Source of the DNA: Massilia sp. Leaf139
Lineage (GTDB): Bacteria > Pseudomonadota > Gammaproteobacteria > Burkholderiales > Burkholderiaceae_D
Assembly (NCBI RefSeq): GCF_001424165.1
Contig: NZ_LMOJ01000001.1
Coordinates: 27,194-91,193, forward strand
Length of the DNA stretch: 64,000 bases
Direction: 5' to 3'
The notes below the pieces were generated by a model. The model worked only from the letters and a program-made list of their open reading frames with translations. It was not told the origin of the DNA and made no database searches. This document shows, in pieces, positions 1 through 64,000 of the stretch. A program made the position numbers and the translations under genes. Each line of letters begins with the position of its first letter. Positions within the stretch are counted from its first letter, which is position 1.

Positions 1-30
1 ACCAGCCTGCGAGCCGCCGCGGCGCGACGG

Positions 31-774
31 CTATTCGTACAAGGTTCCCACCCCCAGCGGCCGCGACTGCGCCACCACCGTCCCCGCCGCCGGCCAGTCA
101 GCAAACCGGTACAGCGCCACCTGGTACAAGCCCATCGTCGCGTTCTCGAACGGCTGCCCCGAGGCGATGGGCAGCGCCCGTTCGGCGCCGGCCGCGTCGC
201 GGTGCACGATGCGCGGCGCCGGATCGCCCAGGCGGTAAATGAATTTCACCCCGGCGCAGCGCTTGCCCAGCAGGCGCCAGCGGTAGCCCGAGACCCGCTG
301 CGCATCCAGCAGCTGCTCGCAGGCCGCGCGCAGGTCGGCGCCGGCGTACACGCCGTCGGGCCGCTCGCGGATCGAATAGCGGCCGTTGAACTGGTAGTGC
401 CCTTTGTGGCGGTTCAGGCGCAGCACCGCGTCCTCCTCGAAGGCCTGTTTGATCAGCGGCAGTTCGGCGCGGCCGAGCGGGTCGACCGGGATCTCGGCCG
501 CGGTGGTGGTGCCGCGCAGCTGGATGTGCAGGCCCTCCATCGGCAGATCCGGCTGCAAGGGACGGATCTGCATGTGGGCCTGGATCAGCGGCCGCGTGCG
601 CGTATAGGCCTCGAAAAAATGGGCCGCCTTCCAGGCGCGCCGGTAGCTGTGCCATTCGGAGTCGCGCGCGGTACTCACGTAGACCCTGGCCGGGGTGGGT
701 TCAGGTTCGGGTTCCGTTCCGTTGGCCGGCAGGGCCAGTGCCAGCAGGGCGCCGGCGAACATCGCTGTCTTCAT
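31..774 (-). CDS. Hypothetical secreted protein
   Basis: A 247-residue protein that I cannot assign to a family. Its first ~20 residues (MKTAMFAGALLALALPANG) form a typical Sec signal peptide, so the mature protein is probably periplasmic. A Glu-Pro repeat follows (residues ~21-27). The rest is soluble and mixed alpha/beta with no membrane segment and no catalytic motif I recognise; two cysteines near residues 150 and 172 could form a disulfide. It is transcribed away from the sensor kinase gene across a 153-bp divergent spacer. Codon use matches the neighbours. The reading frame and signal peptide are seen; the location is inferred. Confidence 0.7.
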   Translation of the reverse strand: MKTAMFAGALLALALPANGTEPEPEPTPARVYVSTARDSEWHSYRRAWKAAHFFEAYTRTRPLIQAHMQIRPLQPDLPMEGLHIQLRGTTTAAEIPVDPLGRAELPLIKQAFEEDAVLRLNRHKGHYQFNGRYSIRERPDGVYAGADLRAACEQLLDAQRVSGYRWRLLGKRCAGVKFIYRLGDPAPRIVHRDAAGAERALPIASGQPFENATMGLYQVALYRFADWPAAGTVVAQSRPLGVGTLYE

Positions 775-927
775 TCGTTTCCATGGTGGTGCGGGGCGGT
801 GCGGGCGATTCTAGGGTGCATGCGGATGCCCCACCCGTGCCGGAAGTCATGCCTCCTCTAGCGTAGGCTGTTCCACATCGCATGCCTCGCGTAGAATTGC
901 CGGTCGGACTTATCATAACAGCAAGCA

Positions 928-2205
928 ATGCACGCCAACCAATTCCACAGCAGGCCGCCCCCAGTCCGACGCTATGCCGCCGCCGCCTTGGCGACCGGCC
1001 TGGTGTTCGCCACCTCGGAGCTGGCCTCGCGCTGGCTGCGCGGCCCGGGCGGCGACAACCTGCACAATCCGGCCGGCATGATGGCGAGCGCGGTGGCGGC
1101 GCTGTTCACGCCGGCGCCGTCGCTGGTGCGGGCCGGTTCCGAGCGCGCCGAGCTGGCCCACCTGCTGTTCGTCGGCGCCCAGGGCTTGCTGGTCGTGTTG
1201 TTCCTCGCGCTGCTGGTACGCACCGTCTTCCATCCGGGCCGCACACCGGCGACGAGCGCGCTGCCGCTCGCCGCCCAGCTGGGCATCGGGGTGGCGCTCG
1301 ACTCGCTCGTCTTCAGCCTGCTCGCCACGGTGCAGATCGCGGCCCTGCTTCCGCTGGCGCGCGGCCTGCGCTGGCTCCTGCTGCAGTTCGCGCTGGGCGT
1401 GGCGCTCGACGTGTTCCTGCTGCTGCAGATGTCCCACGCGGTGGGCGACGCCAGGCTGCAGACGCACCTGGCGGTGCTGACCTTCGAGCGCTGCCTGCTG
1501 CCGCTGGCTTTTGCGCTGGTCTGGCTGGTGCGCAAGGAGCACGCGGCGCGCCTGCGTCTGGCGCAGGCCCACGCCCAACTGCAGGCGACCCAGATGCTGC
1601 TCGGCGAGACCGTGCGCGCCTCCGAACGCATGCGCATCGCGCGCGACCTGCATGATTCGATCGGCCACCACCTCACCGCGCTCAACCTGCACCTCGACCT
1701 GGCGCTGCGCCAGGCCGCGGACGCGCCGCCTTCGCTGCACACCTCGCGCGAGCTGGCCCAGGGCCTGCTGGCCGAGGTGCGCGGCGTCGTCGGCGGCGCA
1801 CGCCAGGAACGTGGCATCGACGTCGAGGCGGCTCTGCGCCTGCTGTGCGCCGGCATTCCGTCGCCCGTCATCGCGCTGCGCATCGGCGACCACATGAGCG
1901 ACTGTTCGGCGGCGACGGCGCACGTCCTGTTCCGCTGCGTGCAGGAAGCGGTGACGAACGCGGTGCGTCATGCGAACGCGGCGCGCTTGAGCATCGACCT
2001 CGAACGCGATGGCGAACGAATCACCGCGCGCATCGCCGACGACGGCCAGGGCAGTACGCGGCCCGAGGGCAACGGCCTGCGCGGCATGCGCGAACGCGTG
2101 GCGGAACTGGGCGGTACGCTGGACGCCGGCAACGCGCCAGGACGGGGCTTCCGCCTGGCGCTTTCGTTGCCGCTTTCGCTGCCGCTGGCAGAGGTAGCGG
2201 CATGA
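928..2205 (+). CDS. NarL/DesK-type sensor histidine kinase
   Basis: Membrane sensor kinase of the HisKA_3 class (425 aa). The N-terminal ~200 residues hold about five or six hydrophobic segments with no recognisable extracytoplasmic domain, as in DesK/LiaS-like kinases. A short coiled region leads to the dimerisation/phosphoacceptor motif ARDLHDSIGHH with the phosphorylated His at about residue 242. The HATPase_c domain follows, with its N box (EAVTNAVRHANA) and a G box (GNGLRGMRERV). It lies 13 bp before its response regulator gene. The signal is unknown; the co-transcribed outer-membrane gene downstream suggests an envelope role (inference). Confidence 0.92.
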   Translation: MHANQFHSRPPPVRRYAAAALATGLVFATSELASRWLRGPGGDNLHNPAGMMASAVAALFTPAPSLVRAGSERAELAHLLFVGAQGLLVVLFLALLVRTVFHPGRTPATSALPLAAQLGIGVALDSLVFSLLATVQIAALLPLARGLRWLLLQFALGVALDVFLLLQMSHAVGDARLQTHLAVLTFERCLLPLAFALVWLVRKEHAARLRLAQAHAQLQATQMLLGETVRASERMRIARDLHDSIGHHLTALNLHLDLALRQAADAPPSLHTSRELAQGLLAEVRGVVGGARQERGIDVEAALRLLCAGIPSPVIALRIGDHMSDCSAATAHVLFRCVQEAVTNAVRHANAARLSIDLERDGERITARIADDGQGSTRPEGNGLRGMRERVAELGGTLDAGNAPGRGFRLALSLPLSLPLAEVAA

Positions 2206-2218
2206 TTGGGGTGGAGTC

Positions 2219-2857
2219 ATGATCCGGATAGTGCTGGTGGACGACCAGACCCTGGTGCGCAGCGGTATCCGCGGCCTGCTCGAGCTCACGCCCGACATCC
2301 GTGTGGTGGCCGAAGCGGCCGATGGCGCAGCCGCCCCGGCCGTCATCGCCGCGGCGCAGCCGGACGTGCTGCTGCTCGACGTGCGCATGCCCGAAGTGTC
2401 CGGCATCGAACTGCTGCGCCGCGCCGGGACGGCGCTGCCGCCAACGATCCTGCTGACCACCTTCGACGACGACGAGGCCCTGTTCGAGGGCATGCGCCTG
2501 GGCGCGCGCGGCTTCCTGCTGAAGGACATCTCGCTCGAACGCCTGGCCGAGGGCATCCGCAGCGTCGCCGCCGGCGCCACCCTGTTCCGGCCGGCGCTGA
2601 CCGAGCGCACGCGCGCCTCCTACGAGCGCAGCACGATTGCGGGAGCCGTGCCGGCCGCGGGACAGGTGGCGCTCACCAGCCGCGAAACCGAGATCCTCGC
2701 GCTGATGGCGGCCGGCTTCAACAATGCCGAGATCGCGGCGGCGCTGGGCCCGAGCGAAGGCACGATCAAGAACCACGTGTCGAGCATCCTCGCCAAGCTG
2801 GGCGTGCGCGACCGCGTGCGCGCCGTGCTGCGCGGGCTGGAAACGGGATGCATCTGA
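2219..2857 (+). CDS. NarL/FixJ-family response regulator
   Basis: A 212-residue DNA-binding response regulator and the evident partner of the kinase just upstream. The receiver domain (residues 1-~118) has the acidic pair DD near residue 9, the phosphoacceptor Asp at about 54 in LLLDVRMP, the Thr of the TTF segment and the conserved Lys of LLKD. The C-terminal LuxR-type helix-turn-helix begins at the LTSRETEILALMAAG segment and contains the recognition-helix signature GTIKNHVSSILAKLGV. The stop overlaps the next start as TGATG, so the outer-membrane gene that follows is probably translationally coupled. Confidence 0.93.
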   Translation: MIRIVLVDDQTLVRSGIRGLLELTPDIRVVAEAADGAAAPAVIAAAQPDVLLLDVRMPEVSGIELLRRAGTALPPTILLTTFDDDEALFEGMRLGARGFLLKDISLERLAEGIRSVAAGATLFRPALTERTRASYERSTIAGAVPAAGQVALTSRETEILALMAAGFNNAEIAAALGPSEGTIKNHVSSILAKLGVRDRVRAVLRGLETGCI

Positions 2858-3570
2858 TGGCGCCGCGTCGCCTCGTCGCCGTGCTCGCCTTCCTTAACGC
2901 TGCCGCTGCCGGCGCGTCTCCCTTCATGATGCCCGAAGGGACGCGCGAACTGGCCGTCGGCGCGGTGCTCGGTAGCCGCGAGGAGGACGAGGGCGGCGGC
3001 AAACGCGCGGCCTACCTGATGCCCTATCTCGATGCGCGCTGGAGCAATGGCGTGTTCCTGCAGGGCTTCACGGTCGGCATGCAGCTGTCCGAAGCGCCCG
3101 GCATCGGCTACGGCCCGCTGCTGACGCTGGGGCGTGAGCGCAGCGCCAGGCCAGGACGCGATACGCGCCTGCTGCCCGTGTTCGGCGCCTTCGTGGAATA
3201 TCGGCTGCTGCACAATCTGCAGCTGGGTGTGGACACTTACCGCATGGCGGGCAGCCGCGGCGGCACGACGATGAACCTGCAGCTGGCCACCCACCACAGC
3301 CTGGCGGCGCAGCACACGCTGGTAGTGGGCGCCGGCCTGCGCCTGGCCGACCGGCGTTACCTGCGGGCGCAGCTGGGCGCCGAGCCGGATGCGTCGGGCG
3401 GCGTCAAGGACAGCCACGTCGAAGGACGCTGGGAGTGGGAGCCGAACCCGAAGTACCGGGTCTTCGTCGGGTTCGACGCCAGGCGCCTGCATGGCGCCGC
3501 CGCGCGCGGCGCGTTGGTCGAACGGCGCAACAGCGTCGGTTACTCGCTGATGCTGCTGCGCAGTTACTAG
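2857..3570 (+). CDS. MipA/OmpV-like outer-membrane protein
   Basis: A 237-residue protein with a Sec signal peptide (MAPRRLVAVLAFLNAAAAGA) and alternating polar/hydrophobic strands ending in a C-terminal aromatic residue (...LMLLRSY), as in outer-membrane beta-barrels. The segment with LMPYLDARWSNGVFLQG and the later GYGPLLTLG resembles the MipA/OmpV (MltA-interacting) family, whose members scaffold murein hydrolases or act as minor porins. The start at 2857 overlaps the regulator's stop (TGATG); an ATG at 2848 is also in frame. It is probably the third gene of the two-component operon. The family call is moderate; the barrel call is firmer. Confidence 0.7.
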   Translation: MAPRRLVAVLAFLNAAAAGASPFMMPEGTRELAVGAVLGSREEDEGGGKRAAYLMPYLDARWSNGVFLQGFTVGMQLSEAPGIGYGPLLTLGRERSARPGRDTRLLPVFGAFVEYRLLHNLQLGVDTYRMAGSRGGTTMNLQLATHHSLAAQHTLVVGAGLRLADRRYLRAQLGAEPDASGGVKDSHVEGRWEWEPNPKYRVFVGFDARRLHGAAARGALVERRNSVGYSLMLLRSY

Positions 3571-3580
3571 GAACCGTTTT

Positions 3581-4147
3581 TCAAAAGCTGAACCTGGCGC
3601 CGGCTTCGAGCTTCATCATCCGGTGCAGGGTGTTCGTGGTACGCACGGTGCCGTAGTGGTTGAAGTCGAGCGTCAGCGCCGCGTTCGGCGTGACGTCGTA
3701 GCTGACGCCCGCGCCGAACATCGCGCGCAGCGCATGGTGGCGCTCGGGGCCCTTGCCCGCGTGCTGTTCCTGGAAATGGCGCGCCGCGCCCAGCTTGCCG
3801 GCGACCGACCAGGTGTCGCTGAAGCGGTGCGTTGCGCGCAAGGCCGCGTACACCAGGTTCGACTTGAAGGTGACGTCGTAGGGCGCGCCCGTGTCGGCCC
3901 TGGCGTAGCGCGCGGTCTGGTTGGCGGCCCAGCCGGCTTCCAGCGCGAAGCGGTTGTCGAAGGCGTAGCCGCCGTACAGCTTGCCGAAGCCGACATGGTC
4001 GTCGACCTCGGGCGCGCCGGCCACGCCGGGCGCGCGGTAGTGCAGGGTGCCGCCGGACACCGTGGCGCCCACATAGACTTTCTGGGCCTGGGCGGACGGG
4101 GCGAGCAGGAGGACGGCGAGGGCGGTTAAGAGGAGGGACTTGGACAT
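3581..4147 (-). CDS. Outer-membrane beta-barrel protein (OmpA/OmpW-like)
   Basis: A 188-residue small barrel-type protein. The start was set at 4147 because a good ribosome site (AAGGAAAG) precedes it and a clean signal peptide follows (MSKSLLLTALAVLLLAPSAQAQ); a longer upstream reading frame lacks both. The mature part shows repeated amphipathic strands such as KLYGGYAFDNRFALEAGW and ends in ARFSF, the terminal Phe typical of proteins inserted by the Bam complex. It probably belongs to the OmpA-like transmembrane/opacity group. It is convergent with the preceding gene, with 10 bp between the stops. No specific function can be read. Confidence 0.75.
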   Translation of the reverse strand: MSKSLLLTALAVLLLAPSAQAQKVYVGATVSGGTLHYRAPGVAGAPEVDDHVGFGKLYGGYAFDNRFALEAGWAANQTARYARADTGAPYDVTFKSNLVYAALRATHRFSDTWSVAGKLGAARHFQEQHAGKGPERHHALRAMFGAGVSYDVTPNAALTLDFNHYGTVRTTNTLHRMMKLEAGARFSF

Positions 4148-4247
4148 GGTGCTTTCCTTGGTTGGTGGAGACCAGATTCTAGGAAAGCGCTTCGATGGGC
4201 ACATGTGCCATCGGTCATGCATACGGTGTCGCGCGGTTTCATGTCGT

Positions 4248-4311
4248 GGTTGAACGCGTGGGCGGCGTTCAGGCAGCGTGGAGGCGAACCGTCGGGTGTA
4301 GCCGCCCTACG
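4248..4311. repeat. Palindromic intergenic repeat, copy A
   Basis: The 64 bp carry a left arm GGTTGAACGCGTGGGCGG and a right arm CCGCCCTACG, complementary at the GGGCGG/CCGCCC core. The same arms recur at 32318-32425 and 36104-36342. It sits between a barrel-protein gene and the stop of a long Hsp70 gene. It looks like a REP/BIME-type extragenic palindrome; no transposase is nearby. Confidence 0.6.
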
Positions 4312-4329
4312 TGTTGCTAGCGCGGTCGG

Positions 4330-7164
4330 TCAGCGCAACAGCTTCAAGCCCGGCGGCAGCGCCTCGCCCAGCATGCGCGTCGCGCTGGCCTGATCCAGCT
4401 CCACAACCTCGCGCACCATCGCCGTCCAGGCGGGCGGTGCGCCGATCGAAGCCAGGCGGCGCAACACCTCGGCGCGCACCGGTTCGCCAATGTCGCGCGA
4501 ACGATCGCCCGTCATGCGCGCGATGTGGGTGGCGGCGAAGCCCGCCGGTTCGATCTTCTTCCAGTCCAGCAGCAGGAGCTTGCCCAGCCACTCCTCGGCG
4601 GCTTCGCGCGGCGCCACCTCGTGCGCGCTGGCGTGGAAGGACTGGCGTGCGCCGACCCGGCCCAGCGCCCACAGGTAGCGCGTGTAGGCGGCCAGCGTCT
4701 TCGCGTCGAGCTTGGCGGCGGCGCGCGGGATGGCCTCGATCTGCTCCATCATCCAGTGGCCGATCTCCGCCTTGTAGGCCGCGGGAATGCGTTCGAGCGA
4801 GGCGCCCAGGCGCAGCATGTCGTCCTCGCTGCCGTCGACCAGGGTGATGGGGCGCTTGCCGCGCTCGGAAGCGTCGGCCTGCAGGTTGAAGGCGAAATCG
4901 TCCAGCAGGCGCAGCTGCGCTTCGGTGTCCAGGCCGCCGGCCACGCGCCGCCATAGCGTCCACCATTCGGCGCGCACCTGCGTGTCCTTGTGATACTGCA
5001 CGCCGGTCTCGAACATGGCCCACAACTGCTCGATGCGCCAGCCGTCGAGCGCGTCGCCGAAGCCCGGACGCAGGCAGAAGCCCGCCAGGTTGAACCAGGC
5101 GCGTTCGTGCTCGCTCGAGCGGCGCCGGCCCCTGGCGCGTTCCATCAGCGCGTCGAACAGGCGCCGCAGCAGGGGCGTGGCCCAGGCTTCGCGCCGGCCC
5201 AGCAGGTGTTCCAGGCTGGCGCGCAGCTGGCGCACCTCCTTCGCATCGACGGCTTTCGAGCGGGTGCCGAAGACGCGCTCGATCTTCTCAATCGCGGCCT
5301 CAAACTGCGGCGGCAGCGTCTCGAGTTCCAGTACTTCCTCCTGGCTCTCCGCGTCGCGCAATTCGAAGGCCAGCTGCCAGCGCGCGCCGCCGTCTTCGGC
5401 CACGCAATGCACTTCGAGCGAACCGACTTCGCTCAGCGACGCCGCCAGCTGCACCGCGACTTCGCTGCGCGGCGCAGCGCCGGGCGCGGCGCGCAGCACG
5501 GTGGCGATCGGCGGCAGGCGCACCACATCGTCCGGCGCCAGCTCCACCAGGTCGCCGGGGCGTGGCGCTGCGCCCGCATCGGCCACCGTCGACACCAGGT
5601 GGAAGCGCACCGGCCGTCCCAGGCGCAGCGCGAAGCTGCGCTCGTGCAGGCGCACTTCGACGCCCGCCGCCGTGCCGCGCGGGAGCAGGCAGACGGCGCA
5701 CAGGCCGCCGCTGCCGCGTTCGCCGTCGAGCAGCAGGTAATAGCTGCGCGCGGCGCCGCTTTCGATGGCGGGCGCGGCGCCCTGGCGCGCCAGCGAATAG
5801 GCGACGCCGCCGCGGGCGACGGCGACATCCGGGTCGAGGTTGTGCAGGATGCGCAGCGGCGCACCGCGCCACTGCGCCAGTGTGTCGGCCAGGCGTTCGG
5901 CCAGCGCCTGGCCGCGGAACACGCCGCCGTTCAGGAGCAGGGTGTCCGGCACGGGCAGCGTATCGTCGTCATCAGGCAGCCCGAGCGCTTCGCGCGCCGC
6001 CGCCGCGTGCTGGCGCAGGAAGCCGGCCAGGTGGCGCGTGACGGCCGGATCGCTCGCATACGGCAGGCCGAATTCGACGATGCCGGCGCGCGCGCGGCGG
6101 GCGCTTTCCTGCGTGTCGTTCAGAGGGAAGAAGCCGTCCAGCACGACGCGGCCGATGTCCGCGCGCGTGAGTGCGGCCTTGCGGCTGGCGCCGATCAGGC
6201 GCGCGCCGGCGCCGAGCAGCGTCACCAATACTTGTTCGGGCGCGTCCACGGCGAGGAGCTGTTCCTTGGCCGCGCGGCAGCGTTCCGTCAGCTGGGCCAG
6301 GCGCGCGGCCGACAGGCGTGCGCGCGGCGCATCAGGGCCGTCCTGCTCGGCCATGCGCGCCTCGACCAGGTGCGCCAAGGCCAGATCCATGTTGTCGCCG
6401 CCGAGGATCAGGTGGTTGCCCACGCCGATGCGTGTGAGTTGCGGCGCGCCGTCGACGAGTTCGACCTTGACGAGACTGAAGTCGGTGGTGCCGCCGCCGA
6501 CGTCGGCCACCAGCACCAGTTTGGCATCGGCCAGCTCCTCAGCCAGTGTCGCGCGGTGGCGGTACAGCCAGTCGTAGAGGGCCGCTTGCGGTTCCTCCAG
6601 CAGGCGCAGTTGCGGCAGGCCGGCCAGTGCCGCCGCTTCCAGCGTCAGCGCGCGCGCGCCCTCGTCGAAGGAGGCGGGCACGGTGAGCACCAGCTCCTGC
6701 CGTTCCAGCGGCTGCTGCGGAAAGCGGGTGTTCCAGTTGGCGCGCAGGTGGGCCAGGTAGCTGGCGCTGGCGGCCACCGGCGAGACCTTCGGCACCTCGG
6801 GCTCGGCGCCCCAGGGCAGGATGGCCGCCATGCGGTCGACGCCCGGATGCGAGAGCCAGCTCTTGGCGCTGGCCACCAGCCTCCCCGGCGTCGCCGCGCC
6901 CAGGCTGCGCGCCAGGCGGCCGACGGCAACCCGTTCGACGCCGGCGACGTCAGGCTGCTGCCAGGGCAGCTGCAGCTGACCCGGCCCGAGTTCCTCGGAA
7001 GAGGGGTGATAGCGGTTCGAGGGCAGCAGCGGCGCGCCGGCCACTTCGCCGGGCGCGACCAACTGGTCGATCGAAAACAGCGTGATGTCGGCCGCACCCG
7101 GTGCGGCATAGGCCAGCACCGTGTTCGTGGTGCCGAGATCGATGCTGACCAGGTAAGGCGTCAC
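4330..7164 (-). CDS. Long Hsp70-family protein with C-terminal extension (DUF3731-type)
   Basis: A 944-residue DnaK-related ATPase. The N-terminal actin-like ATPase domain has all three nucleotide signatures: phosphate-1 SIDLGTTNTVLAYA (residues ~7-20), phosphate-2 VADVGGGTTDFSLV (~220) and an adenosine motif LLNGGVFRG (~410). The usual substrate-binding domain is replaced by a long alpha-rich C-terminal region (from ~600) that matches what I remember of the DUF3731 family. It is the last gene of a three-gene leftward operon and overlaps the upstream Hsp70 gene by 4 bp (ATGA). Neither grpE nor dnaJ is nearby. Probably a cytoplasmic accessory chaperone; its clients are unknown. Confidence 0.88.
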   Translation of the reverse strand: MTPYLVSIDLGTTNTVLAYAAPGAADITLFSIDQLVAPGEVAGAPLLPSNRYHPSSEELGPGQLQLPWQQPDVAGVERVAVGRLARSLGAATPGRLVASAKSWLSHPGVDRMAAILPWGAEPEVPKVSPVAASASYLAHLRANWNTRFPQQPLERQELVLTVPASFDEGARALTLEAAALAGLPQLRLLEEPQAALYDWLYRHRATLAEELADAKLVLVADVGGGTTDFSLVKVELVDGAPQLTRIGVGNHLILGGDNMDLALAHLVEARMAEQDGPDAPRARLSAARLAQLTERCRAAKEQLLAVDAPEQVLVTLLGAGARLIGASRKAALTRADIGRVVLDGFFPLNDTQESARRARAGIVEFGLPYASDPAVTRHLAGFLRQHAAAAREALGLPDDDDTLPVPDTLLLNGGVFRGQALAERLADTLAQWRGAPLRILHNLDPDVAVARGGVAYSLARQGAAPAIESGAARSYYLLLDGERGSGGLCAVCLLPRGTAAGVEVRLHERSFALRLGRPVRFHLVSTVADAGAAPRPGDLVELAPDDVVRLPPIATVLRAAPGAAPRSEVAVQLAASLSEVGSLEVHCVAEDGGARWQLAFELRDAESQEEVLELETLPPQFEAAIEKIERVFGTRSKAVDAKEVRQLRASLEHLLGRREAWATPLLRRLFDALMERARGRRRSSEHERAWFNLAGFCLRPGFGDALDGWRIEQLWAMFETGVQYHKDTQVRAEWWTLWRRVAGGLDTEAQLRLLDDFAFNLQADASERGKRPITLVDGSEDDMLRLGASLERIPAAYKAEIGHWMMEQIEAIPRAAAKLDAKTLAAYTRYLWALGRVGARQSFHASAHEVAPREAAEEWLGKLLLLDWKKIEPAGFAATHIARMTGDRSRDIGEPVRAEVLRRLASIGAPPAWTAMVREVVELDQASATRMLGEALPPGLKLLR

Positions 7165-9029
7165 TGTTCTGTCGTCGTGCGAACGTCGAATTCGACTTTC
7201 CAGCGCTGGCCGTCACGCGCCACCGCCGCCAGTTCCAGGGTGCCGGCTTCGGTGGCGAGGGCATGCAGCTTGACCTGCACCACGTCGCCCGGCATGCGTC
7301 CGTCGGCCGGCAGGGTCGCCTGGATCTCGTTCTGTTCCTGCAGCTCGTCCGGGCCCCAGAAGTCGAGCACCTCGCCGATCTGGTCTTGCCGGCGCGTGGT
7401 CGAACCGAAGAAGCGGAAGTGGACGGGCTCGCCCACGACCAGGCCGAATTCCTGGCCCGGCAGTTCGAGTTCGCTGCCTTCTTCCATGCCGAAGGGCGCC
7501 ACGCACAGGGCCTGGATCGGCGGCTCCATGCCGGGAATGGCCGGCATCGACGATTCGACGCCGACGTAGTAGGAACGGGCCGTGCCGCCGCGGATGCGTA
7601 CGCCGCCGCCGCGCCGCGCATAGCTGTAATAGGCTGCGCCGCGCGCGACGGCGAGATCCAGGTCGGCGCCTTCGAGCATGCGCGCCGGTTCGGCCCCTTC
7701 CATGTAGAGCCAGTCGTTGATGGTGTCCATCACGCGCTGGGCGAGGATGCTTGACTTGAACACGCCGCCGTTGAACAGCACCGCGCTCGGATGCAGGAAG
7801 CTGTGTTCGGCCGAGACCCGGCCTTCAAAACCTGCGAGTTCGGCGGTGGCGCCGGCCTGGCGCGCCAGGAAGGCGGCCAGGTGCTTCGTGACGGCGGCAT
7901 CCTGCGCGTAGGGCAGGCCCAGTTGCGTCAGGCCGGCGCGGGCGCGCACGGTCGGGCGGGCCGACGCTTCCACGCGCGGGAAGAAACCGTCGGTAATAAA
8001 TGTGGTGACTTCCTCGCGCGTGAGTTCGGTGCGGATCGAACCGCCGATCAGTTTCGAGCCGCGGCTCGGCACGACGATCGGCCAGGTCGTGGCGTTGGCG
8101 TCGGCCAGCAGGTGTTCCTTGGCGGCGCGGCAGCCGTAGGTCAGGGCGCGCATCTGCCAGGCATCGAGCTGGGTGCCGTTGCTTGCCAGCTTGCGCGCGA
8201 CCAGGTGGGCCAGCGCCAAGTCCATGTTGTCGCCGCCGAGCAGGATGTGGTCGCCCACGGCCACGCGGTGCGGTTCGAGCTTGCCGTCCACTTCCAGGAT
8301 GGCGATCAGCGAGAAGTCGCTGGTGCCGCCGCCGACGTCGACCACCAGCACGATGTCGCCCGCTTTCACTTGCTTGCGCCAGCCGCCGCCGCTGCCCTGG
8401 ATCCAGCTGTACAGGGCCGCCTGCGGTTCTTCCAGCAAGGTGGCCGAGGTATAGCCGGCATTGCGCGCCGCTTCCGCGGTGAGTTCGCGCGCGCCGGGAT
8501 CGAAGGAAGCGGGGATGGTGACGGTGACCTGCTGCTGGTCGAAAGGCGCGTCCGGATGGGCACTGTCCCAGGCGCGGCGCAGGTGCTGCAGATAGCGCGT
8601 CGAGGCCTCCAGCGGCGAGACGCGCGTGACTTCGTCCGGCGCGTCCGACGGCAGGATGGCGGCGCGCCGATCCACGCCCGGATGGCAGAGCCAGCTCTTG
8701 GCCGAGGAGACCAGGCGGATCGGCGTGGTGGCGCCGCGCGAACGCGCCATTTCGCCGGCCACGGCGGTCTCGCCGTCGGTATTCCAGGGCAGCGCCAGTT
8801 CGCCCGGCGCCAGTTCGTCCGGGTGCGGCAGGTAGAGGAAGGAGGGCAGCAGCGGCAAGGCTTCGACCGTGCCCGGTGCGCTCAGCTGCGGGATCGGCAG
8901 CACGCCGTGGGCGGTGGTCTCGCCGTCGCTCGCTTCCAGGTCGACATACGACAGCGCGCTGTGCGTGGTGCCGAGGTCGATGCCGATGGCGTAACGGGAG
9001 TTCACGGGTGCAATCGCAGGCGCGTTCAC
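7161..9029 (-). CDS. Hsp70-family chaperone-like ATPase
   Basis: A 622-residue DnaK homologue close to the usual DnaK length but clearly divergent. Nucleotide-binding signatures are present: GIDLGTTHSALSYVD (residues ~16-30), VVDVGGGTSDFSLI (~228) and LFNGGVFKSSIL (~415). The C-terminal ~130 residues form a beta-rich domain where DnaK has its substrate-binding domain, but the alpha-helical lid is short or absent. It overlaps the longer Hsp70 downstream by 4 bp and the DUF2760 gene upstream by 4 bp, so the three products are probably made at matched levels and may form one complex (inference). Confidence 0.9.
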   Translation of the reverse strand: MNAPAIAPVNSRYAIGIDLGTTHSALSYVDLEASDGETTAHGVLPIPQLSAPGTVEALPLLPSFLYLPHPDELAPGELALPWNTDGETAVAGEMARSRGATTPIRLVSSAKSWLCHPGVDRRAAILPSDAPDEVTRVSPLEASTRYLQHLRRAWDSAHPDAPFDQQQVTVTIPASFDPGARELTAEAARNAGYTSATLLEEPQAALYSWIQGSGGGWRKQVKAGDIVLVVDVGGGTSDFSLIAILEVDGKLEPHRVAVGDHILLGGDNMDLALAHLVARKLASNGTQLDAWQMRALTYGCRAAKEHLLADANATTWPIVVPSRGSKLIGGSIRTELTREEVTTFITDGFFPRVEASARPTVRARAGLTQLGLPYAQDAAVTKHLAAFLARQAGATAELAGFEGRVSAEHSFLHPSAVLFNGGVFKSSILAQRVMDTINDWLYMEGAEPARMLEGADLDLAVARGAAYYSYARRGGGVRIRGGTARSYYVGVESSMPAIPGMEPPIQALCVAPFGMEEGSELELPGQEFGLVVGEPVHFRFFGSTTRRQDQIGEVLDFWGPDELQEQNEIQATLPADGRMPGDVVQVKLHALATEAGTLELAAVARDGQRWKVEFDVRTTTEQ

Positions 9030-9607
9030 AGTTCCACCTCGGCGGGAGCGAGCACGCTGGCGTCGTGTTCCTTGGCCAGCTGCGGCAGGCGTACCTCGCT
9101 TGCCTTCCAGCCGCGGTGGCTCAGGGTGCCCTTGAACGGCGCCTTGCCGACCACGTTGCCGGTCAGGCGCACGCTGGCGGCATCGAAACCTTCTTCCAGC
9201 GTGACGCGGCTTCCTTCGGCTTCGCCGCGCACTGGCTGGATCGTGAAGTGATCCTTCAGCACGCGCGCGCAGCCTTCGTGCACGACGCGGGCGGCGGCGC
9301 CGATGTCGGCGTCGGCGTAAGAAGCCAGGTTTTCGTGGGCGAAGTCGATCAGGCGCGCCTCGCGTTGCAGCAGGGTCAGCAGCTGCAGGGCGGCGTCCGG
9401 GGTGGCTTCGCGCAGCAAGACAGGCGCGGGGGCGACCGGGGCCGGCGTCGGAGCAGGTGCGGGGGCAGCGGTCGGGCCGGCTACCGGGCCGACCTGGTCA
9501 TCGCGCACGCGCGCGGCGAATTCGGCGTCGCCGATGGTCTTGAAAAAGGTGCCGAAGGCGAGGGAGAGCCGGCTCCAGAAAGAGGGCAGTTGGGTCGGTG
9601 TGCTCAT
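9026..9607 (-). CDS. DUF2760 domain protein
   Basis: A 193-residue protein and the first gene of the Hsp70 operon. The N-terminal ~30 residues are followed by an Ala/Pro-rich linker (residues ~45-70), then a compact C-terminal domain with the segments LLTLLQREARLIDFAHENL and SRVTLEEGFDAASVRLTG that I recognise as DUF2760. This family habitually sits next to these non-canonical Hsp70 genes. The start at 9607 was chosen because it begins MSTPTQLPSFW and leaves a normal intergenic space; the ribosome site is weak. Function unknown; a co-chaperone or client adaptor is plausible from the strict gene coupling (inference). Confidence 0.82.
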   Translation of the reverse strand: MSTPTQLPSFWSRLSLAFGTFFKTIGDAEFAARVRDDQVGPVAGPTAAPAPAPTPAPVAPAPVLLREATPDAALQLLTLLQREARLIDFAHENLASYADADIGAAARVVHEGCARVLKDHFTIQPVRGEAEGSRVTLEEGFDAASVRLTGNVVGKAPFKGTLSHRGWKASEVRLPQLAKEHDASVLAPAEVEL

Positions 9608-9820
9608 TCTTGATGTTCTGTAGGTTGAAGGACTGGCGCGCTGTCGGACAGCGTCGGGGCCGGATCCAGGCAAACGCGAATGATACCAGTTCGACCACAG
9701 ACTATGCGCGCACGCAGCTGCCACTTCAGCCCATATGCTGCCCTGCTGGAGGATTGCAATACCTGCGTTGGAGAGGGCAGGGCTGGGTTGCCGGACACAG
9801 CCCTGGGCACACGAGCGCGC

Positions 9821-10300
9821 TCAGCCCCGTACCGCCGCCTCGATCGCCGCCACGTCGATCTTCCTCATCCCCATCATCGCCTCGAAAGCGCGCCGCGCCA
9901 CCGCCTTGTCCGGGTTGGCGATGGCGTCGGTGAGCACGCGCGGCGTGATCTGCCAGTTCAGGCCCCATTTGTCCTTGCACCAGCCGCAGGCGCTTTCCTG
10001 ACCGCCATTGTTCACGATCGCATTCCAGAGACGGTCGGTTTCAGGCTGGTCGTCGGTGGCGACCTGGAAGGAGAATGCTTCGGTCTGGGGGACGAGCGGG
10101 CCGCCGTTCAGACCGAGGCAGGGGATGCCCATCACCGTGAACTCGACGGTCAGGACATCGCCTTCCTTGCCGGACGGGAAGTCGCTGGGTGCGTGATGGA
10201 CGGCTTTGACTGCGCTGTCGGGAAACGTTTCGGCGTAAAAGCGCGCGGCCTCGAGCGCGGTGCCGTCGAACCAGAGGCAGATCGTGTTCTTGCTGACCAT
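9821..10300 (-). CDS. VOC/PhnB-like protein (3-demethylubiquinone methyltransferase-like domain)
   Basis: A 159-residue protein of the vicinal-oxygen-chelate fold, in the PhnB-like subgroup once annotated as 3-demethylubiquinone-9 3-methyltransferase (PF06983). Visible hallmarks are the N-terminal FDGTALEAARFYAETFP and the WCKDKWGLNWQITP segment. No methyltransferase motif is present, so that historic name should not be taken as a function. A strong ribosome site (GAAAGGAG) precedes the ATG. It follows the SRPBCC gene by 28 bp and is probably co-transcribed with it; such pairs are common in small-molecule stress loci. Substrate unknown. Confidence 0.88.
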   Translation of the reverse strand: MVSKNTICLWFDGTALEAARFYAETFPDSAVKAVHHAPSDFPSGKEGDVLTVEFTVMGIPCLGLNGGPLVPQTEAFSFQVATDDQPETDRLWNAIVNNGGQESACGWCKDKWGLNWQITPRVLTDAIANPDKAVARRAFEAMMGMRKIDVAAIEAAVRG

Positions 10301-10328
10301 GGTGTTTCTCCTTTCGTTAGTAGGGGAT

Positions 10329-10775
10329 TTATTCCTTGATTTCCGCTTCTGTCAGCTGCGCCAGCTGCTGCAGCGACTCCTGCCAGCCCAGATAACAAGC
10401 CTCCGCCGGAATCATCGCAGGAATGCCTTCCTGGCGGATGCGCAGTTCGACCCCGCAAAAGACTTCGCGCAGGCTCACCGTGGTGAGCATCCGGCCCGGC
10501 AGGTTCGGATCGTCGAACTCGTCCGTGTAGCAGAGACGGGTTCCCGGTTCCAACTCCAGGTATTCGCCGCCGAAGGCCTGGCTGGCGCCGGTGGTGAGGT
10601 TGGTGAAGGACATCCGGTAGCGGCCGCCGACGCGCACGTCGGCCTCGTGCACGGTGCCGAAATAGCCGTGCGGCGGCAGCCATTTGGCGAGGGCGGCGGG
10701 CGTGGTGAAGGCGCGGTAGACGCGCTCGGCATTGGATTTCAGGACGCGGTGCAGCTCGACGGTATTCGTGGACAT
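10329..10775 (-). CDS. SRPBCC/AHSA1-family protein
   Basis: A 148-residue START-like protein of the AHSA1 (Aha1 C-terminal-like) group. It starts MSTNTVELHRVLKSNAERVY, followed by the characteristic PAALAKWLPPHGYFGTV segment and a beta-rich core, ending in the C-terminal helix GWQESLQQLAQLTEAEIK. Such proteins bind hydrophobic ligands in a helix-grip cavity. The start at 10775 follows a good ribosome site (AAGGGAGA); a longer frame to 10850 has none. It is the first gene of a two-gene unit with the PhnB-like gene. Ligand unknown. Confidence 0.88.
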   Translation of the reverse strand: MSTNTVELHRVLKSNAERVYRAFTTPAALAKWLPPHGYFGTVHEADVRVGGRYRMSFTNLTTGASQAFGGEYLELEPGTRLCYTDEFDDPNLPGRMLTTVSLREVFCGVELRIRQEGIPAMIPAEACYLGWQESLQQLAQLTEAEIKE

Positions 10776-10990
10776 GATCGATCTCCCTTGTTTGAACGCA
10801 GAGGACATCCCTCTGGCGCTACGACGAACGGCGGGTTCCGTATTCGACACCGAAACCGGATTTTTTTCGCAGCCCGGCAGCCTTGCGCAGGCCGCGCCAG
10901 CTACTGCCGAGTTCGGAATTCTTTACATTTTTATTACTGTTGAGTTAACAATAACGCGTAAGTGATTGATATCTATGCCACTAGCGTAGC

Positions 10991-11006
10991 TGGTACGGGG
11001 GTTGCT
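10991..11006 (+). promoter_or_regulatory. Sigma-54 (-24/-12) promoter of the PEP-CTERM gene
   Basis: TGGTACGGGGGTTGCT matches the RpoN consensus TGGCACG-N4-TTGCW at every defined position but one (T for C at the fourth base), with correct GG-to-GC spacing. The start point would lie near 11017, giving a leader of about 43 nt to the ATG at 11060. PEP-CTERM genes in exosortase-bearing Proteobacteria are known to be associated with a sigma-54-dependent regulator (PrsR), which fits. Confidence 0.75.
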
Positions 11007-11059
11007 AGTAATGAAATGCTGTGCCTACGCTCGATCAATCACTGATGAGGAATCCGGTC

Positions 11060-11911
11060 ATGAAACTTTTGAAAAAATTGGCTTGTGCTACTGCCGTTGC
11101 AATGTCGATGGGCGCCGCCCAGGCGGCTCCGGTGCTGAACAACTGGGTATTCAATCCCAACGGCGGCGGCTTCGCCGACGGGCAGACGATCAACGAATAC
11201 CTGGACGTGAACGGCAATTCCTTCATCCAGATTACTCCAGGCAGCGGATCGAGCTTCACGTTCAGGGAACACGCCGTGTTCAACATCGATCAGGCCGACA
11301 GCAATGGCCAGGACTTCGACGACAATTACGCTGGCGGCAATATTTCCGCTACCTTCGAAGCGACCGGCACCGGTAACTTCGGCGGCGCCTTCACCTTCAC
11401 TGGCGGCACGATCCGCATGTACCAGAACGAAACCAACCAGTATTCGAGCACGGCCGGCATCTACGGCGCCAACCTGGGCAATGAAATCGCGGTCTTCACC
11501 GTGATGGCCGGCGGCGGCGGCCTGGTCGATGCGAGCGGCTCGCCGACGAACAATGGTCAAATCACCGTGTTCGCACGTGCCGCGGCGGGGGCGCTGGATG
11601 AGGGTTATTTCTTCCGTGAAAACGGAGATGACCTGTCGATGGAATCGATCATGGCTTTTGCCTTTACCAACGCTAATACCATCGGTAGCCCAACCCAGAC
11701 CCTGGTGAGCGAAGTCGCCTGCGAATACGCCGGCTTCACGGGTAACGGCTGCAACGGCCAGGCCTACGCGAATACCCCCACCTATTTCTTCGTCAGCAAT
11801 AACGGTCAGTTCAAGCTGTCCGAAGTGCCGGAGCCGGGTTCGCTGGCCCTGTTCGGCATCGCCATCCTGGGCGCCGGTGTGGTGGCACGCCGCCGTACCG
11901 CCAAAGTCTGA
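11060..11911 (+). CDS. PEP-CTERM sorting-domain protein
   Basis: A 283-residue exported protein destined for exosortase processing. It has an N-terminal signal peptide (MKLLKKLACATAVAMSMGAAQA), a Gly/Asn/Thr-rich beta-type body, and a C-terminal PEP-CTERM tail: the VPEPGSLALFGIAIL motif, a hydrophobic helix and a basic end ARRRTAKV (residues ~256-283). An exosortase (EpsH) elsewhere should cleave near the PEP motif. The start at 11060 was chosen over 11045 because GATGAGGA lies at ribosome-site distance before it. It has its own sigma-54 promoter and a strong terminator, so it is a single-gene unit. No exosortase gene lies in the window. Confidence 0.93.
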   Translation: MKLLKKLACATAVAMSMGAAQAAPVLNNWVFNPNGGGFADGQTINEYLDVNGNSFIQITPGSGSSFTFREHAVFNIDQADSNGQDFDDNYAGGNISATFEATGTGNFGGAFTFTGGTIRMYQNETNQYSSTAGIYGANLGNEIAVFTVMAGGGGLVDASGSPTNNGQITVFARAAAGALDEGYFFRENGDDLSMESIMAFAFTNANTIGSPTQTLVSEVACEYAGFTGNGCNGQAYANTPTYFFVSNNGQFKLSEVPEPGSLALFGIAILGAGVVARRRTAKV

Positions 11912-11930
11912 GCAACCGAGCTTGGCAAGA

Positions 11931-11959
11931 AAGGAGTGGGTGCGCCCACTCCTTTTTCT
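11931..11959 (+). terminator. Factor-independent terminator after the PEP-CTERM gene
   Basis: A perfect 10-bp stem (AAGGAGTGGG / CCCACTCCTT) with a TGCG loop is followed by a T-rich run, 20 bp after the stop. It also separates this gene from the convergent MBL-fold gene. Confidence 0.9.
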
Positions 11960-11972
11960 TTTCCGGCGCAGC

Positions 11973-12824
11973 TCAGAAGCGGTAGGCCTGCCCGTCGTCC
12001 GGCACCAGCACGCGCGCTGCGTCCATGCCGGTGTCGCGCACATAGTCGAGCAGCTCGCGGCGCGACTGCATCATGTGGTTGAAGGCTTCCATGTGGATGC
12101 CGATGACGGTGGCGCCGGGCGCCGCGTCGTGCGCGCGCTTCAGGTCTTCCTTGCCCATGATGATGGCGCCGTCGAAGCCTTCGATGCGCGCATAGCCCGT
12201 GTTCAGGACAATGATGTCAGGTTGCCAGGTGGCGATCGCTCTGTCCACCTCGGGCGTCCAGACCGTGTCGCCGGCGATGTACACGGTCTTGCCCTCGTCG
12301 CCTTCGTCGCCCTCGCCACGCAGCACCACGCCCACCGTCTCGCCCAGGAAGCTGCCCAGCATGGCCATGTGGGTCTCGCTGCCGTGCTGACCCGTGACCG
12401 GGTGCAGGCGCACGCCGCGAAATGCGCTGTCCGCGCCCAGCACGCGCACATCCGTGAAACCGTCGCGGCGGATGCCGGCGGCGTCGTCCTCGTTCTGCAC
12501 GAACATCGGGATGTCTTTCGGGAGCGCCGCCTTGGCGCTTGCATCCCAGTGGTCGGGATGGATGTGGGTAAGGATCACGGCGTCGGCCTGGACGATCTCC
12601 GCGACCCGCAGGGGTAGCTCGACCGTCGGATTGCGCAGGTGGCTGTTCATCGTGCCGGGAAAGCCGGGGAAGCTATCCTTTTTCGCCAGCATCGGGTCGA
12701 CCAGGAAGGTGGTGGTGCCGAAGCGGAGCTTGACGGTGGCGTTGCGGATCAGCTGGAAGCCGAGGCCGGCGGCGCCGGACGGAATGCGCGCGGCGGCCGT
12801 GTCGAGGGTGGGGACGAGGGTCAT
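11973..12824 (-). CDS. MBL-fold metallo-hydrolase
   Basis: A 283-residue protein of the metallo-beta-lactamase superfamily. The zinc motif HxHxDH is seen in THIHPDHWD (His87, His89, Asp91, His92); further ligands are likely in VTGQHGS and IAGDTVW, and the C-terminal GIHMEAFNH supplies another His. The layout resembles the UlaG/YtnP-like cytosolic hydrolases rather than beta-lactamases. No signal peptide. The start at 12824 is the ATG nearest the divergent GlxA-type regulator, 96 bp away. Such divergent regulator-enzyme pairs are often functionally linked (inference). Substrate unknown. Confidence 0.88.
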   Translation of the reverse strand: MTLVPTLDTAAARIPSGAAGLGFQLIRNATVKLRFGTTTFLVDPMLAKKDSFPGFPGTMNSHLRNPTVELPLRVAEIVQADAVILTHIHPDHWDASAKAALPKDIPMFVQNEDDAAGIRRDGFTDVRVLGADSAFRGVRLHPVTGQHGSETHMAMLGSFLGETVGVVLRGEGDEGDEGKTVYIAGDTVWTPEVDRAIATWQPDIIVLNTGYARIEGFDGAIIMGKEDLKRAHDAAPGATVIGIHMEAFNHMMQSRRELLDYVRDTGMDAARVLVPDDGQAYRF

Positions 12825-12908
12825 GGACGTGTTCCTGTTGTTGTGAAGGTGAAGCCATTGTCGGCCTCCTGGCCCGGCGGCAACAGTGGCCCGAAGGTCG
12901 ATGTTCGA

Positions 12909-12914
12909 TATAAT
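12909..12914 (+). promoter_or_regulatory. Consensus -10 element immediately before the GlxA-type regulator start
   Basis: A perfect TATAAT lies only 6 bp upstream of the ATG at 12921. If used, transcription would start at or next to the A of the start codon, giving a leaderless mRNA. No clear -35 and no Shine-Dalgarno sequence precede the ATG. Confidence 0.45.
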
Positions 12915-12920
12915 CGGGCC

Positions 12921-13904
12921 ATGACCATCGCTTCTTCTTCCCGCCCGCAACGCATCGCCGTCGTCGCCTTCGAGGGCATGACGCCTTTTCACCTGTCGGT
13001 TCCTTGCCTGGTGTTCGGTACCGATGCCGGCGCCGAGCCGGGCTTCGAGGTACTGGTCTGCGCCGCCGAAGGCCGGCCGCTACGCACGGCCGCCGGTTTC
13101 GTCATCGCCGTCGAGCGCGACCTGTCGGCCATCGACGAGGCCGACATCGTCGTCATGCCCGCCTGGCACGAAGACTGCCGGCGCGCGCCGGACGAATTGA
13201 TCGAGCGCCTGCGCCGCGCCCATGCCCGCGGCGCGCGCGTGGTGGGCTTGTGCCTGGGCGCCTTTCCGGTGGCGCAGGCCGGTCTCCTCGACGGCAAGAC
13301 CGCGACCACGCACTGGGAACTGGCCGCCGCCCTGGCGCGGCGCTATCCGAAGGTGAAGGTGAACCGGGAAGTGCTGTATGTGGACGAGGGTAATGTCCTG
13401 ACCTCGGGCGGCGTGGCTGCGGGGCTCGATTGCTGCCTGCACCTGCTGCGCGAACTGCGCGGTGCGGAAGTGGCCAACCGAGTGGCGCGGCGCCTGCTCA
13501 TCGCGCCGCACCGGCAGGGCGGCCAGGCCCAGTTCATCGAGCATCCGCTGCCCTCGAAGGCGAGCGAAGGGCGCTTCGCGGAAGTGCTGGACTGGGTGCT
13601 GCACAACCTCGCACAGCCGCACGGCATCGACGCCCTGGCCGAACGCGCGGCCATGAGCCGGCGGCATTTCACGCGCCATTTCCGCCAGGCGACCGGCACC
13701 TCGTTCAAGCAGTGGCTGCTGAGCCAGCGGCTGGCCCAGGCCCAGCGCATGCTCGAATGCACCAATGTGCCGATCGAAGTGGTGGCGGGCGAAGCCGGTT
13801 TCGGCACGGCGCTGTCATTGCGCCAGCATTTCAAGGCGAGCCTGCATACCTCGCCTTCGCATTACCGCCGCCAGTTCCGCGCCGGCCAGGCCGGCGCGGC
13901 ATGA
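12921..13904 (+). CDS. GlxA-family AraC-type transcriptional regulator
   Basis: A 327-residue regulator. The N-terminal ~190 residues form a DJ-1/PfpI-like (class I glutamine amidotransferase-like) domain with the nucleophile-elbow segment VVGLCLGAFPVAQAG, and the C-terminal ~100 residues carry the double AraC helix-turn-helix (AMSRRHFTRHFRQATG and VAGEAGFGTALSLRQHF). The amidotransferase-like domain usually serves as a ligand sensor. It is divergent from the MBL hydrolase gene, its most likely target (inference). The ATG at 12921 lacks a ribosome site and sits just after TATAAT. Confidence 0.9.
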   Translation: MTIASSSRPQRIAVVAFEGMTPFHLSVPCLVFGTDAGAEPGFEVLVCAAEGRPLRTAAGFVIAVERDLSAIDEADIVVMPAWHEDCRRAPDELIERLRRAHARGARVVGLCLGAFPVAQAGLLDGKTATTHWELAAALARRYPKVKVNREVLYVDEGNVLTSGGVAAGLDCCLHLLRELRGAEVANRVARRLLIAPHRQGGQAQFIEHPLPSKASEGRFAEVLDWVLHNLAQPHGIDALAERAAMSRRHFTRHFRQATGTSFKQWLLSQRLAQAQRMLECTNVPIEVVAGEAGFGTALSLRQHFKASLHTSPSHYRRQFRAGQAGAA

Positions 13905-13908
13905 GCGA

Positions 13909-14229
13909 TCATTTCGCCCAGTAGTCGACCACCAGCGAACGCGCCAGGCAGGCGCCCAGGGTGGAAACGAAAGCAGTATGGGCCGGATGCACGAGGTAGA
14001 CGTCGCGGTCTTCGTTGCTGCCGAAGGTCAGCGTGAAGCAGTGGGTGAAGCCGTCGTTCAGGCCTTCCGGGCTGACGTTGGTGCCCCATTCATAGGACAC
14101 GATGCCGGGAACGGCCTGGGCGAGGGCGCCGAAATCGGCGACGACGGTATCGATCTGTTCGGCGCTGGCCTCGTTCTTGAAGGAGAAGAGGACGACGTGG
14201 CGCAGGGCGGCGGACGAATTGGCGGTCAT
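13909..14229 (-). CDS. Dabb-family stress-responsive alpha/beta-barrel protein
   Basis: A 106-residue protein of the dimeric alpha/beta-barrel (Dabb, PF07876) family. The start segment LRHVVLFSFKN, the central YEWGTNVSPEGLNDGFTHCF and the C-terminal VYLVHPAHTAF are classic for the family. Members work as dimers, some as cyclases or decarboxylases and many in stress responses; no substrate can be read here. The start at 14229 (MTANSSAALRHVV) fits the family. It is convergent with the GlxA-type regulator (5-bp gap) and divergent from the RMD1-like gene. Confidence 0.85.
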   Translation of the reverse strand: MTANSSAALRHVVLFSFKNEASAEQIDTVVADFGALAQAVPGIVSYEWGTNVSPEGLNDGFTHCFTLTFGSNEDRDVYLVHPAHTAFVSTLGACLARSLVVDYWAK

Positions 14230-14393
14230 GGCGGCGTGGATGATTGAAGAGATACGCGATCTTACACGGGCTGTGACCGGGCTTGCGCCTGCTTGCTTTC
14301 GTGCCGGGGATATCGGCGCATCCGCTATGATGAGGCCAGCGCCGCTGACTCGGCAGCGATCCCGACCACCTTGCGCGAAGCACACGAGCACTC

Positions 14394-15278
14394 ATGGACA
14401 GCCACATCGACCGAAAGCAGATCCGCTGGAATCCGCGCCCGCGCAAGCGCGCGGGCCTGCACCTGAAAACCGAGAAGCTGCCCTACCAGCGGCCCGTCAT
14501 TCCCCAGCTCCAGTTCAGCGCGAGCGCCATCATGGTGGCCGAGCGCATGGACTTGCGCACCTTGTCCGGCTTCGAGATCATCGCCAAATCGCCCTACATG
14601 GTGAAGCTGGGCGAGGGCGGTATCGCGGCCTTGTTCCGCTACGGCGCGGTGGTGCTGTTCAACGCCTCGAGCAGCGAAAAGGCGCGCCTGCTGCAGACGA
14701 TCGCGGCGCATTCTTCCGGCGAGGGCGACATCGGCGCCGAGGAAACGGCCATGATCCACGTCGGCCCGGACGACGAGGAAGGCCCCGCGGGCCAGTACAT
14801 CAAGATCAAGAATGCCGATCGCCTGCGCCTGCAGCTCATCGCCGAGGTGATGGCGAAGGCCACCATGCTGTCCTTCCAGGAGCGGCGCGCCGCGCGCGAC
14901 TTCGACCGCAGCGAACCGCTGGCGCGCGACCTGGCCGAGGACGGACGCTTCTCGGCGAAACCGTCCGAACTCCTGAAGGCGGTCGGCAACATGCTGCTGG
15001 CCGAAAACCGCCTCAATGGCCGCGCCGGCGTGCTCGATCGCCCGGATCTGCTGTGGGATAACCCGGGCCTGTCTGGCCTGTACGCCAGGCTGGAAGGCGA
15101 CTACGAACTGCACGACCGCGCGTCCGCCCTCGACCGCAAGCTCACGACCTTGTCGCATACCTCGGAAACCCTGGTCGAAACCATGCGCTACCACAGCTCG
15201 CACAGGCTGGAGACGGCGATCTTCCTGCTGATTTTCGTCGAGCTCTGTCTGGGTTTATACGGCCACTTCGGCCACTAA
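14394..15278 (+). CDS. RMD1/DUF155-family membrane-anchored protein
   Basis: A 294-residue protein of the RMD1/YagE family (DUF155). Seen: a soluble domain with YMVKLGEGGIAALFRYGAVVLFN, the family's conserved stretch VLDRPDLLWDNPGLSGLYARLEGDYEL split over residues ~217-243, a coiled segment with LDRKLTTL, and one C-terminal membrane helix (LETAIFLLIFVELCLGLYG) just before the end. In fungi the homologue Rmd1/Rmd8 is a mitochondrial or vacuolar protein; bacterial function is not established. It starts a single-gene unit divergent from the Dabb gene. Confidence 0.85.
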   Translation: MDSHIDRKQIRWNPRPRKRAGLHLKTEKLPYQRPVIPQLQFSASAIMVAERMDLRTLSGFEIIAKSPYMVKLGEGGIAALFRYGAVVLFNASSSEKARLLQTIAAHSSGEGDIGAEETAMIHVGPDDEEGPAGQYIKIKNADRLRLQLIAEVMAKATMLSFQERRAARDFDRSEPLARDLAEDGRFSAKPSELLKAVGNMLLAENRLNGRAGVLDRPDLLWDNPGLSGLYARLEGDYELHDRASALDRKLTTLSHTSETLVETMRYHSSHRLETAIFLLIFVELCLGLYGHFGH

Positions 15279-15294
15279 GAGCGCCTAACGCTCT
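15278..15294. terminator. Short hairpin at a convergent junction
   Basis: AGAGCG-CCTAA-CGCTCT spans the space between the stops of the RMD1-like gene and the acyl-CoA ligase gene. The stem is only 6 bp and there is no T tract, so it is a weak candidate for a shared transcription end. Confidence 0.35.
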
Positions 15295-16978
15295 AAGGCG
15301 TCAGGCCCAAACCGAGCTCCGTCGTCACCTGCTGGCGCAGCAGGTATTTCTGGATCTTCCCCGTCACCGTCATCGGGAAGCTGGTCACGAAGCGGACATG
15401 GCGCGGGATCTTGTAGTGCGCGATCTGCCCTTTGCAAAACTCGCGGATCTCGTCCTCGCTCGCTTCCATGCCCGGACGCAGGACGATGCAGGCGCACAGC
15501 TCTTCGCCGTATTTCGCATCGGGCACGCCGACGCACTGGACGTCGAGGATCTTCGGGTGGCGGTACAAAAATTCCTCGATCTCGCGCGGATAGATGTTTT
15601 CGCCGCCGCGGATCACCATGTCCTTGGCGCGGCCGACGATGGTGGCGAAACCGGCGTCGTCGATCACGGCCAGGTCGCCGGTATGCATCCAGCGCGCCGC
15701 GTCGATGGTCTCGCGCGTCTTTTCCTCGTCGCCCCAGTAGCCGAGCATCACCGAATAGCCGCGCGTGAGCAGTTCGCCCTTCACGCCGCGCGGCACGATC
15801 CTGCCGTCGGCGTCGACGATTTTCACTTCGAGATGCGGATGGACGCGGCCGATGGTCGAGACGCGCAGGTGCACGGGGTCGTCGACCGAACTCTGGAAGC
15901 TGACCGGGGAAGTCTCCGTCATGCCGTAGGCGATCGTGATTTCGCCCAGGTGCATTTTCTCGATCACGCGGCCCATGACTTCGGCCGGGCAGGGCGAGCC
16001 GGCCATGATGCCGGTGCGTAGCGTCGACAGATCGTACTGCGCGAAGTCGGGATGGTCGAGCAGGGTGATGAACATGGTCGGCACGCCGTGCAGGCCGGTG
16101 CAGCGTTCGGCCTGCACGGTTTCCAGCACCGACTTCGGTTCGAAACTCTCGCCCGGGAAGACCATCGTGGCGCCGTGGGTGACGCAGGCGAGGTTCCCCA
16201 GCACCATGCCGAAGCAGTGATACAGCGGCACCGGGATGCAGAGCCGGTCATGGCTGGACAGCTTCATCGCTTCGCCCACGAAGAAGCCGTTGTTCAGGAT
16301 GTTGTGGTGGGTGAGCGTCGCGCCTTTCGGGGCGCCCGTGGTGCCCGAGGTGAACTGGATGTTCACCGGATCGTCGAACTGCAGGGACGCTTCGAGCTCG
16401 GCCAGCTGCGTCAGGCGCGGGTCGCCTTCCGGCACCGGCAGCACATCGAAATTGTGCATGCCCGGGCTCGTGTCCGCGCCGAGCCGGATCACGTGGCGCA
16501 GCTGCGGCAGGCGCGCCGACTGCAGCCGGCCGGGGGCGCTCGACCGCAGTTCCGGCACCACGTCATTGACGATGGCGAGGTAGTCGCTCGATTTGAAGGC
16601 GGGCGCCAGGATCAGGGCGGCGCAGCCCACTTTCTCGAGCACGTATTCGAGCTCGGAGCGGCGGTAGGCCGGATTGATGTTCACCATGATCAGGCCGGCG
16701 CGCGCGGTAGCGAACTGCACCAGCACCCACTCCGCGCAGTTCTGCGACCAGATGCCGACGCGGTCGCCCGGACGCAGTCCCAGCGCCAGCAGGCCGGCCG
16801 CCAGGCGGCTCACGCGCGTATCGAATTCGCGGTAGTTCCAGCGCACGTTCTGGTGCGGCACGACCAGCGCTTCGTTGTCGCCGTGCGTGGCGGCGATGCG
16901 CGCCAAAAACGGGCCGATCGTCTCGCCGATCAGGGGCAGCTCATGTGCGCCATGTACATAGCTCGGGCTTGCGTGCAT
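15293..16978 (-). CDS. AMP-binding acyl-CoA ligase (fatty-acyl-CoA synthetase-like)
   Basis: A 561-residue enzyme of the ANL superfamily that activates a carboxylic acid with ATP and joins it to CoA. Motifs seen: the P-loop-like [30 protein letters not shown], the hinge/A8 region [19 protein letters not shown], and the catalytic Lys in the C-terminal [10 protein letters not shown]. No signal peptide or membrane segment. Length and motifs fit medium/long-chain fatty acid:CoA ligases related to FadD3/FadK-type proteins; the chain length cannot be read. It is divergent from the GST gene and has no beta-oxidation genes beside it. Confidence 0.92.
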
Positions 16979-17079
16979 GTGGTCTCCATCCGCTTGTTAT
17001 GATCAGGTGCTATTTATACTGAAATCCCGCCACCCCTGCGCGCCGTTTCGTGCGCGCCCGGCTTTGTAAGGACGCTGTC

Positions 17080-17748
17080 TTGACGATCACCCTCTACCAT
17101 TGCATGAGCGCGCGCTCCTTCCGCCCCTTGTGGATGCTGGAAGAACTGGGCCTGCCCTACGAACTGAAGATGCTGCCCTTCCCGCCGCGCGCCTTCGACA
17201 AGGCCTACCTGGCCATCAATCCCCTGGGCACGGTGCCGGCACTGGCCGACGGCGAGCTACGCATGACGGAATCGGCGGCGATCTGCCAGTACCTCGCCAC
17301 CGGTTCGGGCATGGAGATCCGGCCCGGCGAGCAGGACTACGCCGCCTACCTGAACTTCCTGCACTTCGGCGAAGCGACGCTGACCTTCCCGCAGACGCTG
17401 GTGCTGCGCTATACGCATTTCGAAGCGCCGGAGCGGCGCGCGCCGCAGGTGGCCGAGGATTATGCGAAGTGGTTCCTGGCGCGCTTGCGCACGCTCGAAC
17501 CACGCCTGGAGCAGCACGATTTTCTCGCCGCGAACCGCTTCACGGCGGCCGACGTCTCGGTCGGCTACGCGCTGCTGCTGGCCGAGCACCTGGGTTTGAG
17601 CGCGCGCTTCACGCCGGCGGTGGCGGCGTATTGGGAACGCCTGCGCCAGCGCGACGGTTTTCGACGCGCACTGGCGGCGCAGGAAGCCGCCGCATTGGCG
17701 CAAGGCGTGTCGGCCGAGCACGCGCCAGATATCCGGCCCTTCGGCTAG
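17080..17748 (+). CDS. Glutathione S-transferase family protein
   Basis: A 222-residue cytosolic GST-fold protein. The N-terminal thioredoxin-like domain contains the SARSFRPLWMLEELGLPY segment, with Ser at the usual activation position, and the NPLGTVPAL and ESAAICQYL motifs that bind glutathione. The C-terminal helical domain carries the FTAADVSVGYALLLAEHLG signature. No ATG lies at a suitable place: the TTG at 17080 is preceded by TAAGGA and begins MTITLYHC, the normal GST start, whereas the ATG at 17101 would remove the first strand. Substrate unknown. Confidence 0.88.
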   Translation: MTITLYHCMSARSFRPLWMLEELGLPYELKMLPFPPRAFDKAYLAINPLGTVPALADGELRMTESAAICQYLATGSGMEIRPGEQDYAAYLNFLHFGEATLTFPQTLVLRYTHFEAPERRAPQVAEDYAKWFLARLRTLEPRLEQHDFLAANRFTAADVSVGYALLLAEHLGLSARFTPAVAAYWERLRQRDGFRRALAAQEAAALAQGVSAEHAPDIRPFG

Positions 17749-17752
17749 GCGC

Positions 17753-18142
17753 TCATTCGGAACGGTCGGGTGCCTCACGGTTGTGGATATAGCTGTGCGC
17801 CAGTGGGAACGGCGGCAGCCAGGATTCGCGCCGCGCCGTCCAGTTTTCGTAGGTGGGCGTGAACCGGTTCGGAGCATCCAGGGCGCCGAGGTGGAGTTCG
17901 ATCTCGTCGCCGCTGCGCGCGAATACGGAGGAGCCACACTCCGGACAGAAGTGGCGTCCGGCATAAGCGCGGGTGGCGCCGCTGACCGTCACCGCCTGCT
18001 GTGGAAAAATCGCGGCCGCGTAGAACAGCGCGCCATGGTGCTTGCGGCAGTCGAGGCAGTGGCAGATGCCGACCCGGTAGGGACGTCCCGTCGCCTGGAA
18101 GCGCACCTTGCCGCACAGGCAGCCGCCAGTCACTTCGTCCAT
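17753..18142 (-). CDS. GFA/CENP-V-domain zinc protein
   Basis: A 129-residue GFA-family (glutathione-dependent formaldehyde-activating enzyme-like) protein. Three cysteine pairs for structural and catalytic zinc are visible: CLCG near residue 9, CHCLDC near 28-33, and CPECG near 67-71, followed by SSVFAR and the beta-strand LHLGALD. True formaldehyde activation is shown for few members, so the biochemical role is open. Its stop is 5 bp from the convergent GST stop, an interesting neighbour because both families are tied to glutathione (inference). Confidence 0.9.
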   Translation of the reverse strand: MDEVTGGCLCGKVRFQATGRPYRVGICHCLDCRKHHGALFYAAAIFPQQAVTVSGATRAYAGRHFCPECGSSVFARSGDEIELHLGALDAPNRFTPTYENWTARRESWLPPFPLAHSYIHNREAPDRSE

Positions 18143-18158
18143 GCCGGATCTCCTCGGG

Positions 18159-18467
18159 TCAAGTTGCGGGAAACGTGTTCAGACGATGGACGCCGGCCGC
18201 GATCCAGACCACGGCGGCCAGGATCGAGAGCGGGGTCAGGAACAGCAGCGGCACGCCCAGTTCCGGACGCAGCGCGGCGATCGGGACGCAGAGCGCGTGT
18301 ATGGCGACGGGCAGCAGCAGGCGCCGCGCGGCGTAGCGGTTGATGCGCGGCGTGGCTTGCGGGGAGCCGTAATCCACGAAATTGAGCAACTGGCGGTAGG
18401 GAAAGAAGTAGAGCACGAGCGCGATGCCGGACAGCAGCCCGGTCATGAGCAGAAAGATGTCCGACAT
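18159..18467 (-). CDS. Small membrane protein of unknown function
   Basis: A 102-residue protein with about three hydrophobic helices (residues ~4-22, ~48-66, ~70-92) joined by a basic stretch INRYAARR. Not assigned to a family. The frame is well behaved, starts MSDIFLLMTG, and sits 16 bp upstream of the GFA gene on the same strand, so the two are probably co-transcribed. Inner-membrane location is inferred from hydropathy. Confidence 0.65.
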   Translation of the reverse strand: MSDIFLLMTGLLSGIALVLYFFPYRQLLNFVDYGSPQATPRINRYAARRLLLPVAIHALCVPIAALRPELGVPLLFLTPLSILAAVVWIAAGVHRLNTFPAT

Positions 18468-18494
18468 GACGCGTTTCCTATGGATCGATGGTAT

Positions 18495-18707
18495 TCAGGT
18501 ATTCATTTCCGCGTAGGCGACGCCCAGCTCGCGCTCGACTGCGGACTGCAACATGACCGCGTGCGACTTCAGGAAATGAAAGACGTATTCCAGGCTCTCG
18601 CCGTCGTGATCGTGCTCCGGCATGGGATTGGGATCGTAGCGCGCGGCGGCGGCGAGCGCGCGCACCTCGTCTTCGGTGTGGCGATAAACCCAGCCATCGG
18701 GTGTCAG
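18495..18707 (-). CDS. Small overlapping reading frame with no standard start
   Basis: Reading leftward from 18707 there is an open frame of about 70 codons whose product looks protein-like: TPDGWVYRHTEDEVRALAAA, then DPNPMPEHDHDGESLEYVF, then an amphipathic helix ending AYAEMNT. No ATG, GTG or TTG lies in frame upstream before a stop; the only candidate at the expected place is a CTG that overlaps the upstream stop as CTGA, the same geometry as an ATGA coupling. It could be a CTG-started gene, a frameshifted tail of the HepT-like gene, or a shorter protein from an internal GTG. Function unknown. Confidence 0.45.
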   Translation of the reverse strand: MTPDGWVYRHTEDEVRALAAAARYDPNPMPEHDHDGESLEYVFHFLKSHAVMLQSAVERELGVAYAEMNT

Positions 18708-19141
18708 TCCGCCTGTGGCGACGGCGGCAGCGTCGCCGCCCCGGCCAGCAGCGCCTGGCTGTAGGCGCCGAAATCATCGAGCCCGCGCTTGATGATGGTG
18801 ACCAGGGCCGGCAGCGGCGCGGCCTGGTGATCCCATTCGGCGCGGCAGAATTCGCCGGTGCGTTTCAGGTCTTCGGCCAGGGTGGCGTCGATCCAGCCGT
18901 TGTCGGCCAGGATGCTGATGACCTCGCGCTCGTTGAAGGGCTCGCCCAGGTCGGCCATGGCGATCACGTAATCGCCCATCTCGACCGCCGCTTCCCAGGC
19001 GCGGATCACGTTCAGGGTCGCCGCGTCCTGGCGCGTGAGGTCGCCCACGAAAGTCGTCGGATCCTTCTCGTATTCTTCGCGGGCGCGGCGGCAGCAGCGT
19101 TCGATGATGCCGGTCTTGCCGACCAATACGGTGTCGTCCAT
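18704..19141 (-). CDS. Orphan HepT-like (HEPN/DUF86) protein
   Basis: A 145-residue all-alpha protein that follows the HepT toxin pattern: IIERCCRRAREEY, the LTRQDAATLNVIRAWEAAVEM helix region, PFNEREVISILADNGWI, and a C-terminal IIKRGLDDFGAYSQAL. HepT toxins are HEPN RNases with RNxxVHxY. Here the corresponding stretch is RAEWDHQA: the R-x4-H core survives but the Asn and the Tyr are gone. In the studied Shewanella pair that Tyr is the residue AMPylated by the antitoxin MntA, and no MntA-like nucleotidyltransferase is in the window. GAGGAG precedes the ATG at 19141, 10 bp after the antiporter stop. Confidence 0.7.
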   Translation of the reverse strand: MDDTVLVGKTGIIERCCRRAREEYEKDPTTFVGDLTRQDAATLNVIRAWEAAVEMGDYVIAMADLGEPFNEREVISILADNGWIDATLAEDLKRTGEFCRAEWDHQAAPLPALVTIIKRGLDDFGAYSQALLAGAATLPPSPQAD

Positions 19142-19151
19142 GCTCACTCCT

Positions 19152-20390
19152 CTAGATCAGAAACAGGATTGCGGCGACGATGGTCGGGCCCAGGGCGCCG
19201 CCCAGCAGGCCCAGGGCGCCGATCGATTCGTCGTTGAAGCCATTGCGCAGCAGGGCGGCGCCGGCGGGATTCGGGGCGTTGGCAATCACGGTCAGGCCGC
19301 CGCCGGCGACCGCGCCCGCCACCAGCATGTACTTGGCGTGCTCGGACAAGCCCGTGATCAGCGAACCGAGATAGGTCAGTGCCGCATTGTCGGTGATCGC
19401 GGTCAGGCCCAGCGCACCGAAGAACAGGGCGGTGGGGCTGAGGCTGGAAATGATCGGCTGCAGCCACCATTGCTGCATCCCGCCCAGCACCACGAGGCCG
19501 GCCAGGAAGAAGCCGACCAATAAACCTTCTTTCAGGATCAGGGGATCCTGGTGGCGTCCGTAAGCCTGGGTAAAGCCGAGGAAGAGCAGGAACAGGCCGA
19601 GGAAGAGCACCGGGTGGTGCGCCAGCAGCACGACGGCCGCCAGGAAGGCGAGGTGGATGACCGACACTTTCAGGGGCACCGGCGTGCGTTCCTCGGCGGC
19701 GGCCGGCGCCAGGTGCTTGCGCAGCAGCAGGGTGACGACGCTGGCGTTGATCAGCACAGCCAGGGCGGCGCGCCAGCCGAAGTGAGTCAGCATGTAGGCG
19801 CTGTCCCAGCCCCAGGTGGACGCCACCATCAGCACCGGCGGCGCGGCATAGGAGGTGAGGGTGCCGCCGATCGAGACGTTCACGAACAGCACGCCGAGCG
19901 CGCCGTATTTCAGCGCTTCCGGAATGCCGGGGCGGAACACCTGAGGCGCGAGCATCAGCGCGGCCAGGGTCATCGCCGCCGGCTCCGTGATCAGCGAGCC
20001 GGACAAGGGCACCAGGGCCAGCCCCAGCCAGGCCAGTGCGACTTCGGTGCGCACGGGCACCAGCCTGGCCACCGTGCCCAGCAGGACGCGCACGGCGTCC
20101 AGGATCGGGCGCGAGGCCGCGATCACCATCACCACGAACACGAACAGCGGCTCGGTGAACTGGCGCGATTCGGCATAGTCGACGGCCGCGCCCGGCCCGG
20201 CGACGAAGGCCATCGTCACGATCAGGACGAAGGCCCAGAAACCGAACACGACCTCGACTTCGCCGAGCAGGTGGAACAGGCCTTCATGGCGCGGGTGGCG
20301 GTCGGCCAGGATCTCGAAACCCTTGGCGGCGAAGGTGTGGAGGAGGGCGCAGGCGAAGAGGGCGGCGCCGACCAATTGTATTGTGGTCAT
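19152..20390 (-). CDS. Putative Na+/H+ antiporter (PF07399-type)
   Basis: A 412-residue polytopic membrane protein with about eleven hydrophobic helices, matching the putative Na+/H+ antiporter family PF07399. Conserved-looking polar segments inside helices include GSLITEPAAMTLAALML, NVSIGGTLTSYAAPPVL and AITDNAALTYLGSL, plus NAPNPAGAALL near the C-terminus, reminiscent of the ion-transporter superfamily's discontinuous helices. The ATG at 20390 (MTTIQLVGAAL) is preferred to a TTG at 20435. It is divergent from nhaA and precedes the HepT-like gene by 10 bp. Transport is inferred from the family. Confidence 0.85.
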   Translation of the reverse strand: MTTIQLVGAALFACALLHTFAAKGFEILADRHPRHEGLFHLLGEVEVVFGFWAFVLIVTMAFVAGPGAAVDYAESRQFTEPLFVFVVMVIAASRPILDAVRVLLGTVARLVPVRTEVALAWLGLALVPLSGSLITEPAAMTLAALMLAPQVFRPGIPEALKYGALGVLFVNVSIGGTLTSYAAPPVLMVASTWGWDSAYMLTHFGWRAALAVLINASVVTLLLRKHLAPAAAEERTPVPLKVSVIHLAFLAAVVLLAHHPVLFLGLFLLFLGFTQAYGRHQDPLILKEGLLVGFFLAGLVVLGGMQQWWLQPIISSLSPTALFFGALGLTAITDNAALTYLGSLITGLSEHAKYMLVAGAVAGGGLTVIANAPNPAGAALLRNGFNDESIGALGLLGGALGPTIVAAILFLI

Positions 20391-20871
20391 GGGCGCGATC
20401 CGGTGCGGAAGAGGGAAGCGGGCATTGTCAGGCAAATAATGAATGAAGCGCCATTATTTCACCTTTTGATGCGGGCCGGACGCGATCCTGTGGTTTCTCG
20501 ACGGACAAGTGAATCGTTGGCGTTCTGCCGAGCGAGGTATAATTTTGCCAGGGTGATCGCATCGTACAGGTGCGACAGGATGCGCGATGGTCGGGCCGCC
20601 ACGCGGTTACCGTTACGTCCATCGCCATGATCATCCGATTCCCTGCCGTTTTGCCGCTACCGGCAATCTTCCCGCCCTCTCATTTTCATACCCGTCGTGG
20701 CGACATCGCCGCGCATGCCGGATCGGCGCTGGCAATCGATTCCTCCTGAGAGGCGGCAAGCGTGTCCACGACACGTATTTCTTCCCTAGCAGACAAAAGC
20801 CTTCGCGCCGCGTATGGGCTTTCCACAAATCCAATCCGATCCGCCATACAGGTCGGCCACGGAGTAAAAAA
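20391..20871 (+). promoter_or_regulatory. Divergent control region and long structured nhaA leader
   Basis: No gene is supported in these 481 bp. A TATAAT at 20538-20543, with a weaker TTGGCG at 20517, would start transcription near 20550, leaving about 320 nt before the nhaA start. The leader can fold: ATCGCATC at 20556-20563 pairs with GATG..CGAT at 20579-20588; CGTGTC-CAC-GACACG forms a hairpin near 20763-20780; AAAGCC pairs with GGGCTTT near 20800-20825. GGAG at 20861 is the nhaA ribosome site. Long leaders before nhaA are known hosts of ion-sensing riboswitches; I could not match a specific consensus. Confidence 0.45.
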
Positions 20872-22089
20872 TTGCGCATCGAAAAGCGACTTTCACAATC
20901 ATTCAAGCAATTCACCGAGTCGGGCAAGGCGGGCGGCATCGTGCTCATCGTCTGCACGCTCATCTCGCTGCTGGTCGCCAATTCGCCCCTGGGGGAGGGT
21001 TATCTCGGTTTCTGGCGCCAGTACGTGGCCGGCCTGTCCATCGAGCATTGGGTCAACGACGCGCTGATGGCCATCTTCTTCCTGCTGATCGGGCTGGAGC
21101 TCGAGCGCGAACTGCAGAACGGCGAACTGTCGGACGTGAGAAACGCCATGCTGCCGATCCTGGCCGCTGCCGGCGGTATTGCCGTGCCCGCGCTGATCCA
21201 CTTCCTGCTCAATGGGGGAACGCCGACCCAGGCCGGCATTGGTATTCCGATGGCGACCGACATCGCGTTTGCGCTCGGTGTGCTGGCCTTGCTCGGAAGC
21301 AGGGTGCCGGCATCGCTGAAGATTTTCCTGACGGCGCTGGCCGTGATGGACGACCTCGGTGCGATCGTTGTCATCGCCGTGTTCTATACGGCCGAATTGT
21401 CGTTCCTGTATCTCATGGGCGCCCTTGCGGTCTTTGCGGCGCTGCTGGCCATGAACCGCATACTGCGCGTGATGGCGCTGTGGCCTTATCTGCTGGGCGG
21501 CGCGCTGATGTGGTTCCTGATGCTCAAGTCGGGCGTGCACGCCACGATCGCCGGCGTGCTGCTGGCCTTCACGATCCCGTATTCGAGCATCGAGGACGAT
21601 GCCACGTCGCCCTCGCACCGGCTCGAACACATGCTGCACAAGCCGGTCGCCTTCCTGATCCTGCCGGTGTTTGCCCTGGCCAATACGGGAATCGTGATCG
21701 GCACGGGCTGGGCCGGAGAGTTGATGTCGGCGAACAGCCTCGGTATCCTGCTGGGGCTGGTCGTAGGCAAGCCGGTCGGCATCTTCCTGTTCAGCTTTGG
21801 CGCCGTCCTGCTCGGTATCTGCCGCCTGCCGCTCGACCTTGCTTGGCGCCATGTGCTTGGCGCCGGCCTGCTTGGCGGCATCGGGTTTACCATGTCCATC
21901 TTCATCACCAACCTGGCCTACACAGGCCAGGCGGAGGTGATCAATGCATCGAAGATGGCGATTCTCCTGGGATCGCTGGTTGCGGGAATCATCGGTTTTA
22001 CCTGGCTCAAATTCCTCGGTACACCGCTGGCCTCGGATCCGGATACCGATACGATGGACTTCGACGATACCCCGCTGCGCGGCCGCTGA
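20872..22089 (+). CDS. nhaA: Na+/H+ antiporter NhaA
   Basis: A 405-residue inner-membrane antiporter that expels Na+ (or Li+) in exchange for protons. Family hallmarks are clear: ESGKAGGIVLIVCT at the N-terminus, MAIFFLLIGLELERELQNGEL, the PMATDIAFALGVLALLG helix, and the paired transport aspartates in LAVMDDLGAIVVI (Asp160-Asp161, equivalent to E. coli 163/164). The start is TTG at 20872, seven bases after GGAG; no ATG gives the normal family length. It heads an operon with the K+ uptake genes: ktrB begins 1 bp after its stop. Confidence 0.95.
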   Translation: MRIEKRLSQSFKQFTESGKAGGIVLIVCTLISLLVANSPLGEGYLGFWRQYVAGLSIEHWVNDALMAIFFLLIGLELERELQNGELSDVRNAMLPILAAAGGIAVPALIHFLLNGGTPTQAGIGIPMATDIAFALGVLALLGSRVPASLKIFLTALAVMDDLGAIVVIAVFYTAELSFLYLMGALAVFAALLAMNRILRVMALWPYLLGGALMWFLMLKSGVHATIAGVLLAFTIPYSSIEDDATSPSHRLEHMLHKPVAFLILPVFALANTGIVIGTGWAGELMSANSLGILLGLVVGKPVGIFLFSFGAVLLGICRLPLDLAWRHVLGAGLLGGIGFTMSIFITNLAYTGQAEVINASKMAILLGSLVAGIIGFTWLKFLGTPLASDPDTDTMDFDDTPLRGR

Positions 22090-22090
22090 C

Positions 22091-23419
22091 ATGAATGCGA
22101 TTCTCCATCCCGCCAGGGCGGTGACCCTGGCCTTCCTGGCGGTGATCATGATCGGCACGCTGCTCCTGATGCTGCCGATGGCGCGTGCGGGCGGGAGCAA
22201 TGCGCCCCTGATGGTGGCCTTCTTCACCTCGGTGTCGGCGGTGTGCGTCACCGGCATGGTGACGGTCGATACGGGTACCTACTGGTCGACCTTCGGCCAG
22301 GCGACCATCATGGGGCTGTTTCAACTGGGCGGCTTCGGCATGATGACGGCGGCGACCCTGCTCGGATTGATGGTGAACCGCTCGCCGGGCCTGCGTACGC
22401 GCCTGCTGACGCAGACCGAAACGCGTTCGCTCGCGCTGGGCGATGTACGCAGCGTGGCGAAAGTGGTGTTGGCAATGACCTTGCTGTGCCAGTGCATCAT
22501 CGCGCTGGCACTCATGTTGAGGTTGCGCCTCGGGCATGGCCTCGACTGGCGTGAAGCGGCATGGTCGGGACTGTTCCATGCGGTTTCCGCATTCAACAAC
22601 GCCGGGTTTTCGATCCATGCCGACAGCCTGATGCGCTACGCCGGAGATGCATTCATTCTGCTTCCCATCCTGATGGGCTTCATTCTCGGCGGTATTGGCT
22701 TCCCGGTATTGCATGACTTGCGCCAGCGGCTGAACGATCCGCGCCACTGGTCGCTGCACACCAAGCTCACGCTGGTGGGCACGCTGGTTTTGCTGCTGGG
22801 CGGTTTCTGTGCGGTGCTGCTGTTCGAATGGGACAACGCAGGGACGCTGGGCCCCATGGGCGTGGGCGAGAAACTGCTCAACAGTTTCTTCATATCGGCC
22901 GCGGCCCGTACTTCGGGCTTCAACACGATCGACATTGCCGCCTTGACGCAGGAAACCTGGGCCTTGCATTACCTGCTCATGTTCATCGGCGGCGGCAGCG
23001 CCAGCACCGCCGGCGGCGTCAAGGTGGCGACGGTCGCCGTCCTGTTCCTGCTCGTGCTGGCCGAAGCAAAAGGGCACAGCGACACCGAAGCGTTCGGACG
23101 GCGCGTGGGGGCATCAGCGCAGCGGCAGGCAATCACGGTGCTCGTCATTGCCAGCGTGCTGGTGGTGCTCGGTACCCTGGCCTTGCTGCGCATGACCGAT
23201 TTTCCGACCGATCGGATCATCTTCGAGGTCATCGCCGCCTTCAGTACCGCCGGCCTGTCGACTGGCATCACCGCCCAATTGCCGGTGGCCGGCCAGCTGG
23301 TGCTGTTGCTGTTAATGTTTTTTGGCAGGGTAGGAACCATTACGCTGGCCACCTCGCTGGTCATGGGCGAGCGGCGCATGCCTTACCGTTTTCCGGAGGA
23401 GCATCCAATTGTTGGGTAG
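22091..23419 (+). CDS. ktrB: KtrB/TrkH-type potassium channel subunit
   Basis: A 442-residue membrane subunit of a Trk/Ktr K+ uptake system. The four pore loops are visible in order: SVSAVCVTGM, AVSAFNNAGFS, AAARTSGFNTID and AAFSTAGLSTG, each holding the filter glycine. Length and lack of an N-terminal extra helix pair fit KtrB rather than E. coli TrkH. It begins 1 bp after the nhaA stop, so translation is probably coupled; it overlaps ktrA. Pairing Na+ export with K+ import in one transcript fits a salt or pH response (inference). Confidence 0.93.
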   Translation: MNAILHPARAVTLAFLAVIMIGTLLLMLPMARAGGSNAPLMVAFFTSVSAVCVTGMVTVDTGTYWSTFGQATIMGLFQLGGFGMMTAATLLGLMVNRSPGLRTRLLTQTETRSLALGDVRSVAKVVLAMTLLCQCIIALALMLRLRLGHGLDWREAAWSGLFHAVSAFNNAGFSIHADSLMRYAGDAFILLPILMGFILGGIGFPVLHDLRQRLNDPRHWSLHTKLTLVGTLVLLLGGFCAVLLFEWDNAGTLGPMGVGEKLLNSFFISAAARTSGFNTIDIAALTQETWALHYLLMFIGGGSASTAGGVKVATVAVLFLLVLAEAKGHSDTEAFGRRVGASAQRQAITVLVIASVLVVLGTLALLRMTDFPTDRIIFEVIAAFSTAGLSTGITAQLPVAGQLVLLLLMFFGRVGTITLATSLVMGERRMPYRFPEEHPIVG

Positions 23420-24110
23420 AATTTTCACAGAGCAGTTCGCGTTTTCGAGCAGCGACAGCGTGGTCGTGATCGGCCTGGGGCGCTTCGGCGGCGCTGTCGC
23501 CCAGTCGCTGGTGCGCCTTGGTCACGACGTCATGGGGATCGACCGCAAGGAAGACCTCGTACAGGTATGGGGCGATCGCCTGACCCATGCGGTGCAAGCC
23601 GATTCGACCAACGAGAACGTGATGCTGCAGCTCGGCGTTGCCGACTTCTCGCATGCGATTGTCGCCATCGGGTCGGATCTGGCTGCCAGCCTGATGACGC
23701 TGATGGTGCTGACCGAGCTGGGAATCAAGGATATCTGGGTCAAGGCCATGTCGCCCGAGCATGGACAAATCGCCCAGCGCATTGGCGCCCACCACATCAT
23801 CTACCCCGAAGCGCACATGGGCGAACGCGTGGCCCACCTGATCACGGGACGGATGATCGATTTCATCGAATTCGAAGATGGATTCGCGATCGCAAAGATC
23901 CATGCGCCGGCCGAGACCCATGACAAAACCCTGGCCGAAGCCCATGTGCGTTCGCGTTTCGGCGTGACGATCGTCGGCGTCAAGCGTGCCAACCAGGATT
24001 TCCAGCATGCATTGCCCGAGACCCGCATCCGTCCCGCGGATCTGCTCATCGTTTCAGGGCCGACCAGGAAGATCGAGGAGTTCGCAGCAGGGAAGCGCAA
24101 GGACAGATAG
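23409..24110 (+). CDS. ktrA: KtrA/TrkA-type RCK regulatory subunit
   Basis: A 233-residue cytosolic gating subunit for the KtrB channel. The N-terminal RCK_N Rossmann domain shows the nucleotide-binding motif VVVIGLGRFGGAVAQ (Gly at ~22-28) and the acidic end of strand two (GIDRKED); the C-terminal RCK_C (TrkA_C) domain ends in RIRPADLLIVSG. These bind ATP/ADP or NAD(H) and form an octameric ring. The start is TTG at 23409, overlapping the ktrB stop by 11 bp and preceded by GGAGGAG; there is no ATG at this point. Last gene of the nhaA-ktrB-ktrA operon. Confidence 0.94.
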   Translation: MLGRIFTEQFAFSSSDSVVVIGLGRFGGAVAQSLVRLGHDVMGIDRKEDLVQVWGDRLTHAVQADSTNENVMLQLGVADFSHAIVAIGSDLAASLMTLMVLTELGIKDIWVKAMSPEHGQIAQRIGAHHIIYPEAHMGERVAHLITGRMIDFIEFEDGFAIAKIHAPAETHDKTLAEAHVRSRFGVTIVGVKRANQDFQHALPETRIRPADLLIVSGPTRKIEEFAAGKRKDR

Positions 24111-24200
24111 GGAAGAAGTCGGATGTGTCCGATAACAAGCACAAGGTTAAATCCTACGTTTTCAAGCTATACACATCTTGCCAAAACATGAATGAGCTAG

Positions 24201-24220
24201 TACTGTATATCCATCCAGTA
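24201..24220 (+). promoter_or_regulatory. LexA operator of imuAB
   Basis: TACTGTATATCCATCCAGTA matches the proteobacterial LexA box TACTGTATATATATACAGTA in 17 of 20 positions, including both outer half-sites. It overlaps the likely -10, with TTGCCA at 24178-24183 as the -35 (17-bp spacing), and lies 20 bp before the imuA start. Confidence 0.92.
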
Positions 24221-24240
24221 CTTTTGCGTTACCCTCAATC

Positions 24241-24948
24241 ATGTCTTGTTCACAATACACTGCCGCGCCGGAAGATTTGCACCCTTCCTTGTGGCGTGCC
24301 TCGCAGCTGGCGCATGCGAATACGCGCTGTGTCGATACCGGCCATCCGGCCTTGTCGAAGCAGTTGCCGGGCGGCGGCTGGCCCACCGGCACCCTGATCG
24401 ACCTGCTGCTGCAGCAGCCCGGCATCGGCGAGATGCGCCTGCTGCGCCCGGCGCTGGCAGCGGCGGCCTCGCGCCGCATCGTGCTGCTGCAGCCGCCCCA
24501 TCCGCCGCAGGCACTGGCCCTGGCCGCGCTCGGCGTGCCGCCCTCGCAACTGATCTGGCTGCGCAGCACGCGCGGGGCCGACGCGCTGTGGGCCGCCGAG
24601 CAGGTGCTGCGCAGCGGCAGTTGCGGGGCGCTCTTGTTCTGGGCCAACCATGCGCGCGGCGAAAGCCTGCGCCGCCTGCACCTGGCGGCCCAATGCGGCG
24701 AAACCCTGTTCTTCATGATGCGCCCGCTGGCCAGCGCCCAGGATTCCTCGCCGGCGCCGCTGCGCTTGTCGCTGCGGCCCGCCGCGGGCGGACTCGACAT
24801 CGGTTTCATCAAACGCCGGGGGCCGCAGCGCGACGCGCCGCTGTTCCTGCCACTCACTCCTTCTCTGCTCCAACGCCATGCGACTGTGGATCGGCCTGTA
24901 TCTGCCCCGCTTACCGCTCGAGGTCTTCGCCCCGAACTGGTCAACTGA
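24241..24948 (+). CDS. imuA: ImuA, SOS mutasome accessory protein
   Basis: A 235-residue RecA/SulA-related protein of the ImuA family, part of the SOS-induced ImuA-ImuB-DnaE2 mutasome for error-prone lesion bypass. Seen: the N-terminal SQYTAAPEDLHPSLWRAS, the GGGWPTGTLIDLLLQQPGIGE segment where RecA has its Walker A region (P-loop degenerate), and RIVLLQPPHPP. It is directly controlled by a LexA box 20 bp upstream and overlaps imuB by 71 bp, the usual tight coupling. Which contacts it makes in this organism cannot be read from sequence. Confidence 0.93.
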   Translation: MSCSQYTAAPEDLHPSLWRASQLAHANTRCVDTGHPALSKQLPGGGWPTGTLIDLLLQQPGIGEMRLLRPALAAAASRRIVLLQPPHPPQALALAALGVPPSQLIWLRSTRGADALWAAEQVLRSGSCGALLFWANHARGESLRRLHLAAQCGETLFFMMRPLASAQDSSPAPLRLSLRPAAGGLDIGFIKRRGPQRDAPLFLPLTPSLLQRHATVDRPVSAPLTARGLRPELVN

Positions 24949-26359
24949 CGCCGGGCTCGTCGTCCTTGAGCAGGAGCGGGTGCTGGCGGCCTCGCCCCTG
25001 GCGCGCGCCGCCGGCGTCCAGCCCGGCATGCGCCGCGGCGGCGTGCTGATGCTCATGCCCGAGGCGCGCATCGTCGAGCGTTCGCCCGAGCGCGAAGCCG
25101 AGGCCCTGCACGCGGTGGCGATGGCGCTGCTGCAGTACACGCCGCAGGTGGCGCAGGCCGAGGAATCGACGATCCTGATCGACATCGGCGCCAGCCTGCG
25201 CCTGTTCGGCGGCATCCGTGCCCTGTGCCGGCGCGTGCGCGCCAGCCTGCGCGCGCTCGGCTTTTCAGGCCAGCTCAGCTGCGCGCCGACCGCGCGCGGC
25301 GCCTGGCTGCTGGCACGCCGCCGCGCCGGACGCGTGCTCACCATCGAATCGCTCACGCGCCGCCTCGACCGCCTGCCGAGCACGCTGCCGCCGCCGGCGC
25401 GCGCCTACGCCAACTGGTTCGAAGGCATCGGCTGCTTCGACATCGGCGCCATGCGGCGCCTGCCGCGCCCAGGCCTGCAGCGCCGCTGCGGCCGCGCGCT
25501 GCTCGACATGCTGGACGCCGCCTACGGCATGGCGCCCGAGCTGTTCGAATGGATCGAGGCGCCGACAAGTTTTCAGGCCAAGATCGAACTCTTCGACCGC
25601 ATCGAAAACGCCGAGGAGTGCCTGCAGGGCGCCCAGCGCCTGGTGCAGCAACTGACCGGCTGGCTTTGCGCGCACCAGCTCGCCGTCGAACGCATCACCC
25701 TGCTGCTCGACCACGAGCGCGGCCGCGTGGCGCGCCCGCCCACGGCGGTCGACATCGCGCTGGGCGAACCGACCTGGCGCGACGAGCACCTGGTGCGTTT
25801 GCTGCGCGAGCGCCTGGCGAAAACCGTGCTCGACGCTCCCGTGATTGCCCTTGCGCTGGAAGCCGCCCAACTGCAGCCGATGGCGCCGCCAAGCGAATCG
25901 CTGTTCCCGGAGCCCGGCGGCAGCGAAGAAGACCGTGTGCGCATGCTGGAACTGCTGGTGGCCCGCCTTGGCCCCGACAACGTTTTACAGGCGCTGCCGC
26001 AAGCCGACTACCGGCCCGAGGTAGCCAACGCCTGGGTGCCGGTGCAGCAAAAGGTGCGCGAATCGGTGCGTTCCGCACAGATGCCGGCCGACGTGCAAAG
26101 CCTGCCGCGGCCGACCTGGATCCTGGCGAAACCGATCGCACTGCTGATGCGCAACCACCGGCCCTTCTATGGCTCGCCTTTGAAGATGGCGTCGACGCCG
26201 GAACGGATCGAAGCAGGCTGGTGGACAGAACCGCAGACGCGCGATTATTTCATTGCGGAGGGGCAGGATCACACCTTGTACTGGGTGTACCGGGAGCGCA
26301 TCGTGGGGGCGGGGGAGGATGCGGATCCGCGGTGGTATCTGCATGGGTTGTTTGGGTAA
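24878..26359 (+). CDS. imuB: ImuB, inactive Y-family polymerase-like protein
   Basis: A 493-residue Y-family DNA polymerase homologue. The N-terminus WIGLYLPRLPLEVF lacks the catalytic Asp and steric-gate pattern of active Y-family enzymes, and EESTILIDIGASLRLFGG keeps the fold without the full metal site, as known for ImuB, which serves as a platform linking DnaE2 to the beta clamp. A clamp-binding-like PPSESLFP lies near residue 345, and the C-terminal region (from ~400) is the ImuB tail needed for partner contacts. It overlaps imuA by 71 bp. dnaE2 is not adjacent: it is 23 kb away. Confidence 0.94.
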   Translation: MRLWIGLYLPRLPLEVFAPNWSTDAGLVVLEQERVLAASPLARAAGVQPGMRRGGVLMLMPEARIVERSPEREAEALHAVAMALLQYTPQVAQAEESTILIDIGASLRLFGGIRALCRRVRASLRALGFSGQLSCAPTARGAWLLARRRAGRVLTIESLTRRLDRLPSTLPPPARAYANWFEGIGCFDIGAMRRLPRPGLQRRCGRALLDMLDAAYGMAPELFEWIEAPTSFQAKIELFDRIENAEECLQGAQRLVQQLTGWLCAHQLAVERITLLLDHERGRVARPPTAVDIALGEPTWRDEHLVRLLRERLAKTVLDAPVIALALEAAQLQPMAPPSESLFPEPGGSEEDRVRMLELLVARLGPDNVLQALPQADYRPEVANAWVPVQQKVRESVRSAQMPADVQSLPRPTWILAKPIALLMRNHRPFYGSPLKMASTPERIEAGWWTEPQTRDYFIAEGQDHTLYWVYRERIVGAGEDADPRWYLHGLFG

Positions 26360-26378
26360 GGCGATGCCTTGCAGGCGC

Positions 26379-26417
26379 GCCAATGCAGATCGATACCAGG
26401 TATCGACCTGCATTGGC
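26379..26417. terminator. Long perfect inverted repeat between convergent genes
   Basis: GCCAATGCAG and TCGATA pair with TATCGA and CTGCATTGGC around a CCAGG loop, leaving a single a/c mismatch. It lies between the stops of imuB and the fasciclin gene and probably acts as a shared terminator, although no T tract follows on either side. A protein-binding palindrome is the alternative. Confidence 0.55.
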
Positions 26418-26432
26418 GACATGTCCGACGGC

Positions 26433-27383
26433 TTACAGCGCAGGAATCAGTACCTTGTCGATCACGTGAATGACGCCATTGCTGGCCCTGACGTCGACCG
26501 CGACAATCTTGGCCTGGGTCGCGGTGGTGTCGGTGATGAGGGGCGGTGTTCCCGCCGTGATCCTGATCGCTTGCCCGGCGACCGTTGCGATCGGCGTGTC
26601 GAAGGGTATCTGGTTCGACAGCACCTGGCCGCTCACGACGTGGTAGGTGAGCACCGTGCGCAGCTGGGGCACCGTCAGATTTTGTGGGGCCGCGGCGAAT
26701 GCCGGGTTGGTCGGCGCAAATACCGTGAACGGGCCGGCGCCGCTCAAGGTGGATTGCAGGTCGGCCGTGGCGACCGCGCTGACGAGCGAGCTGAAGAGCG
26801 GATTGACCCGGGCCATCTGCACGATGTTGAGCACGCCTGGCGGAATCAGTACCTTGTCCACCACATGGATCACACCATTACTGGCCATGACATTCGGCGT
26901 GGTGACCGTGGCGACCGTCAAGGCGGCGTCCGTGATCCTGACGCCATTGCTGCTGTCCAGACGCAGCATGGCCGGCATGCTCGCATAGGTATAGGCGGTC
27001 GCTTGCGTCGCTCCGCCCGCGGCCAGGTCGGCCGCCAGTTTTTTCGTGCCCAGCACGTGATAGCTGAGGATGCTCTGCAGGGCAGGCGCGGGCAGGGCGT
27101 CGACCATGGCGGTGGCGTTGGCGAATCCCAGCCTTCCAGCCAGATCGGCGAAGGCCTGGTCGGTCGGCGCAAAGACGGTCAACTGGGCATTGGCGTCGGT
27201 CAGGGTGCCGCCGATGCCCGCCTTGGTAACGGCTGCCAGCAAGGCATTGAAGCCTTGTGCTTTCGCTACCTCGGCAATGTTGGCCTGGCCGGCAGCGTCG
27301 TCGTCGTCCCCACCGCAGCCGGCCAGCGTCGTTGCAAGCGCCAGAATGGCCAGGCCGAACTTCATGAAATGTCGCACTTTCAT
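26433..27383 (-). CDS. Lipoprotein with two fasciclin domains
   Basis: A 316-residue exported lipoprotein. The signal MKFGLAILALATTLAGCGG has a lipobox (LAGC) with Cys as the lipidated residue, followed by an acidic DDDD linker that argues for the usual outer-membrane-directed anchor. Two FAS1 (fasciclin) domains follow, each with the H1/H2 motifs: LTVFAPTDQAFADL ... ILSYHVLG ... GVIHVVDKVLIPP, and FTVFAPTNPAFAAA ... VLTYHVVSG ... GVIHVIDKVLIPA. FAS1 domains mediate adhesion or ligand binding. Start 27383 follows GGGAGAAA; convergent with imuB. Confidence 0.92.
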   Translation of the reverse strand: MKVRHFMKFGLAILALATTLAGCGGDDDDAAGQANIAEVAKAQGFNALLAAVTKAGIGGTLTDANAQLTVFAPTDQAFADLAGRLGFANATAMVDALPAPALQSILSYHVLGTKKLAADLAAGGATQATAYTYASMPAMLRLDSSNGVRITDAALTVATVTTPNVMASNGVIHVVDKVLIPPGVLNIVQMARVNPLFSSLVSAVATADLQSTLSGAGPFTVFAPTNPAFAAAPQNLTVPQLRTVLTYHVVSGQVLSNQIPFDTPIATVAGQAIRITAGTPPLITDTTATQAKIVAVDVRASNGVIHVIDKVLIPAL

Positions 27384-27626
27384 TCGTTTCTCCCATATCG
27401 GTAAGTGATGATGTGGTCGGAGAGCGTCGCTCCTTGTCCTGCAATATAGTTCGAACCGGTGCAAAAATAGGGCAAGCACGCCACAAAAATCGGTTCAATA
27501 CAGGGACAAGAGGGACGGAGAGTAATTTTTCCTGAGACAGTTTCGAGCAACGAAAAGGCCAGGCAGGATCTTGCACGGAAGCGCGATTCGTTGCAGAGTG
27601 CTGCATTCATCAAACAGGAGGGGCGC

Positions 27627-28415
27627 ATGCTCACCGAACGCGTCGACTTTCAAGGGCCGCACGGCAAACTGGCCGCCAAGCTAGATCTGCCGGACGGCAT
27701 CCCGCGCGCCTATGGCGTCTTCGCCCATTGCTTCACCTGCAGCAAGGACGTGCTGGCGGCAAACCGGATTTCGCAGGGACTGGCGGCGCACGGCATCGGC
27801 ATGCTGCGCTTCGATTTCGCCGGACTCGGCGCCAGCGCCGGCGATTTTGGCGACACCAATTTTTCGTCGAACGTGGAAGACCTGGTGGCGGCCGCGGCTT
27901 TTCTGCGCGACAAATTCGCCGCGCCGCGCCTGCTGGTCGGGCACAGCATGGGCGGCACGGCCGTGCTGGCGGCGGCGCACCGGATTCCGGAGTCGAAGGC
28001 CGTGGTGACGATCGCCTCGCCGAGCGATCCGCATTACGTCGTCAACGCGCTCCTGTCCGAGCACCTCGACACGATCGCCCAACTGGGCGAGGCGCGCGTG
28101 AAACTGGCGGGGCGCGATTTCAATATCCGCCAGCAGTTCGTCGAGGATGCGACGCAGCACCGGCTGGCCGAGCGGATCGCGCAACTGGATCGGGCGCTGC
28201 TGGTCATGCATGCACCAGGCGACGATACGGTGGAGATGGCGAATGCCTTGCGGATCTTCGAGCTGGCGCGCTATCCGAAGAGCTTCGTGTCGCTCGACGG
28301 GGTCGATCACCTGGTGACGGGGCGGGAGGATGCGGCGCAGGTGGCGGCGATGATCGCGGCCTGGAGCGGACGGTATATCGATGCGGGCGGCCTCACGCCC
28401 GGTCAGTCCCGCTAG
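27627..28415 (+). CDS. Alpha/beta hydrolase (OsmC-partner type, OsmC domain absent)
   Basis: A 262-residue serine hydrolase fold protein. The nucleophile elbow GHSMGG, the FAHCFTCSKDVLAANRIS segment and RFDFAGLGASAGDF are typical of the hydrolase half of bifunctional hydrolase/OsmC proteins; the acid and His are likely in APGDDTVE and GVDHLV. Many relatives continue into a C-terminal OsmC peroxiredoxin-like domain of ~140 residues; here the frame stops after the hydrolase, so it is either the stand-alone form or a shortened version. AGGAGGGG precedes the ATG at 27627. Substrate unknown. Confidence 0.88.
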   Translation: MLTERVDFQGPHGKLAAKLDLPDGIPRAYGVFAHCFTCSKDVLAANRISQGLAAHGIGMLRFDFAGLGASAGDFGDTNFSSNVEDLVAAAAFLRDKFAAPRLLVGHSMGGTAVLAAAHRIPESKAVVTIASPSDPHYVVNALLSEHLDTIAQLGEARVKLAGRDFNIRQQFVEDATQHRLAERIAQLDRALLVMHAPGDDTVEMANALRIFELARYPKSFVSLDGVDHLVTGREDAAQVAAMIAAWSGRYIDAGGLTPGQSR

Positions 28416-28482
28416 CCGGGAGCGCGCGCCGAAAGTCCCCGATTGTTCTGGAAGACGGTGCGGCCTTCATCTATAGTCTAGA

Positions 28483-28515
28483 GACCGTCTGCACGATCGG
28501 CGGTCTTGTTTCTTT
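28483..28515 (+). terminator. Candidate terminator after the hydrolase gene
   Basis: GACCG and CGGTC can pair around a 13-nt loop and are followed by a T-rich tail (TTGTTTCTTTCT). The stem is short and the loop large, so this is a weak candidate. Confidence 0.35.
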
Positions 28516-28563
28516 CTGTTTCCGCAGTGCCATCCCGTCCACATTCGTTTACGAGAGGTTCCC

Positions 28564-29103
28564 ATGGAAGCCCGCAAGATCCCTGCCGCCGACAGTGTCG
28601 TCAAGCCGCTCACCAAATGCGTGCTGCGCTGCGATCCCTACCTGCGCCGTCTTTCCGGCGGGCTGTACGGCTACACGCGTAGCAACGGCAAGCAATTCCA
28701 TGGCGGCGTCGACCTGTACGCCGAGCCTGGTACCGAGACCTATGCGATGGGGCCGGGCAAGGTGGAATGGATCGAAGTCGACAAAAAGTGGGATTGGGGC
28801 AAATGCGTCCTGACCAGGGTGAACCTGCCGCACATGACCTGCTGGGCACTGTACGCGCACCTCTCCGAAGTCTACGTCAAGACAGGTTCACCGTTGGAGG
28901 GACGCACGCTGATCGGCCTGACCGGCATTTCAGGCAACGGTGACTCGGCTTATCCGCACCTGCATCTGGAAACCTGGCGGTCGACCGAGGCTGGAAAACG
29001 CGGTACCAGGGAAAAGTACCGCTTCAACCCCCTGAGTTTGCTGGGCTTCCTGCCCTACCAGCCCTTCGCGCTCGAGGTTCTCGAACGGCATAACCGCGCG
29101 TGA
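28564..29103 (+). CDS. M23-type metallopeptidase-fold protein without a signal peptide
   Basis: A 179-residue LytM/peptidase M23-like protein. The zinc motif HxxxD is present (QFHGGVDLYA, His46 and Asp50) and the HxH motif appears as PHLHLE (His132/His134), with an additional His in LYAHLSE; all four key positions of an active LytM site are therefore present. Unusually there is no N-terminal signal peptide or membrane anchor, and no LysM or coiled-coil domain. Murein hydrolysis would need export, so either an unrecognised route or a cytoplasmic role must be assumed. Probably a single-gene unit. Confidence 0.85.
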   Translation: MEARKIPAADSVVKPLTKCVLRCDPYLRRLSGGLYGYTRSNGKQFHGGVDLYAEPGTETYAMGPGKVEWIEVDKKWDWGKCVLTRVNLPHMTCWALYAHLSEVYVKTGSPLEGRTLIGLTGISGNGDSAYPHLHLETWRSTEAGKRGTREKYRFNPLSLLGFLPYQPFALEVLERHNRA

Positions 29104-29451
29104 TTATTCGTCGAACTCTTCGGCCAGGTTCTTCCACCCCCGGCTCTTCGCAAACGGCGCGAACTCCTCGGGCGCTTCGAGCACCATCAGCTTGCGTTCC
29201 TGCAGTCCCGGATCGCTGAGGCCGAAGTCCGGCCCCTTGTAGCCGAGCGCGCGCAGGCGGTCGATGACAGCCTTGATCAGGGCCTTGTCCTGGTGCAGGC
29301 CTGGATCGATGGGTGCGGCGAAGTCGACGTACACGTCGATGATCCCGTAGCCCTCGTCGAAAATGCGGATCGCCTTGACGTCGTGGGAACGGCCGGTGCT
29401 GTCAACGGCCTTGAACGGGCCGGACAGTTCAATGTCGGTATCGGTAGTCAT
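29104..29451 (-). CDS. Hypothetical protein
   Basis: A 115-residue soluble protein, not recognised. It starts MTTDTDIELSGPFKAVDSTG at 29451; longer in-frame starts upstream run into the 122-bp inverted repeat and are unlikely. The body is mixed alpha/beta with an acidic C-terminus (AEEFDE) and no transmembrane segment. Its stop abuts the convergent M23 gene. The sequence looks like a genuine protein, with neighbour-like codon use, but nothing indicates its role. Confidence 0.7.
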   Translation of the reverse strand: MTTDTDIELSGPFKAVDSTGRSHDVKAIRIFDEGYGIIDVYVDFAAPIDPGLHQDKALIKAVIDRLRALGYKGPDFGLSDPGLQERKLMVLEAPEEFAPFAKSRGWKNLAEEFDE

Positions 29452-29473
29452 GGCTACAGCATACCACCGACCC

Positions 29474-29595
29474 AAGAAGCTTCGAGAAACCGTAGCGAGC
29501 GGAAGGAGTGTTTGCCGAGACGCGAAGCTGTACGGAAGTACAGCGAGCATCGCAGGCAAACAATCCGACGCGCAGTAGGTTTATCGATGCTTCTT
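29474..29595. repeat. 122-bp imperfect inverted repeat with hairpin core (MITE-like)
   Basis: Nested complementary blocks pair symmetrically about 29535: AAGAAGC/GCTTCTT at the ends, then AAACC/GGTTT, TGTTTGCC/GGCAAACA, and a core CTGTAC-GGAA-GTACAG. It fills the space between a hypothetical gene and the M61 peptidase gene, ending at the peptidase's stop. A related, weaker core (GTAC-GGCG-GTAC) is at 43625-43636. It could be a mobile miniature element, an RNA element or a terminator; it has no reading frame. Confidence 0.65.
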
Positions 29596-31509
29596 TTATT
29601 TCAGCGCCTTGTAGATCGCTTCCAGGCGATCCGGCGTGCCCGGGATCCGTTCCAGGCGCGGGTAGCGCAGGCCGCCGTGGTAGTCCAGCGCGATCGTGCG
29701 CAGGGTGTTGCCTTTCTTGACCAGCAGCTCGATCGGCGCCGTCGTGCCCTTGGCCGCCTTGACGGCCGCCTTCAGCACTTCCGGCTTGAACACCTTGTTG
29801 TTCACGGCGACGATGGTCGTGTTGGCGGCCAGGCCGGCGCGGAAGCCGATGCCGTCCCACTGCACGTTGCTCACGCCACCGTCGGCGCGCACGGCGAAGC
29901 CCAGCGAGTAGCTGAAGTCGGCCGATTTGCTGCGGTCTTCAGCGGCCTTGATGTAGTCGGTCGGGGTCTCGGTGTAGACCAGCTTCCAGCCGGCGCGCTT
30001 CAGGCCGTCGAGCGGGGCGCCCGGACCGTTGCCGTCCAGGCGCGCACGCAGGAAGGGCGCCCAGTCGAATTTCTGTACCTTGTTCAAGGTCGCGACGACG
30101 TCCTCGAAGGTGTAGAACTCCGGCAGGTAGCTGCCGTTCTTGATCCCGTAAAACGCCCGTGCGAAATCGTCGAGCGAGCGCTTCTCGCCGGACAGTTCGC
30201 GGATCTTGGTGTCGACGTCGAGCCAGATCAGGGCGCCTTCGGAGTAGTAGTCTTCGCCGCGCTGCCAGTTGCTCCAGCCGAGGGCGCGGCGGGCGATGAC
30301 GATCGGGTCGTTCACCGTGTCCTGCACCGGGCGCCAGGCGCGGCCCTGCACGTTGTCGTAGCGGGCCGCGGTGGAGGCCAGCGCGTCGCGCGCCCCGGCT
30401 TGCGAGACCAGGCCGGAACGCGCGCCCAGAATGCTGCCCCAGTACTGGGTCTGGCCTTCGTAGACCCACAGCAGTTCGTTCTGCAGCGGGGTGTTAAAGT
30501 TCGGGACGTTCTGGCCGGCCGGGCGGCGGAACTTGCCATTCCACGAGTGGGTGAATTCGTGCGGCAGCAGGTCACGGCCCGCCTCCGAGCGCGCCCAGTC
30601 GGTGAAGTAGCCCGGCTTGACGCCGTTCTCGCTCGACTGGTGGTGCTCGCGGCCGATGCCGCCGAATTCGTCCGACAGCGCCAGCAGGAAGTCGTAGTGC
30701 TCGTAGTGGTGCGAGCCGAAGAGCTTCAGCGACTGCTGCACCATCGCGCGGTGCGCGGCGATCTGCTCGGGCTTGGCTTCCAGGCTCTCGGCATTGTCGG
30801 CCACGACGTTCAGCGAGACGCGCACCTTGGCGCCCGGATCGAGGTCGAACTTTTTAAAATGACGGCCCGCGAACAGGGGCGAATCGATCAGGGTCTCGAG
30901 GTCGTGCGCCTTGAACTGGATCTCGTCGCCTGTGCGCTGCGCCGTCTCCAGCGCCGTGCCGTACTGCCAGCCGGCGGGCAGCGTCAGCGACGGCTGCACC
31001 GTGATGCGGCGCGCCACATAGCCGGCCGGGTAGAGCGTCACCGACGGCCATTGCAGGCCGAGCATCTCCTCGGTCATGACGATGCGGCCCTGGCCCGGTT
31101 CGAGCGGCGAGAGGAACTGGTATTCCGCTTCCAGCGTCGTCACGCCTTCCGGTACGGTGACGTGGAAGGCGAAGACTTCGACCGGGTCGCGCGTCCATGC
31201 CACCGGCTTGCCGTTGGCCGTGAACTTCAGGCCGGCCAGCTGCGTCAGCGGGCCGCTCGGGCCGTGGTTCGCCGGCAGCCATTGCGGATACAGGAAGGTC
31301 ATCGGGCCGGGCTTCACGGGCACCGTCATGCGCATCCGGAAAATCTGCTGCGACAGGTTGGTCGCGTCGACTTTCAGGACGATGGTGCCGGGGTAGGGCT
31401 GGTCGACCGGCGCGGGCACGGCGGCCTGCGCCGGGAAGGTCAGCGCGAGGGCGAGGGCGATGCTGGAAGCCGTCTTGGCGGCGAAGGAGAACGTGGCGTG
31501 TGCGGTCAT
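29596..31509 (-). CDS. M61-family metallopeptidase (glycyl-aminopeptidase type)
   Basis: A 637-residue exported zinc peptidase. It has a signal peptide (ASSIALALALTFPAQA), an N-terminal beta-sandwich M61_N domain, the catalytic gluzincin motif HEFTH (residues 317-321) in DLLPHEFTHSWNGKFRRP, the downstream Glu ligand in WVYEGQTQYWG, and a C-terminal PDZ-like domain (residues ~500-600, with GIGFRAGLAANTTIVAVNN). These aminopeptidases prefer N-terminal Gly or Ala. The start at 31509 gives a proper signal peptide. It is divergent from the small heat-shock gene. Confidence 0.92.
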   Translation of the reverse strand: MTAHATFSFAAKTASSIALALALTFPAQAAVPAPVDQPYPGTIVLKVDATNLSQQIFRMRMTVPVKPGPMTFLYPQWLPANHGPSGPLTQLAGLKFTANGKPVAWTRDPVEVFAFHVTVPEGVTTLEAEYQFLSPLEPGQGRIVMTEEMLGLQWPSVTLYPAGYVARRITVQPSLTLPAGWQYGTALETAQRTGDEIQFKAHDLETLIDSPLFAGRHFKKFDLDPGAKVRVSLNVVADNAESLEAKPEQIAAHRAMVQQSLKLFGSHHYEHYDFLLALSDEFGGIGREHHQSSENGVKPGYFTDWARSEAGRDLLPHEFTHSWNGKFRRPAGQNVPNFNTPLQNELLWVYEGQTQYWGSILGARSGLVSQAGARDALASTAARYDNVQGRAWRPVQDTVNDPIVIARRALGWSNWQRGEDYYSEGALIWLDVDTKIRELSGEKRSLDDFARAFYGIKNGSYLPEFYTFEDVVATLNKVQKFDWAPFLRARLDGNGPGAPLDGLKRAGWKLVYTETPTDYIKAAEDRSKSADFSYSLGFAVRADGGVSNVQWDGIGFRAGLAANTTIVAVNNKVFKPEVLKAAVKAAKGTTAPIELLVKKGNTLRTIALDYHGGLRYPRLERIPGTPDRLEAIYKALK

Positions 31510-31630
31510 CTCGTAGGCAATGTGAAGGACAAAACCGGACGAGTGTAGCACGCAAGAAATTGCACAATAGTATGAAACATCGATACAAATAAAATTTGCA
31601 AAGAGGCTTAAAAATCCGTATTTCGTATGC

Positions 31631-31654
31631 CTTGAAAAGGGCGAGGCGTGGCAT
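31631..31654 (+). promoter_or_regulatory. Candidate sigma-32 heat-shock promoter
   Basis: CTTGAAAA at 31631 is a full match to the sigma-32 -35 element (CTTGAAA). TGGCAT at 31649-31654 is a partial match to the CCCCAT -10, 11-12 nt later. Transcription would begin near 31662, exactly at the 5' edge of the structured leader of the small heat-shock gene. Confidence 0.5.
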
Positions 31655-31662
31655 TAGATTGG

Positions 31663-31726
31663 TTCCAACGGATGCTCACGATGAGGTCCGTCAACATATC
31701 GCTTAACTTTGACAAGGATATTTATC
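31663..31726 (+). promoter_or_regulatory. ROSE-like RNA thermometer before the small heat-shock gene
   Basis: Two consecutive hairpins. The first pairs ACGGA (31668-31672) with TCCGT (31687-31691) around an inner CTC/GAG. The second pairs ATATC-G-CTT (31696-31704) with AAGGATAT (31714-31721), leaving the G at 31701 bulged opposite the Shine-Dalgarno AAGGA. A pyrimidine-rich UCGCU strand with a bulged G masking AGGA is the defining feature of ROSE elements, which melt on heating. Confidence 0.7.
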
Positions 31727-32191
31727 ATGCGTACTTTTGACCTCGCTCCCCTGTATCGTTCCGCCATCGGCTTCGACCGCCTGGCCAGCCTGCTCGAGCA
31801 ACGCGCCGAATCGCAGCCGAGCTACCCGCCGTACAACGTCGAACTGCTCGCCGAAGACAAGTACCGCATCGTGATGGCCCTCGCAGGCTTCTCGCGCGAT
31901 GAAGTGGAAATCGTCTCCGAGCGAGACACCCTGCACGTGACCGGCCGCAAGCAGAAGGACGAAACCCAGCGTACCTACCTGCACCGCGGTATCGCCGCCC
32001 GCGATTTCGAACAGCGCTTCCAGCTGGCGAACCACGTGAAGGTGACCACCGCTTCGTTCGACAACGGCATGCTGACCATCGACCTGGTGCGCGAAGTGCC
32101 TGAAGCACTCAAGCCGCGCAAGATCCAGATTGGCGATGCCAGCGGCACCGTCGACAATGTTCAGCAGATCGAACAGCGTCAGGCGGCCTAA
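31727..32191 (+). CDS. Small heat-shock protein, Hsp20/IbpA family
   Basis: A 154-residue alpha-crystallin-type chaperone that holds unfolding proteins for DnaK/ClpB. The N-terminal FDLAPLYRSAIGFDRLASLL is the IbpA-type amphipathic arm; the alpha-crystallin domain runs from YPPYNVELLAEDKYRI to LTIDLVREVP, with the conserved loop LALANH-like stretch replaced by FQLANHVKV, and the C-terminal PRKIQIG supplies the I-x-I motif. AAGGAT precedes the ATG at 31727 and is masked in the predicted thermometer. A candidate sigma-32 promoter lies upstream and a terminator follows. Confidence 0.93.
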   Translation: MRTFDLAPLYRSAIGFDRLASLLEQRAESQPSYPPYNVELLAEDKYRIVMALAGFSRDEVEIVSERDTLHVTGRKQKDETQRTYLHRGIAARDFEQRFQLANHVKVTTASFDNGMLTIDLVREVPEALKPRKIQIGDASGTVDNVQQIEQRQAA

Positions 32192-32240
32192 GCTGATCCA
32201 GGCAGCCCTCGTGGCATAAGCAGTACAGGCAGTAAGGAAG

Positions 32241-32270
32241 AGGGCGCCCGAAGTCGGGGTGCCCTTTTTT
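32241..32270 (+). terminator. Factor-independent terminator of the small heat-shock gene
   Basis: AGGGCGCCC pairs with GGGTGCCCT (one G-U pair) around a 6-nt loop and is followed by six T residues. Confidence 0.92.
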
Positions 32271-32317
32271 GCGTCTCGGCGCGGACAGTTTTGTCCAGGG
32301 CATGCGTTTCGATTGTG

Positions 32318-32425
32318 CGGCGTGTGAACGCGGGCATGCCCGCCCTACGTTACGCCACGGCCGCGTGATTTGATCGAGACGGCGGTGCACCGTAGGGTGG
32401 GCATGCCCACGCGTTCGCACGCCGC
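32318..32425. repeat. Palindromic intergenic repeat, copy B (inverted pair)
   Basis: Two units face each other: GCGGCGTGTGAACGCGGGC ... GCCCTACG (32318-32349) and CGTAGGGTGGGC ... GCGTTCGCACGCCGC (32391-32425), almost perfect reverse complements. Arms match copies A and C. It sits in the 354-bp space between the small heat-shock gene and the HtrA-like gene; the rest of that space holds the terminator and the presumed protease promoter, and no gene is seen. Confidence 0.65.
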
Positions 32426-32545
32426 ACGGACGCACAGACGAACGCAGCCTACCGATGAGTTTTAAGCACCATCTAAGACACATCGGCGACACTATTCAAC
32501 ATCGATACACCGTTATCGACCAACCCTAAAACCAGGAGCACGTCC

Positions 32546-34078
32546 ATGCAAAACGAAGGTGCAGTTACCGCCATCACCGCAAAACGTCTCACGCTGGCGC
32601 TATGCGCGGCGGGCGTTATCGGCGGCGCGGTCGGAGCGATCACAGTCAATCATAACAATGCCGTCGCCCAGAGCGCACCGCTTGCCATGGCGCCTGCGCC
32701 GGCGCAGGTAGCAGCGCCTCCGGTCGCCGCCGGCGCACCTACCAGCGCACCCGCTGGCACCGTCACGCTGCCCGACTTCACCCGCATCGCCGCCCAGAAC
32801 GGCAAGGCGGTCGTGAACATCCGCGTTACCGGCAGCACCAAGACCAGCGCGCGCGGCGGCCCGCAGATGGATCCGAACGATCCTTTCTATGAATTCTTCC
32901 GTCGCTTCCAGGGGCCGCAGTACCGCGGCCCGCAACGCGACATTCCGATTTCCGGCGCCGGATCGGGCTTCATCGTAAGCCCGGACGGCGTCATCCTGAC
33001 AAACGCGCACGTGGTGCAGGGCGCCGACGAAGTCACGGTCAAGCTGGCCGACCGGCGCGAGTTCCGCGCCAAGGTGCTTGGCTCCGATCCGAAGACCGAC
33101 GTGGCCGTCCTGAAGATCGACGCCAAGAACCTGCCGGTCGCCCCGCTCGGCAATTCGCGCAACCTGCAGGTCGGCGAGTGGGTGCTGGCCATCGGTTCGC
33201 CCTTCGGCCTCGAGTCGACCGTGACGGCCGGCGTGGTCAGCGCCACCGGCCGCAACCTGCCGAGCGATACCAACGTGCCCTTCATCCAGACCGACGTCGC
33301 CATCAATCCCGGCAACTCGGGCGGCCCACTGTTCAACACCCGTGGCGAAGTGGTCGGCATCAATTCGCAGATCTACAGCCAGACCGGCGGCTACATGGGC
33401 ATGTCCTTCGCCATCCCGATGGACGTCGCGGTGCGCATCAAGGACCAGATCGTCGCCACCGGCAAGGTGCAGCATGCCAAGCTGGGCGTTTCGATCCAGG
33501 AGGTGAACCAGGGCTTCGCCGATTCGTTCAACCTGGACTCGCCGGAAGGCGCGCTGATCGCCAACGTGGAACGCGGCAGCGCCGCCGAACGCGCCGGCCT
33601 GAAAGCGGGCGACGTGGTGCGCAAGGTGAACGGCCAGACCATCATCGGGTCGGGCGACCTGCCGGGCATGCTGGCGGTCTCCAAGCCGGGCGACAAGGTC
33701 GCGCTCGACGTCTGGCGCGACGGCAAGATCGTGCGCCTGACCGCGACCCTGGCCAACGCCAGCGACAAGAGCGAACCGGCCGAGCGCGAGGAAGTGGCGT
33801 CGCTCGACAAGGGCGCCAAGCTGGGCCTGGCCCTGCGTCCGCTCGAGCCGATCGAGCAGCGCCAGAGCGGCATCACCTCCGGTCTCGTGATCGAGGCGGC
33901 GGGCGGGCAGGCGATCGCCGCCGGCGTCATGCCGGGCGACGTGCTGCTGTCGGTGAACGGCAAGCCGGTCTCCAGCGTGGCACAGGTGCGCGACATGGTC
34001 GGCAAATCCACGAAGTCGGTGGCCTTGCTGATCCAGCGCGGGAATGACAGAATCTTCATTCCGGTGCGGATTGGCTGA
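32546..34078 (+). CDS. HtrA/Deg-family periplasmic serine protease (Do type)
   Basis: A 510-residue protease/chaperone for misfolded envelope proteins. An N-terminal hydrophobic signal or anchor (residues ~13-40) is followed by a Pro/Ala-rich linker. The trypsin-like domain has the triad His155 (TNAHVV), Asp185 (KTDVAVLK) and Ser258 (NPGNSGGPL). Two PDZ domains follow (residues ~310-400 and ~430-505), as in DegP/DegQ. CCAGGAG precedes the ATG. A response regulator starts 44 bp after it, giving a protease-regulator-kinase unit that suggests envelope-stress control (inference). Confidence 0.95.
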   Translation: MQNEGAVTAITAKRLTLALCAAGVIGGAVGAITVNHNNAVAQSAPLAMAPAPAQVAAPPVAAGAPTSAPAGTVTLPDFTRIAAQNGKAVVNIRVTGSTKTSARGGPQMDPNDPFYEFFRRFQGPQYRGPQRDIPISGAGSGFIVSPDGVILTNAHVVQGADEVTVKLADRREFRAKVLGSDPKTDVAVLKIDAKNLPVAPLGNSRNLQVGEWVLAIGSPFGLESTVTAGVVSATGRNLPSDTNVPFIQTDVAINPGNSGGPLFNTRGEVVGINSQIYSQTGGYMGMSFAIPMDVAVRIKDQIVATGKVQHAKLGVSIQEVNQGFADSFNLDSPEGALIANVERGSAAERAGLKAGDVVRKVNGQTIIGSGDLPGMLAVSKPGDKVALDVWRDGKIVRLTATLANASDKSEPAEREEVASLDKGAKLGLALRPLEPIEQRQSGITSGLVIEAAGGQAIAAGVMPGDVLLSVNGKPVSSVAQVRDMVGKSTKSVALLIQRGNDRIFIPVRIG

Positions 34079-34122
34079 AGACGCCTTTTGCCAGCGCGAC
34101 CGGATCACATGAATCGGGGTAG

Positions 34123-34788
34123 ATGATGCGGTTGTTACTGGTGGAAGACGATACGATGATCGGCGAAGTGGTGCTCGACCTGTTACGGGCCGAGCACTAC
34201 GCCGTCGATTGGGTCAAGGACGGCGAGATGGCCGACACGGCCCTGATGCAGAACCAGAACTACGACCTGGTGCTGCTCGACCTGGGCCTGCCGCGCAAGG
34301 ACGGGCTCGACGTGCTGCGCGCCATGCGCACCCGCAAGGATCGCACCCCGGTGCTGGTCGCCACCGCGCGCGACTCGGTCGCCCAGCGCATCGCCGGGCT
34401 CGATGCCGGCGCCGACGACTATGTCCTGAAACCCTACGATCTCGACGAGCTGCTGGCGCGCATCCGCGCGTTGCTGCGGCGTGCCGCCGGTCGCGCCGAA
34501 CCCATCTTCGAATACAAGAACATCTCGATCAACCCCGCCACCCGCGAGACGCTGATCGACGGCGAGCCGGTTTCGCTGTCGGCGCGCGAATGGGCCGTGC
34601 TGGAAGCGCTGGTCGCGCGTCCGGGCGCGGTGCTGTCGCGCGCCCAGCTCGAGGAAAAGCTCTACAGCTGGCGCGACGAGGTCTCCAGCAATGCGGTCGA
34701 GGTCTACATCCACGGCCTGCGCAAGAAGCTCGGCAGCGACCTGATTCAAAACGTGCGCGGCGTCGGCTACATGGTGCCGAAAGCATGA
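34123..34788 (+). CDS. OmpR/PhoB-family response regulator (QseB/TctD-like)
   Basis: A 221-residue response regulator. The receiver domain has the acidic pair VEDD, the phosphoacceptor Asp at about residue 53 (LLDLGLP), and Lys in LKPYDLDELLARIRALLRR; the C-terminal winged helix carries VSLSAREWAVLEALVARPG and EVYIHGLRKKLGSDLIQNVRGVGYM. It begins 44 bp after the HtrA-like gene and overlaps the kinase start by 4 bp (ATGA). Two ATGs in a row mark the start; GGGGTAG precedes them. The closest kind is QseB/TctD/PmrA, but the target genes cannot be read. Confidence 0.94.
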   Translation: MMRLLLVEDDTMIGEVVLDLLRAEHYAVDWVKDGEMADTALMQNQNYDLVLLDLGLPRKDGLDVLRAMRTRKDRTPVLVATARDSVAQRIAGLDAGADDYVLKPYDLDELLARIRALLRRAAGRAEPIFEYKNISINPATRETLIDGEPVSLSAREWAVLEALVARPGAVLSRAQLEEKLYSWRDEVSSNAVEVYIHGLRKKLGSDLIQNVRGVGYMVPKA

Positions 34789-36107
34789 AGGTCACCCATT
34801 CGCTGCGCGGGCGCCTGCTGTGGTTCCTGCTGGCGGCCATCACCCTGGCGGCACTGGCGCAAGCCTCGATCGCCTACCGCACGGCGCTCGACGACGCCGA
34901 CCAGATCTTCGATTACCACATGCAGCAGATGGCCCTGTCGCTGCGTTCGAGCACGCCGCTGTCGAACACCGAGGCGACCGAACGCCTGGAAAGCGCCCCC
35001 GGCAACGACGACCTGGTGGTGCAGATGTGGTCGCCCGACGGCGTGCAGGTATTCCACAGCGTTTCGCGCGCGCGCCTGCCGCAGCGCGCGGTGCTCGGCT
35101 TTTCCAACCTGAAGGCGAACGGCACGACTTACCGCGTGTTCTCGATCCAGACCAACAACCAGACCGTGCAGGTCGCGCAGGACCTGGCCGTGCGCCGCAA
35201 CATGGCCGGTAACCTGGCCCTGCGCACGCTCGGCCCGATCGCGGTCATGATGCCGATCCTGATGGTGGTCGTCTGGTGGGTGGTGAGCGGCTCGCTCGAA
35301 CCGGTGGCGCGCGTGCGCTCGCAGGTCGCGCGGCGCCAGGCCGACGATTTGTCGCCGGTGTCGGAAGCCGGCCTGCCCGACGAGGTGCGCCCGCTCGTGC
35401 ACGAGCTGAACCTGCTGTTCGGGCGCGTGCGCACGGCGTTCGACGCCCAGCAGAATTTCGTCGCCGACGCCGCCCACGAGCTGCGCACGCCGCTCGCCGC
35501 GCTGCGCCTGCAGGCGCAAAGCCTGGATCGCGCCGCCGATCCGGAAGCGCGGAAAGTGGCCGTCGGCCGCCTGACGGCCGGCATCGACCGCGCCACGCGC
35601 CTGGTCGAGCAGTTGCTGGTGCTGGCGCGCCAGGAAGCCTCGGCCGCGAACGGCGTCGCCACCCGCCCGGTCGACCTGGCCGAACTGGCGCGGCGCACGG
35701 TCGGCGACCTGGTCGGCCTGGCGCAGGCCAAGGAAGTCGACCTCGGCCTGCAGCACGCCGACGAGGCCAGCGTGAAGGGCCAGCCCGACGCGCTGCACAT
35801 CCTGCTGCGCAACCTGGTCGAGAACGCGGTGAAATACACGCCGAGCGGCGGCACCGTCGACATCGCGGTGCGCGCCGACAAGGACAAGGTCGAGGTCATC
35901 GTCGAGGACAGCGGCCCCGGCATTCCGCCGGAAGAGCGCGAGCGCGTGTTCGACCGCTTCTACCGCGTGGCCGGCAGCGACGCCGCCGGCAGCGGGCTTG
36001 GACTCGCCATCATCAAGGCGATCGCCGAGCGGCATGGGGCGACGCTCAGGCTGGACAAGTCGGAGCGGCTGGGCGGGCTGGCGGCCACGGTCAGCTTTCC
36101 GCTATAG
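34785..36107 (+). CDS. QseC/TctE-like sensor histidine kinase
   Basis: A 440-residue inner-membrane sensor kinase. Two membrane helices (residues ~9-30 and ~145-170) flank a periplasmic domain of ~115 residues. The HisKA motif DAAHELRTPLAALRLQ holds the phosphorylated His at about residue 231, and the ATPase domain shows N box LLRNLVENAVKY, G1 DSGPGIPPEE, F box and G2 SGLGLAIIKAI. It is coupled to its regulator by ATGA and lies downstream of the HtrA-like gene. Its stop codon TAG is embedded in the GTAGGGTGGGC-like arm of an intergenic repeat. Confidence 0.94.
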   Translation: MKVTHSLRGRLLWFLLAAITLAALAQASIAYRTALDDADQIFDYHMQQMALSLRSSTPLSNTEATERLESAPGNDDLVVQMWSPDGVQVFHSVSRARLPQRAVLGFSNLKANGTTYRVFSIQTNNQTVQVAQDLAVRRNMAGNLALRTLGPIAVMMPILMVVVWWVVSGSLEPVARVRSQVARRQADDLSPVSEAGLPDEVRPLVHELNLLFGRVRTAFDAQQNFVADAAHELRTPLAALRLQAQSLDRAADPEARKVAVGRLTAGIDRATRLVEQLLVLARQEASAANGVATRPVDLAELARRTVGDLVGLAQAKEVDLGLQHADEASVKGQPDALHILLRNLVENAVKYTPSGGTVDIAVRADKDKVEVIVEDSGPGIPPEERERVFDRFYRVAGSDAAGSGLGLAIIKAIAERHGATLRLDKSERLGGLAATVSFPL

Positions 36108-36342
36108 GGTGGGCGCCCCGTGCCCACGCGAACGCATGCGTCGTGTTGGCGCATCGTTCCGCATGGGCTCGGGGCGCCCACCCTACGTCCTGCTGCATAC
36201 CCGTAGGGTGGGCGGCTGTACCTGGGGCGTTGATCACCACGCTGCGTGGACGCCGCCCACGCGTTCAACCAGCGGGTGCCTGGTCGTACTCTGGTTTGCT
36301 ACCGTGCGTTGAACGCGTGGGCGGGAGACCCGCCCACCCTAC
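36104..36342. repeat. Palindromic intergenic repeat, copy C (tandem cluster)
   Basis: At least three palindromic units lie in tandem: TAGGGTGGGCGCCCC ... GGGGCGCCCACCCTACG (36104-36189), GTAGGGTGGGCGG ... CCGCCCACGCGTTCAAC (36203-36269), and GTTGAACGCGTGGGCGGG ... CCCGCCCACCCTAC (36308-36342). Copies A and B share the arms. The cluster fills nearly all of the space between the sensor kinase and the terminator. Confidence 0.7.
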
Positions 36343-36348
36343 AGCAAC

Positions 36349-36380
36349 AAAAAAGGGACTGGTTTTACCAGTCCCTTTTT
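36349..36380. terminator. Bidirectional factor-independent terminator
   Basis: AAAAAAGGGACTGG and CCAGTCCCTTTTT pair around TTTTA. An A tract before and a T tract after the stem let it serve both the rightward sensor kinase gene and the leftward Bug receptor gene. Confidence 0.92.
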
Positions 36381-36404
36381 CACGTCCAGCTAGCTACGTA
36401 ACGC

Positions 36405-37376
36405 TCAATCCACCGTCGCGCCACTATCCTTCGCCACCTTCGACCACTTGGTCGATTCGGCCTGCACGAACTTGGTGAAGTTCTCAGGCGTGTCGACCAG
36501 CAGATCCGAACCCGTTTCGGCGCGCACCTTGGCAAACTCCGGCGACTTCATGAACTTGATGGTCTCGGCATTGATCTTGTCGATGACGGCTTTTGGCGTC
36601 TTGGCCGGTGCGAACAGGCCGTACCAGGCGTAGGACTCGATCTGCGGGATGCCCAGTTCGGCGAAGGTCGGCACGTCCGGCAGCAGCGGCGAGCGCTTGG
36701 CGCTGGTGATGGCGATCGGCTTGACTTTACCGCTCTTAATGTGCGGCATGATCGCGATGGTGCTGTCGAACATGACCGGGATGTGGCCGCCCAGCAGGTC
36801 GGAAATCGCCGGCGCCGAACCTTTGTACGGCACGTGCACCATCTCGAGCTTCTGGACGCTGTTGAACAGTTCGCCGGTCAGGTGCTGCGGCGTGCCGTTG
36901 CCCGACGAAGCGAAGGAGAACGAACCCTTCTTCGACTGGATGTGGGCGATCAGCTCCTTCAGGTTCTTGGCCGGCACCGACGGATTGGCGACCAGCACCA
37001 GCGGCACGCGCAGCAGGTTGCTGATCGGCGCCAGATCCTTCAGCGGATCGAAGGCCATGTTCTTGTAGACGCTCGGATTGATGACGATCGGCGCGCTCGA
37101 GGTGATGAGCAGGGTGTGGCCGTCGGCCGGCGAACGCACGACCGCCGCGGTGCCGATATTGCCGCCGCCGCCGGCGCGGTTGTCGATGACGAAGGTCTTG
37201 CCCAGCGACTGGGTCAGTTCCTTGGCCCATGGGCGCGCCGCGATGTCGGACGGACCGCCCGGTGGCCATGGCACGACGACGTTTACATTCTTCTCGGGCC
37301 AGTTCTGGGCCACGGCGCTCAGCGAAACGACCGAGGCGGCGAAGGCGAGAACGAACGATTTGGAGAGTAGCTTCAT
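36405..37376 (-). CDS. Bug/TctC-family periplasmic solute-binding protein
   Basis: A 323-residue tripartite tricarboxylate transporter receptor of the Bug family. It has a signal peptide (LLSKSFVLAFAASVVSLSAVAQ), then the family motifs WPEKNVNVVVPWPPGGPSDIAAR, VIDNRAGGGGNIGT and FASSGNGTPQHLTGELF. Bug proteins bind carboxylates such as nicotinate, succinate or glutamate; the ligand cannot be told from sequence. No TctA/TctB membrane genes are adjacent, which is normal for the large orphan Bug sets of Burkholderiales. The ATG at 37376 has AAAGG at the right distance; the one at 37385 does not. Confidence 0.93.
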   Translation of the reverse strand: MKLLSKSFVLAFAASVVSLSAVAQNWPEKNVNVVVPWPPGGPSDIAARPWAKELTQSLGKTFVIDNRAGGGGNIGTAAVVRSPADGHTLLITSSAPIVINPSVYKNMAFDPLKDLAPISNLLRVPLVLVANPSVPAKNLKELIAHIQSKKGSFSFASSGNGTPQHLTGELFNSVQKLEMVHVPYKGSAPAISDLLGGHIPVMFDSTIAIMPHIKSGKVKPIAITSAKRSPLLPDVPTFAELGIPQIESYAWYGLFAPAKTPKAVIDKINAETIKFMKSPEFAKVRAETGSDLLVDTPENFTKFVQAESTKWSKVAKDSGATVD

Positions 37377-37580
37377 ATCCGACATCCTTTGGTTGAATTG
37401 TCCATCTGACTAACCGATTTTACACGAACGGGCAAGCGCGCAGTACTCCTGCGCAAGTCCGTGCCGGGGCGTTCGCACCACGCCGCCGCGTAATACGTTG
37501 CCCATCCGTGCCCGCTTCGGGTATCTTCTGATTTTGCCTGTAAAACAATTTAATCAACGCAAGTCCAGGGGAAGAAGTAG

Positions 37581-39059
37581 ATGAACGAGCTAGTCAGCAG
37601 CATCAACGGTATTATCTGGAGTCCGGCCCTGATCGCCCTGTGCCTGGGCGTGGGCCTGTATTTTTCGCTGCGTTCGCGCTTCCTGCAGGTGCGCCACGCC
37701 AGGGAAATGATCCGCCTGATGTTCGAGGGTAAAAGCTCGGAGCAGGGCGTGTCCTCGTTCCAGGCCCTTTCCATGACCCTGGCCGGCCGCGTCGGCACCG
37801 GCAACATCGCCGGCGTCGCCACCGCGATCACCTTCGGCGGCCCCGGCGCCGTGTTCTGGATGTGGGCCGTGGCCTTCCTCGGCGCCAGCTCGGCCTTCGT
37901 CGAGTCCACGCTCGGCCAGGTCTACAAGGAGCAGATCGGCAAGGAATACCGCGGCGGCCCCGCCTTCTACATCGAGAAGGGCCTGGGCATGAAATGGTAT
38001 GCACTGACCTTCGCCTTCGCCACCCTGCTGGCGACCGGCCTGCTGCTGCCGGGCGTGCAGGCCAACTCGATCGCCGAAGGCCTGCAGACGGCCACCGGCC
38101 TCGATCGCGGCATCACCGCCGCCGGCCTGGCACTCGTCCTCGCCTTTATCATCTTCGGTGGCGTGAAACGCATTGCCACCTTCGCCGAAGTCGTGGTGCC
38201 CTTCATGGCGCTCGGCTACATCCTGGTCGCCGTGTTCATCATCCTGATGAACATCGAGCGCCTGCCCGAAGTGATGTCGCTGATCTTCCGGTCGGCCTTC
38301 GGCATGGATGCCGGCTTCGGCGCCATCCTCGGCCTGGCGATCCAGTGGGGCGTCAAGCGCGGCGTCTATTCGAACGAGGCGGGGCAGGGCACCGGCCCGC
38401 ACGCATCCTCCGCGGCCGAAGTGAGCCACCCGGCCAAGCAGGGCCTGGTGCAGGGCTTCTCGGTCTACATCGACACCCTGTTCGTGTGCTCGGCCACCGC
38501 CTTCATGCTGCTCATCACCGGCCAGTACAACGTCGAAGGCCCCGACGGCAAGGCCATGTTCGTCGGCGTGCAGGGCGTGGCCAGCGGCCCCGGCTACGTG
38601 CAGACGGCGCTGGAAAACGTGATGCCCGGCTTCGGCGCGATCTTCGTCGCCGTCGCGCTGCTGTTCTTCGCGTTCACGACCATCGTCGCCTACTACTACA
38701 TCGCCGAGACCAACATCGCCTACATCGACCGCGACGGCAAATATCCGTGGCTGACCTACCTGCTCAAGGCGGCGATCATCGGCGCCACCATCTACGGCAC
38801 CGTCAAGACGGCCGATCTGGCCTGGGCGCTGGGCGACATCGGCGTCGGCCTGATGGCCTGGCTGAACCTGGTCGCGATCGTCCTGCTGAGGAACGTCGCC
38901 TTCAAGTGCCTGCGCGACTATGAAGCGCAGAAGGCGCAGGGCAAGGATCCGCAGTTCGATCCTGTCGCGCTGGGTATCAAGAACGCGGATTACTGGGAGC
39001 GGCGCGTGGCCGGCGCGGCTGGAACGACACCGGATGAGCGGGAGAAGGTAGTCGCCTGA
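37581..39059 (+). CDS. AGCS-family sodium:alanine/glycine symporter
   Basis: A 492-residue polytopic transporter (about 10-11 helices) of the alanine or glycine:cation symporter family. The family signature GRVGTGNIAGVATAITFGGPGAVFW is seen around residues 70-95 (split here only in description), as are the NEAGQGTGPHASSAAE loop and a C-terminal cytosolic tail. It imports small neutral amino acids with Na+. AGGGGAAGAAG precedes the ATG. I looked for a glycine riboswitch in the 204-bp upstream space and saw none. A strong terminator follows, so it is a single-gene unit. Confidence 0.94.
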   Translation: MNELVSSINGIIWSPALIALCLGVGLYFSLRSRFLQVRHAREMIRLMFEGKSSEQGVSSFQALSMTLAGRVGTGNIAGVATAITFGGPGAVFWMWAVAFLGASSAFVESTLGQVYKEQIGKEYRGGPAFYIEKGLGMKWYALTFAFATLLATGLLLPGVQANSIAEGLQTATGLDRGITAAGLALVLAFIIFGGVKRIATFAEVVVPFMALGYILVAVFIILMNIERLPEVMSLIFRSAFGMDAGFGAILGLAIQWGVKRGVYSNEAGQGTGPHASSAAEVSHPAKQGLVQGFSVYIDTLFVCSATAFMLLITGQYNVEGPDGKAMFVGVQGVASGPGYVQTALENVMPGFGAIFVAVALLFFAFTTIVAYYYIAETNIAYIDRDGKYPWLTYLLKAAIIGATIYGTVKTADLAWALGDIGVGLMAWLNLVAIVLLRNVAFKCLRDYEAQKAQGKDPQFDPVALGIKNADYWERRVAGAAGTTPDEREKVVA

Positions 39060-39065
39060 TGAGGG

Positions 39066-39091
39066 AAACAGCAGCTTCGGCTGCTGTTTTT
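39066..39091 (+). terminator. Factor-independent terminator of the symporter gene
   Basis: AAACAGCAGC and GCTGCTGTTT pair around a TTCG tetraloop, followed by a T tract, 6 bp after the stop. Confidence 0.94.
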
Positions 39092-39207
39092 GTATCGAGG
39101 GGCGGTCGGATCCGTGCCGATGACCTGCCATGGCTACCAAGCGTGCGCACCTGCCGCGCGCAGGCGCTTCATACTGCTTGCGTCCGATTACGCGCAAAGG
39201 ATTAGCC

Positions 39208-39627
39208 ATGTCACCAATCAACCTGGATGAACTCGAGAGCGCAGCCATGGCGGTCGAGGATGGCGGCGGCACGGTCACGGCGATGGTGTCGCGCGACACA
39301 GGCATGATCCATCTGTTGAACGACGAGTACATGGACGACGAGGCGCCGGTGCCGTCGGCGTCCGGTGGCACCGAGTCCTATGTGCGCGTTCCGCCCGCGG
39401 GTGTGCTTGGCATCGGAGACGGGCTGGTGCTGCGCTTTGCCGCCACCCATCTGGCTGGCGAGCAGGACACCGTGCGCGACCTGTTCCGTGACCGCAACAC
39501 CGAAGGTTTCGCCCGCTTGCTGGAAGAGCGCGGCGCGGCAGAGACCTGGGAACGTTTTCACGAGGAAGCAACCCGAACCGCCTTGCGCCAGTGGTGCGAA
39601 GAGAACGGCTTGCAACTGGCCGATTGA
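39208..39627 (+). CDS. UPF0158-like hypothetical protein
   Basis: A 139-residue acidic soluble protein. The early segment NLDELESAAMAVEDGG, a short loop with a DxxTG-like MVSRDTGMIHLL, and the C-terminal RFHEEATRTALRQWCEENGL resemble the UPF0158 family, members of which are of unknown function. The match is from memory and moderate. The ATG at 39208 is preceded by AAAGGATT; an earlier ATG at 39130 lies just after the symporter terminator and gives an unlikely basic extension. Single-gene unit. Confidence 0.65.
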   Translation: MSPINLDELESAAMAVEDGGGTVTAMVSRDTGMIHLLNDEYMDDEAPVPSASGGTESYVRVPPAGVLGIGDGLVLRFAATHLAGEQDTVRDLFRDRNTEGFARLLEERGAAETWERFHEEATRTALRQWCEENGLQLAD

Positions 39628-39689
39628 ACCGGCGCCTTGTCGAGCTCGTGTCCGAATGTCAGACCTGACCCTGGCTACCCGGCGCCGCC

Positions 39690-39992
39690 TCAGGAATCGC
39701 TGTACAGCTTGCCGCTGGCCGCCTTCAGGCCGGCATGCGGCAGGAAGGCATCCGCGATGGTCAGGATCGCGTGCAGGTTGTGCTTTAGCTGATCCGGCTC
39801 GATCGCGCCGGGCCGCAGCGCCGTCTGCAGCAGGTGCACGGCCATGTCGGCCAGGAGCAGGCGCTGGCGCTCGCGCCAGGCCTCGGGATCGGTCTCGCGG
39901 TCGGCGGGCGGATGGGCCAGGTAGGCCGCTTCCACGGCGCCGTGGATCGCCCAGCCGCTTCGAACCAGTGCGCTGCGTTCGTTCTCGTTCAT
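39690..39992 (-). CDS. Hypothetical helical protein
   Basis: A 100-residue, mostly helical soluble protein that I do not recognise. It contains HPPADRETDPEAWRERQRLL and LKHNLHAILTIADAFLPHAG. Its start overlaps the stop of the upstream GNAT acetyltransferase gene by 4 bp, so the two are probably co-translated. A partner or dimerisation role is possible but nothing in the sequence shows it. Confidence 0.68.
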   Translation of the reverse strand: MNENERSALVRSGWAIHGAVEAAYLAHPPADRETDPEAWRERQRLLLADMAVHLLQTALRPGAIEPDQLKHNLHAILTIADAFLPHAGLKAASGKLYSDS

Positions 39993-40441
39993 TGCGCGTC
40001 CTTTTGCATGAACACCGACAAGGGGGAGGCCGGATAATCGCCGAAGGGCCCCCGGTAGCGGTAGCCGAGGCGCTCGTACAGCATCAGCGCCTCCGGCTGC
40101 GTCGGCCCGGTCTCGAGCATGAAGCTGCGGCAGCCGCCTTCCATCGCCTTCGCTTCCAGGGCGCCGATCAGCCGGCGCGCGAGGCCCTGGCCGCGTGCCT
40201 GCGGCCGCACGTACACGCGTTTGATCTCGCCATATTCCGCCGCCAGGACGATGGCGCCGCAGCCGAGCGCGGCCCCGGCCGCATCGCGCACCACGGCGAA
40301 CAGCACGTTCGGCGCCAGCAGCGAAGCGATGTCGAGCGCGTACACGTTCTCGGCGGGGTAGAGCGAATACAGGTAAGCGTCGAGTTCGACGACGAGGGCG
40401 CGTACGTCGGGCCGATCCGGGGTTTCGAAGGCGATCTGCAT
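39989..40441 (-). CDS. GNAT-family N-acetyltransferase
   Basis: A 150-residue acetyl-CoA-dependent acyltransferase. The pyrophosphate-binding loop RPQARGQGLARRLIGAL fits motif A (R/Q-x-x-G-x-G/A), preceded by the strand GEIKRVYV and followed by the motif-B helix region MLYERLGYRYRGPFGDY. The acceptor cannot be read. The last codon overlaps the downstream helical protein's start. Starts MQIAFETPDRPDV at 40441. Confidence 0.9.
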   Translation of the reverse strand: MQIAFETPDRPDVRALVVELDAYLYSLYPAENVYALDIASLLAPNVLFAVVRDAAGAALGCGAIVLAAEYGEIKRVYVRPQARGQGLARRLIGALEAKAMEGGCRSFMLETGPTQPEALMLYERLGYRYRGPFGDYPASPLSVFMQKDAQ

Positions 40442-40513
40442 GGGGCTTTTTGTGCTCGGTAGGAAATGGATGAGTCTAGCATTCCCTGTGCCGGCGTGTC
40501 CCGGCCAGCCCGC

Positions 40514-40915
40514 CTACAGCGACCACACGTACTTGACTTCCGCCCACCCGCGCACGGGACGGCCGTCGCGGGTGGCGGCCCTGAACTTGCAGGCGGCAAG
40601 ACCGGCGCGCGCGGCTTCGTCGAGGTCGGGGTGCCCGCTGCTGCGCCGGATCTGCGCATCGCGCACCGTGTTGTCGGCGTCGATCTCGAAGGCCAGCGCC
40701 ACCGTGCCCTCGCGCTTCTCGCGCCGCGCCGCCTCGGGCCAGGCCGGCTTTTGCGGGCAGCTGCCGAACACGATGGCGGCCGGGGTGGCCGAGGTGGCCG
40801 AGGTGGCAGCGGCGTCGGCCTGCGCCGTGGGGGAGGCCGCAGGGGGAGCCGCGCACGCGGCCAGGGTGGCAAGGAGTACCGGCAGCGTGGCCAGGCGGAG
40901 TGTTCGATGCGGCAT
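40514..40915 (-). CDS. Lipoprotein with TonB C-terminal-like domain
   Basis: A 133-residue exported lipoprotein. The signal LRLATLPVLLATLAAC ends in a lipobox with Cys, followed by an Ala/Pro/Ser-rich linker and a TonB_C-like domain: KPAWPEAARREKREGTVALA, then VRDAQIRRSSGHPDLDEAA, LAACKF and a final VKYVWSL. It has no N-terminal membrane anchor of the TonB type, so it is not a classical energiser; it may be a periplasmic or outer-membrane adaptor. It lies about 160 bp from the 3' end of the TonB-dependent receptor gene. Start at 40915. Confidence 0.8.
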   Translation of the reverse strand: MPHRTLRLATLPVLLATLAACAAPPAASPTAQADAAATSATSATPAAIVFGSCPQKPAWPEAARREKREGTVALAFEIDADNTVRDAQIRRSSGHPDLDEAARAGLAACKFRAATRDGRPVRGWAEVKYVWSL

Positions 40916-41002
40916 GTCGATTCCTAGTCTCGTCGATGAAGAGACATTATTCACTGATCTAGACATTACTGTCTACATTTATCCGCAGTTGCCGGCGCCC
41001 AT

Positions 41003-41031
41003 AGAAAAAGGGGGCATTCGCATGCCCCCTT
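41003..41031 (-). terminator. Factor-independent terminator of the TonB-dependent receptor gene
   Basis: A perfect 10-bp stem (AAGGGGGCAT / ATGCCCCCTT) with a TCGC loop. Read leftward it is followed by TTTTT, so it ends the leftward receptor transcript. Confidence 0.9.
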
Positions 41032-41077
41032 CCTTCACACCGCAGTGTTCACAAAGCGCCTCGCGACGCCCGGTGCA

Positions 41078-43477
41078 TCAGAACTTGTGCCACAGGCGGG
41101 CGAAATACGCCGCGCCGTTCAGGCCAAACTGCACGCTCTCATACTTGAAGCCGTTGTCGGTCTCGTTCGGATCCTGCGCCGTCGGTTTCACGTTGAAGAT
41201 GTTGGTGCCGCCCACGGTCAGCTTGGTCTTCTCGCTGAACGACCAGCTGAAGGACAGGTCGGCCGAGGTCTTCGGTTCGTAGTAGGCGTTCGGTACCGGC
41301 GGGCCGGAGAAGGTGCCGAGGGTCTGCGGGCCGAAGTGGATGATGCGGAAGTCCGAACCGAATTTGCCCTGGGTGTACTCGAAGCCGAGCGTGGCCTTGC
41401 GGCGCGGGCCGCCCTGTTCGATGAACAGGCGCTCGCGCTCGGACAGCAGCACGTCCTCGAAGCCGGCCAGGGCGCTCGGTGCGTGCACGCCTTTCACTTC
41501 GGTCTTGCTGAAATTCAGCGCGAGGAAGGTGTTCAGGCGGCCGGCGGCCAGGGGCATGCGGTGCGAGGCCGTGATGTCGAGGCCTTCGGTTTGCGTGTCG
41601 ACCGAGTTGACGAAGAACTGGGCCTGGCCCACGCCCAGGGTCTGCAGGGTCGCTCCGAGGGCCGGGTAGTTCTCCGCGTCGAAGCGGCCCGACAGGACGA
41701 TGCGGTCGTCGATGTCGATGCGGTAGAGGTCGGCCGTGATCGAGGTCGACTGGGTCGGCGTCCAGGTCGCGCCGACGGTCAGGCTCTTCGATTTTTCTTC
41801 CTTCAGGGCCGGGATGCCGGCGGCATTGGCGACGGCGCCGCCGTTCGGCGCCAGCACCACGTCGAGCGGCTGGCCGTTGACGAAGTCGGTGAAGGTCGAG
41901 GAGAACCAGACCTGCTGCAGCGACGGTGCGCGGAACCCGGTGCTGGCCGAAGCGCGCAGCAGCACGCCGCCGTCGAGCTTGAAGGCGGCGGCGAGCTTGC
42001 CGTCGGTGGTCGAGCCGAAGTCCGAGAAGCGCTCGTGGCGCAGCGCGCCCTGCAGCTTCAGGCGGTCGCTGATGTCCGCTTCCAGGTCGATGTAGGCGGC
42101 GTTGCTGTGGCGGCTGCGGTCGGTCGCGTCGCCCGGCTGGAAGCCCGGGAAGCCCTGGCTGCCGGCGTTGCCGCCCACGCCCACGCCGTCGGCGTCGATG
42201 TAGGAACCGGTTTCGCCGGCGAAGATCTTGTAGTTCTCACGGCGGTGCTCGAGGCCGAAGGCCGCGTTCAGGCCTTGGAACACACCGCTGTAGAAGCGGC
42301 TGAAGTCGGCGTTGGTGGTCAGCTGGCGGAAGGCGAAGCCGCCCGCGCCGAACGAACTGGCGCTCACGCCGCGGCCGCCGCGCTCGAGGTCGAGGTTGGC
42401 GATCGAGGCGTTCAGGGTGTTGGCGATGGTGTAGTCGAGGCGGTTGTAGCCGTAGGTCTGCGAGAAGTCCGCATTCCACTCGCCGAATTTCAAGCGGTAG
42501 CCGAGGGTGCCGTAGCGGTCGTCGACGTCGCCGTTGATGAAGGGGACGAAGCCGTTCGGGTACATGGCGGCCGAGTTGCGCGACGGGATGTCGTCGGAAC
42601 CGATGCCGCCGCGCGCGAAGGCCGCCGAGGAGGCGTCGCGGCGCTGCACGCCGAGGGTGGTGTACAAGCGGCCCGTGCCGAGCGGGATGTCGCCGTTGAT
42701 GTACACGGTCTGGTTTTCCGAGCGGCTGTCGCCGATGATGCGCGGGTTGCCCGCTTCGGCGCGGTTCGAGCGGTCGCGGAACAGGTATTCGCCGGTCACC
42801 CCAAAAGTGCCGCCGGCCAGCGCGACGCCGCAGTAGGCCGAGGCCAGGTAGTTCTCGCCGTCGCCTTCGGTGTATTCGCCGAAGCCGGTGACGGCTTCGC
42901 AGCCCAGGCTTTTCTTGAGTTCGATGTTCATCACGCCGGCGATCGCGTCCGAGCCGTACTGGGCGGCCGCGCCGTCGCGCAGCACCTGCACGTTGCGGAT
43001 CGCCAGCAGCGGGATCGCGTTCATGTCGGTGCCGGTGTTGCCGCGGTTACGCGCGCCGAACAGGTTGACCAGGGCGGTGGTGTGGCGGCGCTTGCCGTTC
43101 ACCAGTACCAGGGTCTGGTCGGAACCGAGGCCGCGCAGGGCGGCCGAGTCGACCAGGTCGGCGCCGTCGGCGCCGGTCTGGCGGGTCGAGTTGAACGAGG
43201 GCGAGATGTTGGTCAGGGTCTGGGCCAGGTCGAACTGGCTGCCTTGCTCGGCCAGGCGCGTCATCGGGATGACGTCGATCGGCACCGGGGTGTCGGTGGA
43301 CGAGGACGCGCCGACGCGGCGGGTGCCGACCACACGCACGCTCTGCATTGCCTCACCCTGGGCCTGCGCCGTGTCGGGGGTGGCGGTTTGCGCCGAGCTG
43401 GACGGGGAGAGGGTGAGGGCGGCGCTGCCGTACAGGGCCAGCAGGACGGCGCGGCGACATTGTTTTTGTTTGAACAC
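41078..43477 (-). CDS. TonB-dependent outer-membrane receptor
   Basis: A 799-residue TonB-dependent transporter. It has a signal peptide (RRAVLLALYGSAALTLSPSSSAQ), a plug domain (about residues 55-170, with LRGLGSDQTLVLVNGKRR and VQVLRDGAAAQYGSDAIAGV), and a 22-strand barrel ending in a terminal Phe (ARLWHKF). The plug and barrel resemble the colicin I/catecholate and nutrient receptor group common in Massilia; the ligand is unknown and no ABC importer is nearby. The start was placed at GTG 43477, seven bases after GGAG; a longer frame to 43606 lacks a ribosome site. Confidence 0.93.
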   Translation of the reverse strand: MFKQKQCRRAVLLALYGSAALTLSPSSSAQTATPDTAQAQGEAMQSVRVVGTRRVGASSSTDTPVPIDVIPMTRLAEQGSQFDLAQTLTNISPSFNSTRQTGADGADLVDSAALRGLGSDQTLVLVNGKRRHTTALVNLFGARNRGNTGTDMNAIPLLAIRNVQVLRDGAAAQYGSDAIAGVMNIELKKSLGCEAVTGFGEYTEGDGENYLASAYCGVALAGGTFGVTGEYLFRDRSNRAEAGNPRIIGDSRSENQTVYINGDIPLGTGRLYTTLGVQRRDASSAAFARGGIGSDDIPSRNSAAMYPNGFVPFINGDVDDRYGTLGYRLKFGEWNADFSQTYGYNRLDYTIANTLNASIANLDLERGGRGVSASSFGAGGFAFRQLTTNADFSRFYSGVFQGLNAAFGLEHRRENYKIFAGETGSYIDADGVGVGGNAGSQGFPGFQPGDATDRSRHSNAAYIDLEADISDRLKLQGALRHERFSDFGSTTDGKLAAAFKLDGGVLLRASASTGFRAPSLQQVWFSSTFTDFVNGQPLDVVLAPNGGAVANAAGIPALKEEKSKSLTVGATWTPTQSTSITADLYRIDIDDRIVLSGRFDAENYPALGATLQTLGVGQAQFFVNSVDTQTEGLDITASHRMPLAAGRLNTFLALNFSKTEVKGVHAPSALAGFEDVLLSERERLFIEQGGPRRKATLGFEYTQGKFGSDFRIIHFGPQTLGTFSGPPVPNAYYEPKTSADLSFSWSFSEKTKLTVGGTNIFNVKPTAQDPNETDNGFKYESVQFGLNGAAYFARLWHKF

Positions 43478-43589
43478 GCAACTTCTCCAAAGGTCAAAAT
43501 TGCATCCTAAACAATATCGGCTGGCGCAACTACTGGATGTGTCTGAAACACAACAGTTGCACCGAAAAGGGGCGTCCAGGAGCGCCTGA

Positions 43590-43675
43590 CAAAGCTTTCG
43601 GAGCAAGGCGCACCGTCGAAGACAGTACGGCGGTACGGCGAGACGAGCAGAGACAAGAAGATCGCGTTGGATGGC
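43590..43675. repeat. Structured intergenic sequence with GTAC-GGCG-GTAC core
   Basis: The core GTAC-GGCG-GTAC at 43625-43636 is flanked by CGAAGACA and GGCGAGACGAG, echoing the order of blocks in the 122-bp element at 29474-29595 (GCGAAG, GTAC-GGAA-GTAC, CGAG). The outer arms are weak. The 262-bp space 43478-43739 holds this and the promoters of the divergent genes; no gene is seen there. Confidence 0.4.
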
Positions 43676-43739
43676 GGCCGTTTATTCGAGCACGCCTTGA
43701 GTACGTGTTCTGGTACGTTATCGACATCGGAGGAAGAAC

Positions 43740-44444
43740 ATGTACGAAGCAATGCAGGAATTATTCGGCTACGGCCATCCCGGCGCACGGTTCTGGGTCG
43801 TTGGGCTCGAAGAACATTGTGGAGATGCGGCCGATATCCAGGGACGCATCGACTTACGCACGGCCGATCCGCAACGTTTCCTGGACGTCGAAGCGTTTCA
43901 TGTTGAATTGCAAGGCGCAATGCCTGCCGTCGAGCGCGTGTCGGTATGGCGTATCGCACGCGAGATCTATCGTGGGGTGTACGGTGCGGATACCGAGATT
44001 GGCCGGCTGGATCCACAACGCAGCGACATGTTGTTGAGTGAAATATTGCCGCTGCCACGGCCTCAGCACAACCAATGGCCGGAAGCGTACCGCGGCTGGT
44101 TCCAGGACAAGGACGCTTATATTGAGCATGCCAGGCCGATCATGGTTCGGCGGCTGATCGACATGGTGGACGAGCACAAACCAGAGGTCGTGATCTTGCA
44201 TGGCAAGACGCAGCACGACACCTGGATTAAGAACGATCCGCTCATACGCGTGGGTTGGGCAAGTGAGGTCGTCGCAGGACATAGGAAGCAAACGCTGCAG
44301 TGGCGTTGCCGCAACGGAACGCTCTGGCTGCGCACGAACAACCTCGTTACAAACGGTTTCGTGAATTTTGGAGCGACGCAAATTGAACAGGCCGTCGCGC
44401 TGATTCGGAGGGAGCGGGTAGCGCGTCCGGTGGCCGATCAGTGA
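43740..44444 (+). CDS. Hypothetical protein, possibly uracil-DNA-glycosylase-like fold
   Basis: A 234-residue soluble protein, not firmly recognised. The start MYEAMQELFGYGHPGARFWV followed by VGLEEHCGD, then LSEILPLPRPQHNQWPEAY and VVILHGK, recalls a family of unknown function with a uracil-DNA-glycosylase-like fold (strand-loop FWxxGxEE and a later strand ending in a small residue), but no catalytic motif of true UDGs is visible. GGAGGAAG precedes the ATG. It is less G+C-rich than its neighbours and is followed 15 bp later by another unrecognised gene; transfer is possible. Confidence 0.65.
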   Translation: MYEAMQELFGYGHPGARFWVVGLEEHCGDAADIQGRIDLRTADPQRFLDVEAFHVELQGAMPAVERVSVWRIAREIYRGVYGADTEIGRLDPQRSDMLLSEILPLPRPQHNQWPEAYRGWFQDKDAYIEHARPIMVRRLIDMVDEHKPEVVILHGKTQHDTWIKNDPLIRVGWASEVVAGHRKQTLQWRCRNGTLWLRTNNLVTNGFVNFGATQIEQAVALIRRERVARPVADQ

Positions 44445-44459
44445 AGATAGGAGATGAAC

Positions 44460-45014
44460 GTGCACGATTATTTTTATTCCGTATTCCCGAACCAGCTGAA
44501 GACCCTGTCGTACCTGAAACCTCCCCAATATTTGAGCGAGATGCATCATCTCGGCGGCGCCTTGTTCTTTGGCGGATCCGATTGGGAAAACGCCGCAACG
44601 GATCTGGCCCGGGTTCCGCCGGAAGACCGGCCGCGTTTCGTGCTCTCCCTCTTCATGATCGTGCTCACCGACCAGGCCCTGTTCACCCATAACACCAATG
44701 CCTACGACGAGTGGAGAAGGCGCACCAACTTCCCGAAATTCGGCTGGTTCGGCTTCGGTGTCCATAACGAGAATCCGTTCAAGCTGCTGTCGGTACCGGA
44801 ACAGGAAGGGCTGGTCGACGCCGAGGAAATCATCGCGGCCATGCCTGAATTCGTCGACTTCTTCATCGCCGAAAGTACGAAGATGCTGGTCGACGCCGGA
44901 CTGCTGACCGAGATCGGCCTCCACTTCGAGAGCATTCGAAACGACCCGGCTTACGCGTTCGGCGAGGGCAAGGTCGTTCCAGCATTCAAGGCGGCGTTCG
45001 ACGCAGCGTTGTGA
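44460..45014 (+). CDS. Hypothetical protein
   Basis: A 184-residue soluble, aromatic-rich protein, not recognised. It begins YFYSVFPNQLKTLSYLKPPQ after the start, contains the central NFPKFGWFGFGVHNENPFKL and an acidic helical C-terminal half. AGGAG at 44449-44453 is at correct spacing for GTG 44460 but touches the ATG at 44454, so GTG is preferred. It follows the preceding unknown gene by 15 bp and is probably co-transcribed with it. No membrane segment or signal peptide. Confidence 0.62.
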   Translation: MHDYFYSVFPNQLKTLSYLKPPQYLSEMHHLGGALFFGGSDWENAATDLARVPPEDRPRFVLSLFMIVLTDQALFTHNTNAYDEWRRRTNFPKFGWFGFGVHNENPFKLLSVPEQEGLVDAEEIIAAMPEFVDFFIAESTKMLVDAGLLTEIGLHFESIRNDPAYAFGEGKVVPAFKAAFDAAL

Positions 45015-45026
45015 ACCCTGCGCCGC

Positions 45027-45995
45027 TCAATCGAGCCGGATCCCCTTCGCCTTGATCAGCTTGCCCCACTTCTCGCGCTCGGCTTTGGCATAGGCCGCCA
45101 TCTCGGCCGGGCTGCCCGGAATCGCCTCCAGGCCCAGCGTATCGAAGCGCGCCTTGACGGCATCCGTCCCGATCGCCTTGACCAGGGCACGGTTCAATGC
45201 CTCGACGGCGGCCGCGGGCGTCCTGCTGGGAGCCACCATGCCTTGCCAGGCATAGGCTTCGAAACCGGACAGTCCCTGTTCGTTCAGCGTCGGGATCGTG
45301 TCGAAGCCGGCGACGCGTTTCGGGCTGGCGACGCCGATGGCCTTGAGCTTGCCGGCGCGGATGTGCGAACCGCCGGCGGCGGTATCGACGAACATGAAGG
45401 GTACCTGGCCGCCGATCACGTCCTGCACCGCCGGCGCCGCGCCTTTATAGGGTGCGTGCAGCAGCTTCAGTTTGGCGACATCGGAAAACAGTTCGGTGGC
45501 GAGGTGGTGCGGGCTGCCGGCGCCGGGACTGCCGTAGGCGACCGGATTGGCCTGGCTCTTCGCCCAGGCCAGGAACTCCTGCAGGTTCTTCGCCGGTACC
45601 TGCGGATTGACCACCAGGATCATCGGAAAGCGCGCCATCAGGCCGACCGGCACGAAGTCCTGCTCGGCGTTGTAGCCGGGCTTGGCATACAAGAAGCCAT
45701 TGGTGGCGAAGGTGGCGGTGTCGGCGGTGAGCACGAGGTGGCCGTCGGCCTTGGCCTTCGCCGCATAGGCCGCGCCGATGTTGGTGCCGGCGCCCGGCTT
45801 GTTGTTGATGACGATCGGCTGGCCGAGCGTCTTCGTCATCTCGGACGCCACCACGCGCGCGACGACGTCCGAGCCGCCGCCGGCGGCATAGGGCACGACC
45901 CATTCGATGGGAGCGGTGGGGAAGGCCGATGCCGCAGCCGGCAGGGCAAAGGCGAGGGCGGCGAGGCCGCACCGGGTGTTCGTCCAGAAGCGCAT
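45027..45995 (-). CDS. Bug/TctC-family periplasmic solute-binding protein
   Basis: A 322-residue Bug receptor, the second in the window. It has a signal peptide (CGLAALAFALPAAASA), then PTAPIEWVVPYAAGGGSDVVAR, VINNKPGAGTNIGA and YGSPGAGSPHHLATELF, all family hallmarks, and the C-terminal KAEREKWGKLIKAKGI. It is only distantly similar to the one at 36405-37376. No transporter membrane genes are adjacent. Its stop faces the preceding unknown gene across 12 bp. Ligand unknown. Confidence 0.93.
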   Translation of the reverse strand: MRFWTNTRCGLAALAFALPAAASAFPTAPIEWVVPYAAGGGSDVVARVVASEMTKTLGQPIVINNKPGAGTNIGAAYAAKAKADGHLVLTADTATFATNGFLYAKPGYNAEQDFVPVGLMARFPMILVVNPQVPAKNLQEFLAWAKSQANPVAYGSPGAGSPHHLATELFSDVAKLKLLHAPYKGAAPAVQDVIGGQVPFMFVDTAAGGSHIRAGKLKAIGVASPKRVAGFDTIPTLNEQGLSGFEAYAWQGMVAPSRTPAAAVEALNRALVKAIGTDAVKARFDTLGLEAIPGSPAEMAAYAKAEREKWGKLIKAKGIRLD

Positions 45996-46058
45996 GTGGA
46001 GTCTCCGTTTTCGTTATGTCTTCCTATCTTGCCACAGACACAGGGTGGCTTTTCGCGC

Positions 46059-46838
46059 TCAGGCGACCCGTCCGCCGACCAGCACCGCATCGTCCGCCAG
46101 CGCCGTGCGGATCAGGCAGGCGCGCCCGGTGGCCCGGCCCTGGCGCAGCAGCAGGCCATGCCCGAGGGCGACCGTGAGGGCGCCGGCGGCGACGCCGGTC
46201 GCGCTGTCTTCCAGTTGCGGGTCGAGGTGGTTGAAGTTGCGGCCTTCGTATGTGCCATCGTCCGTGCGGCACCAGACGTAGCAGCCGTTCACGCCCTGTT
46301 CGCGGCCCCAGGCGGCGATCGCGGCCAGATCCGGGGCCAGGCAGTACAGCGTCTCGATATCCTTCACTTCCAGCAGCAGCTTGGGGCTGCCGACCGAGGC
46401 GACGACGGGCGCGCTGGCCAGGTCGAGGCCGGGCGCGGCCAGCAGGCGCGCGCACAGGGCGGCGTCAGCCTCGACGCGCGGCGCCTCCTGCCGTGCCAGG
46501 GCGACGAAGACATCCTCGCCTTCCTGCGAAAGCAGCAGCTGCTGGCCGCGCATCGCCGTGCGCACGCGCAGGGGCGCTTTCCCGTGGCAGGCGAACAGCA
46601 CGCGCGCCGCCGCCAGCGTGGCGTGCAGGCACAGCGGGCTGCGCATGTGCGGGTAGACGAAATCGAGCGTGGCATCGATGCCGTCTTCGGCGGCGGCGTC
46701 GATGAAGACGCAGGTGCGCGCGTGCCCGCGCGCCAGTGCCTCGCGTTCGGCCTGACCGGCCGGGCCGTCCTCGATCATGAGGGCGGGATTGCCGCCGCCA
46801 TCGTCGGCGGCGAAGCAGGTGAATGCGGTGATGTTCAT
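46059..46838 (-). CDS. Divergent PhzF-family protein
   Basis: A 259-residue protein of the PhzF/diaminopimelate-epimerase-like fold. It starts NITAFTCFAADDGGGNPALM, as PhzF proteins do, and ends with DSATGVAAGALTVALGHGLL, the conserved second-domain DxATG turn. Where canonical PhzF has the catalytic Glu in a SETxF-like motif, this protein reads ARTCVF, and the GHP motif is replaced by LHA. Epimerase/isomerase chemistry of the PhzF type is therefore doubtful. Single gene, divergent from a small secreted protein gene. Confidence 0.78.
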   Translation of the reverse strand: MNITAFTCFAADDGGGNPALMIEDGPAGQAEREALARGHARTCVFIDAAAEDGIDATLDFVYPHMRSPLCLHATLAAARVLFACHGKAPLRVRTAMRGQQLLLSQEGEDVFVALARQEAPRVEADAALCARLLAAPGLDLASAPVVASVGSPKLLLEVKDIETLYCLAPDLAAIAAWGREQGVNGCYVWCRTDDGTYEGRNFNHLDPQLEDSATGVAAGALTVALGHGLLLRQGRATGRACLIRTALADDAVLVGGRVA

Positions 46839-46916
46839 CGTAGGGATTCAAGTCTTGTGAAAACTGCATGCAAGAATAGCTGATATACTCGGCCCGTCCG
46901 ATCCAACGACATCCTT

Positions 46917-47225
46917 ATGCGGCGAGCCTTCGTCATCTTCCTGATCCTGCTGTTCCCCCTGAACGTCTTTGCGCTGTCGATGTCCGTCTCGTCGATGGGG
47001 CAGGCCGATGCGCCGCATGTCTCCGCCAGCGATGCGCCCGCCATGCAGTCGATGGGCGACATCGATGCGGACGAGCCGCCCACCGGCACCGATTTCCACG
47101 ATTCGCTCGATGCGCCGGCACCCCCACGGCTGGCGCTCCTGCCGGGACGCCTGCCTTCATCGCACCCGCCCTCGCGGCAGGGCCGCGCGCCTTCTCCCCC
47201 CATCAAACCGCCCCCCGTGCGTTGA
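46917..47225 (+). CDS. Small secreted proline-rich protein
   Basis: A 102-residue protein with a hydrophobic N-terminal signal (RRAFVIFLILLFPLNVFALS) and a disordered, Pro/Ser/Asp-rich mature part without cysteines. It is not assigned to a family. It starts about 80 bp after the divergent PhzF-like gene and ends 146 bp before the TerC-like gene on the same strand. Composition is biased, so the call rests mostly on the signal peptide and start context. Confidence 0.5.
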   Translation: MRRAFVIFLILLFPLNVFALSMSVSSMGQADAPHVSASDAPAMQSMGDIDADEPPTGTDFHDSLDAPAPPRLALLPGRLPSSHPPSRQGRAPSPPIKPPPVR

Positions 47226-47371
47226 CGCGCGGCGCCGCCGTTCACCGGCCGGCGCCCCTGTCCGCATACGCCGGTACGCCGGACAAAGCCCTTCGTGACC
47301 GGCTTTGCCGCTGGCCGGATGTCCGCTTCCGCCCTGGAAGCACTTGGTTCTGATTTTTTACGAGGTATTAC

Positions 47372-48973
47372 ATGGAATGGCTATTCGACCCGACGATCTG
47401 GGCGGGCCTGCTGACGCTCGTCGTGCTGGAGATCGTACTCGGCATCGACAACCTGATTTTCATCGCCATCCTGGCCGACAAGCTGCCGCCGCACCAGCGC
47501 GACCGCGCGCGCCTGATCGGCCTGTCGCTGGCGATGCTGATGCGCCTGGGTCTGTTGACCATCGTCTCCTGGCTGGTGACGCTGACGCAGCCGCTGTTCG
47601 CGCTGGGCTCCTTCAGCTTCTCGGGACGCGACTTGATCCTGCTCGGCGGCGGCCTGTTCCTGCTGTTCAAAGCCACCACCGAACTGCACGAGCGCCTGGA
47701 AGGGGTGACGCACGCGCAGACCGAATCGAAGGTATACGCCGGCTTCGGCGTGGTCGTCGCGCAGATCGTCGTGCTCGACGCCGTGTTCTCGCTCGACGCC
47801 GTCATCACGGCGGTGGGCATGGTCGACGACTTGGGCGTGATGATGGCGGCGGTCGTGATGTCGATCGGCGTCATGCTGCTGGCCTCGAAGGCGCTGACGC
47901 GCTTCGTGAACGCGCATCCGACGGTGGTCGTGCTGTGCCTGAGCTTCCTCCTGATGATCGGCCTGTCGCTGGTGGCCGAGGGCCTTGGCTTCCATATCCC
48001 GAAAGGCTACCTGTATGCGGCGATCGGCTTCTCGATCGTGATCGAAGCCCTGAACCAGTTCGCACGCCGTAATCTTCTCAAGAACGAGGCGCGCGTGCCG
48101 CTGCGCGAACGCACGGCGGGCCGGGTGCTGCGCCTGATGGGCGGGCGCACGCGCAATGCCGCACAGGACGGCTTGGAGGACGGCGCGCAAGACGACAAGG
48201 CGGCCGGGGAAGGCGCTTTCGCCGCCGAGGAGCGCAACATGGTCAGCGGCGTGCTGATGCTGGCCGACCGCTCGATCCGCTCGGTGATGACGCCACGTTC
48301 CGAGATGTCGTGGATCGACCTCGAGGACGGCGCCGACGCCATCCTGCAGCATCTGCGCGAGACGCCGCACAGCCTGGTGCCGGTGTGCCGCGGCGAACTC
48401 GATCAGGTGGTGGGCATCGGCCGCACCAAGGATCTGATCGGGGCGCTGCTGGTGGACGGCCGTCTCGAGGAAGGCGGCGAGGGCGGCCTGCTGCGTGCGC
48501 CGATCGTCCTGCCGGACACCGCCGGCGTGCTCAAGGCCATCGACACGCTCAAGCGCGCGCACGGACAACTGGTGCTGGTGACCGACGAATACGGTATCGT
48601 CCAGGGTCTGCTGACGCCGGTCGACATCCTGGAGGCGATCGCCGGCGAATTCCCGGACGAGGACGAACAGCTGGCGATCCAGGCCAGAGGCTCCGGCGCA
48701 TGGGAAGTGATGGGAACGGCCGACCTGCGCCTGCTGGAGCAAGTGCTCGATACCGACGGCCTGGCCGGCATGGACGCCGACTACACCTCGCTGGCCGGCT
48801 TCCTGCTGGCGCATTTCGAGCGCTTCCCGGAGGTCGGGCAGACGCTGGAACTGGGCTGCCTGCGTTACGAGATTCTCGCGGTCGAGGAGCGGCGCATCGT
48901 GCGGGTGGCGATCCGCCGGGTGGCGAAGGACGCGCCGCGGGAAGGGGAGCCGCACGCGAACATGGAGGAATGA
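47372..48973 (+). CDS. TerC-domain membrane protein with CBS pair and CorC/HlyC domain
   Basis: A 533-residue integral membrane protein. The N-terminal TerC-like domain (residues ~1-240, about seven helices) has the acidic helix motif [15 protein letters not shown] and a second [14 protein letters not shown], the likely metal-coordinating pair. A cytosolic linker leads to two CBS domains (residues ~300-430, VMTPRSEM at the start) and a C-terminal CorC_HlyC domain (~450-525). This YoaE/YegH-like architecture is linked to metal (Mn) export or tolerance. exoD follows 2 bp after its stop. The 146-bp leader is foldable; I saw no yybP-ykoY (Mn riboswitch) core. Confidence 0.92.
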
Positions 48974-48975
48974 GG

Positions 48976-49593
48976 ATGAAGGAACTGCCTGGCGGCCCGG
49001 CCCTGTCGGAGATCTTGCAGGCGCTGGCCGACGACGACAGCCGCGAGCGCATCGCGGTCGGCGACCTGCTGACGGCCCTGGCCGACCGCGCGCTGGGCGC
49101 CTTGCTGTTCGTGTTCGCCTGTCCGAACGCGCTGCCGGCACTGCCCGGCACTTCGGTGATCCTGGGCGCGCCGCTGGTGCTGCTGGCGGCCCAGCTGGCT
49201 TTCAAGCGCCAACCCTGGCTGCCGGGCTTCATCGCGCGGCGCTCGATGGCGCGCGCCGACTTCCAGGCCCTGATCGCGCGCATCCGCCCCTGGCTGCAAC
49301 GGGCCGAACAGATGCTGCGCCCGCGCGCCAGCGCCTGGGCCCTGCCGCCGATGGAATACCTGGTCGGCCTGGTCTGCCTGGTGCTGGCCATCGTGGTGCT
49401 GCTGCCCATCCCGCTCGGGAACATGCTGCCGGCGCTGGCGATCAGCATGCTGGCGCTGGGCATCCTCGAACGCGACGGCTACTGGATCATCGGCGGCCTG
49501 GTGACGGCGGTGGGGGCGGCGGCCCTGGTCTCGGGGGTGATCTTCGCGTCGGTGCAGGCGCTGCTGTTCATGGCGATGAAGTTCTTCGGCTGA
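48976..49593 (+). CDS. exoD: ExoD-family membrane protein
   Basis: A 205-residue protein of the ExoD (exopolysaccharide synthesis) family. Seen: the N-terminal LSEILQALADDDSRERIAVG, the motif ALLFVFACPNALPALPGTSV with paired prolines, and four or so C-terminal hydrophobic helices (VCLVLAIVVLLPIPLG and others). ExoD affects exopolysaccharide and alkali tolerance in Rhizobium. The ATG at 48976 is used because GGAGGA lies six bases before it; an ATG at 48970 overlaps the upstream stop. Co-transcribed with the TerC-like gene. Confidence 0.9.
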   Translation: MKELPGGPALSEILQALADDDSRERIAVGDLLTALADRALGALLFVFACPNALPALPGTSVILGAPLVLLAAQLAFKRQPWLPGFIARRSMARADFQALIARIRPWLQRAEQMLRPRASAWALPPMEYLVGLVCLVLAIVVLLPIPLGNMLPALAISMLALGILERDGYWIIGGLVTAVGAAALVSGVIFASVQALLFMAMKFFG

Positions 49594-49624
49594 GGCCTGA
49601 CTTTTAGTAGACGCACGGAAATTA

Positions 49625-49668
49625 TTGCCAAGTTGACCTCGTCGGTTATACTGTGTTTTTATACAGTA
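49625..49668 (+). promoter_or_regulatory. LexA-controlled promoter of dnaE2
   Basis: TACTGTGTTTTTATACAGTA (49649-49668) is a near-perfect LexA box with both CTGT/ACAG halves. It overlaps TATACT (49647-49652), which with TTGCCA (49625-49630) forms a promoter with 16-bp spacing. The imuA promoter has the same TTGCCA and the box in the same place. Confidence 0.93.
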
Positions 49669-49697
49669 GTTTGTGAACTCACAAGCTTTACTTGCCG

Positions 49698-52600
49698 ATG
49701 TCCTCGCCACCGCCGACCCAGAACCCGCCCGCGCATTTGCCTGAGTATGCCGAGCTGTTCTGCCTGTCGAACTTCTCCTACCTGGAAGGCGCCTCGCATG
49801 CCGAGGAACTGGTGGAGCGGGCGGTGCGCCTCGGTTATGCGGCGCTGGCGCTGACCGACGAGTGTTCGCTGGCCGGCGTGGTACGCGCGCATGCCGAGGC
49901 GAAGAAGGCGGCGCTGCCTTTCATCGTCGGCGCCCATTTTCATTTGCGTCATCCGGGCGGCGACCCGGCGCTGTCCCTGATCCTGCTGGCGCAGAACCGC
50001 AACGGCTACGGCAACCTCTCCGAATTCATCACGCTCGGGCGTATGCGCAGCGAGAAGGGAACGTATTTCCTGACGCCGGACGACATCGCCAATCCGCAGG
50101 GAGAATACGCGCACCTGAAGGGCATGCCGGACTGCCTGGCGATCCTGCTGCCGCACTATCCGGGCCACGAGCCGAAGGACGTCGACCGCCTGCACGAACA
50201 GGCGCGCTGGGTGGCGGCGCAGTTTCCGGGGCGCGCCTGGCTCGGCCTGGTGCTGCTGCACCGCGCCTTCGACGATGCGCACCGGGTGACGATCGAGGAA
50301 GTCGGCTGGCAGCACCGCCTGCCCATTGTCGCCCTCGGCCACGTCGTCATGCACGTACGTTCGCGCAAACCGCTGCAGGACACGCTCACCGCCACGCGTC
50401 TGAACAAACCCGTGGCCGAATGCGGCTACGGCCTGGCCCAGAACGCCGAGCAGCACCTGCGCGCGCGCCTGCGCCTGGCCAACATCTATTCGCGCCAGGC
50501 CTTAAACGAGACACTGCGTATCGCTTCCCTATGTACCTTCTCGCTCGACGAGCTGCGCTACGAATACCCGAACGAAGTGGTGCCGAAGGGGCATACGGCG
50601 TCGAGTTTCCTCCGTGCCGAAACCTATATCGGCGCGCACCGGCGTTTCAAGGAGGGGATTCCGGCCAGGGTGCAGGCCCAGATCGAGCACGAGCTGGGCC
50701 TGATTGCCGAGATGGGTTACGAGCACTACTTCCTCACCGTCTACGACATCGTCCACTTCGCGCGGGCGAACAATATCCTGTGCCAGGGCCGCGGTTCGGC
50801 CGCCAATTCTGCCGTCTGCTACTGCCTCGGCATCACCGAGGTCGATCCGGCACGCGCGAACCTGCTGTTCGAACGCTTCATCTCGAAAGAACGCAACGAG
50901 CCGCCCGACATCGACGTCGACTTCGAGCACCAGCGCCGCGAGGAGGTGATCCAGTACATCTACAACAAGTACGGCCGCACCCGCGCCGCGCTGGCGGCGG
51001 TCGTCATCAGCTACCGGCCGAAGAGCGCGCTGCGCGACAGCGGGCGTGCGCTCGGCGTCGATCTCGGCATCATCGAAAAAGTCTGCAAAAGCCACCGCTG
51101 GTTCGACAGCAAGGCCGACCTCTTGAATCGCCTGGCCGAATCGGGCCTCGATCCGGAGGCGCCGCTGTCGCGCCAGTGGGCGACGCTGGCCACCCAGCTG
51201 CTGAACTTCCCGCGCCACCTGTCGCAGCACCCGGGCGGCTTCGTCATCGCCCGCGGCAAGCTCTCGCGCCTGGTGCCGATCGAGAACGCGGCGATGGCCG
51301 ACCGCAGCGTCATCCAGTGGGACAAGAACGACCTCGAGGAACTGGGCCTGATGAAGGTCGACGTGCTGGCGCTGGGCATGCTGTCGATGCTGCGGCGCGC
51401 ATTAGAGTTAGTTAGCCTGCGCCACGGCTCGCTGTTCGAGATGCAGGACATCCCGCCCGACGACAAGGCGACCTACGACATGATCTGCGCAGCCGACACG
51501 GTGGGCGTGTTCCAGATCGAGTCGCGCGCGCAGATGAGCATGCTGCCGCGGATGAAGCCGCGCGTGTTCTACGACCTCGTGATCGAGGTGGCGGTGGTAC
51601 GCCCCGGCCCGATCCAGGGCGGCATGGTGCACCCCTACCTGCGCCGGCGCCAGGGCCTGGAGCCGGTGGTGTATCCGAGCGAGGAGATGCGGGCGGCGCT
51701 CGGACGCACGCTGGGCGTGCCGATCTTCCAGGAACAGGTGATGCAGGTGGCCATCCTCGGCGCCGGCTTTACGCCGGGCGAAGCCGACCAGCTGCGCCGC
51801 GCGATGGCGGCCTGGAAGAGAAAGGGCGGCCTGGAACAGTACTACGACCGCATCGTGCGCGGCATGCTCGAGCGCGGCTACGAACTCGAATTCGCGGAAG
51901 CGATCTTCAGCCAGATCCAGGGCTTCGGCGAATACGGTTTCCCCGAATCGCATGCGGCCAGCTTCGCGCTGCTGGCCTATGCCAGCTCCTGGATGAAATG
52001 CCACGAACCGGCCGCCTTCCTGTGCGCGCTGCTCAACAGCCAGCCGATGGGCTTTTATTCGCCCTCGCAGCTGGTGCAGGACGCGCAGCGCCACGGCATC
52101 GAGGTGCGGCCGGTCGACATCGCCATCAGCGGCTGGGAGTCGACCCTGGAAGAACTGCACGACAGCACGCGCCAGCCGGCGGTGCGCCTGGGTCTTTCGC
52201 TCCAGCGCGGCATGAGCCGCGAGGCGGCGGCCCGCATCGAGGACGCGCGCGCGATCCGTCCTTTCGACAGCGTGGCCGACCTGGCGCGCAGGGCGGGGCT
52301 CGATCGCGGCGACCTGCAGGTGCTGGCCGGCGCCAACGCGCTGCGTTCGCTGGCTGGCCATCGCAGGGAAGCCTTGTGGCAGGCGGTCGGCGCCGTGCCC
52401 GACAGGGATTTATTGCGTCCGACGACGCTGGAGGAGGAAAGCCCTACCTTGGCAGCGCCCTCCGAGGGCGACGAGATCGTCGGCGACTACCGCGCCCAGG
52501 GCCTCACCCTGGGCCGCCATCCGGTGGCGCTATTGAGGAAGCAGCTGCTGGCGCAGCGCTTCATGCCGGCCTCGGTACTCAACGAATACGCCGACGGCCA

Positions 52601-52880
52601 GCTGGCGCGCGGCTGCGGCCTGGTCACCGTGCGCCAGCGGCCCGGCACCGCCAAGGGCGTGCTGTTCATGACGCTGGAAGACGAGACCGGCAACGTGAAC
52701 GTGATCGTCTGGCCGGATCTGGTGGAGCATCAACGGCGCGAGGTGCTGGGCGCGAACCTGCTCGGCGTCTACGGCGTCTGGCAGAGCCAGGGGCCGGTGA
52801 AGCATCTGGTGGCCAAGCGCCTGGTGGACATGTCGCACCTGCTGGGCAGGCTGGCGACGCATAGCCGGGATTTTTGCTGA
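49698..52880 (+). CDS. dnaE2: DnaE2, error-prone DNA polymerase III alpha-type subunit
   Basis: A 1060-residue C-family polymerase, the catalytic part of the SOS mutasome. In order: PHP domain (residues ~15-90, LTDECSLAGVVRAHAEAKK), polymerase domain with the catalytic aspartates in PPDIDVDF (402-409) and the SQHPGGFVI and IQWDKNDLEELGLMKVDVLAL motifs, helix-hairpin-helix (~840-880), and C-terminal OB fold (~950-1010, VLFMTLEDETGNVNVIVW). It is somewhat shorter than DnaE1, as DnaE2 usually is. Start: ATG at 49698, TTG at 49692 also possible; no ribosome site is visible. It has its own LexA box and lies 23 kb from imuAB. Confidence 0.95.
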   Translation: MSSPPPTQNPPAHLPEYAELFCLSNFSYLEGASHAEELVERAVRLGYAALALTDECSLAGVVRAHAEAKKAALPFIVGAHFHLRHPGGDPALSLILLAQNRNGYGNLSEFITLGRMRSEKGTYFLTPDDIANPQGEYAHLKGMPDCLAILLPHYPGHEPKDVDRLHEQARWVAAQFPGRAWLGLVLLHRAFDDAHRVTIEEVGWQHRLPIVALGHVVMHVRSRKPLQDTLTATRLNKPVAECGYGLAQNAEQHLRARLRLANIYSRQALNETLRIASLCTFSLDELRYEYPNEVVPKGHTASSFLRAETYIGAHRRFKEGIPARVQAQIEHELGLIAEMGYEHYFLTVYDIVHFARANNILCQGRGSAANSAVCYCLGITEVDPARANLLFERFISKERNEPPDIDVDFEHQRREEVIQYIYNKYGRTRAALAAVVISYRPKSALRDSGRALGVDLGIIEKVCKSHRWFDSKADLLNRLAESGLDPEAPLSRQWATLATQLLNFPRHLSQHPGGFVIARGKLSRLVPIENAAMADRSVIQWDKNDLEELGLMKVDVLALGMLSMLRRALELVSLRHGSLFEMQDIPPDDKATYDMICAADTVGVFQIESRAQMSMLPRMKPRVFYDLVIEVAVVRPGPIQGGMVHPYLRRRQGLEPVVYPSEEMRAALGRTLGVPIFQEQVMQVAILGAGFTPGEADQLRRAMAAWKRKGGLEQYYDRIVRGMLERGYELEFAEAIFSQIQGFGEYGFPESHAASFALLAYASSWMKCHEPAAFLCALLNSQPMGFYSPSQLVQDAQRHGIEVRPVDIAISGWESTLEELHDSTRQPAVRLGLSLQRGMSREAAARIEDARAIRPFDSVADLARRAGLDRGDLQVLAGANALRSLAGHRREALWQAVGAVPDRDLLRPTTLEEESPTLAAPSEGDEIVGDYRAQGLTLGRHPVALLRKQLLAQRFMPASVLNEYADGQLARGCGLVTVRQRPGTAKGVLFMTLEDETGNVNVIVWPDLVEHQRREVLGANLLGVYGVWQSQGPVKHLVAKRLVDMSHLLGRLATHSRDFC

Positions 52881-52998
52881 CGGCGGGCGAGTCCACCGTG
52901 CCACGCAAACCGGCATTAGAATGTCATGCATGGCCCGGCGCGCTGAAGCGAACATCATTGCCGGCGCCGCCGACCTTCCGATCACCACGCAGCCAGCC

Positions 52999-53433
52999 AT
53001 GCACATCACACTCGCCAGCCCCGCCGACACGCCACACCTGTTCGAGGTATGGGAAGCGTCCGTGACAGCCACCCACGACTTTCTCGACGCTGCCGCGATC
53101 GCCGCCCTTGCGCCCATCGTGCAAGAGCTGCTGCACAGCTTCACGCCAATCCATTGCATCCGCGGCGAAGACGGTCTGCCTTTCGCCTTCATGGGCGTGC
53201 AGGAAGGAATGCTGGAAATGCTGTTCGTCCATCCATCCCGCCGCGGTCAGGGAGCTGGGCGGCTTCTCGCTACCCATGCGCTGAACCAGCTCGGCGTCAC
53301 GCAGGTCGACGTCAACGAGGACAACAGGCAGGCGCTCGGCTTCTACGAGCGGCTCGGCTTTCGCACCGAAGGCCGCTCGGCCACCGACGGCTTCGGAAAG
53401 CCCTATCCAATCCTGCATATGCGCCTTGGCTGA
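52999..53433 (+). CDS. YjaB-like GNAT acetyltransferase
   Basis: A 144-residue GNAT enzyme close to E. coli YjaB: ASPADTPHLFEVWEASVTAT with THDFL, LFVHPSRRGQGAGRLLATHA (acetyl-CoA loop), and the C-terminal NRQALGFYERLGFRTEGRS-ATD-GKPYPILHM all appear in the same order as in YjaB. The acceptor is unknown. The start at 52999 gives the normal family N-terminus; a longer frame from 52921 adds an Ala-rich extension and overlaps nothing useful. Convergent with the DUF5916 gene (20-bp gap). Confidence 0.9.
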   Translation: MHITLASPADTPHLFEVWEASVTATHDFLDAAAIAALAPIVQELLHSFTPIHCIRGEDGLPFAFMGVQEGMLEMLFVHPSRRGQGAGRLLATHALNQLGVTQVDVNEDNRQALGFYERLGFRTEGRSATDGFGKPYPILHMRLG

Positions 53434-53453
53434 GGGGCGGCAGTCCCTACGCC

Positions 53454-55745
53454 CTACACCTCCCACTGCAGTTTGAACGTCAGCGACTTCCTGCGCTCCT
53501 CGGCCAGCGGCGACTTGTCGTCCACATAGCCGAACGACATGCGGCGCCCGTGGCGCCACTCGTAGCGGTACAGCAGCGAGCGGTGGATCTGGCGGTCGCT
53601 CCACGCCTCCAACTGGGTCACGCCGTCGTCGCGGCGTGCGGCCCAGGTGTTCTGGGCGAGCAGACGCAGCGAATCGCGGGCGCTGAAGTGCAGGGTCGCC
53701 AGCGCGCGCCAGGCCGTGTCGGCAAAGGCCGGCTTGCCCAGCGTGCCCTGTACCCAGGCGCGGTTGAGGTGCTGGTCGAGTTCCAGCGACCAGCCGCGCC
53801 GCAGCGGAAAGCGCATGGCGACGTCGAGGATCACGTTCCCGCCCGGCCCGACGCGGTCGGCATCGAAGTCGAGCTGGCGCCCGAGGACGACCTCGGCGGC
53901 GATCTTCGAGATCCAGGGCACCGGCGTGGTCTCGATCCCGAAGTTGACGACCCGGGTATCGTGCAGGCGCCCGCCAGCCAGGGCGCGCTGGCGGTCGAAG
54001 CCGAGTTCGGCCCAGAAGCCCGTCTGCAAGGGCAGGGCCATCCAGACACCGGGACGCAGCCTGCGCCCGACGGTCTCGCCGCCGCGCTGGCCAGCCGTCG
54101 CGTCGGCCAGGGTGCGCATCTCGTGGAAGCCGAGATAGGTTTCGAACTCGTACAGCGACAGCGAACCGAACGAGCGCGATCCGAGCAGGCGGTTGAACGA
54201 GCCGGTGAGGCGCGCGACGCCCGTTTGCGGCACGAAGCCGTTGTCGTTGACGAAACCGGGCGCGATTGCCTCCGCCTCGACCTCGTGCGTCCATTCCTCG
54301 GTATTGTGCAGGTATTTCGCCCACAGATAGCCGCCGGAGCGCGCGGGCAGCCTGGCCGCGCTGTCGTCATCATCAAAACCGGCCGTCGTGCGCGAGGCCA
54401 TCGCCACGCCGGACAGTTGATGCTGCACGCCGTCCTCCGAGGTGCCGCGCCACTGGGCGTCGATGCCGAGGACGTCGTTGCTGCCGAAGCGGTGGTAGTC
54501 GCGCTGCGAGGCAAACGCGCCCAGCAGCAGGCCCTCCCCATGCCAGCGCGCACGCGCCAGGCTCGCCATCGTGCGCCCGGTCTGCACATATTCCAGCGTC
54601 TCGTAGGGCCGCCCGCGCAGCACCAGGCCGCCCGGCTCGTCGCGCAGACTCATGGCCGTGGCGTCGGCATGCGCCGCGCGCCAGGTCGCGCGCAGGCCGT
54701 ATTCCGGGTCGTTCACGGTGCGCGAATAAAAGGCCGGCAGCGGCAGGCCGAGCACGTCCGCGCTCTCGAGGAAGAATCCGCGCCGCTCGGGCAGGCTGAG
54801 TGCGACGTTGGCCGCCCCTTGCGAAACCGGATGGTCGATCTCGACCTGCGAAAAGTCCGGATTGATGGTGGCGTTGAAGACCCAGTCAGCACGCGGACGC
54901 GCATTGATTTCCAGGCCGAGTTCGGCCTGGCTGCCGCGGCTGCGCCGGCCCGGCAGCGCAAGCCGTTCGCTGCGCACCGTCAGTTCCGGGCGCAGTTCGA
55001 GGAAGGCGCGGTCGCGCACCGCCGTCACGCTCGCCTCCATCCCTTCGATCTCCTGCAGGAAGCTCAGGTGGCTGAGCGCGTCCGCGCGGAACGGCGCCGT
55101 GATCAGCAGGGTGCCGTCGGCATGGGGAATGCTGCGTTCGACCATCACGCGCCAGTTGCGCCCGCCCGCATAGGGAAAGCGCAGGTTCGACAGCGGCCAG
55201 CGCACTTCCATGCTGTAGCCGTCGGGCAGGAGGGTGACCGCGGTCTCGACCGGGAAATCGGGGCCGAGATCGGACTCGTCGTCCTCGGCGCGGTGCATGC
55301 CGTCGCTGACGACGCCGGCCGTGTTGATGCGCACGAACTGGGCGTTGCGGCCATGGCCGGCCGGGTCGATCCAGATGCCGATGAAGTCCTGGTCGACGTC
55401 GACCTTGTCGCGCCGCGCCAGGGCGCCGCGCAGCAGGGCGGGTGCGTCGTCCCAGGCGCGGATGCCGAACACCAGGGCATCGTCGTCGATCAGCAGGCGC
55501 ACGCTGGTCTTGCGCGTGCCAGGGGCGTCGGCGCCGTCGCGCGGCAGGTGCTTGTGGAAGCCCGCGTAGGCCGGAGCGCGCTGCCAGGCAGGATCGTCGA
55601 GGCTGCCGTCGATACGGGGTGTCTCGCTTGCGACGATGCGCAGGGCGCGCAGGCCCGGATCGCCGGATGCCTGTGCTGTGCTGGCCACAAGCGTGGCGGC
55701 GGCCAGCAGGCCGTAAAGCCGCAAAGGCGGCCGATGCTTGCTCAT
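53454..55745 (-). CDS. DUF5916 outer-membrane protein with CBM9-like domain
   Basis: A 763-residue exported protein. Signal peptide (LYGLLAAATLVASTAQA), then an N-terminal carbohydrate-binding-family-9-like domain (about residues 40-200: RIDGSLDDPAWQRAPAY and YSMEVRWPLSNLRFP), then the DUF5916 beta-barrel region, containing the typical FNATINPDFSQVEIDHP and SLPERRGFFLES. Such proteins are outer-membrane or surface proteins of unknown role, possibly binding polysaccharide. Start 55745 gives the signal peptide. Single gene. Confidence 0.88.
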   Translation of the reverse strand: MSKHRPPLRLYGLLAAATLVASTAQASGDPGLRALRIVASETPRIDGSLDDPAWQRAPAYAGFHKHLPRDGADAPGTRKTSVRLLIDDDALVFGIRAWDDAPALLRGALARRDKVDVDQDFIGIWIDPAGHGRNAQFVRINTAGVVSDGMHRAEDDESDLGPDFPVETAVTLLPDGYSMEVRWPLSNLRFPYAGGRNWRVMVERSIPHADGTLLITAPFRADALSHLSFLQEIEGMEASVTAVRDRAFLELRPELTVRSERLALPGRRSRGSQAELGLEINARPRADWVFNATINPDFSQVEIDHPVSQGAANVALSLPERRGFFLESADVLGLPLPAFYSRTVNDPEYGLRATWRAAHADATAMSLRDEPGGLVLRGRPYETLEYVQTGRTMASLARARWHGEGLLLGAFASQRDYHRFGSNDVLGIDAQWRGTSEDGVQHQLSGVAMASRTTAGFDDDDSAARLPARSGGYLWAKYLHNTEEWTHEVEAEAIAPGFVNDNGFVPQTGVARLTGSFNRLLGSRSFGSLSLYEFETYLGFHEMRTLADATAGQRGGETVGRRLRPGVWMALPLQTGFWAELGFDRQRALAGGRLHDTRVVNFGIETTPVPWISKIAAEVVLGRQLDFDADRVGPGGNVILDVAMRFPLRRGWSLELDQHLNRAWVQGTLGKPAFADTAWRALATLHFSARDSLRLLAQNTWAARRDDGVTQLEAWSDRQIHRSLLYRYEWRHGRRMSFGYVDDKSPLAEERRKSLTFKLQWEV

Positions 55746-55871
55746 TGACGCGATGCCCTGGTGCGCCATGCCTTGCCGGTCACGGCTTCACCTGCTGGAA
55801 AAGTTAAAAGGCATGCAATATAGCACGGGTGTAAAGACGCAAGATGCGCAGATTCTCACCCGGCGCTCGGC

Positions 55872-56897
55872 TTACACCGACGGATCCAGATACTTCTCCA
55901 GCAGCCCCGCCGGCCGGTAGCTGTCGATGCCTTCGAAGAAGCCGGCGGCGATCACCTGCTGCGCTGCCGCGCTCAGGTTCGCCGGGCGCAGCACGCGCGG
56001 CCGGCCGACGGCGAAGCCGGCAGTCGCGCCCGCGGGACGGAAGGGCACGACCATCGTCAGCATGATCGCGGCCTCGCCGAAGCGGCGCACTTCGAGTACG
56101 ACCGCTTCCGAGCGGCGCGCCGGCAGGCCGACCACACCCTGGTAGGAGAGCACCGATTCCAGGGCACCTTCCTCGTTATTTTCGAGGCGGTCGAAGGCTT
56201 CCTGCAGCGAGCCGTGCATCAGCGCCACGCCCAGGCGCTGGCCATTGGGCATCCGGTGTTGCATCATCCGGCCCAGCGCAGCGCCTTCGCAGATCGTCCA
56301 GATCGCGAAGCCGGCTGCCCAGCCGGCCTCGCCGGCGGCGGCGCGCAGGGCCCCGGTCACCTTGTCCTCGCGCAGGGCGAGGGGCGCGGAAGGGCGCGCA
56401 ATCGGCGTGGCGTCGGACAGGCGGTTCATGAACTGGTCGGCGCTGGCCAGCACGCTGCGCTCCGGGTCGTCGCCGAACAGCACGTCCAGGATCGAAGACA
56501 GCGGCAGGAAGGTGCCGCTTTCTTCCAGCATGCAGATCATCGAGGACGCAAAGGCTTCCGGATACTGGGCCAGGAAGTCCGGCGGCGCCACCTGTTTCAG
56601 TTCGTCGTACGGATACCAGGCGTAGCCTTCGCCGGTATAGCGGTAGACCACGGCGCCCACATAGAAGCACAGCAGGTAGAGGAAGTTCTGGTTGTCCTGC
56701 CGGTCGGTGAAGGCGCCGTAGGACGGCTGCAGTTGCGTGCGCATCTGGCGCAGGAGCCGGTCGATGCGCGCCAGGCTCTCCGGCGTGAAATCGAGATCAG
56801 CCTGCACCAGCGCCTTGCGAAAGGCCAGACCGCCCGGGAATTCGCCGTCCGCGCGGAAGGTGTGCAGGTATTGGTCGGCCATCTGGTTTGCGGGCAT
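55872..56897 (-). CDS. Hypothetical protein in M48/DUF898 operon
   Basis: A 341-residue soluble, largely helical protein that I do not recognise. It has LTFTPESLARIDRLLRQMR-like helical stretches, NFLYLLCFYVGAVVYRYTGE (a hydrophobic stretch that could be buried) and no signal peptide. GAGGAA precedes the ATG at 56897. It is the last gene of a leftward set DUF898 - M48 - this gene, 31 bp after the peptidase, so it probably works with them. Its role cannot be stated. Confidence 0.68.
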   Translation of the reverse strand: MPANQMADQYLHTFRADGEFPGGLAFRKALVQADLDFTPESLARIDRLLRQMRTQLQPSYGAFTDRQDNQNFLYLLCFYVGAVVYRYTGEGYAWYPYDELKQVAPPDFLAQYPEAFASSMICMLEESGTFLPLSSILDVLFGDDPERSVLASADQFMNRLSDATPIARPSAPLALREDKVTGALRAAAGEAGWAAGFAIWTICEGAALGRMMQHRMPNGQRLGVALMHGSLQEAFDRLENNEEGALESVLSYQGVVGLPARRSEAVVLEVRRFGEAAIMLTMVVPFRPAGATAGFAVGRPRVLRPANLSAAAQQVIAAGFFEGIDSYRPAGLLEKYLDPSV

Positions 56898-56928
56898 GGG
56901 TTCCTCTCGATCGGTACGTGTGATTCGA

Positions 56929-57984
56929 TTACTGCGGGTTGGTCGGCGCCTGGGCCGCGGCGCGCAGGCGCGCGCTGCGTTCGGCCGACACCGGGTGGCT
57001 GGCGACGAAGCGGATCGCTTCGCTTACCCAGGCGCCCTGCTTGCTGTCGGGCTTCTTGCGGCCGGCGAGGCGGTCGTGCAGGTCGGCCAGCGGCAGCGTC
57101 GAGATGCCGCGCGCTCGCATCACGGCGATGGCGTATTCGTCCGCCTCGGTTTCCTTGTCGCGCGAGTAGCTCATGCGCAGCAGGACGGCGGGCAGGGCGG
57201 CGACCGTGCTGAAGTCGCCGAACACCGAGGCCGCCAGCGCCGCCGTCAGTGAGGAGCTGGCCAGCATGCGGGTGCTGTGGCGCATGCGCACGTGGCCGAT
57301 CTCGTGGGCGAGGATGCCGGCCAGCTGCGCACGCTCGGCCTCGCCGAAGCTGCCGCGCGGGCCGACGATGAGCCGCACCATCTGGTCGGTCATGATGATG
57401 GTGCCGTCGGGAAGCGCCAGCGCGTTCGGGCCGAAGAAGCGCGAGTTGCGCAGCAGGAGCCGCACGCGCATGTCGGCGGGCACCACCCGCGGCAGCACGG
57501 CGCGCACTTCGGCCTGCCACTGGTCGCTCAGGCGGCTTTCCTCGAGCTTGCCGCTGGCATTGAGCGCCTTGAGGGCGGTTTCACCGAGCGCGCGGTCGAC
57601 CGAGGGCGGTAGCCCGTCGGCGATGCGCGTCGCCAGGGCCGGCACGCCCCAGGTGACGGTCGCGAACAGCAGGGCCACCAGGAGCGCCAGCGCCAGCAGG
57701 GCGGCCCAGGTGTGGTCGGTCAGGCGCACGACGCGCGAAGGACGATAGCCGAGCGCGTCGCGCAGCGCCTGGCCCGGCTCCGCGCCCGGCACTTCGCAGC
57801 GCGCGCCGTCGTCGAAATACAGCACGGTCGGGGCATGCGCGAAGGGTTCGGCGATGCGCGTGGCGCCGGCTGCATAGCTGCGCTCGACGTCGCCGCGCAG
57901 GACGATGAAGCCGTCGGCCGCGTTCACGTCGACGGAGTGAAGGCGGGCGCTGCGCCCGTCGTAGAAATGCGCTGCAATCATCAT
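56929..57984 (-). CDS. M48-family (HtpX/Ste24-like) membrane metallopeptidase
   Basis: A 351-residue zinc peptidase. The N-terminal ~90 residues form a small domain, one membrane helix (LLALALLVALLFATVTWG) follows, and the catalytic HEIGH motif is at residues 227-231 (GILAHEIGHVRMRHS), with the third-ligand Glu in ETEADEYAI. Ends in a basic C-terminus. It resembles the BepA/LoiP-like M48 group facing the periplasm or membrane. The ATG at 57984 is preferred to GTG 57993. It follows the DUF898 gene by 5 bp and is co-transcribed with it. Confidence 0.9.
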   Translation of the reverse strand: MMIAAHFYDGRSARLHSVDVNAADGFIVLRGDVERSYAAGATRIAEPFAHAPTVLYFDDGARCEVPGAEPGQALRDALGYRPSRVVRLTDHTWAALLALALLVALLFATVTWGVPALATRIADGLPPSVDRALGETALKALNASGKLEESRLSDQWQAEVRAVLPRVVPADMRVRLLLRNSRFFGPNALALPDGTIIMTDQMVRLIVGPRGSFGEAERAQLAGILAHEIGHVRMRHSTRMLASSSLTAALAASVFGDFSTVAALPAVLLRMSYSRDKETEADEYAIAVMRARGISTLPLADLHDRLAGRKKPDSKQGAWVSEAIRFVASHPVSAERSARLRAAAQAPTNPQ

Positions 57985-57989
57985 GACAT

Positions 57990-59153
57990 TCACCAGGACA
58001 GGTCGACGCCGAGGAAGTCGGCGGCGCCATCGCCGACCGCGCCGCCGGCGGGTTTGACGTCGGCCAGCACACGCTCGAAGCCCTCGTCGACCTCGAGCAG
58101 CATGTGCGCGAGGCGGTATTTATGGACGTTCACCACCGCGAACGGCCGGTACAGGCCCAGCGTGAGCAGCGTGAACACCAGGTTCTTCAGGTGCAGCCAG
58201 GCGAAGCGGCGCACCGACAGCATCGACACGAAGCGCACGCCGGGAAAGCGCGTGTTCCGCAGGCACAGGTTCAGGACGCGCACCTGCTGGTAGGGGCCGA
58301 GCAGCAAGTAGAGCAGCAGCACCAGTGCGAGCGGCACCAGGGCTGTGAAGATGGGAACGATGATCCGGGCCGGCAGCCAGGGATTCGACTTGAAGAGGGA
58401 GAAGGAGGCCCAGGCCGCCGCGGCCACCAGGACGATCGGAATGGCTGCCATCCACAGGCCGCGCACGTAGATTTCGAAGAACTCGCCCAGCGACAGATCG
58501 GCCGAAGAAGGCTGGTCGCCATAGGCCACATGGCCGAACTGGTAGCGCTTCATCCAGCAGAACATGGCGGGCCAGGCGATGTAGAGCGCGAAGGGCAGCA
58601 GCGACCAGCGCGTCTGGCCGAGCAGGGCGACCATGACGCCGGGCAGCAGGAAGACGGCGATCGGCGCCAGGTAGCTGACATAGGCCAGCGGTACCGAGCC
58701 CGTGAACTGGAAACGCAGGCCGCGCCACGAGGTATGGCCCAGGCGGAAACGCAGGGCGCCGCGCATCATGAAGGGCAGGCCGGCCAGCAGCAGACCCGCC
58801 ACCACCATGCCGAACACGAGCGAGAAGCCGAAGGCGTACTGGTAGGCCGCCAGCAGCACCACCGCCAGGATGCGTCCGCGCAGGATCGGTTTCGGCTCGC
58901 CGTGAAAATCGAAGCCGGCGCCGCCCAGCGTGGTATTGCGGTCGAAGTATTGCAGGCGCCGCACCTTGGCCCAGGCCGAATAGATGCCCAGCGTGGCCAC
59001 GCTCAGCAGCAGGTTGACGATCCAGATGCGGAAGTATTCGCCGCCGCTGCCGCTGAAGCCGAAGGCCAGGATGCGCTGTTCGGGAGCGGCCGGCGGGAAC
59101 GCGGAGACGAAAGCGTCTGCGGCGACAGGAACGGGAGTGTCGAAAGGTGACAT
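57990..59153 (-). CDS. YjgN/DUF898-family membrane protein
   Basis: A 387-residue polytopic inner-membrane protein of the DUF898 (YjgN) family. Family marks are the early YFRIWIVNLLLSVATLGIYSAWAKVRRLQYF (split into its helix) and the repeated FKFxG-like beginning of each half (LGHTSWRGLRFQFTG, RFVSMLSVRRFAWL). About seven helices. Function not established. First gene of a leftward operon with the M48 peptidase (5-bp gap), an arrangement that I have seen repeatedly, suggesting they act together on the envelope (inference). Start 59153. Confidence 0.9.
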   Translation of the reverse strand: MSPFDTPVPVAADAFVSAFPPAAPEQRILAFGFSGSGGEYFRIWIVNLLLSVATLGIYSAWAKVRRLQYFDRNTTLGGAGFDFHGEPKPILRGRILAVVLLAAYQYAFGFSLVFGMVVAGLLLAGLPFMMRGALRFRLGHTSWRGLRFQFTGSVPLAYVSYLAPIAVFLLPGVMVALLGQTRWSLLPFALYIAWPAMFCWMKRYQFGHVAYGDQPSSADLSLGEFFEIYVRGLWMAAIPIVLVAAAAWASFSLFKSNPWLPARIIVPIFTALVPLALVLLLYLLLGPYQQVRVLNLCLRNTRFPGVRFVSMLSVRRFAWLHLKNLVFTLLTLGLYRPFAVVNVHKYRLAHMLLEVDEGFERVLADVKPAGGAVGDGAADFLGVDLSW

Positions 59154-59361
59154 GCCAGTGAAAGAAAACTTAACGACAAGCAATATCCGCTTTTGCTGGC
59201 AAGTCTGTCAATTACTTTTGATAACTTTGGCGGCGGCCATGCACACCGTTGTTGCTTTATCGGCACTGATGGTTGCGGCAAGACCGATTCGCCATGGCGG
59301 CGTCGCCGCGCGCCACGGCGCGGCCTATACTGAAGTTCCATCCTTACCTCAGGAGCTGGCC

Positions 59362-59733
59362 ATGAAAGCGATTCATTCCGCTGTTGTCGCACTGGGCACC
59401 GTGATTGTCTTGTCGTCCGGCGGCGCGCTCGCGCAAGCGGGCATGAAGAAAGCGGACGGCGTGCTGACCGACGCCAAGGGCATGACGGTCTACACCTTCG
59501 ACAAGGACAGCGCCGGCAAGAGCGCGTGCAATGAAGGCTGCGCCAAGATGTGGCCGCCGGTGCCCGTCACCGAGGAACGCGTTGCCGCTCCTTATTCCAC
59601 GGTGACGCGCGACGACGGCTCGAAGCAGCTGGCCTACAAGGGCAAGCCCCTGTACCTGTTCGCCAACGACACCAAGCCGGGCGAGCGCAAGGGCGACAAG
59701 GTCAAGGACGTGTGGCACGTGGTGACTGACTGA
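59362..59733 (+). CDS. Secreted repeat protein of the COG4315 (PF03640) type
   Basis: A 123-residue exported protein with a signal peptide (VVALGTVIVLSSGGALAQA) and two copies of the secreted lipoprotein-like repeat: GVLTDAKGMTVYTFDKDSAG ... CNEGCAKMWPPV, then KQLAYKGKPLYLFANDTKPG ending KDVWHVV. The Cys pair in CNEGC is typical. CAGGAG precedes the ATG. Periplasmic function is unknown. Single gene, divergent from the DUF898 operon. Confidence 0.9.
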   Translation: MKAIHSAVVALGTVIVLSSGGALAQAGMKKADGVLTDAKGMTVYTFDKDSAGKSACNEGCAKMWPPVPVTEERVAAPYSTVTRDDGSKQLAYKGKPLYLFANDTKPGERKGDKVKDVWHVVTD

Positions 59734-59763
59734 GACGCGGCCCAGGAGCGCGGCGCGCCGCGC

Positions 59764-60021
59764 TCAGCTCAGATAGGCCTTGAGCACGTCGGGGCCCTGC
59801 TCCATGCCCAGCTGCAGGCGGCTGCGGGCATGGGCCGCGCATTGCTCGGGCGTGCCGACGCCCTGGCCGGCGGCCTTCATCGCGATCGCCTGGCTGGCCA
59901 CGCCGAAGGCGGTGATCGCCTCGTCCCAGTTCAAGCCCGAGGCCAGCGCCTCTTCGACCACCTGCGCGGCGAGCGCGCCCAGCTTGTCGACCAGCGCGGG
60001 GTCGGTTCCGAGTTTCAGCAT
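59764..60021 (-). CDS. Small hypothetical protein
   Basis: An 85-residue acidic, mainly helical protein with a good ribosome site (GGAGGA) before the ATG at 60021. It starts LKLGTDPALVDKLGALAAQV and includes GLNWDEAITAFGVASQAIAM. Not assigned to a family. It faces the chemoreceptor gene's terminator and is probably a single-gene unit. Confidence 0.68.
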   Translation of the reverse strand: MLKLGTDPALVDKLGALAAQVVEEALASGLNWDEAITAFGVASQAIAMKAAGQGVGTPEQCAAHARSRLQLGMEQGPDVLKAYLS

Positions 60022-60106
60022 CGTCGATTTCCTCCATGTCGATCATCTGCATTGAAGCGCCATGGTACGGCAGGCCAGCCGCGGAGCCCGTCCGGGAGAG
60101 TGGACG

Positions 60107-60131
60107 AAAAAAAGCCCGCAGATGCGGGCTT
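60107..60131 (-). terminator. Factor-independent terminator of the chemoreceptor gene
   Basis: GCCCGC pairs with GCGGGC, and read leftward the stem is followed by seven T residues (AAAAAAA on the plus strand). Confidence 0.9.
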
Positions 60132-60154
60132 CCTTTCGATCGGTGCGCAAACGC

Positions 60155-61780
60155 TCAGGCAGCCTTGAGCGCGACGCGCGCCTGCGTCGGCATGGCGGCG
60201 GCCCGGCGCTGCGGCGCCGCGGCCGCATGTCCCGCCCCCTGCAGGCGGAACACGCGCAGTGCGCGCGACACGTTGTCGGCCTGCTTCACCAGGGCCGCGG
60301 TGGCCGCTGCCGCTTCTTCGACCAGGGCGGCATTCTGCTGGGTGATGTCGTCGAGCTGGCCGACCGCGCCGTTGATCTGGGTGATGCCGGCCGCCTGCTC
60401 GCGGGCCGCGCCCGTCACTTCGCTCATCATCGCCTCCACCTGGCTGACCGATTGCGCGATCTCGCCGACCGTGGCGCTGGCGCTGCGCGTCAGGCGCGCA
60501 CCGTCTTCCACCGCGCCGATGGCGGCGCCGACGAGCTGCTTGACGTCCTTGGCGGCAGCCGCGCTGCGCTGCGACAGCGAGCGCACCTCGGCGGCCACGA
60601 CGGCAAAGCCGCGGCCCTGTTCGCCCGCACGGGCCGCCTCGACGGCGGCGTTGAGGGCCAGGATGTTGGTCTGGAAGGCGATGCCGTCGATCATGCTGAC
60701 GATATCGAGCACCTTGCGCGAGGAGCTTTCGATGGCGCTCATCGTCTCGACCACCTGCGCCACCGTCTCGCCGCCGCGGCCTGCCATCTCGGCGGCCTGG
60801 CTGGCCAGGCGGCTGGCCGTTTCCAGGTTCTCGGTCGACTGGGCCACGTTCTGGTTGATCTCTTCCATGCTGGCCGCGGTTTGCTCCAGGCTCGAGGCCT
60901 GCGCTTCGGTGGGGCCCGACAGATCCATGTTGCCTTCGGCGATTTCGCCCGTCACTCCCTCGATCTGGGCGAAATTGCCGCGGATGTCGCCAATGATGCT
61001 GTACAGGTTGACCCGGGTCTGGCGCAGCGCGGCGACCAGCTCGTGCATCTCGCTGCTGCCACCGTCGTCCAGCGAACTGGTAAGGTCGCCCCCGGCCAGG
61101 CGCAGGGTGAAGCCGGTCGCCCGGCGCAGCGGCGCCAGGATGCGCTGGCGCACCAGCAGCCACAGGCCGGCCACGCTGCCCATGCAGGCCAGCAGCGCCA
61201 GCAGGCCAAGCGTCGACAGGCCTTCCCCCCAGGCGTCGAACAGGACGGCGGCAAGGGCGGCGAGCGCCACGCCCGCCAGCAGGTCGACCTGGCTGCGCAG
61301 CGACGAGGCATGGCCGCGCACGGCCTTGACCAGGGCATGCAGGCCGCGCTCGCCGCCCGGCGCCCGTACCGTACCGCCCTTCAGGGCGGCGTAGTCGCGC
61401 GTGGCCTGCGCTACCTGCTCGCGCGTCGGTTTCGTGCGCACCGACATGTAGCCGACCGGCTTGCCATCCTCGATGACCGGCGTGACGTTCGCAACCACCC
61501 AGTAGTAGTCGCCGTTCTTGCAGCGGTTCTTGACCATGCCGCTCCACGGGCGGCCGCCATGGATGGTGTTCCACAGGTCGGCAAAGGCTTCGGCGGGCAT
61601 GTCGGGATGGCGCACGATGTTCTGCGGCGCGCCGATCAGTTCTTCTTCCGTGAAGCCGCTGATGTCGACGAAATAGGGATTGGCATAGCGGATGTTTCCG
61701 CGCAGATCGGTCGTCGATACGATCGTTTTGTCGTCGGCGAGGATGATCTCGTTGTGAGTGATCGGTAAGTTGGTACGCAA
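60155..61780 (-). CDS. Aer-like methyl-accepting chemotaxis protein with PAS sensor
   Basis: A chemoreceptor of about 541 residues. A cytosolic PAS domain (residues ~10-110, with [19 protein letters not shown] and [17 protein letters not shown], as in Aer) is followed by two helices with a short periplasmic turn, a HAMP segment and the long signalling hairpin with the conserved tip [17 protein letters not shown] region and [20 protein letters not shown]. Ends without a CheR pentapeptide. The TTG at 61780 gives [12 protein letters not shown], the normal Aer-like start; an ATG at 61834 adds 18 residues and is the alternative. Probably redox/energy taxis. Confidence 0.9.
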
Positions 61781-61951
61781 GGCAGTGCCCCAGAACGGTT
61801 GGCCTGAAATCGGCAAAACAGTCGCTGGGCGCATTCGTGTCGCACACCCGGTCGACTTGGAACGAGTATATGCTGTTTTTACCGATTTTATTTCATTTGG
61901 GCATGCTCACTTGCGCAAATACAACATCGCGCGCGCTGGCCATCGTACGGG

Positions 61952-63151
61952 TCAGCAGCCGGCAAGCGCGGGTGCCGGCGCTGGCCGCCCCAGCAGATAG
62001 CCCTGCGCCAGATCCACCCCAAGCGAGCGTAGTACCGCCAGCTCGCGTTCCGTTTCGACGCCTTCGGCCACGATCGTGCTGCCGGTCTCGCCGGCGAAGG
62101 TGATCAGGGCCAGCGCTAGCGCGCGGCGCCCCGGATCGAGGTCGATGTCGCGGATCAGGCTCTGGTCGAGCTTGATAATGTCGGGGCATAGTTGCAGGAT
62201 GTGGCGGAAACTCGCATAGCCCGAGCCGGCGTCGTCGATCGCCAGTTTGAGGCCCGCCGCGCGCAAGCGCGCCAGGACGCGCGCCAGGCTGTCGTACTCC
62301 TCGATCGGCGCGTGTTCCGTCATCTCCAGCACCAGGCGCTCCGGCGGCGCGCCGGCCAGGGCGGCTTCCAGCTTGCCGCTCAGGATCGTGTGCGGGGAGA
62401 CGTTCAGCGCCAGGTAGGCGCCCGGCGCCAGCCTGGCGAGATCGGCCAGCGCATGTTCGATGGCGAGCAGTTCCAGTTCGGCGCCGCGCGCCAGTGCATG
62501 CGCTTCCGCGAACCATTTGTCCGGCCCGCGCAGCGGCTCGGGTCGGAAGCGCGCCAGGGCCTCGAGACCGACGGCGCGGCGCGTCGCGATGTCGACGATG
62601 GGTTGGTAAACCATGTGCATACCGCGCGCCGCGATCAGCGCCGACAGGCGCGCGGACGCCGTCTCGTGCGCGCGTTCGGCCAGCACCCGCTGTTCCAGCA
62701 TGCACGCGATGAGGTCGGCGAAGCGCGCCATCGCTTCGACGTCGACCTCGCGCAAGTGCGAGGCCGGGCTGCGGCTGTAGCAGCAGAAGGTGCCGAATAC
62801 CGAGCCGTCCGACAGGCGGATCGGCACCCCGAGGTGCGCGCGAATCTTCATCGCCTCGGTCGCGCTGAGCGCTTGCAGTATCGGGTAGATGTGGCTGTCG
62901 TCGACGATCGGGGGGATCTGTCCGTCGACCACGTACTGGCAGTAGCTTTCTTCGAGCGGATGCGAATCGCCGGCTTTGATCGGCACGAATTCCTCGACGG
63001 TCGCGATGTGGCGGAAGATGCGCCTGCCGTCCTTGAACTCGGTGATGAAGGCCACGTCCATGTTCAGGCAGATGCGGGCCAGGTTCACCGCCGAGTGAAT
63101 GATCTCGTTGAGCGAAGGGACGCCGTCTTGCGGGCGCAGTCGATGGGACAT
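61952..63151 (-). CDS. GAF-EAL cyclic-di-GMP phosphodiesterase
   Basis: A 399-residue cytosolic enzyme expected to hydrolyse cyclic di-GMP. The N-terminal GAF domain (residues ~15-150, with FRHIATVEEF and LGVPIRLSDGSVFGTFC) is followed by an EAL domain in which the key residues are present: EAL (Glu197), Asn in LALNVSP, Glu in LEMTEH, the DDAGSGY loop, Lys in IKLDQSL, Glu in AEGVET and Gln in LAQGYLLG. It should therefore be active. Start 63151 follows GGAGGA. Transcribed toward the chemoreceptor gene. Confidence 0.93.
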   Translation of the reverse strand: MSHRLRPQDGVPSLNEIIHSAVNLARICLNMDVAFITEFKDGRRIFRHIATVEEFVPIKAGDSHPLEESYCQYVVDGQIPPIVDDSHIYPILQALSATEAMKIRAHLGVPIRLSDGSVFGTFCCYSRSPASHLREVDVEAMARFADLIACMLEQRVLAERAHETASARLSALIAARGMHMVYQPIVDIATRRAVGLEALARFRPEPLRGPDKWFAEAHALARGAELELLAIEHALADLARLAPGAYLALNVSPHTILSGKLEAALAGAPPERLVLEMTEHAPIEEYDSLARVLARLRAAGLKLAIDDAGSGYASFRHILQLCPDIIKLDQSLIRDIDLDPGRRALALALITFAGETGSTIVAEGVETERELAVLRSLGVDLAQGYLLGRPAPAPALAGC

Positions 63152-63225
63152 GGTCGGTTCCTCCATTTCCGATGCGCCGATTCTAATCCAGGCTGCGCCA
63201 GCGCTGCGCCCGGTTCAGTCGCGGC

Positions 63226-63972
63226 TCAGTCGCGGAACCTGTGCAGGTAGCTCCGGCTCACCGGCAGCTTTTCGTCGCAGCCGCGCAGCAGCACCTGCAT
63301 GCGCTCGGCGTCGACCTTTTCGACGGCGGAGATCGCGCTCACGTTCACCACGGTGCCGCGGTGGATCTGCCAGAAGCGCTCCGGATCGAGGCCGCCGAGC
63401 AGGTCTTTCAAGGCCACGCGCACCAGCGCCTCCGAGCCGGGCAGCACCACCCGCGTGTACTTGGTGTCGGACTGGAAGAACAGCACCTCCTCGACGTCGA
63501 TCAGGCGGATCTGGCGGCCCACGCTGGCCTTGATCCAGCGCGTGCGTTTGGGCTGGGCGCCGGGCAGCGCCGACTGCAGGTCGCGCAGCAGGTTGCCGAG
63601 GTCGGGCGGCGCCTTGCCCAGCTTGGCGCGGATACGCGCCACCGCCTTGTCCATCCGGTCGGCCTGCACCGGCTTGAGCAGGTAGTCGACCGCGCCGGCG
63701 TCGAAAGCCTCGACCGCGTACTGGTCGTAGGCCGTCACGAACACCACGTGGGCGCTGTCGCCGATGCGCTCGGCCACTTCCAGGCCCGACATGCCCGGCA
63801 TGCGGATGTCGAGGAAGACGACCTCCGGCTCGTGTTCCTGAAAACCGTCCCAGGCATCGACGCCGTTTTCCGCGACCAGCACCAGCTCGGCCTCGGGCCA
63901 GGCGCTGCCGAGGAGGGCGACCAGGCGCTCGCGCATCAGCGGTTCGTCTTCGGCGATCATCACCCGGGTCAT
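63226..63972 (-). CDS. LytTR-family response regulator
   Basis: A 248-residue regulator with a receiver domain (phosphoacceptor Asp55 in VVFLDIRMPG, acidic pair at AEDE, Lys in LLKPVQ) and a C-terminal LytTR DNA-binding domain (residues ~145-245, with FFQSDTKYTRVVL and FWQIHRGTVVNVSAI). It overlaps the upstream kinase stop by 4 bp (ATGA on the minus strand). The LytS/AlgZ-type pair regulates extracellular polymers in many bacteria. Target genes are not visible. Confidence 0.93.
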   Translation of the reverse strand: MTRVMIAEDEPLMRERLVALLGSAWPEAELVLVAENGVDAWDGFQEHEPEVVFLDIRMPGMSGLEVAERIGDSAHVVFVTAYDQYAVEAFDAGAVDYLLKPVQADRMDKAVARIRAKLGKAPPDLGNLLRDLQSALPGAQPKRTRWIKASVGRQIRLIDVEEVLFFQSDTKYTRVVLPGSEALVRVALKDLLGGLDPERFWQIHRGTVVNVSAISAVEKVDAERMQVLLRGCDEKLPVSRSYLHRFRD

Positions 63973-64000
63973 GCCGCCTCCGCGCGTTCGAGCGGCAGCA
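63969..64000 (-). CDS. 3' end of the partner sensor kinase gene (cut by window edge)
   Basis: The last ten codons, reading LPLERAEAA then stop, lie immediately upstream of and overlapping the LytTR regulator start. From the pairing it should be a LytS/AlgZ-like sensor kinase (His_kinase domain), but only this tail is inside the window. Confidence 0.55.
   Translation of the reverse strand, partial: LPLERAEAA

What the first reader, a model, noticed from the sequence alone, without database searches (positions are those of the whole stretch)
18495..19141. Orphan HepT-like HEPN protein missing the AMPylated tyrosine, followed by an overlapping small frame
The 145-residue protein follows the HepT/DUF86 helical pattern. 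It keeps the HEPN R-x4-H core (RAEWDH) but has lost the Asn after Arg and the Tyr after His of RNxxVHxY. That Tyr is the residue AMPylated by MntA in the characterised system, and no MntA is present, so partner and target residue are lost together. In its place an overlapping frame of about 70 codons begins at a CTGA overlap. It may be a repurposed HEPN with a new small partner, embedded in an ion-transport operon.
Basis: partly seen in the sequence, partly recalled or inferred. Interest (0 to 1): 0.6.

Follow-up and report, generated by a model that had tools for sequence, protein, structure and literature searches.

The report
Dead HepT toxin kept across Massilia
A gene that databases label as an RNA-cutting bacterial toxin has lost its cutting residues and its antidote gene, yet is kept as an ordinary chromosomal gene throughout a soil-bacterium genus, so it probably does a new, non-toxic job; the small neighbouring reading frame is only a broken piece of another gene.

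Summary
The protein (complement 18704-19141, 145 aa) is a HepT relative: its model matches Shewanella HepT (6m6u: Z 20.9, rmsd 1.1). 60 of 62 congeneric genomes carry it, one copy each; named relatives are mostly Massilia.

Against paired HepTs (GFRNIAVHDYQ) the lineage reads EFCR-AEWD[Y/H/L]Q: catalytic Arg and Asn replaced, one residue deleted, catalytic His now Trp. The window's His sits in the AMPylated-Tyr column, still Tyr in 40 of 49 lineage sequences.

MntA lies beside 28 of 29 relatives outside this lineage, 0 of 48 inside it; none was found in 62 congeneric genomes.

The lineage is one clade (100/100) under purifying selection (dN/dS about 0.27). It usually follows a Na+/H+ antiporter gene, but persists without relaxed selection where that gene is lost.

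The small frame is the C-terminal third of an unrelated ~200-aa protein, not found in the 12 other congeneric genomes searched. It is not a partner.

Verdict: domesticated, very probably non-catalytic HepT; protein-binding regulation is the likeliest job, but inferred.

The parts
18704..19141 (-). hepT* : orphan HepT-like protein without the RNase motif, 145 aa (ATG at 19141; in-frame GTG at 19147)
   Evidence: PF01934 36.5 bits, NF047751 72.5 bits, AlphaFold pLDDT 88.8, best PDB match HepT 6m6u Z 20.9 rmsd 1.1
18824..18853 (-). remodelled former active-site loop E97-Q106 (EFCRAEWDHQ) in place of GFRNIAVHDYQ
   Evidence: alignments; FCRAEWD[Y/H/L]Q in 47 of 49 sequences, FCRAEFDYQ and FCRADWDYQ once each; one further genome (L034) reads FCRSEWDYQ
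19147..19151 (-). ribosome-binding-site-like AGGAG directly after the antiporter stop codon, 5 nt before the ATG
   Evidence: sequence; SD-like words within 18 nt upstream of a crudely chosen start in 37 of 48 relatives
19152..20435 (-). putative Na+/H+ antiporter (PF07399), upstream gene of the two-gene unit
   Evidence: 613.6 bits; found in 41 of 49 loci examined, same strand upstream with gaps of 8-138 nt in the 39 measured
18495..18707 (-). 'small frame': C-terminal remnant of an unrelated ~200-aa protein family, read from a CTG that is not a usual start; usable start only GTG at 18665 (56 aa)
   Evidence: 49% identity to the C-terminus of a 303-aa frame, aligned with a 201-aa Synechocystis plasmid protein; not at this place in the sister genomes compared
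18159..18467 (-). 102-aa hypothetical gene downstream, shared with sister genome G266, where it follows hepT* directly
   Evidence: 57% identity in L080; DNA homology in L080 and L101

Best explanation
This is a former type VII toxin, HepT, that lost its MntA partner and its RNase active site in the common ancestor of one Burkholderiales lineage (mostly Massilia by the titles of named relatives) and has since been kept as a chromosomal gene, usually as the second cistron behind a Na+/H+ antiporter. Shown by computation: HepT sequence and predicted fold, replacement of catalytic Arg/Asn/His, no MntA found in the genus, one origin with a long stem, purifying selection, near-universal presence, and no relaxation of that selection where the antiporter is missing. 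Inferred: the protein still folds as the HEPN helix bundle and presumably dimerises, but instead of cutting RNA it uses the rebuilt loop (EFCRAEWD-Q-PLPAL) and the adjoining K118-R119 of the last helix to bind a protein (or small-molecule) partner, in the way that MtlR, of another HEPN family with many inactive members, is found in complex with HPr. Binding a protein rather than RNA is preferred because the lineage became strongly acidic. The partner is not identified; it is not the small frame and need not be the antiporter.
For: Fold. Loss of catalytic residues: R to C in 100%, N to R in 100%, H to W in 98% of 49 lineage rows, against R 100%, N 96%, H 100% of 24 outside rows; in the Shewanella homologue R97G and H102A each abolished toxicity, a double mutant pointed to N98, and Y104A had no effect on toxicity (PMC4621449 passages). 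No MntA: 0 of 48 lineage loci against 28 of 29 outside loci; 0 of 62 congeneric genomes. Fixed gene: 60 of 62. Single origin 100/100 with a stem of 2.54 changes per column. Selection: median dN/dS 0.278 against antiporter 0.309 and imuA 0.272 in the same 266 pairs. After antiporter loss: 0.148 within the 7-member clade against 0.170 in ten antiporter-bearing relatives. Acidic shift: median net charge -10 (pI 4.6) against -2 (pI 6.0).
Against: No function was measured. Anantharaman et al. report that HEPN proteins lacking the motif were still effective as toxins in a genome-scale screen (PMC3710099 passages), so loss of the motif does not prove harmlessness. NCBI's toxin model still scores it above its cut-off. 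The acidic shift is indirect evidence on ligand type. Dimerisation was not modelled. Two congeneric genomes lack the gene (G151, G207), so it is not essential. The tree program warned of long branches among the outside rows. The lower dN/dS in the antiporter-less clade is not special to hepT*: imuA falls too (0.139 on 7 pairs against 0.211 on 41).
Confidence: 0.6

Rival explanations
1. A dedicated regulator of the Na+/H+ antiporter: co-translated with it and controlling its activity or mRNA, as MtlR is tied to the mannitol operon.
For: The antiporter gene is in 41 of 49 loci examined, same strand and directly upstream with gaps of 8-62 nt in 38 of the 39 measured. All 49 congeneric genomes with the antiporter have hepT*; both genomes without hepT* lack the antiporter.
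Against: 11 congeneric genomes keep hepT* without an antiporter match (one, G006, is a fragmentary, 83% complete genome). The 7 antiporter-less named loci with intact flanks form one clade (100/79), in which hepT* is not under relaxed selection (0.148 against 0.170). Genome G130 of the neighbouring genus has the antiporter but no hepT* beside it or elsewhere. The antiporter occurs in 181 of 294 family genomes, while only 35 of the 294 have any match to hepT*.
Confidence: 0.15
2. A decoy that protects against incoming HepT toxins: the dead subunit pairs with an active HepT and spoils the shared active site (anti-addiction).
For: Fold and much of the family core kept while catalysis is lost; no MntA of this type found in 62 congeneric genomes.
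Against: The lineage diverged far from the toxins it would have to pair with (stem 2.54 changes per column), changed charge strongly, and the loop that replaces the active site is rigidly conserved, which a pure decoy would not need. Four congeneric genomes carry further HepT-like genes of over 89 bits beside hepT* (five matches), so such genes are not kept out altogether.
Confidence: 0.1
3. Still an RNase with a shifted or alternative active site, held in check by the small frame or by something else.
For: R100, E102, D104, K118 and R119 are (nearly) invariant polar residues near the old site; alternative sites are proposed for some HEPN families (PMC3710099).
Against: No His among the invariant columns; the His at 105 is Tyr or Leu in 42 of 49 sequences; the small frame is a gene remnant absent from the congeners searched; a free-standing toxin without antitoxin in 60 of 62 genomes is implausible.
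Confidence: 0.1
4. A decaying toxin relic with no function.
For: Partner and catalytic residues lost; two congeneric genomes lack it.
Against: dN/dS about 0.27, like its neighbours; 56 invariant positions in 12 diverse members; 60 of 62 genomes.
Confidence: 0.02

Closest known systems
HepT of the MntA-HepT (HEPN-MNT, type VII) toxin-antitoxin system, Shewanella oneidensis SO_3166 (5yep, 6m6u)
   Same: Fold over about 130 residues (Z 20.9, rmsd 1.1); sequence similarity over residues 6-131 (phmmer 1.4e-13); conserved family core (TRQDAA-LN--RA-EAA)
   Different: Rx4HxY replaced by CR-AEWD(Y/H/L); no MntA; fixed chromosomal locus; strongly acidic; second gene behind an antiporter
MtlR, HEPN-family repressor of the mannitol operon, solved with HPr (6kcr)
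   Same: HEPN family in which a large fraction lost the RNase motif and which sits in a transport operon (PMC3710099 passages); the MtlR-HPr entry appears in the structure comparison at Z 7.9
   Different: Different HEPN family; the structural score is in the range where unrelated helical folds also appear; different operon; no partner of hepT* is known, and its transporter link is dispensable
HI0074-type HEPN substrate-binding subunits and HEPN domains fused to nucleotidyltransferases
   Same: HEPN fold (1jog Z 11.8); fused HEPN domains typically lack the catalytic residues (PMC3710099)
   Different: Those work with a nucleotidyltransferase; none matching MntA was found in 62 congeneric genomes

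Membership tests
Type VII MntA-HepT toxin-antitoxin, HepT toxin | HEPN/HepT fold and family profile | tested here: met
Type VII MntA-HepT toxin-antitoxin, HepT toxin | Rx4HxY active-site and AMPylation motif | tested here: not met
   R to C, N to R, one deletion, H to W lineage-wide
Type VII MntA-HepT toxin-antitoxin, HepT toxin | Adjacent MntA nucleotidyltransferase gene | tested here: not met
   0 of 48 lineage loci; 28 of 29 outside loci have it; 0 of 62 congeneric genomes
Type VII MntA-HepT toxin-antitoxin, HepT toxin | RNase activity and toxicity | not testable with these tools
   homologous R97G/H102A mutants are non-toxic (PMC4621449)
Inactive HEPN regulators of the MtlR type (works like) | HEPN fold with RNase motif lost | tested here: met
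Inactive HEPN regulators of the MtlR type (works like) | Operon with the transport system it regulates | tested here: inconclusive
   antiporter in 41 of 49 loci, but lost in one clade without relaxed selection on hepT*
Inactive HEPN regulators of the MtlR type (works like) | Binds a regulatory protein | not testable with these tools
   only indirect: acidic shift

The most novel reading that the evidence does not exclude
The lineage turned a toxin into its own antidote: a dead HepT kept by nearly the whole genus that pairs with, and so disarms, active HepT toxins arriving on mobile DNA, which would explain why MntA-HepT modules of this type were not found in these genomes.
Probability: 0.1. 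Interest if true: 0.75.

Novelty: new variant of a known kind. Interest (0 to 1): 0.42.

Why it matters
It is a single-origin case of a toxin-antitoxin toxin losing both partner and active site and becoming a near-universal gene of a genus, with about 60 genomes to compare and a natural experiment (one clade that lost the antiporter). It also shows a false alarm in annotation: NCBI's model scores the window protein above its cut-off for a HepT RNase toxin, so a probably non-toxic gene is likely listed as a toxin.

Tried and rejected
Rejected: R-x4-H core (misalignment); small frame as partner; antiporter as obligate partner; pseudogene.

Led nowhere: PADLOC gave no model for the protein or the small frame; Pfam gave nothing for the two small-frame relatives scanned; phages gave no match for the small-frame family and plasmids one. 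Plasmid relatives of the HEPN protein (18 records) are all below 60% identity; 12 of the 15 rows listed name a nucleotidyltransferase under the match. Literature: the rows listed by searches (most lists were capped) hold no paper titled on an orphan or inactivated HepT in Massilia; only this open-licence library was searched.

Weak points of method: the regex for MntA missed true cases, corrected by reading upstream frames and by tblastn with two MntA queries. The gene caller is crude and calls antisense frames; only neighbours checked by tblastn were used. A 0.9 length filter dropped the antiporters of L117 and L123, corrected; the same filter left these two out of the comparison set (ten of the twelve other rows of that 19-row clade). 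The tree used 24 of 29 outside loci: L066, L161 and L164 were left out by me as broken or partial, L067 and L071 fell below the length limit; the root is at the midpoint. dN/dS is a counting method on pairs with dS 0.15-1.5. One search had no positive control in the same search.

Full report
1. What is there. On the minus strand, 19141-18704 encodes 145 aa (a GTG two codons upstream would give 147). The sequence reads antiporter stop TAG, then AGGAG, five bases, ATG, so the gene directly follows, and is probably translated with, the PF07399 Na+/H+ antiporter gene 20435-19152. Pfam HepT-like matches at 36.5 bits, but only over profile positions 1-82 of 120, missing the catalytic third; NCBIfam's HepT toxin model matches at 72.5 bits, above its cut-off of 60. 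AlphaFold (12 sequences) gives pLDDT 88.8, pTM 0.83, with a mean of 70 in the block of residues 101-110. The nearest solved structures are Shewanella HepT: 6m6u Z 20.9, rmsd 1.1 over 130 residues; then 7ae6 Z 17.7 and YutE Z 17.5 (Foldseek).

2. The motif. Relatives outside this lineage read GFRNIAVHDYQ; the lineage reads EFCR-AEWD[Y/H/L]Q. MAFFT on eight sequences, MAFFT L-INS-i on 49 lineage and 24 outside sequences and phmmer against the Shewanella HepT chains agree that Trp103 lies in the catalytic-His column and residue 105 in the Tyr column; in the Y104A mutant chain (6m6w) the mutated residue aligns with the window's His. The Arg column holds Cys99 or Phe98, depending on the one-residue gap. 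In the Tyr column the 49 sequences have Tyr 40, His 7, Leu 2 (39 Y by the pattern, plus one FCRADWDYQ row that the pattern missed). In Shewanella HepT, R97G or H102A abolished toxicity, a double mutant pointed to N98, and Y104A had no effect on toxicity (PMC4621449); Y104 receives three AMPs from MntA (PMC7641770).

3. The partner. Of 29 loci with HepT relatives outside the lineage, 28 have an MntA match (E 0.01, either of two queries), some of them broken (L066, L067, L161); L164 has none. Of 48 lineage loci none has one in the DNA held, up to 5 kb each side. A search of the 62 genomes of the genus with one MntA found none at E 0.01 (no positive control in that call). The HepT profile finds this gene in 60 of 62 genomes, and six other matches above its cut-off: five of over 89 bits in four genomes (G291, G022 twice, G332, G012) and a short one in G331; a further weak match in G011 is below the cut-off. 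So hepT* is the only HepT-like gene found in the own genome and in most others, but not in all.

4. Distribution and history. 60 of 62 congeneric genomes have one copy; the two without are G151 and G207; in G207 the imuAB region holds neither hepT* nor the antiporter. In the family sample 35 of 294 genomes match: 25 of this genus, 4 of the neighbouring genus g20, and 6 weaker ones in other genera. Of these six, four (G245, G072, G171, G128) carry the RNxxxH-type motif (RD in G072) with MntA, G134 carries two such pairs, one with its MntA broken over frames, and G224 is a truncated pair. In the order sample 39 of 300 match; 18 of these matches were fetched, and G028, G037 (two) and G038. All that reach the motif keep the Arg and His; one (L161, from G618) has Asp for the Tyr. 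The 48 named lineage loci are mostly Massilia, with Telluria, one Herbaspirillum label and some bins. The tree puts all 49 lineage rows on one side of a branch with 100/100 support and length 2.54, longer than any branch within the lineage (at most 0.58); 0 of 500 label shuffles are as low; the program warned of long branches among the outside rows. Since then the sequence is held: dN/dS medians 0.278 (hepT*), 0.309 (antiporter), 0.272 (imuA) over the same 266 pairs from 24 loci.

5. Neighbourhood. The usual order is imuA-imuB (divergent; imuA named from recall, imuB has the IMS domain), antiporter, hepT*, and further down DUF2760 and an Hsp70-like gene. Of 30 neighbourhoods mapped, 27 show imuA, 23 the antiporter, and 20 show DUF2760 in the DNA held, about 0.1 to 10 kb behind hepT*. 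In the window DUF2760 lies about 9 kb downstream of hepT*. NhaA and TrkH between the antiporter and imuA were seen only in the window. The antiporter is present in 49 of 62 congeneric genomes, all 49 with hepT*; 11 of the 13 without it still have hepT*. Of 49 loci in the named set and the window, 8 show no antiporter; one (L132) is a contig end, and the other seven form one clade (100/79), so one loss explains them. hepT* within that clade has dN/dS 0.148 (20 pairs), against 0.170 (45 pairs) in ten antiporter-bearing relatives, and keeps the loop except for the Tyr-column His in one; imuA falls likewise (0.139 on 7 pairs, 0.211 on 41), so the point is only that selection on hepT* did not relax. 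The antiporter is a frequent but dispensable companion.

6. What changed in the protein. Fifteen positions differ consistently between the two groups (a sixteenth, the start Met, is an artefact of trimming); ten lie in or beside the old active-site loop (95, 96, 97, 99, 100, the deletion, 102, 103, 108, 112), and K118-R119 are invariant only in the lineage. Median net charge over the first 136 residues is -10 in the lineage and -2 outside. A rebuilt, rigid loop in an acidic protein suggests a new binding site, more likely for a protein than for RNA. That is inference. MtlR, of another HEPN family in which a large fraction lost the motif (PMC3710099) and which was solved with HPr (6kcr, Z 7.9), is the working analogue, not a shown relative.

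7. The small frame. A family-wide search with its 70 residues matched 3 of 195 genomes: this one and two in other genera, where the match is the C-terminal end of frames of 303 and 211 aa; none of the 12 other congeneric genomes in that sample matched, nor, convincingly, did any of the 28 other loci (best E 0.33). A 201-aa hypothetical protein on a Synechocystis plasmid is a further full-length relative, and the alignment shows the window frame lacks the first two thirds. BLAST homology with sister genomes stops 8 to 22 bases before the end of hepT*; in L080/L103 (one genome) and L101/L167 (one genome) it resumes inside the 102-aa gene, in the latter after about 1.9 kb of other DNA; in L079 other DNA follows. 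The piece therefore probably arrived by a recombination that also replaced the last codons of hepT*. Its codon composition is still gene-like (GC3 0.79-0.82), so it is recent or still translated from the GTG at 18665; nothing found links it to hepT*.

8. Verdict. Known fold, known kind of event (HEPN inactivation; Anantharaman et al. give 83% motif conservation for the group that includes this family), but a distinct, genus-wide variant with a new near-invariant motif and no partner yet. Interest 0.42.

Noticed in passing
window 20587-24110: NhaA, TrkH and TrkA genes sit divergently between the antiporter and imuAB; NhaA and TrkH were seen in this place only in the window among 30 mapped neighbourhoods, so they look like a recent insertion of cation-transport genes.
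   Followed up: partly
downstream of hepT* in L072-L100 and the window: The stretch between hepT* and the DUF2760-Hsp70 pair varies from about 0.1 to 10 kb between species (20 of 30 neighbourhoods show the pair or its first gene), as if it were an insertion hot spot.
   Followed up: partly
L161 (G618) and L067 (G224): Broken MntA-HepT pairs: in L161 the AMPylated Tyr column is Asp and the MntA match covers only its C-terminal half; in L067 both frames are short.
   Followed up: no
L174 2306-2911; L051 1352-2263; L052 1078-1713: An unnamed protein family of about 200 aa (WP_028946470.1 and relatives) in a cyanobacterial plasmid and two Burkholderiales genomes; the two Burkholderiales members had no Pfam match.
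   Followed up: partly
window 18704-19141: NCBI's HepT toxin model accepts this protein above its cut-off although the active site is gone, so automatic annotation probably lists a toxin that is not one.
   Followed up: partly
G337:C1:4836639-4837867: The antiporter gene of one congeneric genome is found as two separate matches, so it may be broken there while hepT* behind it is intact.
   Followed up: no
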